Of a DNA stretch of 32,506 bases, positions 1 to 32,506 are shown one piece after another; position 1 is the stretch's first letter; each line of letters begins with the position of its first letter. The stretch spans positions 1 to 32,506 of the forward strand of contig WFVC01000131.1 of NCBI GenBank assembly GCA_015491815.1, given 5' to 3'. The stretch is from Gammaproteobacteria bacterium. Lineage in GTDB: Bacteria; Pseudomonadota; Gammaproteobacteria; UBA6429; Thiohalophilaceae. The position numbers and the translations under genes were made by a program. Under the pieces are notes generated by a model. It had not been told where the DNA came from and did no database searches. It saw only the letters and a list, made by a program, of their open reading frames with translations.

Positions 1-1125
1 GCCCAGACGCGGTAAAAGGTGATAAGTGATACCCATGAAGGCCAACGTTACCGCCACAATCGAACCGTGATAATGCGCGGGCACGGTAACATTGCTTCCA
101 CTGATCATAAAACCAATCACACCCCCCACGCCGAATAAAAAAATCGAACTCAACAGCGCATTGCCTTCTGCGCTCGCTATAAATCGCCTGCCGCCGGCAA
201 ACACGCTGTAGATGATAATCAGCCCAAGCGGTAAGGCCGCCAGCCCGCCGCCATATTGCATCAGCCAGGTGATCGCCTGCAGGTGATCGCCACTGCCCAC
301 GCTAAACATTATATAAACAACGGGAGTAAACAGTACCGGCAATATGCCCAGCGTAAATAAAATTAGCGCCACTCGGGGTGTGAGCCGGGGAGTGAAGCCA
401 GCGATGCTGGCCAGACATAACCAGGCCACCAGCATCAACTGAATATGAACAAATTGCAGGGTATGTCCCCCGCCCCAGAAAAGCAGCTCATAGTAATGTT
501 CGCCGGTAATATTTTCCGGTATACCAAACCACGATGCCAGCAATGCAAAGACCGCCGTAATGGCGGCCAGCAGGGAAGTATATAGACCAAAACGAATCGC
601 CCCGGCGCCGCTGATAGTTGCGCCAATAGAACGGGAAAACAGCAGTCCACGCAGCACGGTAATCGTAAAGCCGATCCCAAATATGCCCAGACCGGTAAAA
701 AAGATCGGATCCCGCAACACCGGAACATAATTGTTCATCAAAGGTTCAGCCGCACCCAGAAATGGCGCGATGACAATAATGCAGGAACCGGCAATCGCCA
801 GCCACAGGCCCGCCCAGCCACAGGCCGTACAACGCGATGTGCTGTTCAGGCTCCAGAACATACCCGCATAACCCAGAAACCAGACCAGCACGGTAAGATC
901 AACATGCACCACCAGCGCGGTATGAAAGAAATCGACCCAGGGAATGATATCCTGGATAAACGGCGTTCTTGAGAGCACCAATAAAATAGTAAACAGGCCC
1001 GCGACCAGCAGCGAGCCGACTGCTAACATCAACCAGCCTGTGCTGATGCGAGTGTTGGCGCGATCATCTGGAACATCCAGTGTAAATGCATCCAGCAATG
1101 CATTCGCAGTGTATTCTGTTTTCAT
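1..1125 (-). CDS. Heme-copper oxidase superfamily subunit I, NO-reductase-like (3' end off window)
   Basis: The 375 visible residues form a polytopic membrane protein of the heme-copper oxidase subunit I family. It starts at ATG 1125 and runs off the left edge. Seen in the sequence: a helix II His for low-spin heme (H68 or H74), a helix VI WGGGH motif with H221, an Asp-His pair (D280-H281, GSGDHLQ) where oxidases have His-His, and the heme ligand pair H351/H353 in PAHYHG. The residue four after H221 is Phe, so the cross-linked Tyr of A/B-type oxidases is missing. No Tyr sits just before D280 as in cbb3 oxidases. In the family, loss of this Tyr and altered CuB ligands mark NO reductases, so I infer a non-canonical NO reductase, perhaps of the gNOR class. 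No CuA subunit lies beside it. The upstream neighbours are the cytochrome b/Fe-S fusion and a one-helix protein. An unusual oxidase remains possible. Confidence 0.8.
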   Translation of the reverse strand, partial: MKTEYTANALLDAFTLDVPDDRANTRISTGWLMLAVGSLLVAGLFTILLVLSRTPFIQDIIPWVDFFHTALVVHVDLTVLVWFLGYAGMFWSLNSTSRCTACGWAGLWLAIAGSCIIVIAPFLGAAEPLMNNYVPVLRDPIFFTGLGIFGIGFTITVLRGLLFSRSIGATISGAGAIRFGLYTSLLAAITAVFALLASWFGIPENITGEHYYELLFWGGGHTLQFVHIQLMLVAWLCLASIAGFTPRLTPRVALILFTLGILPVLFTPVVYIMFSVGSGDHLQAITWLMQYGGGLAALPLGLIIIYSVFAGGRRFIASAEGNALLSSIFLFGVGGVIGFMISGSNVTVPAHYHGSIVAVTLAFMGITYHLLPRLG

Positions 1126-1194
1126 ACTATCTTGTGCCTGAGTATTCGTGCCCCGATAGACAGAGTCGTTCTGTATCAGGCATAAAAGGAATTG

Positions 1195-1223
1195 AACTTA
1201 TGTCAGGAGCCGGGAACTGTCAA
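1195..1223 (-). promoter_or_regulatory. Candidate sigma-70 promoter for the subunit I gene at 1125
   Basis: On the minus strand a perfect -35 TTGACA (1223-1218) is followed after 17 bases by TAAGTT (1200-1195), a weak -10 (3 of 6). It would give a leader of about 60 bases before ATG 1125. It may let this gene be expressed apart from the operon upstream, from which it is separated by a repeat. Confidence 0.35.
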
Positions 1224-1244
1224 GCTGCAACCCGCCTAAGGAGG

Positions 1245-1380
1245 CTCTGATTAATTCCGTCATTCGTGGTGAAGTCCTGAGCCTGACGAAGGGGCGAACC
1301 ATGAACGCTAAGCATTCTAAAATCATAATGTTATATAGTTCACCCTTCGACAAGCTCAGGGTGAACGGAATTAATCAGAG
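1245..1380. repeat. 136-bp palindromic element with 16-bp perfect terminal inverted repeats
   Basis: The ends CTCTGATTAATTCCGT (1245-1260) and its exact reverse complement (1365-1380) frame a non-coding core. The core holds the motif TTCGACAAGCTCAGG and a diverged partner of it. The same core motif recurs at 9338-9435 and 31692-31707, and CGAACGGAATTAATCA recurs near 31709. It has no open reading frame of its own that looks coding. This looks like a short mobile or REP-like element sitting between two genes of the operon. Confidence 0.75.
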
Positions 1381-1390
1381 TTTCCCTAAA

Positions 1391-1894
1391 TTATTTGATA
1401 ATAAACTTTCCCGCACTGGAATTAAATTCAATGATCATATGCTGTTCCGGTTTCAGACTAATATCCTGCTCAAGCCGGTATGTCGGACCTTTGACCTTAA
1501 TATCATCATTAATCCAGACTAACAAATGGTGCTTACCCGCAGGCACCTTGATGTTCTGATAAATATCGATGCCCTGATCCTTGAACAGTCCAAGTGGTGG
1601 CGCTGTTTTATTGTAAATCACCTTGCCGTCCATTTGCAGTTCCATCGTAATCGGAGATCGTTCACGAGTACAATCCATGGGCTTACGCATGTTGGGGGCA
1701 AGCTTGAGCAACTCTTCCTGTGTCATCCTTCTGCATTCCTGCACATGCTTGCCTACATGTCCCAGAGTGAAGGTGATCATGGCCTGATTTTCATCAAGTT
1801 GATGGTAGGCGGGATACAGTGAAAAATACCATACCACCCCCATAAACAGGCTGTAGTTAAAAATTTGAAGCACAATTTTCAAAAACTTATGCAT
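1391..1894 (-). CDS. Hypothetical one-helix membrane protein with periplasmic domain
   Basis: A 167-residue protein that I do not recognise. It has one hydrophobic segment at about residues 9-30, followed by a soluble domain of about 135 residues that is probably outside the cytoplasmic membrane. The domain has two Cys (in VQECRR and MDCTRE) that could pair, and beta-rich stretches such as VPAGKHHLLVWIND. The frame is open further upstream, but ATG 1894 is chosen because it overlaps the stop of the cytochrome b fusion in ATGCATAA (8 bases), a typical sign of translational coupling. Its place between the fusion and a heme-copper subunit I suggests an accessory subunit or assembly factor of that complex. 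No catalytic motif is visible. Confidence 0.75.
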   Translation of the reverse strand: MHKFLKIVLQIFNYSLFMGVVWYFSLYPAYHQLDENQAMITFTLGHVGKHVQECRRMTQEELLKLAPNMRKPMDCTRERSPITMELQMDGKVIYNKTAPPLGLFKDQGIDIYQNIKVPAGKHHLLVWINDDIKVKGPTYRLEQDISLKPEQHMIIEFNSSAGKFIIK

Positions 1895-3473
1895 GGTCAG
1901 CCTCACCTGTATTGGCCGCTTCACGCTTAAGTTTCGCCAGACTGTCCTCAAAATAAGCAAGCTCCTTGCGTAACTTTTTGCAATCAGTCTCTGCCGCTCT
2001 GAAAATATGAATGCGCCTGCGATCGGCTCGCTTGCGTAAAATCGGTTGACGCGATCCCGCAAACCGTTCATCAAACCAGCGGTTGCCATGACGGTAATAA
2101 CAATCCCCTGTTCGACAGCCGGTGATAAACACGCCATCTGCGCCAAGCTTAAGCGCATACTCGATCATCGTCGGTGGAATCATGCCTGCGCAAAAATAAC
2201 TAACTACTGCAATATTGGAAGACTTGAGTCCTGCAAAATCAATCGCATTATCACAACCAAATATAATAATTTTATTCTCACCTTCAAGCGAATCGATCGC
2301 CGCTGTTACATGTTCACGAATATCATTAATGGGCTGCTGCGGCATATCAATGCCCGTCACCAGTTTTTCCCTGGCATGGCGAAATGGGTTGGATGAATGA
2401 CAGGATCCTACACAAATACCACAGGCGGCACACAGGTGTTCAAGAACAACGACCTCATGTTCCCAGCGTGCGCCATCCGTACGCGCTTGCACACTAATAG
2501 CATCAAAAGGACAGTCCATTGCGCATTGCTCGCAGCCATTGCATTCCTGTAAATGTACTTCGGCAGCAGGCCCGGTTTTCTTTGGCGGCAGCCAGGGCAT
2601 CAACATCAAAAAAACAGTAATCCCTATCGTTAAAACCCAGACTTCGCCAGAAGACCAGTTATCAAGTAGCGGATAGATATTTAAATAAAACCAGTCAATA
2701 TTTAGCACCGCTGGTGTTTTCGCAAGATCCGCCGCCTCATGGCTCACCGCCGGCGCCAGCAATGACAGCACCAACAAAGCAACAAAACTACCAATCGCCA
2801 AACCTCTGGGAGCGATAATGGAAACATCAGAAAGACGCTTGACATGAATCCACAGAGCAAAAGCCAGAAAAACGGGCTGACCCAGCAGATGCAGGAATCC
2901 CATTAAAGTGAAAAAACGATCATTGATCTGACTTTCAAGAAAATTACGCGACATAGACGCAGGTAAAAATGGCAATGCATCCATAAGCTGAGAGGACTTG
3001 ATGGCTACAAATAACGCCAGCTCATCCCATACCAACCAATAGCCGGTAATTCCAAGGGTAACAACAAACCAGAGATTCGGCACTCCTGTTATCCAGGAAA
3101 ACCAGCGAAAACCTCGGTAACGATCCAGCGAAAATTCCCTGAACATATGCAGGATAATTGTCAGCACCACAGCATCAGAGGCATAACGATGCAGACTGCG
3201 CATAACGCCGGCGGCATACCACTGTTCATGGGTCATGTACTCCACTGATGCGTAAGCGCCGGAAAGGCTGGTATCGAAAAAGATGAACAGATAGAGTCCG
3301 CTGACAAAGATGACCCAGAAAAAGAAAAACGCCAGTGTTCCCAGATGGTAAAGTGGATTCCAGTCATTTCCAAAGGAAATATTAAACCAGTTCTCAAGCG
3401 CCAGATAAGCCCGTTTAACCGGATTGATATAACTCAAAATCAAGGTCCTCTGAAATGATAATGGTGGTGACAC
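1887..3473 (-). CDS. Fusion of cytochrome b, two [4Fe-4S] ferredoxin clusters and FlpD/MvhD-type iron-sulfur domain
   Basis: A 528-residue fusion. Residues 1-300 are a membrane cytochrome b/b6 domain with two heme b His pairs: H95/H109 (14 apart) and H195/H210 (15 apart, the b6-type spacing), plus extra helices to about 295. Next comes a ferredoxin pair, C311/C314/C317/C321 and C348/C351/C354/C358. Residues about 400-475 match the FlpD/MvhD (hydrogenase delta) family, with C407, C428, C453 and C458 in GCRTGDCYYRHGN. MvhD/FlpD proteins pass electrons between soluble flavin or hydrogenase units and heterodisulfide-reductase-like enzymes. I infer a membrane relay between a cytosolic donor or acceptor and quinone or the neighbouring heme-copper enzyme. 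The start GTG 3473 is uncertain: TTG 3443 or 3437 lies behind a better AGAGG ribosome site. It has its own predicted promoter. Confidence 0.9.
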   Translation of the reverse strand: MSPPLSFQRTLILSYINPVKRAYLALENWFNISFGNDWNPLYHLGTLAFFFFWVIFVSGLYLFIFFDTSLSGAYASVEYMTHEQWYAAGVMRSLHRYASDAVVLTIILHMFREFSLDRYRGFRWFSWITGVPNLWFVVTLGITGYWLVWDELALFVAIKSSQLMDALPFLPASMSRNFLESQINDRFFTLMGFLHLLGQPVFLAFALWIHVKRLSDVSIIAPRGLAIGSFVALLVLSLLAPAVSHEAADLAKTPAVLNIDWFYLNIYPLLDNWSSGEVWVLTIGITVFLMLMPWLPPKKTGPAAEVHLQECNGCEQCAMDCPFDAISVQARTDGARWEHEVVVLEHLCAACGICVGSCHSSNPFRHAREKLVTGIDMPQQPINDIREHVTAAIDSLEGENKIIIFGCDNAIDFAGLKSSNIAVVSYFCAGMIPPTMIEYALKLGADGVFITGCRTGDCYYRHGNRWFDERFAGSRQPILRKRADRRRIHIFRAAETDCKKLRKELAYFEDSLAKLKREAANTGEADHA

Positions 3474-3494
3474 TATTCCGAGTAGAATAGTATG

Positions 3495-3535
3495 ATTTTA
3501 ATCGAACAGCGCTGAGAATCTTTGACCTTTATCAA
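3495..3535 (-). promoter_or_regulatory. FNR/DNR-type box and -10 for the cytochrome b-FlpD operon
   Basis: TTGACCTTTATCAA at 3522-3535 matches TTGAT-N4-ATCAA with one mismatch. On the minus strand TAAAAT (3500-3495) lies where a class II FNR promoter puts its -10, with the box centred near -41.5. The predicted start is about 14 bases before GTG 3473. The box overlaps the stop codon of the Sco gene, so a second regulated unit begins directly at its end. Confidence 0.65.
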
Positions 3536-4401
3536 ATACCGGGAGGCCGTTTGCCATAACGGTATTCACGCACAATAAATATGATTGTATAAATGATAAT
3601 CGACAGGCCAATAAACAGACCAATAAAAAGTGAATAATCAAACTGGTAGCTGTCGGTATAAGGATCATAAGTCGTACAGAAAAAACGCACATTGTCGACA
3701 AGCGTGGCGAAAAAACTCTGGCTGGGTTTTGGCTGGCCAAGCACTAACTCTATAAGAGGTTCAACCAGTAACTGAGTATCAAAAACTTCACCATACACCT
3801 GACGATAAATTTTTCCTGCTGCATCAACTACCGTTGCCTGCACGACATGATCAAAACCATTGGGCGAAGGGAAAAACTCAAATCCAAGTTCCTGGGTTAA
3901 TGTAGCAATCGTCTTGCTATCTGCGCTCAAAATATACCAACCACTATTTTCAATTCCCTGCTTTTTAGCAAAAAGCCGCATGGCCTGCGGGCTATCATAT
4001 TGAGTATCGAAACCAATAACCGCAACAGAAAAACTGTCCTCTCCCAGTGTTTCACGCGCCTTTTCTACAACCTTGGCTAGATGACGTATTGTCATAGGAC
4101 AAGTTTTATAACAACTGGTGTAGACCATACTGATCACCAGCGGTTTCCCCAAAAATGTTTGGGTGGATATTGCTTTACCATGCGCGTCCGTCAGCGAAAA
4201 AGAACCCAGCGTTCGACCTATCGCATCCTGACTCGCCTGTAGCGCTGACTTATACTGAAAGGTTTTAATTGATTTTTGCGGATCTGCACTTTCAGCATTG
4301 GCCTGCGGTAAAAACAATAGCAGGGGACTAATGAAAAGAAGTAATGCAAAAAAAAGACGTATATTAATAACCAGAAACCAAAGAAGGGTGGTAAAAAACA
4401 T
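3532..4401 (-). CDS. Sco1/SenC-family copper chaperone
   Basis: This is a 289-residue SCO/PrrC/SenC protein, which in the family delivers copper to the CuA or CuB site of heme-copper enzymes or acts as a thiol-disulfide partner. The copper ligands are visible: C97 and C101 in the CYKTC motif and H185 in FDHVVQ. An N-terminal hydrophobic segment (about residues 6-32) and an unusual C-terminal helix (about 255-278) anchor a thioredoxin fold outside the membrane. The ATG at 4401 follows an AGGAAAG ribosome site. It lies 14 bases after heme O synthase and is the last gene of the CuA enzyme operon. A senC gene beside a CuA/subunit I pair is also the layout reported for norSY clusters of ammonia oxidisers. 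Confidence 0.92.
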   Translation of the reverse strand: MFFTTLLWFLVINIRLFFALLLFISPLLLFLPQANAESADPQKSIKTFQYKSALQASQDAIGRTLGSFSLTDAHGKAISTQTFLGKPLVISMVYTSCYKTCPMTIRHLAKVVEKARETLGEDSFSVAVIGFDTQYDSPQAMRLFAKKQGIENSGWYILSADSKTIATLTQELGFEFFPSPNGFDHVVQATVVDAAGKIYRQVYGEVFDTQLLVEPLIELVLGQPKPSQSFFATLVDNVRFFCTTYDPYTDSYQFDYSLFIGLFIGLSIIIYTIIFIVREYRYGKRPPGI

Positions 4402-4415
4402 CTACCACTTTCCTG

Positions 4416-5273
4416 TCATATAGCGACGACATCAAGAACGGCAAAGAACAACAAACTTACCAGTTGCACCAATGAAGCAAAGAAGTTGCGCATCGCCATT
4501 TTGGGCGTTGTATTCTGAACCAGCAAAATACTTCGATAAACAAAGTAACCACCGCCTAACAACGCACCGGCAAGATAAAGCCAGCCCAGACCGTAAAAAA
4601 ATGGCAAAACAGAAACACTGGCCAAAAGTATTGCATTCCAGAGAATCGCCTTTGCCGCCGCTCTGTCGCCTTTTACAACCGGCAACATAGGCACACCAGC
4701 AGCTTCATAATCCTTATGCTTGGCAATCGCCAAACTCCAGAAATGTGGTGGCGTCCAGAGAAACAGCACCATCGCCAGAATAATTGGAATTGGTCCCAGA
4801 TTTGGGTCAACCACCGCCGCCCCAGCGAGCACTGCGAAACTTCCCGATGCCCCGCCAATAATGATGTTAATCCAGGTGCGCCGTTTTAACCAGACGGTAT
4901 AGACAATGGCATAGAAAAAAGCGCCCAGAAAGATAAACAGCGCCGCTATGCCGTTAAGCGTATAAGCCGCCGCAGCGATGCCCACCACAAGCAGCAGCAA
5001 AATTGTTGATAACCAGACGGGATTACTGCTGGAGAATTCACCCGTAACAAACGGACGGTTTCTGGTGCGCTCCATAAGTCGATCATAATCGCGTTCATAA
5101 TATTGATTGAATGCACCCGCGCTGCTGGAGGCCATGAGTATCGTCAACGCCAGCACCGCTACCTGCCATGCAGGCACCGCATCGCCCGGAGTAACGACCA
5201 TCGCGACCACGGCCGTAATCGTCATGACGACTCCAATACGGATTTTAAAGAGATTAATAAGTTGCCCGATCAT
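4416..5273 (-). CDS. cyoE: Protoheme IX farnesyltransferase (heme O synthase)
   Basis: A 285-residue UbiA-superfamily membrane prenyltransferase that adds a farnesyl group to heme b to make heme O, the precursor of heme A. The first Asp-rich motif, NQYYERDYDRLMERTRNRP (about residues 56-74), and the second loop AIAKHKDYEAAGVPMLP (about 183-199) are both intact. Eight or nine hydrophobic segments are evident. Start ATG 5273 has AAAGG upstream. It sits between the subunit I gene and sco, and heme A synthase lies divergently upstream, so the cluster supplies modified heme as well as copper. The usual name in cox operons is ctaB. Confidence 0.96.
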   Translation of the reverse strand: MIGQLINLFKIRIGVVMTITAVVAMVVTPGDAVPAWQVAVLALTILMASSSAGAFNQYYERDYDRLMERTRNRPFVTGEFSSSNPVWLSTILLLLVVGIAAAAYTLNGIAALFIFLGAFFYAIVYTVWLKRRTWINIIIGGASGSFAVLAGAAVVDPNLGPIPIILAMVLFLWTPPHFWSLAIAKHKDYEAAGVPMLPVVKGDRAAAKAILWNAILLASVSVLPFFYGLGWLYLAGALLGGGYFVYRSILLVQNTTPKMAMRNFFASLVQLVSLLFFAVLDVVAI

Positions 5274-5340
5274 ATTAGCCTTTTATTTTAATACTATTTC
5301 TAGCTGCGCAGATATTACAACTCTGATGGATCGTCACAAA

Positions 5341-5369
5341 GGTCGAACAGCAATTTTCGCTGTCCGACC
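5341..5369. other. Intercistronic stem-loop between subunit I and cyoE
   Basis: GGTCGAACAGC (5341-5351) pairs with GCTGTCCGACC (5359-5369), 10 of 11 positions, around a 7-base loop. On the coding (minus) side it follows the subunit I stop by 15 bases and is not followed by a clean T run. It may be a weak attenuator or an mRNA-stability hairpin that lowers expression of cyoE and sco. Confidence 0.5.
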
Positions 5370-5384
5370 TTCGCGCCTGTCGAT

Positions 5385-7124
5385 CTAGCTCCCCATCGGC
5401 CAGACCGATGCCAGGTACTTCCAGTTGATGAAGTAATAAACAACGAAAGTAACCAGTAGGAGAAGCGCCAGAACAAAGGTTCCGGGAGCCTCAAAACCGC
5501 CACCTGAACCATGATGCCCTTCCAGTTGGGGCGCGCGCTCCAGTTTTTCGGGGCGCTCAATATTATAAACTGATGCCGCCAGAGGTTTACCGACAAAGCT
5601 TTCAAGGAAACCGGCCGAAGGTTCCAGTTTCTTACCGAAGAGCAGAGATCCCACGGTAATAAGCAGGAAAGATCCGCCCCCGACAATAGCCAGCACACCA
5701 CCGATAGCACCGATCGCCATCAGAGTATACGCCATTCCGGAATACTCAAATGTCAGCAATGCGCCGGTAAAATCCATGTCCCAGTGACGGCGTGAAACCC
5801 CCAATGTTCCCGCACCCAGCATGAATAAAATCAGGATAACCATGCCGCCGCCGAAAATATAGGGCTGCAGTTTGGCCAGCCAGGGGAGAATCATCTGACG
5901 ACGGAATAAGACCGGAATCAACAGATAAGTCAGCGCCATAAACGCCAGGGTTGTACCTGTTACTACCGTTGCATGGAAATGCGCAGGCACATAAATCGTA
6001 TTATGGATGATCAGGTTGATCTGCTCGGTGCCCATGACCACGCCGGTGATACCACCGAGGAAACCGAAGGTAACCAGCGAAATAAACATGCCGGAGAAGA
6101 CCGGGTTACCCCAGGGCGCCTTGCGCAGCCATTCGAATAACCCCTTGTTTAAGCCTTTGTTGCGTTGCGCCACCTCGATAGAACCCGGCACTGTCAAACC
6201 ATGAATCATACTGGCAAGCACCGCGAGATACATGGCGTAACTGGTATTGAAGATTTTCCATTCCGTACTGATGCCCGGATCAACCAGGATATGGTGAGCA
6301 CTAGCCAGTTGCAGGAACAGAATATACAACAGATACGCAAAACGGCTGACTTTTTCCGACATGGGCCGCGCACCGAAGAGAATACCGGCAAGCAGATACC
6401 AGATAGCCACATGCGCCGCAACGTTAATCTGCTGGGAAGAATGGCCTAAAGCCCACCAGATAACACGATACATTTCTGCATCAATATGGTTTATATACCC
6501 AATCGACCAGAGAAAAGTCGGAACCAGAATAATCGCACCACTGGCAATGGTAAACACCGCAATAATCGCCGCCGTGATGGCGCCGAAGGTTACTATTGGC
6601 ACCGAACCTTCATAGGTTTTTTCCTGCTGTGCGACAACCAGGGTGCCGAAAAATACAAAAATCTGCACCAGTGCGCCGACCGCAAACAGAATCAGTCCCA
6701 GATAGAAATGCGGCGCTGCCTGCATGGGCGCATAGGAGGTCATCATGACACTCGAGTTCCCCTGTAGCACCGCAATATTATTCATCACTGCGCCGATTAC
6801 CATAAGGAAGAACCCGGCCCATGCCCATCCTGGCGTCGCCAGCCGGCAACGCAACAGAGTGGTCGAAGCAAAGTGCAAAATGGCCATCTCAAAAAAGATG
6901 ACCCAGAAAATCAGGGCATTGATACCATGCCCCGTCAGCACCTGATAAAAAATATCCGCCGGAAGCAAATGCACTTCCTGCCAACGCGTAAGCACAACCC
7001 CCAATGCCAGAATACCGGCTATCAGCAAGGCGACCACACCGGCAACCGCATTCACCTTCATCAAGCGTTCTGCATCGCGGTTAAAATAAAATCCTGAATC
7101 AGGACAAAGACGAAATGAAGACAT
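5385..7124 (-). CDS. Heme-copper oxidase-family catalytic subunit I lacking the catalytic Tyr (NorSY-type NO reductase candidate)
   Basis: A 579-residue subunit I with about 13-14 membrane segments. Heme and copper ligands are present: H66 (low-spin heme), H228 on helix VI, H277-H278, and H382/H384 in PAHFHA. The helix VI motif reads WWALGHSSQQ, so position H228+4 is Gln instead of the Tyr that A- and B-type oxidases cross-link to the His. This is known to be absent in NO-reducing members of the superfamily. With a CuA subunit II just upstream and senC downstream, the layout resembles the norSY-senC (sNOR) clusters. I infer a cytochrome c or cupredoxin-fed NO reductase; an oxygen reductase with an altered site is the alternative. 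Start ATG 7124 has GGGGGAA upstream inside the end of the subunit II gene. Confidence 0.88.
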   Translation of the reverse strand: MSSFRLCPDSGFYFNRDAERLMKVNAVAGVVALLIAGILALGVVLTRWQEVHLLPADIFYQVLTGHGINALIFWVIFFEMAILHFASTTLLRCRLATPGWAWAGFFLMVIGAVMNNIAVLQGNSSVMMTSYAPMQAAPHFYLGLILFAVGALVQIFVFFGTLVVAQQEKTYEGSVPIVTFGAITAAIIAVFTIASGAIILVPTFLWSIGYINHIDAEMYRVIWWALGHSSQQINVAAHVAIWYLLAGILFGARPMSEKVSRFAYLLYILFLQLASAHHILVDPGISTEWKIFNTSYAMYLAVLASMIHGLTVPGSIEVAQRNKGLNKGLFEWLRKAPWGNPVFSGMFISLVTFGFLGGITGVVMGTEQINLIIHNTIYVPAHFHATVVTGTTLAFMALTYLLIPVLFRRQMILPWLAKLQPYIFGGGMVILILFMLGAGTLGVSRRHWDMDFTGALLTFEYSGMAYTLMAIGAIGGVLAIVGGGSFLLITVGSLLFGKKLEPSAGFLESFVGKPLAASVYNIERPEKLERAPQLEGHHGSGGGFEAPGTFVLALLLLVTFVVYYFINWKYLASVWPMGS

Positions 7125-7127
7125 AAC

Positions 7128-7664
7128 TTATTCCCCCACGTAAATCTTGCCAACCATAGTATGGTGGCCAATACCGCAATATTCGTTACAAATAACCCCG
7201 TACTCTCCTGCTTTGTCCGGAGTAATATTTATAACCATTTCATAGCCCGGAACCACTTGCATATTAATGTTAACGGGCTGCAGGGAGAAACCATGCTGGT
7301 AATCCATCGAGGATAAATGAAAACGATAACTCTTATCCTTTTCAAGCTCCAGAATCGGCCACCATTGCCACAGGCGCGCCAGCATATAAACATCGCTGCC
7401 TGCCGGGGGGCGCACAACCGGAATACCGGATTCTTCACGCACCGTATATTTGTCAATCATCTCCTGAACCTTAGCTCCATAGGCAGCGGGCGTGGTCTGA
7501 TAGGCTTCGGTAGAAAGGTTTTGTTTTCCATAAATATGCCAGATAGGCATCATGGCGAACATTATCAGACACCAGACCAGAGCGATGGCAATCCACACCA
7601 ACTCCTGACGCCCGACAGGCACCTTCCACCAGATTCGATCAGCAGGCGGTAAAAATGTAGTCAT
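7128..7664 (-). CDS. CuA-containing subunit II of heme-copper enzyme
   Basis: This 178-residue protein has one N-terminal helix (about residues 20-42) and a cupredoxin domain outside the membrane. All CuA ligands are visible: H124 in DYQHGF, then C159, E161, C163, H167 and M170 in the CNEYCGIGHHTM motif. It takes electrons from a soluble carrier and passes them to subunit I. The short, single-helix form fits B-type oxidases and CuA-type NO reductases rather than the two-helix A-type subunit. ATG 7664 has GAGGAGAATTAGTT before it, and only 3 bases separate it from the subunit I gene. Confidence 0.93.
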   Translation of the reverse strand: MTTFLPPADRIWWKVPVGRQELVWIAIALVWCLIMFAMMPIWHIYGKQNLSTEAYQTTPAAYGAKVQEMIDKYTVREESGIPVVRPPAGSDVYMLARLWQWWPILELEKDKSYRFHLSSMDYQHGFSLQPVNINMQVVPGYEMVINITPDKAGEYGVICNEYCGIGHHTMVGKIYVGE

Positions 7665-7695
7665 AACTAATTCTCCTCAGATAGAACCAGGTTGA

Positions 7696-7848
7696 TCAGG
7701 GCGCAACAGGCAGGGTGACAATTTCCATAATCCCCCAGATAGTATAAAAAACTGTCGGCATCGCTACCCCAATAAACAATAGCAGGAAGGGATTATCGAT
7801 TAGCGACTGCATCGCGGGAATGCGTTCATCTTCATTATTATTTGACAT
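7696..7848 (-). CDS. 50-residue single-helix membrane protein (subunit IIa-like)
   Basis: A short gene at the head of the CuA operon that reads MSNNNEDERIPAMQSLIDNP and then a single hydrophobic helix (about residues 20-41), ending in TLPVAP. ATG 7848 has a good AGGAG ribosome site 8 bases upstream, and it is followed after 31 bases by subunit II. Position, size and topology resemble the small IIa helix of ba3-type enzymes, though no sequence match can be proved here. It probably packs against or stabilises the subunit I/II pair. Confidence 0.75.
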   Translation of the reverse strand: MSNNNEDERIPAMQSLIDNPFLLLFIGVAMPTVFYTIWGIMEIVTLPVAP

Positions 7849-7961
7849 GGTGATGGCTCCTGTTAGTTGTTAGTGTCAGCGACGATATAATTATCATTAT
7901 TCTGGTAAGGATTGACGAATATCCGCCAACTCTTACGGTTATTAATTTTCAAAGCTTTGCA

Positions 7962-8005
7962 GTATTACATACCGGAATTCGGCGACTCACTTTGACCTAA
8001 ATCAA
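7962..8005 (-). promoter_or_regulatory. FNR/DNR-type box and -10 for the CuA enzyme operon
   Basis: TTGACCTAAATCAA (7992-8005) differs at one base from TTGAT-N4-ATCAA. On the minus strand TGTAAT (7969-7964) or TAATAC (7967-7962) lies at the -10 position expected for a class II FNR-family promoter. Transcription would start near 7957, giving a leader of about 110 bases to ATG 7848. The rest of 7849-8218 shows no gene. The box could also affect ctaA on the plus strand, though no -10 stands out there. Confidence 0.6.
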
Positions 8006-8218
8006 TTTACCAACCTAAATACCTGATTTTTTTAATCGGGGACTTACTTATCCCAATATTTAAGCCTGTCATTATATTGCTGAGATTCAAAGTACAGCGA
8101 AATCATATTTATTCAAAAATACACTGGCAAACAATGTAGTGGATTTCAGATTTCCAAACACCCCGCCCATCTGATACCATTTTTGACGTTTTTATGTATG
8201 AGAGAGTCAACATCGACA

Positions 8219-9259
8219 ATGACATCGCCTGATAATCATCAAAAAGCCATCGCTATCTGGCTTTTTATCTGTTGCGCTAGCATTTTCGCCATGGTCATAC
8301 TTGGCGGCGTGACCCGTTTAACCGGTTCCGGACTGTCGATGGTTGAATGGGAACCCCTCATGGGCATCCTTCCCCCCCTTGATCACGCTCAATGGCAGGA
8401 AACCTTTCTTCTCTATCAGCAGTTTCCCGAATACAAGCTACATAATTACAGCATGAATCTGGAGGAATTCAAGTCGATCTTCTGGTTTGAATATTCCCAC
8501 CGTCTGCTGGGACGCATGATTGGGTTCATTTTTATTGTCCCCCTGCTGTATTTCATCATGACCGGAAAGATCAGAAAGTCACTGATTCCCAAATTGATCG
8601 GCATGTTTATACTTGGCGGACTACAGGGGCTAATGGGCTGGTATATGGTAAAAAGCGGCCTGGTTCAGGATCCCCACGTCAGCCAGTATCGACTAACCGC
8701 GCACCTGGCTCTGGCTTTTATCGTCTACGCCTATATTTTCTGGGTGGCTCTGGATCTGTTTTTCTCAGATCAGGATCGTATCCGCAAAACAGCGACAAAC
8801 GGACTAAAGCAATTTTCATTGCTACTCACGCTGCTTATCTTTATTACGGTTCTTTCCGGTGGTTTTGTCGCCGGACTCAAGGCCGGTTATGCCTTCAACA
8901 CTTTCCCCTTGATGGGCGGGCGGCTGGTGCCCGAAAGTATTTTTGCGCTCTCCCCTGTCTGGAAAAATTTCTTTGAAAATATCGCCACCGTTCAGTTTGA
9001 CCATCGCGTCATGGCGACCCTGCTGTTTATTATTATCCCCCTGTTCTGGCTAAACGCCATACGTCAGGATATTCCGGCGCGAGTGCGAACCGGAGCGCAT
9101 CTGCTACTGGCCATGCTTGGCATTCAGGTCACACTGGGAATTTCAACCCTGCTACTGCATGTTCCCATACCACTGGCCGCCGCCCATCAGGGTGGCGCGC
9201 TCACGTTGTTCACCATCATGCTGTTCATTACCCACGAACTACGGAACACGCCAAATTGA
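8219..9259 (+). CDS. ctaA: Heme A synthase (CtaA/COX15 family)
   Basis: About 346 residues with eight membrane segments in two four-helix halves. It oxidises the C8 methyl of heme O to a formyl group, giving heme A. Family marks are GGVTRLTGSGLSMVEW near the N-terminus, EYSHRLLGR with the first heme His, TAHLA, and in the second half FDHRVMA and AAHQGGA. The frame is open to TTG 8183, with in-frame ATGs at 8198 and 8219; 8219 is preferred because family N-termini begin shortly before the first helix. It is divergent from the CuA enzyme operon and, with cyoE, implies that this organism makes heme A, perhaps for the neighbouring enzymes. Confidence 0.94.
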   Translation: MTSPDNHQKAIAIWLFICCASIFAMVILGGVTRLTGSGLSMVEWEPLMGILPPLDHAQWQETFLLYQQFPEYKLHNYSMNLEEFKSIFWFEYSHRLLGRMIGFIFIVPLLYFIMTGKIRKSLIPKLIGMFILGGLQGLMGWYMVKSGLVQDPHVSQYRLTAHLALAFIVYAYIFWVALDLFFSDQDRIRKTATNGLKQFSLLLTLLIFITVLSGGFVAGLKAGYAFNTFPLMGGRLVPESIFALSPVWKNFFENIATVQFDHRVMATLLFIIIPLFWLNAIRQDIPARVRTGAHLLLAMLGIQVTLGISTLLLHVPIPLAAAHQGGALTLFTIMLFITHELRNTPN

Positions 9260-9269
9260 ATGCCCGCGC

Positions 9270-9484
9270 CTAATTAGATGTTCCAAATACCAGATCACTT
9301 GTGAGTTTCCACGTTCGTGGTGAAGTCCTGAGCCCTTCGACTTCGCTCAGGAGATCCCTGACGAAGGGTCGAACCATGAGCGTGGAAACACTGTAAATTG
9401 AGTGCTTAATCTGTTTGTCCTTCGACAAGCTCAGGACGAACGGTTGTTCCATAAAGTGTACTGGTATTTGGAACACCTATTTAG
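9270..9484. repeat. 215-bp MITE-like element A with 24-bp terminal inverted repeats
   Basis: The left end CTAATTAGATGTTCCAAATA (continuing CCAG) from 9270 and the reverse complement of the right end, 9461-9484, agree at 22 of 24 positions. Inside are a palindrome bounded by GTTTCCACG (about 9306) and CGTGGAAAC (about 9381), and copies of TTCGACTTCGCTCAGG and TTCGACAAGCTCAGG. The right 44 bases resemble the left end of the element at 29202. No transposase is encoded, so a non-autonomous element is likely. Its right end contains the stop codon of the regulator gene. Confidence 0.75.
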
Positions 9485-10164
9485 AGAAGTTCCCGCAGTC
9501 CGTCAACATCCAACAGGGTAATATCATTACCATGCACATCAATCAGACCATTCCGGGACAAACGGGTGAGGATACGAGAGAATGTTTCTGGCTGAATGGC
9601 CAGACGCGACGCCACCACACTCTTGGGGGTGGTCAGATGAATTTCAGATAACGCCACAACATCGGCAGGAAGCTGATCCAGCAAAAAAACCACCAGCCGA
9701 TAAGTCGCATTATGCAGGGTAAGATTGTTGATTTCATGAATACGCGCATGCAGACGCCGACTCATATTCGCCATAAGATGAAAACAGGTTTCCGTGGACT
9801 GTTCCAGTATTTCCTTAAATGTCTGCATACTGAAACTGAGCACTTCACTTTTCTTGATGGCTTCGGAACTTAATGGATAAACCTGATTGCGCATAAAAAT
9901 AATCGCTTCAGCAAACGTCTGGGAAGGATGGATAATCTCCATCACCTTTTCATCGCCATCGGCGGAAATACAATATAGTTTAATCTGCCCGGATTTCAGC
10001 AAATAAAAACGTTGCGCCGGCTGCCCGGCTTCAAACAGGGTTTCCCTTGCCGCCAACTGAATCGTCGTCGAAGTTTGCAACATTTTATCCATCTGTTTGT
10101 CGTCCAGCATTTCAAACAGATAAATAGCTTTCAATTGTGCCGCAAGCGCCTGCTCTGACTTCAT
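9481..10164 (-). CDS. Crp/Fnr-family regulator, DNR-like
   Basis: A 227-residue regulator with an N-terminal cyclic-nucleotide-binding-like beta barrel (about residues 12-125), a dimer helix, and a C-terminal winged helix-turn-helix (about 165-215). The recognition helix contains ETFSR, the E..SR pattern with which FNR/DNR proteins read TTGA half-sites. The N-terminal Cys cluster of FNR is absent, so sensing by a [4Fe-4S] cluster is unlikely. DNR/NnrR-type proteins sense NO through heme. ATG 10164 is chosen over an in-frame TTG at 10185 because GGGGAT lies at ribosome-site distance. Four matching palindromes nearby make it the likely local regulator. Its stop lies in a repeat end. Confidence 0.9.
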   Translation of the reverse strand: MKSEQALAAQLKAIYLFEMLDDKQMDKMLQTSTTIQLAARETLFEAGQPAQRFYLLKSGQIKLYCISADGDEKVMEIIHPSQTFAEAIIFMRNQVYPLSSEAIKKSEVLSFSMQTFKEILEQSTETCFHLMANMSRRLHARIHEINNLTLHNATYRLVVFLLDQLPADVVALSEIHLTTPKSVVASRLAIQPETFSRILTRLSRNGLIDVHGNDITLLDVDGLRELL

Positions 10165-10313
10165 ATCGCCATCCCCAATAAACAACGTACTTTTAAACTC
10201 ATAAACAAACCTTCCCCGGAAAAGCTCGCCCTTTATATCGAAATACTATTTCAAAAACAGTATATTAGTGAAAAGCAAAATAAAAGCAACTAAATAAATA
10301 TTCCTTGTTGCAG

Positions 10314-10354
10314 TTGACTTTGGTCAACGACGATGCCCATACATTTATTAAAAA
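10314..10354 (+). promoter_or_regulatory. Perfect TTGAC-N4-GTCAA palindrome with -10
   Basis: TTGACTTTGGTCAA (10314-10327) is a perfect inverted repeat of the FNR/DNR type. On the plus strand TAAAAA (10349-10354) is at class II -10 distance, giving a start near 10362 for the gene at 10404. It also lies 150 bases before the regulator gene, so autoregulation is possible, but no -10 is evident on that side. Confidence 0.6.
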
Positions 10355-10403
10355 TTGAGATAATAAAATACCACGCCATTTTTTATACACACAAGGGATT
10401 AAA

Positions 10404-10649
10404 GTGAATATACAACTCATCATTAGCGGACAGGCAAAACAGTCTCAGGCTACCGAACGGGTATGGCGAACAATTTGCGAAGATATGGGACTATCACTGC
10501 AGATCATCAACTCAGAAAACGAAACCGGGCGGTCACTGGCAAAAAAACTAAACTTGCGCACGCTTCCCGCATTGATAGTAGATGGTCGAGTTATCGCCGT
10601 TGGCCAACCGGATACTATCTCTGCAAAAAAAATTCTACGCGATCTTTAG
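10404..10649 (+). CDS. Small thioredoxin-fold protein without CXXC
   Basis: An 81-residue protein that starts at GTG 10404 after AAGGG. The pattern beta (MNIQLIISG), alpha, beta (LSLQIINSEN), then NLRTLPALIVDGRVIAVGQPD is that of small glutaredoxin/thioredoxin-fold proteins with the cis-Pro (LPALIVDG). The usual CXXC after the first strand is replaced by AKQSQ; one Cys (ICED) remains in the first helix. A redox enzyme is therefore doubtful, and a binding or sensing role is possible. It stands behind a strong DNR-type box and upstream of the hemerythrin, so it probably belongs to the same stress response. Confidence 0.75.
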   Translation: MNIQLIISGQAKQSQATERVWRTICEDMGLSLQIINSENETGRSLAKKLNLRTLPALIVDGRVIAVGQPDTISAKKILRDL

Positions 10650-10657
10650 AGAAAAAA

Positions 10658-10699
10658 CTGATTAAAATCAATTCCAGTTTACAGTCTGCCATTTATGAT
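10658..10699 (+). promoter_or_regulatory. FNR-type box and TATGAT -10 before the hemerythrin gene
   Basis: CTGATTAAAATCAA (10658-10671) has one mismatch to TTGAT-N4-ATCAA. TATGAT (10694-10699) lies at the class II -10 position, so transcription should begin near 10706, 30 bases before ATG 10736. It lies just after the stop of the thioredoxin-fold gene and would give the hemerythrin its own regulated promoter. Confidence 0.6.
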
Positions 10700-10735
10700 T
10701 CAGACTAAAGTTTTAATCAAATCAAAGTCCCCATA

Positions 10736-11152
10736 ATGAGCAACAACAAACTTTTAATTGAGTGGCAGGAAAATAGCCTGTCTGTCGGCATTCCCCAGAT
10801 GGATGAAACACACCGGGAATTTATTGATATCATTAACCGCCTCGGGCAGGCCAGTGATGAACAATTCTCGAAATTATTCGAGCAACTGCTCGAACATACC
10901 CATCAGCATTTTAAAAATGAAGACATAGCGATGGAAAAATCAGGTTTTCCACCCATATCAATCCATCGTAATGAGCATTTCCGGATTATAGATAAACTTA
11001 AACAATTGAATGAAAATATCAAAACCGGGGATATCGACATCGCCCGAACCTTTGTCTGTCGCTATTTGCCTGAATGGTTTCCCCTGCATGCAGCAACCAT
11101 GGATCGCGCCCTGGCCTGCCACCTCAAGGCAGCCGGCATGGCTGACGCATAA
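10736..11152 (+). CDS. Bacteriohemerythrin
   Basis: A 138-residue single-domain hemerythrin with a non-heme di-iron site that binds O2, and in some bacteria NO or iron-nitrosyl stress products. The full ligand set is seen: H26 (DETHREF), H58 and E62 (HFKNED), H77 and H81 (HRNEH), H118 and D123 (HAATMD). The protein is cytosolic with no signal peptide. Its own FNR/DNR box and the neighbouring regulator and NO-reductase-like genes point to use under low oxygen or NO. Confidence 0.95.
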   Translation: MSNNKLLIEWQENSLSVGIPQMDETHREFIDIINRLGQASDEQFSKLFEQLLEHTHQHFKNEDIAMEKSGFPPISIHRNEHFRIIDKLKQLNENIKTGDIDIARTFVCRYLPEWFPLHAATMDRALACHLKAAGMADA

Positions 11153-11235
11153 AAACCACGACCATCACATACCACTTGTCCTTATCCCACGTTATAGTTT
11201 AGTCTTCATCGCCCTTATTACCGGAGAACACCGCA

Positions 11236-12015
11236 ATGACACGACCACGTATCTTTTTCAGCAGCCTGTTTCTTATTCTTGCAAGCCTTGTTTTATTGCC
11301 GGGCTGTCAGCGCCAGGATGCGGAACCCGCGGCTGAAAAAGCGGTCGTCACACCAGCCTCATCCCCAGACAACGCCCCGCATACTCCCAAAGCAACCGCC
11401 ATTCCCAAACCGGGCAAGATTCACGGTAAGGTTATCGATATTATCGAAGCCGCCGGTTATACCTATATCCGGATTGATACCGGCAGTGACAAACTCTGGG
11501 CAGCCGGCCCCAGCACCGCTTTTAACAAAGGCGATATGGTCGCTTTTGATACCGGAATGCCGATGAAAGATTTTCACAGCAAATCACTGGATCGCACCTT
11601 CAACCTGCTCTATTTTGTTGATGCTTTCGACACTGATACGGGGCCGGCTCAGCCTCGCATGCCCGAACCGCACAGCAAGGTTGAATCCTCCCCCCAGTCC
11701 AGCCCCATCGCCAACATCAGTAAAGCAAACGGCGGACAAACGATTGCCGAAATTATTTCGGGCAAGGACGCACTGGCTGATAAACCCGTCAAGGTGCGTG
11801 GCAAGGTCGTGAAATTTACCGCTGCGGTGCTGGGCAAAAATTGGATTCATATCAAGGACAGCAGCACCGGCGCCGATCTCACCGTCACCACCGACGCCAA
11901 TGCGAACAATGGCGATATCGTATTAATAGAAGGCAAACTCGGACGCAATAAAGATTTTGGCTATGGCTATCTTTATGACGTGATTGTTGAAGACGCAAAA
12001 GTGACGGTGGAATAA
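11236..12015 (+). CDS. Lipoprotein with two OB-fold (NrfJ-like) domains
   Basis: A 259-residue predicted lipoprotein with a signal peptide ending in a LLPGC lipobox (Cys at about residue 24). After a Pro/Ala-rich linker (25-60) come two OB-fold-like domains. The first (about 62-130, GKVIDIIEAAGYTYIRIDTG, LWAAGP, GMPMKDFHSKSLDRTF) resembles the NrfJ-related family seen near nitrite reductases. The second (about 165-255) has KPVKVRGKVVKF and GKNWIHIKD. It is probably anchored at the outer membrane facing the periplasm. No enzyme motif is visible, so a ligand- or protein-binding role is inferred. The gene follows the hemerythrin by 83 bases. Confidence 0.85.
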   Translation: MTRPRIFFSSLFLILASLVLLPGCQRQDAEPAAEKAVVTPASSPDNAPHTPKATAIPKPGKIHGKVIDIIEAAGYTYIRIDTGSDKLWAAGPSTAFNKGDMVAFDTGMPMKDFHSKSLDRTFNLLYFVDAFDTDTGPAQPRMPEPHSKVESSPQSSPIANISKANGGQTIAEIISGKDALADKPVKVRGKVVKFTAAVLGKNWIHIKDSSTGADLTVTTDANANNGDIVLIEGKLGRNKDFGYGYLYDVIVEDAKVTVE

Positions 12016-12019
12016 CAAA

Positions 12020-12079
12020 TTTCACCACAGGGGACAGCGCGCCATAATATTGAAAGTCTCGATGTTCCCTGTGGTGAAA
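12020..12079. terminator. Inverted repeat between convergent genes, possible bidirectional terminator
   Basis: TTTCACCACAGGGGACA (12020-12036) and the reverse complement of 12063-12079 match at 16 of 17 bases. It separates the lipoprotein gene from metH, which converge here. The long loop and the short AT tails make the terminator role less certain; a short dispersed repeat is the alternative. Confidence 0.5.
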
Positions 12080-12084
12080 AATTA

Positions 12085-15000
12085 TCAGTCCGGCTCATAA
12101 CCCAGATTCGGCGCCAGCCAGCGCTCCACGGTTTCCACGCTCATGCCTTTACGCCGGGCATAATCCTCCACCTGATCACGGTTGATTTTACCGACCGCAA
12201 AATAACGTGAGTCTGGGTGACTGAAATACCAGCCGCTCACCGAGGCGGCCGGCCACATGGCGTTACTTTCGGTTAACTCAACGCCGGTATTTTTTTCTGC
12301 ATCCAGTAATTCCCAGAGCAGCGGTTTCTCGGTGTGATCCGGGCAGGCGGGATAGCCGGGCGCGGGGCGAATGGCGGTGTAGTCTTCCTTGATCAATTTC
12401 CGGTTATCAAAATCTTCAGCCAGCCCGCCTGAGGGCGACCAGCTTCCTGATTCAATTTTCCAGTTTACATGGCGGATACGATCGTGCATGTGTTCAGCAA
12501 AGGCTTCGGCCAACCTGTCCGCCAGTGCTTTGAGCATAATAGACTGGTAGTCATCATGATCGGCTTCGAAACGTTTGACGTGTTCATCAATGCCCAGTCC
12601 GGTAGTCACCACAAACGCGCCCATATAATCTTTTTTGCCGGAATCTTTCGGCGCAACGAAATCCGCCAGACAGTAGTTTGGCTTGCCCGGTGGTTTCTCC
12701 GTTTGCTGACGCAGATGATGCAAGACCAATTTTACATCCTCACGACTGTCATCAGTGTAAATTTCGATATCTTCATTGATGCTGTTGGCCGGAAACAGGC
12801 CGACGACGGCGCGCGCTTTCAACCAACGTTCCTCAACGATCTTCGCCAGCATGGCTTCGGCGTCAGCAAGTAATTTTTTCGCCTCCTCGCCTTTTTCCGG
12901 ATCCGCAAGAATTTTGGGATAACTGCCTTTTAATTCCCAAGTATGAAAAAAGGGCGTCCAATCGATATAGGGAACGAGAAAGGCCAGCGGCATATCATCA
13001 AAGATCTGAATACCGGGGATCTCAGGAACCGGCGGCGTGTAATTCGCCCAGTCGATGTCGATGCGATTGTCACGCGCCTGTTCCAGTGTCAGCCAGTTGG
13101 TTTTCGCCCGCCGGCCGGCATGGTTAAGCCGGACTGTTTCGTATTCTTCGCGCAGGCTTTTCACAAAATCCTGTTTCAGATCTTTGCTGATCAGATTCTG
13201 CGCCACGCCCACCGCGCGCGAGGCGTCTTTCACCCAGACCGAGGCTTCGTGATAATGTTTTTCAATTTTCACCGCTGTATGCGCTTTCGAGGTGGTTGCG
13301 CCGCCAATCATCAGCGGAATATCAAAACCCAGTCGTTCCATTTCTTTGGCCATATGCACCATTTCATCCAGCGACGGGGTGATCAATCCACTCAGGCCAA
13401 TCATATCCACATCGTGTTCTTTGGCGGCATCCAGAATTGTCTGCGCCGGCGCCATCACACCGATGTCAATCACTTCGAAGTTATTACACTGCAACACCAC
13501 GCCGACAATATTCTTGCCGATATCATGCACATCACCCTTGACCGTAGCCATCAGGATCTTGCCATTGCTCTGATTACTGCTGCCGTCTTTTTCCTGCTCG
13601 ATAAAAGGCAGCAACCAGGCTACCGCTTTTTTCATCACCCGCGCCGACTTGACCACCTGCGGTAAAAACATTTTTCCGGCGCCGAACAGATCGCCGACGG
13701 TGTTCATGCCATCCATCAACGGCCCTTCGATCACTTCAATCGGCTGATCAAACTGCAGACGGGCTTCTTCCGTATCTTCTTCGATAAAACTGTCGATACC
13801 TTTGACCAGCGCATGTTCGATGCGTTTTGCCACCGGCAGGTTGCGCCACTCCAGATCCTCAACTTTTTTACCCGCACTGCCATCGCCACGATATTGATCG
13901 GCAATATCCAGCAGACGTTCGGTGGCGTCATCACGACGATTGAGCACCACGTCTTCGACCCGCTCGCGCAACTCTTCGGGAAGATCGTCATAAACAGCCA
14001 GCTGTCCGGCATTAACGATGCCCATGTCCATACCCGCCTGAATCGCATGATATAAAAACACCGCGTGAATCGCCTCACGCACCGGGTTATTGCCACGGAA
14101 GGAAAAGGACACATTGGACACGCCGCCACTGACCAGCGCATGTGGCAGCGTCTGTTTTATCCTGCGCGTGGCTTCGATAAAATCGACGCCGTAATTATTA
14201 TGTTCTTCAATACCGGTGGCGACCGCAAAAATATTGGGATCGAAAATAATATCTTCCGGCGGGAAATCCAGTTTCTCTCGCAACAGATGATAGGCGCGGG
14301 TACAGATCTCAATCTTGCGCGCGCAGGTATCGGCCTGCCCTTGTTCATCAAACGCCATGAGAATAATGGCCGCGCCATACTGACGGCAGAGTCGCGCCTG
14401 ACGCAAAAAGTTTTCCTCGCCTTCCTTGAGCGAAATGGAATTAACGATGCCCTTGCCCTGAATACATTTGAGTCCGGCTTCAATGATGAACCACTTGGAG
14501 GAGTCGATCATGATCGGCACCCGGGCGATGTCCGGCTCCGAAGCGATCAGGTTGAGAAAGGTGACCATCGCCTTCTCACCGTCAAGCATGCCTTCATCCA
14601 TATTGACATCGACGATCTGCGCGCCGTTTTCCACCTGTTCACGCGCCACGCTCAGCGCTTCATCATATTCTTCTTCCAGAATCAGCCGTTTAAAGCGCGC
14701 CGAGCCGGTGACATTGGTGCGTTCACCGACATTCACAAACAGCGAATCTTCACCGATATTGCAGGGCTCCAGTCCACTCAGGCGGGTTTCCACCGGCGCC
14801 TCCGGGATCGAACGGGGCGGGTATTTGGCGACGGCATCATGAATGGCTTTGATATGCGCAGGACTGGTGCCGCAGCAACCGCCGATAATATTTAAAAATC
14901 CACTCTTCGCCCATTCCTCGATCTCGGCCGCCATTTGCGCCGGCGTTTCATCGTATTCGCCAAACTCATTCGGCAGACCGGCATTGGGATGAGTATTGAT

Positions 15001-15786
15001 ATGGCAATTGGCCAGGCCGGCGATTTCCTCCACGTACTGACGCAGTTCTTTGGCGCCCAGCGCGCAGTTAAAGCCAAAGCTGATCGGGTTCACATGGCGC
15101 AGGGAATTCCAGAAGGCCTCGGCGGTCTGACCGGACAGGGTGCGCCCGGAAGCATCGGTAATAGTGCCGGAGATCATCACCGGCAGTTTCAGATCGTGTT
15201 CTTCAAAATAGGTTTCGATGGCGAACAACGCGGCCTTGGCGTTGAGGGTGTCAAAAATCGTCTCCACCAGCAAAATGTCGCTGCCGCCTTCGACCAGACC
15301 GTGAATAGCCTCAGAATAAGATTCTCTGAGAATATCAAAGTTGATATTGCGAAAACCGGGATTATTCACATCCGGGGAAATACTGGCGGTGCGATTGGTC
15401 GGGCCAATCACCCCGGCCACGAAGCGCGGCTTGTCCTCGCTGGCGAACTCATCACACACCGCCCGCGCCAGCCGCGCCGATTCAAAATTCAGCTCATAGG
15501 CCAGTGATTCCATCTGGTAGTCGGCCATCGACACCGAATTGGCGTTAAAAGTATTGGTCTCAACGATATCCGCACCGGCATCAAGATAGGCGCGATGAAT
15601 ATCACTGATGATCTGCGGTTGGGTCAGGGTCAGCAGATCATTATTGCCCTTGAGATCACCGACCCAGTCGGCAAAGCGTTCACCGCGATAATCGTCCTCG
15701 CCCAGCTTGTAACTCTGGATCATGGTGCCCATCGCCCCATCGAGAACCAGAATCCTTTCTTTTAGTACCTGTTCGAGTGTTTTCAT
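12085..15786 (-). CDS. metH: Cobalamin-dependent methionine synthase
   Basis: A full-length MetH of about 1233 residues that transfers the methyl group from methyl-tetrahydrofolate through cobalamin to homocysteine. Domains in order: homocysteine-binding barrel with zinc Cys at about 241 (FNCALGA) and the pair at about 304 (GGCCGT); the pterin-binding barrel beginning near [15 protein letters not shown]; the helical cap; the B12 domain with [11 protein letters not shown], whose His at about 752 ligates cobalt; and the S-adenosylmethionine-binding reactivation domain to the C-terminus. ATG 15786 is preferred over TTG 15789. No B12 or SAM riboswitch was seen in the 180 bases upstream. It is a single-gene unit, divergent from the GGDEF-EAL gene. 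Confidence 0.98.
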
Positions 15787-15968
15787 CAAGCCGCCATCAT
15801 TCTTTATCGTAAAGCTCTGAATTTTAGCACGTCACTCCTGAATCTGGTATTTTCAATACCCGCCCCTGAGCGCAATATCCCTCAAAATAATGAAGCTTAT
15901 GCTACTATTTACAATAGCGTAATTGTCTATCAAGCCAAATCCTGACGGGATCAAACAACAAAATAAAC

Positions 15969-18218
15969 ATGCACAAGACCCGGCATCATATCTTTCGCAT
16001 CTCCCCCTTCGAACTCTTATTCAGTTTTTTGCTCCTAATGCTCATCACCGGGTTTGCGATTTACGCTTATAACACCTGGAATCACATCCACGAAACGAAC
16101 AAAGCCAAATTGCAATTTATGAATCGCTTGCTGATTCAGACTAATCGTGAAATTTTTATTCATCACGAATCTATGTTGCACCTGCTTGGTGAACGCCTGC
16201 AGGAAGTTGGAGCCATTGATGCGCCGGAAAGGGGGCGTAAGCTGATTGAACAAATGCTGCGCCTGAATCCCAGCATGGCTGGTTTTGGCCTGGTGCGCAC
16301 CAATGGCCAAATGGTGTTGATATCCAATGTCCCCCCCGGGGTTCCCCTGCCTAATCTGTTGCATAATCCCCATGCGGACAACAGTTTTGGGCTGGCGTTA
16401 AAAAATGAGGGCATGGTGACCGGGCGTACTTATTACCAGCCACTGGTAAACAGCTGGATAGTGCCATTGCGCATCGCCATTCGCGACGCGAATAACAAGG
16501 TCTCAATGGTCATGGCCAGCGGACTGGATATGGATTCACCGTCCACCACCTGGAATGTACTGAAACCCGAACCCGGCACGACATTACGTATTTTACGCGA
16601 AGATGGCTACTGGCAATATATGACGCCACTGGCTGAAAAAGACAGAGAAGCCGTTTATAACCGACCGGCTAATGCCGGCGATGTGCGCCTGATTAAGCGT
16701 TGGCGTCAGAAAAACGGACAAAGCGCCTTTTATATTAATGACAGCTTGGCGGTTAGCTCATGGTTGCCACGCTGGAACATTTACACGCTGGTTACTCGGG
16801 ACTCCCAGGCCATCGCAGCCGAATACCGAAAAGCCATGATCCTGCCGATGATGATCTTTCTTGTTATCACCGCCAGCGGCTATGCCTTCTACCGTATTTC
16901 CGCGCGTCAACAGCGCGACTATGAATCTAAATTAATTCATCAGGCTCAGTATGATGATCTTACCGATCTGCCTAATCGCCTGCTGGTAATGGATCGTTTA
17001 AATCAGGCCATGGATATCGCCCGACGCAAAAAAGATAAAATTGCTCTGGCTTTTATTGATCTTGATATGTTCAAACGCATCAATGACAGCTTTGGCCATA
17101 TTACCGGCGATGAATTACTGCGCCAGTTTGCCCAACGTTTAAGTAAAATTCTGCGAGCGGGCGATACCGTTTCCCGCCTCGGTGGCGATGAATTTCTGAT
17201 ATTACTGCCCGGCACCCACGATGCCGCAAGCATTGAGCCTGTTATCAGAAAAATATTTCAGCTGTCTCAACAACCTTTTGTCATTGACAACCGTGAAATT
17301 TACACCACCTGCAGCATTGGACTATCCCTTTATCCCAATGACGGCAAAACCCCGCTTGATTTACTCAAAGCTGCGGATACTGCGTTATACAAGGCCAAAG
17401 ACAAAGGACGCAACACCCATTGTTTTTATTCCGAAGAAATGAATCAGGAAGCCCATCGGCGCATGCAACTGGAATCTTTTTTACGCCATGCACTGGAAAA
17501 AGATGAACTCTATCTTCTCTATCAACCACAGATAGATCTTAAATCCGGCCACTGTTGTGGTTGCGAAGCACTGTTGCGTTGGAACAACCCTGAACTTGGC
17601 GAAATTACTCCGCTGGAGTTTATCCCCATTGCCGAAGAAATTGGTTTAATCAATAAAATCGGCCAATTCGTACTCGAACAGGCCTGTCAGGATTTACATC
17701 AATTAAAAACTCAGTGGAGAAAAACATTCCGCATGGCGGTGAATATTTCCTCCTGGCAGATACGTTCTCCCGGACTTGCCGAATTTATAAAAAAACTTTT
17801 GCTTGATTATGACTTATCCAGTCAGGCGCTGGAACTGGAAATCACGGAAAACAGCATTGTCGAGCATGGTGAACATCTCGACGCCCTGCGCGCCCTGGGT
17901 CTTTATATTGCTATCGATGACTTCGGCACCGGTTTCAGTTCACTCAGTTATTTACAACGCTTTCCCATTACCACTCTGAAAATTGACCGCTATTTTATCA
18001 AAAATATCGCCCGCTCCGCCGCAGAAGGAAAACTGGTCAGGGGGATTATTAATCTGGGACAAAGTCTGGAATTAGAAACTATTGCCGAAGGCATCGAGAC
18101 TGAAGATCAGCTCAACTATCTTCGACAAACCGGCTGCCAGATCGGTCAGGGATTTTATTTTAGCCGCCCAATCCCATTTAAGGACTTACTCTCACAGATG
18201 CAAACGACCTATGCCTGA
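15969..18218 (+). CDS. Membrane sensor with GGDEF and EAL domains
   Basis: A 749-residue cyclic-di-GMP signalling protein. A helix at about residues 14-33 and another at about 288-308 enclose a periplasmic domain of about 250 residues that looks Cache-like. The diguanylate cyclase domain carries SRLGGDEF (about 402-409) and an inhibitory I-site RAGD five residues before GGDEF. The phosphodiesterase domain carries CEALLRW, NISSWQ, EITENS, DDFGTGFSS, LKIDR and AEGIE, all the usual metal and catalytic residues. Both halves thus look active, and the net direction cannot be told from sequence. It is a lone gene. The link to the PEP-CTERM exopolysaccharide system further on is only a guess. Confidence 0.95.
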   Translation: MHKTRHHIFRISPFELLFSFLLLMLITGFAIYAYNTWNHIHETNKAKLQFMNRLLIQTNREIFIHHESMLHLLGERLQEVGAIDAPERGRKLIEQMLRLNPSMAGFGLVRTNGQMVLISNVPPGVPLPNLLHNPHADNSFGLALKNEGMVTGRTYYQPLVNSWIVPLRIAIRDANNKVSMVMASGLDMDSPSTTWNVLKPEPGTTLRILREDGYWQYMTPLAEKDREAVYNRPANAGDVRLIKRWRQKNGQSAFYINDSLAVSSWLPRWNIYTLVTRDSQAIAAEYRKAMILPMMIFLVITASGYAFYRISARQQRDYESKLIHQAQYDDLTDLPNRLLVMDRLNQAMDIARRKKDKIALAFIDLDMFKRINDSFGHITGDELLRQFAQRLSKILRAGDTVSRLGGDEFLILLPGTHDAASIEPVIRKIFQLSQQPFVIDNREIYTTCSIGLSLYPNDGKTPLDLLKAADTALYKAKDKGRNTHCFYSEEMNQEAHRRMQLESFLRHALEKDELYLLYQPQIDLKSGHCCGCEALLRWNNPELGEITPLEFIPIAEEIGLINKIGQFVLEQACQDLHQLKTQWRKTFRMAVNISSWQIRSPGLAEFIKKLLLDYDLSSQALELEITENSIVEHGEHLDALRALGLYIAIDDFGTGFSSLSYLQRFPITTLKIDRYFIKNIARSAAEGKLVRGIINLGQSLELETIAEGIETEDQLNYLRQTGCQIGQGFYFSRPIPFKDLLSQMQTTYA

Positions 18219-18246
18219 ATCCACAAAATAGCCTTGTGTTGTATCT

Positions 18247-18274
18247 TTGATTAAAAGCCGTCCCGCGTTACACT
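18247..18274 (+). promoter_or_regulatory. Candidate promoter giving a leaderless ttcA-like mRNA
   Basis: TTGATT (18247-18252), a 16-base spacer and TACACT (18269-18274) would start transcription near 18281, one base before ATG 18282. No ribosome site precedes that ATG. Confidence 0.35.
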
Positions 18275-18281
18275 GCTCATC

Positions 18282-19031
18282 ATGCTCAAATCCACCACCG
18301 AATTAGTCCCTGTGCCCAAGGCGCTGATGCGCCCCATCGGTCGCGCCATTGCCGATCATGAGATGATCCGCGAAGGTGATCGGATCGTGCTTGGACTCTC
18401 CGGCGGCAAGGATTCACTTACCCTGCTTCATGCTCTGCGCCGCCTGCAGCGTCACGCGCCGATTCGCTTCGAGCTGGCTGCGCTCACCGTCGATCCGCAA
18501 ATAGAAGGTTTTAATCCCGAACACCTGAAAACCTATCTGGCTGATCTCGGCGTCCCTTATTTTTATGAATCTCAGCCCATCGCGGAACAGGCTGAAAGCC
18601 AGTTAAAAAATGACTCCTTCTGTTCTTTTTGTTCAAGAATGAAACGCGGCATTATGTACCGCAGCCTGCGCCGTGAAGGTTATAATGTACTGGCGCTAGG
18701 ACAACATCTGGATGATCTGGCCGAAAGTTTTCTGATGTCGGCTTTTCGCGGCGGCCAGTTACGCACCATGAAAGCCCATTATCAAAACCGCGATGGTGAC
18801 ATTCGCATTATCCGGCCCATGATCTATGTGCGTGAACGCCAGACCCGCGCTTTTGCCGAGGAGGTGCAGTTGCCGATTATTCCTGACAGTTGCCCGGCCT
18901 GTTTCGGCATGCCCACCGAACGCGAGCACATAAAGCAGTTGCTTGCATCAGAAGAGCAACACAATAAAACTTTATTCAAAAGTCTGCTTACCGCGATGAC
19001 GCCCTTACTGTCAAAAACAGATGCCGAATAA
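18282..19031 (+). CDS. TtcA-family tRNA thiolase (PP-loop ATPase)
   Basis: A 249-residue PP-loop ATP pyrophosphatase. SGGKDS (about residues 40-45) is the PP-loop, and CSFCSRMKRG (about 111-120) and SCPACF (about 202-207) hold the Cys that bind a [4Fe-4S] cluster in TtcA, which makes 2-thiocytidine at tRNA position 32. The protein is some 60 residues shorter than E. coli TtcA and has CPACF instead of the usual second Cys motif, so it may be a TtcA-like paralogue with another target. Its TAA directly abuts the ATG of the acyltransferase gene, so the two are translationally coupled. Confidence 0.85.
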   Translation: MLKSTTELVPVPKALMRPIGRAIADHEMIREGDRIVLGLSGGKDSLTLLHALRRLQRHAPIRFELAALTVDPQIEGFNPEHLKTYLADLGVPYFYESQPIAEQAESQLKNDSFCSFCSRMKRGIMYRSLRREGYNVLALGQHLDDLAESFLMSAFRGGQLRTMKAHYQNRDGDIRIIRPMIYVRERQTRAFAEEVQLPIIPDSCPACFGMPTEREHIKQLLASEEQHNKTLFKSLLTAMTPLLSKTDAE

Positions 19032-19898
19032 ATGATTCTGGCTGTAATAAAAATCATGGCGCGCCTGCCGCTACCGTTAATTCATTTTATCGCCTGGCCG
19101 CTGGGTATGCTGCTTGTTCTTATCCCAAACAAACAGCGTCATTGCGCACGCATCAATGTCCGTATTTGCCTGCCGCAATACAGCTTCTGGCGGCGACAAT
19201 ATATCTGGATGCGCAGTTTGATTGAAATTGTAAAAACTTTTCTGGAAACGCCACGCCTGTGGATGTCGGATCCGGACAGCGTATTACAACTGGTGCGCAA
19301 AGTTGATGGACTGGATGCAATAGAGCAGGCGATAAAAATGGGCAAGGGAGTAATTCTTATCGCTCCGCATCTGGGAAACTGGGAGATGATCGGGCTGTTT
19401 TTAACCCCTCAACTGCCTATGGTAATGATGTATCGGCCACAAAAAAATAAAGAACTCGACGATATTATTCGCAACGGGCGCAGACGTTTTGGTGGTGAAT
19501 TAGTCCCCTCAACGCGTAAGGGGCTGGCCATACTACTCAAAAGCCTGCACGAAAATAAAACCATCGGTATTCTGCCGGATCAAAATCCCGGCGCCGGTAC
19601 AGGCGTTTTCGTTCCCTTTTTCGGCATCCCTGCCAACACGCCTGTTTTCGCCACCCGCCTCGCCAGCCGTACAGGCGCAGCCGCTTTCATCGTTACCGCC
19701 GAACGCCTGCGCTTTGGCCAAGGCTATCACCTGAAGATCTCTCCGACCAGTGAATGTCTCTATGATCAAGATGTGGAAATCGGCGCGGCCTGCATGAACC
19801 GCGATATGGAAAAAATCATTCTGCAACGACCTGAGCAATACTGGTGGGGCTATAACCGTTTTCGCCATCGACCTGAAGGTGAGGCTGATATTTATTGA
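19032..19898 (+). CDS. LpxL/HtrB-type lauroyl/lipid A acyltransferase
   Basis: A 288-residue member of the lysophospholipid acyltransferase family that adds the late acyl chains of lipid A. An N-terminal hydrophobic segment (about 5-35) tethers it to the inner membrane. The HxxxxE catalytic motif is HLGNWE, followed by YRPQKNKELD and GILPDQNPG, which are typical of the family. ATG 19032 follows the previous stop with no spacer. It ends at a hairpin that also serves xthA from the other side. Which acyl chain it adds cannot be read from sequence. Confidence 0.9.
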   Translation: MILAVIKIMARLPLPLIHFIAWPLGMLLVLIPNKQRHCARINVRICLPQYSFWRRQYIWMRSLIEIVKTFLETPRLWMSDPDSVLQLVRKVDGLDAIEQAIKMGKGVILIAPHLGNWEMIGLFLTPQLPMVMMYRPQKNKELDDIIRNGRRRFGGELVPSTRKGLAILLKSLHENKTIGILPDQNPGAGTGVFVPFFGIPANTPVFATRLASRTGAAAFIVTAERLRFGQGYHLKISPTSECLYDQDVEIGAACMNRDMEKIILQRPEQYWWGYNRFRHRPEGEADIY

Positions 19899-19915
19899 GC
19901 CCCCCTGGCGGGGCT
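19898..19915. terminator. Short GC hairpin between convergent genes
   Basis: AGCCCCCCTGGCGGGGCT folds into a 6-7 base-pair stem at the meeting of the acyltransferase and xthA stop codons. It lacks a T run on either side. The overlap with the xthA stop shows how tightly the two genes meet. Confidence 0.5.
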
Positions 19916-20681
19916 ACAGATCATAATCAATAATTAACGGCGCATGGTCAGAAAACCATTTATCTTTATAAACAAAGGCCGCCTTCACTTTATCTTTCAG
20001 GCCCGGGGTAATGATCTGATAATCGATACGCCAACCGACATTGTTGGCGCGCGCATTACCGCGATTCGACCACCATGTATATTGCCCCGCCTCCTTGTTT
20101 ACTTCGCGGAAGGCATCGACAAACCCCACCTCATCGAATAGCACATCCAGCCAGGCGCGTTCTTCCGGCGTGCAACCGGAATTTTTCTGATTGCTTTTCC
20201 AGTTTTTAATATCGATTTCCTTGTGCACAATATTGAAATCACCACAGATGATAAATTCACGTCGCTGGCGACGCATGGCTTTAAGATCCTCAAGAAAGTC
20301 ATCCATAAATTTCAATTTATTCGCCTGACGTTCTTCACTGGACGAACCGGAAGGCAGGTACAGTGAGGCGATACTTAGTTTCCCCAGATCGATCTGGATA
20401 TAACGACCCTCGGTATCCGCATGTTCCCAGCCCAGCCCGGTGGTAATCGCATCGGGCTCCCGGCGGGAATAAATCGCCACGCCACTATAGCCCTTTTTCT
20501 CGGCATCGAAGTAATAACAATGATAACCCTCGGGATAAAACACGCGGTCTTCAAGTTGATGTTCCTGCGCCTTGGTTTCCTGAATGCAGACCACATCGGC
20601 ATTCTGTTCCTGCAACCAGTCGAAGAAACCTTTTTTAGCGGCGGCGCGAATGCCATTGACGTTGGCGGTAATAACTCGCAT
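19914..20681 (-). CDS. xthA: Exodeoxyribonuclease III
   Basis: A 255-residue exonuclease III/AP endonuclease that cuts at abasic sites and removes 3' blocks in base excision repair. Family motifs are complete: NVNGIRAA, CIQETKAQ with the metal Glu, YSGVAIYS, CGDFNIVHKEID, and the C-terminal SDHAPLI with the catalytic His. It is divergent from pyrE with 85 bases between the starts, where a TATCAT-like -10 is visible. Same size as other XthA/ExoA proteins. Confidence 0.97.
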   Translation of the reverse strand: MRVITANVNGIRAAAKKGFFDWLQEQNADVVCIQETKAQEHQLEDRVFYPEGYHCYYFDAEKKGYSGVAIYSRREPDAITTGLGWEHADTEGRYIQIDLGKLSIASLYLPSGSSSEERQANKLKFMDDFLEDLKAMRRQRREFIICGDFNIVHKEIDIKNWKSNQKNSGCTPEERAWLDVLFDEVGFVDAFREVNKEAGQYTWWSNRGNARANNVGWRIDYQIITPGLKDKVKAAFVYKDKWFSDHAPLIIDYDL

Positions 20682-20766
20682 GACTATTTTCCAGAATTTT
20701 TAAAAGGTGTATCATACCCGCAGAAAAACAATCCTGTCTCCCCAATCCTGAAAATACTGGCCCAGC

Positions 20767-21408
20767 ATGCATCAATATCAAAAAGAATTTATCGAATTTG
20801 CCCTGTCACTGAATGTTCTGCGCTTTGGTGAGTTCACCCTGAAATCTGGGCGCACCAGTCCTTATTTTTTCAATGCCGGCCTTTTCAATTCCGGCCGCTC
20901 ACTGGCGCGGCTGGGCCAGTTTTACGCCGAGGCCATTATCGCCAGCGAACTTGATTATGATGTCATGTTCGGTCCGGCCTACAAGGGCATTCCACTGGCG
21001 GCCATCACCACCGTCGCCCTGGCCGAACATCATGATCAGGATGTCGCCTACTGTTTCAACCGCAAGGAAGCCAAGGATCACGGCGAAGGCGGCAATATCG
21101 TCGGTGCGCCACTGGCCGGCAGGGTGCTGATCATTGACGATGTAATTACCGCCGGCACCGCCATTCGTGAATCCATGCAGATCATTGATCAGGCCGGCGC
21201 CACTCCCGCCGGTGTGATCATCGCTCTGGATCGACAGGAAAAAGGCACGGGGGAACTATCCGCGATTCAGGAAGTGGAACAGCAATACAATATTCCCGTA
21301 TTGAGCATCATCAAACTGGAACATCTGATCAGCTATCTAGAGGAAAAACCGGAAATGCAGGACAAGCTGGAAAACGTGCGCGCCTATCGTAAGCAGTATG
21401 GAGTTTGA
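20767..21408 (+). CDS. pyrE: Orotate phosphoribosyltransferase
   Basis: A 213-residue enzyme that joins orotate to phosphoribosyl pyrophosphate to make OMP in pyrimidine synthesis. The PRPP-binding loop [17 protein letters not shown] and the catalytic loop with [13 protein letters not shown] are clear, as is the N-terminal [14 protein letters not shown]. Length matches the E. coli enzyme (213). It is divergent from xthA, a frequent gammaproteobacterial neighbour. The gene is followed by a small GTATTAT/ATAATAC hairpin (21425-21441). Confidence 0.98.
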
Positions 21409-21521
21409 GCTCAGTCTTTCTCCAGTATTATGAAATAATACGCAGAGAAAATTATTTTTACCTGTTGCACAGCTTCTGAATAAACGAAGTTCTATCTACG
21501 CTTATGACTATAGAAACATTC

Positions 21522-21556
21522 ATTAAAAACGCTGCGTCTTTGCGCCTCTGCGATTA
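21522..21556. repeat. CGCAGAG-family repeat fragment
   Basis: The run GCTGCGTCTTTGCGCCTCTG (21531-21550), followed by CGATTAAT, belongs to the same dispersed family as the elements at 24582 and 31611. It lies in the 164-base gap between the convergent pyrE and TauE/SafE genes; nothing else is seen there apart from an AT-rich hairpin. Confidence 0.6.
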
Positions 21557-21572
21557 ATAGCCGCCCTCATTG

Positions 21573-22322
21573 TCACCCGATAATCAGCTTCAGCCCCACC
21601 AGCATCGTCACCCATTCGAATACCCGCTTGATTAGCCGGTTGCCTTTAATTATAGAAAGGTGCGCGCCCAGATAGCCGCCCAGCGCTGAGGCCAGTAATA
21701 ATACCGGCACCCAGTCCCAGCGAATTGCGCCCTGTAAGCCCAGCGTCAACGCGCCGCTGCCATTCCAGAACAGACCGACCAGAATCAGCGTGTGGGCAAC
21801 AGCGCGTTTATAATCCAGCCCGAACCAGCGCACCAGCCACAAGGTGACAAACAGACCGGTGCCCGAAGTCAGGGATCCATTGAGTACGCCGATACAGAAT
21901 AATACGCCGCCGCCGATAATACTACCGCGCAAATCGCGGTTAACCGGCTGATAGTCCTGCCCCAATCCCTTGTTGAACCACGAATAAACCCCCAGTCCCA
22001 GCGTCAGTACGCCGAGAGCCAGTTGCGCCGGTCTGTCCGGCACCTGCAAAATAACACCGGCGCCGAGCACCACGCCCGGAACTCCCGTTGCCAATAGCAG
22101 CAAAACGAAGCGCCTTTCGAGTGTTCCTTCACGAAAATGGCGCAGGGAAGCGCCGATGCCCAATGCAACACTTGCCAGCTTATGGGTGGCAAGTGCTACA
22201 CTAAAGGGCAGACCCAGGAAAATCAGCGCCGGCAACTGTAACAGGCCCGCGCCACCACCGGCAAAAGCGGAAAAGGCGTTCGCCACCAGAGAGACCACAA
22301 AAAGTATCAAGTATTCAAACAT
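21573..22322 (-). CDS. TauE/SafE-family permease (sulfite/organosulfonate exporter type)
   Basis: A 249-residue membrane protein of the TSUP family with about eight helices in two repeats. The first repeat has AFAGGGAGLLQLPALIFLG and THKLAS, the second LNGSLTSGTGLFVTLWLVRWFGLDYKRAVAHTL. Family members export sulfite, sulfonates or other small anions. The substrate cannot be told, but such carriers are common in sulfur oxidisers. It is divergent from the coiled-coil protein gene, with 70 bases between the starts. Confidence 0.93.
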   Translation of the reverse strand: MFEYLILFVVSLVANAFSAFAGGGAGLLQLPALIFLGLPFSVALATHKLASVALGIGASLRHFREGTLERRFVLLLLATGVPGVVLGAGVILQVPDRPAQLALGVLTLGLGVYSWFNKGLGQDYQPVNRDLRGSIIGGGVLFCIGVLNGSLTSGTGLFVTLWLVRWFGLDYKRAVAHTLILVGLFWNGSGALTLGLQGAIRWDWVPVLLLASALGGYLGAHLSIIKGNRLIKRVFEWVTMLVGLKLIIG

Positions 22323-22392
22323 CGTATCATTTTAAACTATTTATCCCACTACCGTTTTGCCAGCTAACTTCAAACATTTACCACAAAGAAAT

Positions 22393-23037
22393 ATGATCAA
22401 AAAAACACGTTCGACATCTACCCAAATTACAATTCTCATCTGCCTGATTCTCGCCAGCATCAATCTCAGCGCGCGGGAAATCAAGTGCTGGCGAAATCAT
22501 GAAAATATACAGGAATGTGGCAGCTCGGTTCCGCCTGAATTTTCTCAGCAACGTATCGAGGTTATCAATGAACGTGGCGTTGTAATTAAAGTTCTGCCTG
22601 CTGCAAAAACAAAGGAAGAACTGCTTGAAATAAAGCGTCAACAAAAAATAGAACGAGAGAGACAGCAACGCATAACCGAGCAGAAACGCAAGGACATGAT
22701 TCTGCTACAAACCTATACCACCGAACGTGATCTTAAGATCAGCCATGAAGATAAAATGGCGGCAATAAAAAGCATTATTGACATCACCAACAGCAATACC
22801 CGCAGTCTGCAGAAAAATCTGGCCAAACTTCAGAAGCGCGCGGCGGATTATGAGCGCAGCGGCCAGACCATGCCTGAAATTCTCGCCGCTGATATGGAAA
22901 ATCTGATGCGCCAGATAAAGGACAATGATGAGTTTATTGCCAAAAAACAGCAGGCGCTGATTCAGTTAAGCAAGCAATTTGACGCCGATTTAGAACGTTA
23001 TCGGCTATTGAAACAGGGTAAGGTGAAATACGAATAA
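22393..23037 (+). CDS. Secreted coiled-coil protein, DUF4124-like N-terminus
   Basis: A 214-residue protein of unknown function. A signal peptide of about 25 residues (KKTRSTSTQ, then ILICLILASINLSA) precedes a short domain with two Cys (KCWRNHENIQECG) that recalls the DUF4124 fold. From about residue 70 to the end it is rich in Lys, Glu, Gln and Arg with heptads (RQQKIERERQQRITEQKRK), a long coiled coil. ATG 22393 is preferred over an in-frame TTG at 22357 because it puts the positive charges directly at the start of the signal peptide. Likely periplasmic. It ends 10 bases before the convergent slmA gene. Confidence 0.8.
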   Translation: MIKKTRSTSTQITILICLILASINLSAREIKCWRNHENIQECGSSVPPEFSQQRIEVINERGVVIKVLPAAKTKEELLEIKRQQKIERERQQRITEQKRKDMILLQTYTTERDLKISHEDKMAAIKSIIDITNSNTRSLQKNLAKLQKRAADYERSGQTMPEILAADMENLMRQIKDNDEFIAKKQQALIQLSKQFDADLERYRLLKQGKVKYE

Positions 23038-23047
23038 GAATGGATCA

Positions 23048-23647
23048 CTAAACAATCAGCAACTGCTGTAACTGCGGCCACTGACTGTCCCACATTTCCA
23101 CCGGCGAACGTTTAAACCCGCTGCGCACAAACTGGTGAATCCGACCCTCGGCCTGCGCCATCAGCAGGTTGGCCATCGGCCCCACCGGCACCGATGCGCT
23201 CAACTCACCGTTCATTTCGCCCTCCCGCAGAACCTGTTTCAACTGGGTTTCCAGACGTTCATAAAACTGGTTCATGCGCAGACGCAGACGTTCGGTTTCC
23301 CCGACCAGCGCATCGCCGGCGAGCAGGCGGCTGATGCCGGCATTGCGCGCCGAGAAGCCCAAAATAATCGTCAATATTTTTTCACAACGCGCCTGCATCC
23401 CCGATTCTTCCTGCAGGATACGATTGACCAGCCCGAAAACGGACTCTTCAATAAAATCAATCAGGCCCTCAAACATCCGCGCCTTGCTGGGAAAATGCCG
23501 GTACAACGCCGCCTCGGAGACACCAACTGCGCGCGCCAGTCCTGCCGTGGTAATGCGCTGACCGGGACTTTTTTCCAGCTCTGCCGCCAACGCCTCCAGG
23601 ATCTGCTGACGGCGTGAGGGTTTGTCTGTTTTATTTTCCTGAGTCAT
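23048..23647 (-). CDS. slmA: Nucleoid occlusion factor SlmA (TetR family)
   Basis: A 199-residue TetR-type protein. In the family it binds chromosomal sites and blocks FtsZ ring assembly over unsegregated DNA. The helix-turn-helix ITTAGLARAVGVSEAALYRHFPSKARMF is nearly that of E. coli SlmA, and the body (ILGFSARNAGISRLLAGDALV, LRMNQFYERLETQLKQVLRE, FVRSGFKRSP) matches along the whole length. It lies 7 bases after argB, the last gene of the coaBC-dut-algC-argB run, in place of the E. coli position between pyrE and dut. Confidence 0.95.
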   Translation of the reverse strand: MTQENKTDKPSRRQQILEALAAELEKSPGQRITTAGLARAVGVSEAALYRHFPSKARMFEGLIDFIEESVFGLVNRILQEESGMQARCEKILTIILGFSARNAGISRLLAGDALVGETERLRLRMNQFYERLETQLKQVLREGEMNGELSASVPVGPMANLLMAQAEGRIHQFVRSGFKRSPVEMWDSQWPQLQQLLIV

Positions 23648-23654
23648 ATATTTA

Positions 23655-24560
<906 letters not shown>

Positions 24561-24581
24561 TTATTTTTCGGTTACATCTTA

Positions 24582-24652
24582 AACGCAAAGACGCAAAGAC
24601 GCAGAGAACGCAAAGCTTTTTGTTTTTTCTTAGCGCCTCTGCATTAATCATT
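24582..24652. repeat. CGCAAAG/CGCAGAG-family repeat
   Basis: A direct tandem of AACGCAAAG and ACGCAGAG units (24582-24615) is followed by TTAGCGCCTCTGCATTAATC (24630-24649), a partial inverted copy. Non-coding, between algC and argB. The sequence is related to the elements at 21522 and 31611. Confidence 0.6.
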
Positions 24653-24669
24653 TATTCATATAGGAAACA

Positions 24670-27288
24670 TTAAAACGGCAGCTTCAGCGAAGGATTGATC
24701 GCCAGCATTACCGTCCTGAACTCTTCCTGAATACGTTTCAACGCTTCTTCTGTTTGCGCCTCGAAGCGCAGCACCAGACAGGGGGTGGTATTGGAAGCGC
24801 GCACCAATCCCCAGCCGTCTTCGTAATCCGCGCGGATACCATCAATCATGGTCACATTCGCGTTATCAAAGTCGGCCTTGTCCAGCATCGCATCCATAAA
24901 CTTGAAGTGCTCGCCTTCGGCCATGCTCACATTCAGTTCCGGTGTATTCACGGCATCGGGTAGCGAAGCAAAAATTTCATGCGCCGGACGAGAATCGGCG
25001 GCTACTATCTCCAGCAGACGCGCGCCGGAATAAAGCCCGTCATCAAAACCGTACCAGCGTTCCTTGAAGAAAATATGCCCGCTCATTTCTCCCGCCAGCA
25101 GCGCGCCGGACTGCTGCATCTTGGCCTTGATCAGAGAATGCCCGGTCTTCCACATCAGCGGCTCACCGCCTTTTTCCCAGATCACTTTGGTTAGATTATT
25201 ACTGCACTTGATATCATAAATAATTTGCGCGCCATGATTGCGCGACAGCACATCTGCAGCAAACAGCATCATCAGGCGATCCGGCCAGATGATGCCGCCA
25301 TTGGCGCTCACCACGCCCAGACGATCGCCATCCCCATCGAAGGCCAGTCCCAGATCGGCGTTTTGCGCGCGCACCGTTTCAATCAGGTCGCGCAAGTTTT
25401 CCGGTCGGCTCGGATCCGGATGGTGATTGGGGAAATGTCCATCCACTTCGCTGTAGAGTTCGATCACCTCACAGCCCAATGAATTATATAATTTAGGTGC
25501 AATCGCACCGGCCACGCCATTGCCGCAATCAATTACGATTTTCAGCTTGCGCTTGAGTTTAACGTCCGTGACGATGCGCTGAATATATTCGTTACTGATG
25601 ACATGCGTTTTGTATTCACCATTGCCACGGGTGAAATCTTCATTCTGGATGCGTTCGCGCAAAGACTGAATCGCATCCCCGGACAAGGTCTCTCCGCCCA
25701 GCACCATTTTAACGCCATTGTATTCAGGTGGATTATGGCTGCCCGTTAACATCACGCCACTACCTTCGGCCATTTCCACGGCGGCGTAATATAATACCGG
25801 CGTCGGCACCATACCTACATCCAGCACATTCATCCCGGCAGACTGCAATCCCTTGACCAGGGCGCCGCCAAGTTCCGGTCCCGACAATCGCCCATCACGC
25901 GCAAAGGCGATCTTGTCCAGCCCGCGACCAATAGCCTCACTGCCCAGCGCCTTGCCAATTAGCATCATACTTTGCGCTGTCAGCGTCTTGCCGACAATGC
26001 CGCGAATATCATAGGCCTTGAAAACAGAGGCGAAGGCCTGTTCGGGACTCTTGATCGGCGCCTTGCCCGCTGCTTGTAGATCACTGTCCGAACGATCCGC
26101 CTGCGCCGGTTGCCGCATTTGCTGCTGACTCATGCTCTGCTTGAATTCAGCATCATTATCCAGTTCCTGAACTTCCATAACCCCGGTATCCATGAATACG
26201 CGATCCATACTGCGAGACATGCTGATATCACTAATGCTAATAGCATCGGGATCATCATCCCGCTCCCGATCCAGCGTGCCACCCTGCATCAGGCTGTCGA
26301 AACGTCCGGCGGCCGCCTTGAACTCTTTCATATTCAGACTGTATTCATGACGTTTAACGCCACGCAAAAAATTAGCCTCCATCTGCATAAAACTTTCAAG
26401 GTCCGCCTGTATCGCCCGGCTTAACGCGCCTTTTAGCAGGAATAACAGCATCGCGCTTAACAGCGTTGCCACCAATACAATAACCAGCAGGTTCATATTA
26501 AATAGTGATGGCGCCGCCACCGGCGTCCATACACTTATGCGCCAGCGCGTGCCAGATACTTCAGAAGATGCCGGCATACCCGTATTTTTTGCATTCACAT
26601 CACCGGCGCGACCAATAAGCAACGCTGGCTTGCCCGCCACCGGCTGAGTCAGTTCCATGTAACCTTTCACACCTTCGGACTGCAACCACTTGTTAATCAG
26701 CTTCACATCCAGCGCCAGCTGGATATGACCGACAACTTTATCGCCCGTCAGTGATAATACCGGTTGCAGAATATCGATATGTTGTTGAGCCGTGCCAAAA
26801 ACATGAATTTCAACCGGGGGACTCTGATGGTTTTCTTCCGCCTGACGCTGCATATCCAGACAGGCAAAACCCAGATAAGGTTTCTGCCGCTTATCAACCT
26901 TAAACACGCCTGTCGGCAACAGGCGTAAACGCAGCGCGCCGGGAAACTGTTTTTTCAGTTGCTCGGCCTTGACCTGTTTCGCGGCATCATCGCCGGAAAC
27001 AATCAGTTTGCGCACCTGAGGATCTGCCGCGATGCCACGCAGCGCCTGAGCATAATAGGCTACCTTGAAAGCCAGTTTGTGTGCGCTGCGCTCGGCAATG
27101 GCGTTAACCACCGCCCCCTGTTGCAGGCGTAATTCTGTCAGGCCGGGATACTGGCTGAAAAAAGTCGCCACCAGAATAATCAGGCTGAAAAACACAAAAG
27201 CCAGCAAACTCGCCGTATTTAATCCAAGCGCGTGTTTTCCGACATTTTTTTTGCTTTTACGTGTCCGACGTTTCCGTGCTTTCGCCAC
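24670..27288 (-). CDS. algC: Phosphomannomutase/phosphoglucomutase with N-terminal membrane sensor extension
   Basis: An 872-residue two-part protein. Residues about 420-872 are an alpha-D-phosphohexomutase that interconverts mannose and glucose 1- and 6-phosphates for lipopolysaccharide and exopolysaccharide. The phospho-Ser lies in LTGSHNPPEYNG (about 518), the metal loop is DGDGDRLG (about 653), and the sugar-binding EMSGH is present. The first 420 residues have a Lys/Arg-rich start, a helix at about 25-45, a periplasmic region of about 200 residues, a second helix near 265-285 and an acidic linker. Pseudomonas AlgC genes can also have such an extension. GTG 27288 has AGGGAG upstream. Between dut and argB. 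Confidence 0.94.
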   Translation of the reverse strand: MAKARKRRTRKSKKNVGKHALGLNTASLLAFVFFSLIILVATFFSQYPGLTELRLQQGAVVNAIAERSAHKLAFKVAYYAQALRGIAADPQVRKLIVSGDDAAKQVKAEQLKKQFPGALRLRLLPTGVFKVDKRQKPYLGFACLDMQRQAEENHQSPPVEIHVFGTAQQHIDILQPVLSLTGDKVVGHIQLALDVKLINKWLQSEGVKGYMELTQPVAGKPALLIGRAGDVNAKNTGMPASSEVSGTRWRISVWTPVAAPSLFNMNLLVIVLVATLLSAMLLFLLKGALSRAIQADLESFMQMEANFLRGVKRHEYSLNMKEFKAAAGRFDSLMQGGTLDRERDDDPDAISISDISMSRSMDRVFMDTGVMEVQELDNDAEFKQSMSQQQMRQPAQADRSDSDLQAAGKAPIKSPEQAFASVFKAYDIRGIVGKTLTAQSMMLIGKALGSEAIGRGLDKIAFARDGRLSGPELGGALVKGLQSAGMNVLDVGMVPTPVLYYAAVEMAEGSGVMLTGSHNPPEYNGVKMVLGGETLSGDAIQSLRERIQNEDFTRGNGEYKTHVISNEYIQRIVTDVKLKRKLKIVIDCGNGVAGAIAPKLYNSLGCEVIELYSEVDGHFPNHHPDPSRPENLRDLIETVRAQNADLGLAFDGDGDRLGVVSANGGIIWPDRLMMLFAADVLSRNHGAQIIYDIKCSNNLTKVIWEKGGEPLMWKTGHSLIKAKMQQSGALLAGEMSGHIFFKERWYGFDDGLYSGARLLEIVAADSRPAHEIFASLPDAVNTPELNVSMAEGEHFKFMDAMLDKADFDNANVTMIDGIRADYEDGWGLVRASNTTPCLVLRFEAQTEEALKRIQEEFRTVMLAINPSLKLPF

Positions 27289-27359
27289 TTTTAACTTACT
27301 CCCTAAAACAATAAAGTACGCTATAAACTAAATTTCGATTGTATTTTAATGCCTAATTT

Positions 27360-27815
27360 TCAACCCCGCCCGGTGTGCCCAAAACCACCGGCCGCCCGCG
27401 CACTGGTATTAAAATCTTCAACAATATCAAACTCGGCCTGCAACACTGGAACCAGAACCAGTTGCGCAATACGCTCGCCAACTTCGATGGTGAAAGCGGC
27501 GTTACCGCGATTCCAGCAGGAGACAAATAACTGCCCCTGATAGTCTGAATCAATTAAGCCTACGAGGTTGCCCAGCACAATGCCATGTTTATGTCCCAGC
27601 CCAGAACGAGGCAAAATCATCGCCGCAAGCCCGGGGTTATCAATATGAATCGCCATGCCTGTCGGGATCAGCTGGGTTTGCCCCGGCTCAATACACAAGG
27701 GGCGATCCAGACAGGCGCGCAAATCCAGTCCGGCGGATCCTTCCGTCGCATATTCAGGCATCGGGATTTCTTTTCCCAGTCGCGAGTCCAGAATTTTAAG
27801 TTTGATCTTATTCAT
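27360..27815 (-). CDS. dut: Deoxyuridine triphosphate nucleotidohydrolase (dUTPase)
   Basis: A 151-residue trimeric dUTPase that splits dUTP to dUMP and pyrophosphate, keeping uracil out of DNA. The five family motifs are present: AGLDLRA (I), [15 protein letters not shown] (II), GLIDSDYQG (III), [11 protein letters not shown] (IV) and the C-terminal [12 protein letters not shown] (V). ATG 27815. Downstream of coaBC, 63 bases past an inverted repeat, as in most gammaproteobacteria. Confidence 0.98.
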
Positions 27816-27878
27816 ACGCTTATCCCCAGAAATATATCGGCCAGCCGCCGGAAAAAATTATCTTAACCGTATCTAACC

Positions 27879-27953
27879 GGGGTCAGAGTAAAAGTGTTTC
27901 TAATTATTCCTTGCTTAGAAAATGAATATTAGAAACACTTTTATTCTGACCCC
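27879..27953. repeat. 75-bp palindrome with 26-bp arms (GGGGTCAGA...TTTCTAAT)
   Basis: Positions 27879-27904 and 27928-27953 are inverted copies that differ at one of 26 bases, with a 23-base loop. GGGGTCAGAGTAAAAGTG repeats of this kind are widespread in proteobacteria and often associated with REP/RAYT-type mobilisation. It supplies the last residues and the stop codon of coaBC and forms a strong hairpin right after it. Confidence 0.85.
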
Positions 27954-29160
27954 CATTAAAGTGCTGCGCAACAACCTCGACAAGCCGGCGCGCCAGTTTG
28001 GCTTTTGAAGCCTGTTCCAGCGCCAAATCGCCGCCACGCCAGAACAGGTGCAGCGCATTCTCGTCACTGCCAAAAGCGCCGCCCGTCGCCTCGGCCGCCG
28101 GCCCCACCCAGTTGGCGGCAACCAGTTCAATGCCTTTTTTATGCAGCTTCTGCTGCGCATAATCCGCCAGATCTTGCGTCTCGGCCGCGAAGCCGACACA
28201 GAACAGGCGTGGAAATTTCTTTTTAACGCTGGCAAGAATATCAGGATTCGGCAGCATCTTCAGGCTCAGCTCGCGATCCTCTTTTTTCAGTTTTTCACTC
28301 CACGCCTCTGCCGGCCGATAGTCGGCCACCGCCGCCGTAGAAATAAAAATATCCGCTGTCTTCGCCTGCTGCAGGATCACATCATGCATTTCCATGGCGC
28401 TGATCACATCGATACGCTCGACCCGATCCGGGCTGGCCAGACTCACCGGCCCGGCCACCAGAATCACTTTCGCCCCGGCCTCCTGCGCCGCCGCAGCAAT
28501 GCTAAAGCCCATTTTTCCGGAACTGTGATTGCTCAAATAGCGCACTGGATCGATGGCTTCGCGGGTTGGACCGGCGCTGACCAACACTGTCCTGCCGCTG
28601 AGACTGCCGGGCGCAAACAATTGCGCCAGTTGCGCAATAATGGCTTCAGGCGCCAGCAAACGCCCGGCGCCCACGTCTCCACAAGCCTGTTCGCCTTCAT
28701 CCGGCCCCAGCAGCAAAACACTACGGCGACTCAGTAAACGCACATTTTCCTGCGTCGCCTCATTCGCCCACATTTGTGCATTCATCGCCGGCGCCACCGC
28801 CAGCGGCACCTTGCCACCCGCCAGACACACGGCCGCCAGCAGATCATCGGCCCGCCCCCGGGTCAAACGGGCAATAAAATCCGCGCTGGCCGGGGCAATC
28901 AGAATAACATCCGCCCAGCGCGCCAGTTCGATATGGCCCATGCCGGCCTCGGCATCGGTATCCAGCAAGTGCAAATGCACCGGATTTCCTGAAAGCGCCT
29001 GAAAGGTCATCGGCGTGACAAATTCCGTGGCGCCACGGGTCATCACCACCCGCACTTCCGCTCCGGCCTCGCGCAAACGGCGCACTAGATCGGCCGCTTT
29101 ATAAGCCGCAATGCTTCCGGTTACTCCGAGCAGAATACGTTTGTTAGTAAGGACTTGCAT
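27904..29160 (-). CDS. coaBC: Bifunctional phosphopantothenoylcysteine decarboxylase/phosphopantothenate-cysteine ligase
   Basis: A 418-residue coenzyme A synthesis enzyme. Residues 1-185 form the flavin-dependent CoaC decarboxylase (GVTGSIAAYKA, PASADFIARLTRG, APAMNAQMW, ACGDVGAGRL). The rest is the CTP-dependent CoaB ligase (VSAGPTREAIDPVRYLSNHSSGKMG, AAVADYRP, GFAAET, ANWVG). The body ends at about residue 402 in LARRLVEVVAQHF, where family members normally finish; the last 16 or so residues (NGGQNKSVSNIHFLSKE) are encoded by the inverted repeat and are probably not conserved. First gene of the run to dut, algC and argB. Confidence 0.96.
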   Translation of the reverse strand: MQVLTNKRILLGVTGSIAAYKAADLVRRLREAGAEVRVVMTRGATEFVTPMTFQALSGNPVHLHLLDTDAEAGMGHIELARWADVILIAPASADFIARLTRGRADDLLAAVCLAGGKVPLAVAPAMNAQMWANEATQENVRLLSRRSVLLLGPDEGEQACGDVGAGRLLAPEAIIAQLAQLFAPGSLSGRTVLVSAGPTREAIDPVRYLSNHSSGKMGFSIAAAAQEAGAKVILVAGPVSLASPDRVERIDVISAMEMHDVILQQAKTADIFISTAAVADYRPAEAWSEKLKKEDRELSLKMLPNPDILASVKKKFPRLFCVGFAAETQDLADYAQQKLHKKGIELVAANWVGPAAEATGGAFGSDENALHLFWRGGDLALEQASKAKLARRLVEVVAQHFNGGQNKSVSNIHFLSKE

Positions 29161-29201
29161 AGCTCGCAGAGTTTAGCAGAATCGATCCGCTAAATGCGAA
29201 A

Positions 29202-29347
29202 CTAAATAGCTGTTCCAAATACCTGTACACCTATGGAACAACGGTGGAATTGTAGGTACGGCTTCAGCCGTACAGGTACGATTGAAATCGTACCTACAAC
29301 AGGCTCCGGTAATACATAGCGTACTGGAATTAGGAACAGCTATTTAG
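29202..29347. repeat. 146-bp MITE-like element B, relative of element A
   Basis: The ends starting CTAAATAGCTGTTCC at 29202 and the reverse complement of 29321-29347 agree at 24 of 27 bases. The first 43 bases resemble the inverted right end of element A (9270-9484). Nested inside is an unrelated palindrome bounded by TTGTAGGTACG and CGTACCTACAA (about 29250-29300). No coding capacity. It lies in the 281-base gap between coaBC and the PEP-CTERM gene. Confidence 0.75.
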
Positions 29348-29370
29348 AATGAACTATCCGCAGAAACGGG

Positions 29371-29424
29371 AATAAAAAAAGGGGAGACGTCCGCCGCCCT
29401 GCTCAGAGTGGCGGGACAGGCGGA
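29371..29424 (-). terminator. Candidate terminator of the PEP-CTERM gene
   Basis: Downstream of the gene on the minus strand, GGCGGA/TCCGCC (29419-29424 with 29390-29395) and an inner GGCGG/CCGCC stem form a GC-rich hairpin. This is followed by CCCC and seven T (29380-29374). The 9-base gap between stem and T run makes it less than ideal. Confidence 0.5.
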
Positions 29425-29441
29425 AAATCAGTCAGACAATT

Positions 29442-30101
29442 TCAGGCGTTGATATTACGTGTTTTCAGGCGTACTAAACCAATTAATCCAATCGACATAA
29501 GCATCAACGTTGCAGGCTCCGGCACATTGTGGGTGTCCTCGGCATCAATATACAGGCGGGATGAAGTCAACTCCAAACTATCAGCAATGGTGTGCATGTG
29601 GTTATAGGAATGGGTGTCATAACGATAATGAGTATCGTAATAGCTGTCGGTATGGAACCAGTGACGCCGTGTATGGCGCACACTATAAGGATGAGAAACC
29701 GTATAGCTATGTTGATCTACATATTGGTAAACCTCATTAGCTCTAACCGATACATTTAGCATTCCGTCGAGAAGATACTCGTATGTGCCGGTAATGCCCA
29801 GCAGGTTAAACTGGGTTGTGCCTGAACCGGGAGTCAGATTCCCCAGAAACAGATCACCTTCGATGCGCACAGGATCAGGGTTGGCATCGACGCCCTGAGC
29901 GGTAATCGAAAGACTGGCGCTGTTAATCACGCTATCGGCATTGAGGCCATAACCACTGAAATCAAAGACCCAGGAAACAGTCTGCCCGTTATTAACGGTC
30001 GAATTACTCCAGTCGTCATAGGTCAAATCGATGATCGTGGCATTGGCCGAACTCAGTATGGCGCACAGCCCCAGAGCAAGAAGTGTGTTTTTGCAAAACA
30101 T
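29442..30101 (-). CDS. PEP-CTERM sorting-domain protein with His/Tyr-rich segment
   Basis: A 219-residue exported protein with an N-terminal signal peptide (about 1-21, ending SSANA) and a C-terminal PEP-CTERM signal: VPEPAT at 193-198, a hydrophobic helix, and a basic tail RLKTR. Exosortase cuts such tails, a system tied to exopolysaccharide and biofilm production. In between is a beta-rich domain, then a stretch at 125-170 with 9 His and 9 Tyr among 46 residues, which could bind metal. The gene sits alone between coaBC and radC, genes that are adjacent in E. coli, so it appears to have been inserted there. The function of the mature protein is unknown. No exosortase is in the window. Confidence 0.85.
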   Translation of the reverse strand: MFCKNTLLALGLCAILSSANATIIDLTYDDWSNSTVNNGQTVSWVFDFSGYGLNADSVINSASLSITAQGVDANPDPVRIEGDLFLGNLTPGSGTTQFNLLGITGTYEYLLDGMLNVSVRANEVYQYVDQHSYTVSHPYSVRHTRRHWFHTDSYYDTHYRYDTHSYNHMHTIADSLELTSSRLYIDAEDTHNVPEPATLMLMSIGLIGLVRLKTRNINA

Positions 30102-30340
30102 GCGTTTTTATCTCCCAATGATTTTATTTTTTGATCTACTGCTCATTTGCCCGAATACTGAAAATCAGCCCCGGAAAACAAAATTATGCCAACTTCATCA
30201 CAAATTTTAGTCTTATTTTTCAAACCGACCTATATGCCAATGGTCATAAGGCGGCCTCCTCACCTGCGCGCCAAAACTTGACCTCACCGCATAAACCGGT
30301 GATCCTGCAACCATATCGACACTGACAGGGAGGTCATAGC

Positions 30341-31015
30341 ATGCCGATTACCGACTGGCCGATACAGGAACGGCCCCGCGAGAAACTGCTTCATCAGGGC
30401 GCCGCTGCGCTCTCCGACGCTGAACTGCTGGCGATCTTTCTGCGCACTGGCCTTCCCGGTAAAACGGCCGTGGATCTGGCGCGGGATTTATTACAGGAAT
30501 TCACCGGCCTGCGCGGCCTGCTCACTGCATCCCGGGATCAATTCTGCCGTCAGGCCGGGCTCGGCCCGGCCAAATACGCCCAGCTTCAGGCCGTACTGGA
30601 AATGGGCAAGCGCCATTTACACGCCACCCTGATTCGGGACGAGGCGCTGACCGATCCAGCTGCGACCCGCCATTACCTCAGCGCGCGCCTGCGCGATCAC
30701 GCCTTTGAGGTCTTCGCCTGTCTGTTTCTGGACAATCGCCACCGGGTCATTCATTTCGGGGAATTGTTCCGGGGCACCATCAACGGCGCCTCGGTGCATC
30801 CGCGCGAGGTGGTGCGCCAAACCCTGGAGCACAATGCCGCCGCCGTGATTTTCGCCCACAACCACCCCTCCGGCGTGGCCGAACCCAGCGAGGCGGATCG
30901 GCAACTGACCCGCCGCCTGCAATCGGCGCTGGAGCTCATCGATGTGCGGGTGCTGGATCATATTGTTATTGGCGATGGGGAGTGTGTCGCTTTTTCCGAG
31001 CGGGGCTGGATTTAA
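30341..31015 (+). CDS. radC: RadC/YicR-family JAB1/MPN domain protein
   Basis: A 224-residue protein with an N-terminal helix-hairpin-helix part ([18 protein letters not shown]) and a JAMM metalloprotease-like domain. The zinc motif is HNHPSG...SEAD (about 172-184), with a Glu in the upstream strand. The historical name RadC comes from a repair phenotype that was later reassigned, and the real activity is unknown. ATG 30341 follows GGGAGG. It is divergent from coaBC in other gammaproteobacteria and lies upstream of rpmB-rpmG, as here. Confidence 0.95.
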
Positions 31016-31027
31016 ACGGGATCGCGC

Positions 31028-31056
31028 TTGTATCTCGGCGTCCAATTCCGTAGAAT
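31028..31056 (+). promoter_or_regulatory. Sigma-70 promoter of rpmB-rpmG
   Basis: TTGTAT (31028-31033), a 17-base spacer and TAGAAT (31051-31056, five of six matches to TATAAT) precede rpmB, with a leader of about 63 bases. The -35 begins 13 bases after the radC stop. Confidence 0.6.
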
Positions 31057-31125
31057 GCGCGGTCTTTGACGCGGGTCCCGGGTTGCGGGCGCCGGTCGTT
31101 TATGAAAATTTTTGGAGAATGAGTC

Positions 31126-31362
31126 ATGTCACGAGTTTGTCAAGTTACCGGCAAGCGCCCAATGAGCGGAAATAATGTTTCCCACGCGCACAATAAAACC
31201 CGCCGCCGTTTTCTGCCGAATCTGCACAGCCACCGTTTCTGGGTTGAGTCTGAACAGCGTTTCGTGCGTCTGCGTCTGAGTTCCAAGGGCATGCGCATTA
31301 TTGACAAGAAAGGCATCGACGCCGTCCTCGCCGACATGCGTCGTCGTGGCGAGAAGGTTTAA
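31126..31362 (+). CDS. rpmB: 50S ribosomal protein L28
   Basis: A 78-residue L28, an rRNA-binding protein of the large subunit that enters late in its assembly. [34 protein letters not shown] is the highly conserved N-terminal half. ATG 31126 has GGAGA upstream. It is followed after 11 bases by rpmG, the usual pair. Confidence 0.98.
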
Positions 31363-31373
31363 GGAGAAGGATC

Positions 31374-31532
31374 ATGGCGACAGATAAAATCAAACTGGTG
31401 TCCAGCGCGAATACCGGACACTTCTACACCACCTGCAAAAATAAACGCAACATGCCTGAAAAAATGGAGATCAAAAAATACGATCCCGTGGTTCGCAAGC
31501 ATGTGATGTATAAGGAAGCCAAGATTAAATAA
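31374..31532 (+). CDS. rpmG: 50S ribosomal protein L33
   Basis: A 52-residue L33 with the family pattern [20 protein letters not shown] and [18 protein letters not shown]. It has one Cys (C21) and lacks the zinc-binding Cys pairs, so it is the zinc-independent form. ATG 31374 follows AAGGAG at the end of rpmB. It ends 22 bases before a strong terminator. Confidence 0.97.
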
Positions 31533-31554
31533 ATCCGGCTCCCGACTCATTCAA

Positions 31555-31587
31555 TAAAAAAACCCGCTCACCTGGCGGGTTTTTTTG
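31555..31587 (+). terminator. Rho-independent terminator of rpmB-rpmG
   Basis: ACCCGC (31562-31567) pairs with GCGGGT (31575-31580) around TCACCTG, with flanking A and T runs extending the stem and a tail of seven further T. The A run on the left lets it act in both directions. Confidence 0.92.
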
Positions 31588-31610
31588 TGTCCGGGCGGGT
31601 AGAGTGTGTT

Positions 31611-31767
31611 GATCGCAGAGGACGCAGAGACACAGAAATTTATTTTTTAGAATCTGAAGCCCTTCGTTTTCGCGCCCTGCAAATAACACCCTTCGACTTC
31701 GCTCAGGGCGAACGGAATTAATCACAAAAAAACTCTGCGTCTCCGCGCCTCTGCGTCCTCTGCGATC
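31611..31767. repeat. 157-bp CGCAGAG-family element with 19-bp perfect inverted ends
   Basis: GATCGCAGAGGACGCAGAG (31611-31629) and its exact reverse complement (31749-31767) enclose a TTCGACTTCGCTCAGGG motif (31691-31707) and CGAACGGAATTAATCA. It thus combines two repeat families in one element. No coding capacity. It fills the gap between the terminator and the hydantoinase-like gene. Confidence 0.75.
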
Positions 31768-31784
31768 ATCCACACCCTTCAAAT

Positions 31785-32506
31785 TCAGCTCACACTCAAC
31801 ATCAGATTTCCCAGCGCATCCACTTCGCAATCCCAGCCCGGCGCGACATAGGTGGTGGAGACGGTTTCAGTGATCAGCAGGGGGCCGGACAATCGCTGGC
31901 CAACGGCCAATGATGTCCGCGCATATACGGGCGCGGGTGAGTCGATGCCGACCATCTCAACCTGCGTCTGTGCTTCGCCCGGCTGCTGCGCCGGCGGCGC
32001 ATCCAGCGGCAATGCCGCTGCGGGACTCTGCAGGGCGACGCGAATATTCACCAGTTCTACAGCCAGATCCAGCTGATGACCATAACGACGCGCGTGCAAC
32101 TGATGAAACGCCTGCGCCGTTGTCGTCGCATCCACCCAGGGAAGGTTAAGAGTGTAAGACTGCCCCCGGTAACGTAAATCCAGACTGTACCGAACCTCAA
32201 TCGATTCGGCCTCCACGCCTTCGGCCAGCAGCTCGGCGCGCCCCTGTTCAGCCAGTCGCTCGAATTCATTTTCCAAACATCGCACATCCGTCCCGGCCAG
32301 CAGGCCGATGCGCGTCTGTGACAATCGCCGTTCACGCGGAGCAACCAGCATGCCCAGCGCGGAAAGCACCCCCGCATGCACCGGCGCCAGCGCACGCGAC
32401 ATGCCCAGCGCCTCGGCCAGTGCGCAAACATGCAGGCCGCCGGCGCCGCCAAATGACACCAGCGTCAGCCCCCGAGGATCAACCCCGCGCTGCACCGACA
32501 TCACCC
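31785..32506 (-). CDS. Hydantoinase A/5-oxoprolinase family protein, C-terminal part
   Basis: About 240 residues of the C-terminal portion of a HyuA-type ATP-dependent hydrolase of cyclic amides (N-methylhydantoinase A, 5-oxoprolinase or acetone carboxylase beta relatives). SFGGAGGLHVCALAEALGM and PVHAGVLSALGMLVAP are the conserved ATPase-like core segment. The remaining part carries RYRGQSYTLNLP, ARRYGH and GPLLITETVSTTYVAPGW, typical of the family tail. The N-terminal part lies outside the right edge, so start and full length are unknown. HyuB would be expected next to it but is not in view. Confidence 0.9.
   Translation of the reverse strand, partial: VMSVQRGVDPRGLTLVSFGGAGGLHVCALAEALGMSRALAPVHAGVLSALGMLVAPRERRLSQTRIGLLAGTDVRCLENEFERLAEQGRAELLAEGVEAESIEVRYSLDLRYRGQSYTLNLPWVDATTTAQAFHQLHARRYGHQLDLAVELVNIRVALQSPAAALPLDAPPAQQPGEAQTQVEMVGIDSPAPVYARTSLAVGQRLSGPLLITETVSTTYVAPGWDCEVDALGNLMLSVS

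Follow-up and report, generated by a model that had tools for sequence, protein, structure and literature searches.

The nitric oxide (NO) reductase eNOR, which produces N2O, belongs to a small group of such enzymes believed to be capable of energy conservation. It is recognized by a Gln that replaces the cross-linked Tyr of the active site (PMC8756737, section 2.7.1 and Table A4). The eNOR descriptions in the passages available to us name two subunits and no cytochrome b-ferredoxin-FlpD component, whereas the window analysed here (the whole stretch of DNA, 32,506 nucleotides) encodes such a component as a single fusion protein. In a denitrification gene survey (PMC8756737), a row of Table A3 gives cytochrome b6, 4Fe-4S (DMSOR beta-like) and FlpD on one protein, RME88945.1; the passages seen of that survey list this domain set and hold no discussion of it. 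Compared by this table row only, RME88945.1 differs from the fusion by an extra cytochrome c-type C1 domain. The sequence-only reading of the window had proposed an undescribed system, and no description was found: a literature search that combined FlpD, cytochrome b and NO reductase yielded that table alone; the main eNOR paper (Murali et al., PNAS 2024) lay outside this search, which limits the novelty claim. eNOR, FlpD and cytochrome b are each known; within the same limit, no account of their near-obligate pairing with eNOR came to light. We give about even chances to the proposal that, in Proteobacteria, the fusion serves eNOR as its dedicated component for electron transfer across the membrane. 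The features of the window are as follows.

1..1125, minus strand: second subunit I-like protein, 3' end missing at the contig edge; an optional partner
1391..1894, minus strand: one-helix protein with one TM helix and a beta-sandwich domain, predicted periplasmic; its start overlaps the 3' end of the fusion gene
1887..3473, minus strand: the fusion, a 6-TM bc-type cytochrome b with a 2x[4Fe-4S] ferredoxin and a C-terminal FlpD (Pfam, alignment, AF2 and Foldseek)
3522..3535: NNR/FNR-type box TTGACCTTTATCAA, directly upstream of the fusion
3532..4401, minus strand: SCO1/SenC copper-insertion protein
4416..5273, minus strand: heme O synthase CyoE/CtaB
5385..7124, minus strand: predicted eNOR subunit I, with Gln232 at the cross-linked Tyr position and H228, H277, H278, H382 and H384 kept
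7128..7664, minus strand: predicted eNOR subunit II, with a COX2 Pfam match and the CuA motif CNEYCGIGHHTM (C-x3-C-x3-H-x2-M)
7992..8005: NNR/FNR-type box TTGACCTAAATCAA, upstream of the eNOR operon
8183..9259, plus strand: heme A synthase CtaA, divergent from the operon
9481..10185, minus strand: CRP/FNR-family regulator, with a box at 10314-10327 before the gene
10736..11152, plus strand: hemerythrin-like protein (an O2/NO-binding type of fold), a recurring neighbour in relatives

Judged by its active-site Gln and its CuA subunit II, the enzyme encoded at 5385-7664 is by sequence an eNOR-type NO reductase. HSSQQ of subunit I (5385-7124) was aligned with HPVVY/HPIVY of solved B-type oxidases. 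The two subunits match the eNOR family (Hemp & Gennis 2008; Murali et al.; PMC8756737) in the diagnostic Gln, in the CuA motif and in every heme and CuB His residue. The Gln was found in 43 of 43 aligned subunit I sequences and also in the Thermomicrobium and Thermus homologs. The predicted NO reduction by this enzyme is consistent with nirS and nosZ in the genome context. An assignment to sNOR was rejected, as it needs Asn at the active-site Tyr position, where Gln232 stands.

The second subunit I-like protein (1-1125) is distantly related to eNOR (hhalign probability 99.8). It retains the heme His residues H74, H351 and H353, plus H221, and has a conserved Phe225 at the Gln/Tyr site; the first helix VII CuB ligand is missing and the residue at that place is variable. 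Contig C21 seems to continue the gene (92% identity, 323-bp overlap). In the sequence-only reading this protein, called a 'DH-type' subunit I, was expected to be the constant partner of the fusion. This expectation was not borne out, since the gene lies directly downstream of the fusion in only 23 of 60 loci with enough sequence and position 280 (Asp) is variable in 41 homologs. The same variability removes 'DH-type' as an NOR signature, and gNOR was rejected for this protein because it needs Asp at the active-site Tyr position, where Phe225 is found, the Asp of 'DH' being elsewhere and variable. The conserved heme-copper partner of the fusion is the upstream enzyme at 5385-7664, not the edge-cut protein at 1-1125. 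L113:3-575 also holds such a degenerate, eNOR-like second subunit I, in which the active-site position is Phe and a CuB ligand is absent.

The open reading frame at 1887-3473 (minus strand) encodes a fusion of 528 aa. Pfam searches found in it, in this order, Cytochrome_B (residues 40-211, E 1.9e-15), a pair of Fer4 sites (about 306-360) and a [2Fe-2S]-type FlpD domain (residues 410-515, E 8.3e-17). In NCBIfam the membrane part falls near ExtP/ExtQ and near cytochrome b6; the soluble part falls near the HdrA2 C-terminus, and the HdrA2 profile covers residues 303-518. The ligands of two b hemes (H95/H109 and H195/H210), eight ferredoxin Cys (311/314/317/321 and 348/351/354/358) and four FlpD Cys (407/428/453/458) were kept in 80-81 of 81 homologs, the exceptions being single gaps or one substitution. 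Because the redox ligands are near-invariant in these 81 homologs, the fusion is far beyond chance, and the earlier claim of a three-part protein with its ligands kept holds. An AF2 model built with 40 homologs had a pLDDT of 82.8 and a pTM of 0.79. Foldseek searches with this model matched bc1 cytochrome b over about 290 aligned columns and the MvhD-type FlpD chain 8rvu_F (TM 0.76 by target). The true start is probably a TTG at codon 13, which aligns with the start in two relatives (L022 and L014); residues 1-14 have pLDDT below 50. The draft genome of another relative contains a fusion fragment with one internal TAG (L013, G038:C69:5309-5767).

The fusion shares parts with several described proteins. 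As in MvhD/FlpD and the C-terminal part of HdrA2/QmoB, two [4Fe-4S] clusters are followed by FlpD with four Cys, but a cytochrome b takes the place of the HdrA flavin domain and no HdrA/QmoB gene is nearby. As in the cytochrome b of bc1/b6f and in ExtP/ExtQ of selenite/tellurite reduction operons, four His are carried on two helices and two further helices are present. Unlike in bc1/b6f, cytosolic FeS domains are added, the motif reads DWFY and not PEWY, and neither the operon of the window nor those of the relatives read encode a Rieske protein or cytochrome c1/f. The Qmo complex (QmoABC) likewise joins FlpD, FeS and heme b at the membrane; however, the QmoC cytochrome b is of the HdrE/NarI type and not of the bc type, and the QmoA/B flavoproteins are absent from the cluster in the window.

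Helix order and basic loops place the N terminus of the fusion, the loop 116-123 and the FeS/FlpD part on the predicted cytoplasmic side. In the model, the pair H109/H210 is on the side of the basic loops and the FeS domains; by the cytochrome b fold it would bind the cytoplasm-side heme, and H95/H195 the periplasm-side heme. A D-W-F-Y motif at residues 260-263, in the predicted last periplasmic loop, is conserved as D-W-(F/Y)-Y in the 81 homologs. It resembles the PEWY quinol motif at a comparable place, an equivalence judged by eye. The conserved motif hints at a quinol site, and a quinone would thus fit as the partner instead of eNOR.

Relatives at 44-87% identity show the genes arranged in the same way, as subunit II - subunit I - CyoE - SCO1 - fusion - one-helix - (second subunit I). 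The eNOR-fusion order is kept in most of 80 genome-contig loci and extends to Magnetococcales and to a plasmid of Defluviimonas, which was the one full-length match of the plasmid search with the fusion. Where enough sequence was available, eNOR subunit I was located less than 4 kb upstream of the fusion (37 of 50 loci). In 369 Gammaproteobacteria genomes the fusion was found in 34, eNOR in 33 and both in 32 (Fisher p 1e-42, a guide only because the genomes are related), and both genes were absent from 334. All three exceptions were assembly breaks on broken contigs: one contig stops inside SCO1 (G253), one stops just after eNOR subunit I (G301), and in the third genome a truncated eNOR subunit I is present (G296). 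In an order-level sample, fusion and eNOR occurred in the same 8 of 40 genomes. Even when the fusion was not beside eNOR on the fetched stretch, 14 of 16 genomes had eNOR elsewhere. Pairwise distances, in which the pairs are not independent, gave a correlation of r = 0.90 between fusion and eNOR subunit I, 0.88 between eNOR subunits I and II and 0.59 between eNOR subunit I and the second subunit I. The fusion is a near-constant, near-obligate companion of eNOR. These results support the conserved unit with a heme-copper NO-reductase-like enzyme, and they go against the refuting condition set by the sequence-only reading, an absence of conserved linkage in other genomes. The tight co-occurrence also offers a simple marker separating eNOR operons from oxygen reductases in metagenomes. 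The eNOR genes on plasmids of Thermomicrobium and Thermus have no fusion gene beside them, which indicates that eNOR does not need the fusion everywhere.

The one-helix gene adjoins the fusion in 66 of 71 loci with enough sequence. Residues H46, C54, N68, M69 and C75 of its product are invariant, and H46, C54, M69 and C75 could form a metal site or a disulfide. The beta-sandwich was predicted with confidence in a structure model, and comparison of the fold with the PDB gave no match at E <= 0.001. A known cupredoxin or Rieske protein was rejected on the absence of a PDB fold match and on sequence hits that were short or weak. The two invariant Cys of this neighbour would suit an assembly or redox-maintenance role of the fusion, which would carry cytosolic electrons across the membrane for the reduction of Cu(II), of SCO1 thiols or of hemes while eNOR matures. 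The ferredoxin-type CcoG is thought to act so in the maturation of cbb3 oxidase. The fusion gene comes after the maturation genes SCO1 and CyoE and tracks eNOR even when unlinked, as such a factor might; but a diheme bc-type cytochrome b with DWFY and FlpD exceeds what a copper reductase needs, and Pfam and NCBIfam gave no sequence relation to CcoG. We regard this explanation as unlikely.

Three TTGAY-N4-RTCAA boxes were found in the window, with 0.15 expected. Such a box lies before eNOR subunit II at 33 of the 38 loci, against a null of 5.7%. For the fusion, against a null of 3.4%, it was found at 18 of 59 linked loci and at 6 of 18 others, among them the unlinked fusions of L059, L070, L075 and L088. 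The CRP/FNR-family regulator at 9481..10185 likely controls the eNOR operon. In the closest relative (L022), the cluster is followed by DUF420, SCO and nirS-nirE-nirC-type genes, nirE and nirC being named by sequence appearance, and the genome of the window carries nirS copies and nosZ on other contigs. The eNOR-fusion operon is a denitrification unit. Shared NNR/FNR-type boxes would by themselves account for co-expression if the fusion were a general NAD(P)H/FeS:quinone oxidoreductase, co-regulated with denitrification and without special contact with eNOR. We hold this to be highly improbable, because it leaves unexplained both the tie to eNOR and the absence from the 334 genomes.

FlpD domains serve HdrA/QmoB, and the fusion had been expected to travel always with hdr genes. 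No HdrA/QmoB or hydrogenase partner for FlpD was found in the cluster of the window, and no hdr gene in the clusters of the relatives read. In a census of FlpD proteins only, 15 of 37 fusion genomes had another FlpD protein and 22 had none, and Hdr/Qmo was rejected as an obligate partner. The Hdr link thus fails as a general rule. In the genome of the window itself, contig C102 (L111:426-10987) carries soeABC-like, qmoAB-like and hdrCB-like genes, named by sequence appearance, so that a cytosolic partner of the FlpD type exists in this genome. The set has the look of a sulfur-oxidation setting. It could be read as the counterpart of a fusion that anchors an Hdr/Qmo-type sulfur-oxidation flavoprotein in the membrane, with eNOR as one of several electron sinks, and no qmoC was seen beside qmoAB-hdrCB. 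With the 22 genomes and the hdr-free clusters against it, such an anchor seems highly improbable.

Paralogs of the same membrane module carry other cytosolic heads. At L119:2672-5212 the module is joined to flavodoxin, FAD_binding_1 and NAD_binding_1, and at L121:6637-8619 and L122:5583-7571 to Fer2, FAD_binding_6 and NAD_binding_1; the L121 paralog is inside the eNOR operon, beside the FlpD fusion. The heads look diflavin-reductase-like or ferredoxin-NAD-reductase-like, and the genes lie within eNOR operons, close to them, or at other places in genomes that have eNOR. These swappable heads are the strongest hint of electron exchange between the module and cytosolic carriers, and the module has the look of a plug-in conduit that links such redox carriers to eNOR. 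The paralogs with NAD(P)H-type heads also help the earlier suggestion of a possible route from a cytosolic FeS or flavin enzyme to the membrane. More tentatively, and with some doubt, modular cytochromes b with interchangeable heads may form with eNOR a new respiratory complex that either wires NO reduction to cytosolic ferredoxin or NAD(P)H, or bifurcates quinol with NO as the high-potential acceptor and makes low-potential reductant.

NAD-binding heads would likewise serve a reverse, bifurcating flow through the fusion. Quinol would be oxidised at the PEWY-like DWFY site, one electron going to eNOR and the other via bL, bH, [4Fe-4S] and FlpD to a cytosolic acceptor, ferredoxin or, for the paralogs, NAD(P)+; the high potential of NO would drive low-potential reduction in autotrophs. 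The bc1/b6f-type fold with its motif at the p side agrees with this, and sulfur oxidisers, which depend on reverse electron transport, are among the named carriers. The operon, however, has no Rieske protein or cytochrome c1, and the motif is D-W-F-Y rather than PEWY. We regard this reverse or bifurcating flow as unlikely.

For the fusion as the dedicated electron-transfer component of eNOR, the following route is proposed. A cytosolic low-potential donor would reduce the [2Fe-2S] site of FlpD, and electrons would run through both [4Fe-4S] clusters to heme bH on the cytoplasmic side and on to heme bL on the periplasmic side. From there they may reach eNOR with its CuA subunit II directly, via the one-helix protein as a putative periplasmic subunit, or via quinone. 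We infer the direction of flow, the identity of the donor, the direct contact with eNOR and the role of the one-helix protein. The proposal draws on domain order, ligand conservation, a topology-consistent model, co-occurrence with eNOR, shared NNR/FNR-type sites, the denitrification setting and the paralogs with NAD(P)H heads. Against it, none of the genes in the cluster encodes a donor protein for FlpD. The same genome encodes a bc1-type cytochrome b (L002), so that the conventional path through cytochrome c to CuA may be available.

The tie of the fusion to eNOR suggests a denitrification enzyme with a dedicated wire to the cell interior. If proteobacterial eNOR always has its own conduit, the model in which cytochrome c feeds CuA is incomplete. 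Widespread sediment and vent bacteria, sulfur oxidisers among them, would be affected, and for these carriers the energetics of denitrification and of N2O formation would need rethinking.

Some further arrangements were observed. Several eNOR operons (L019, L020, L125 and L102) have a hemerythrin-like gene beside the fusion or beside the one-helix gene. A second fusion type, without one-helix gene, eNOR neighbours or FNR-type box, is present at L084, L086, L087, L089 and L095; for four of these, judged by contig name, a further copy, linked to the operon or to SCO1, is present in the assembly. Two tandem fusion copies are found in small genomes of another class (L123:7581-10997 and L128:2368-5885), and in L123 a more distant eNOR (50%) is located upstream of them.
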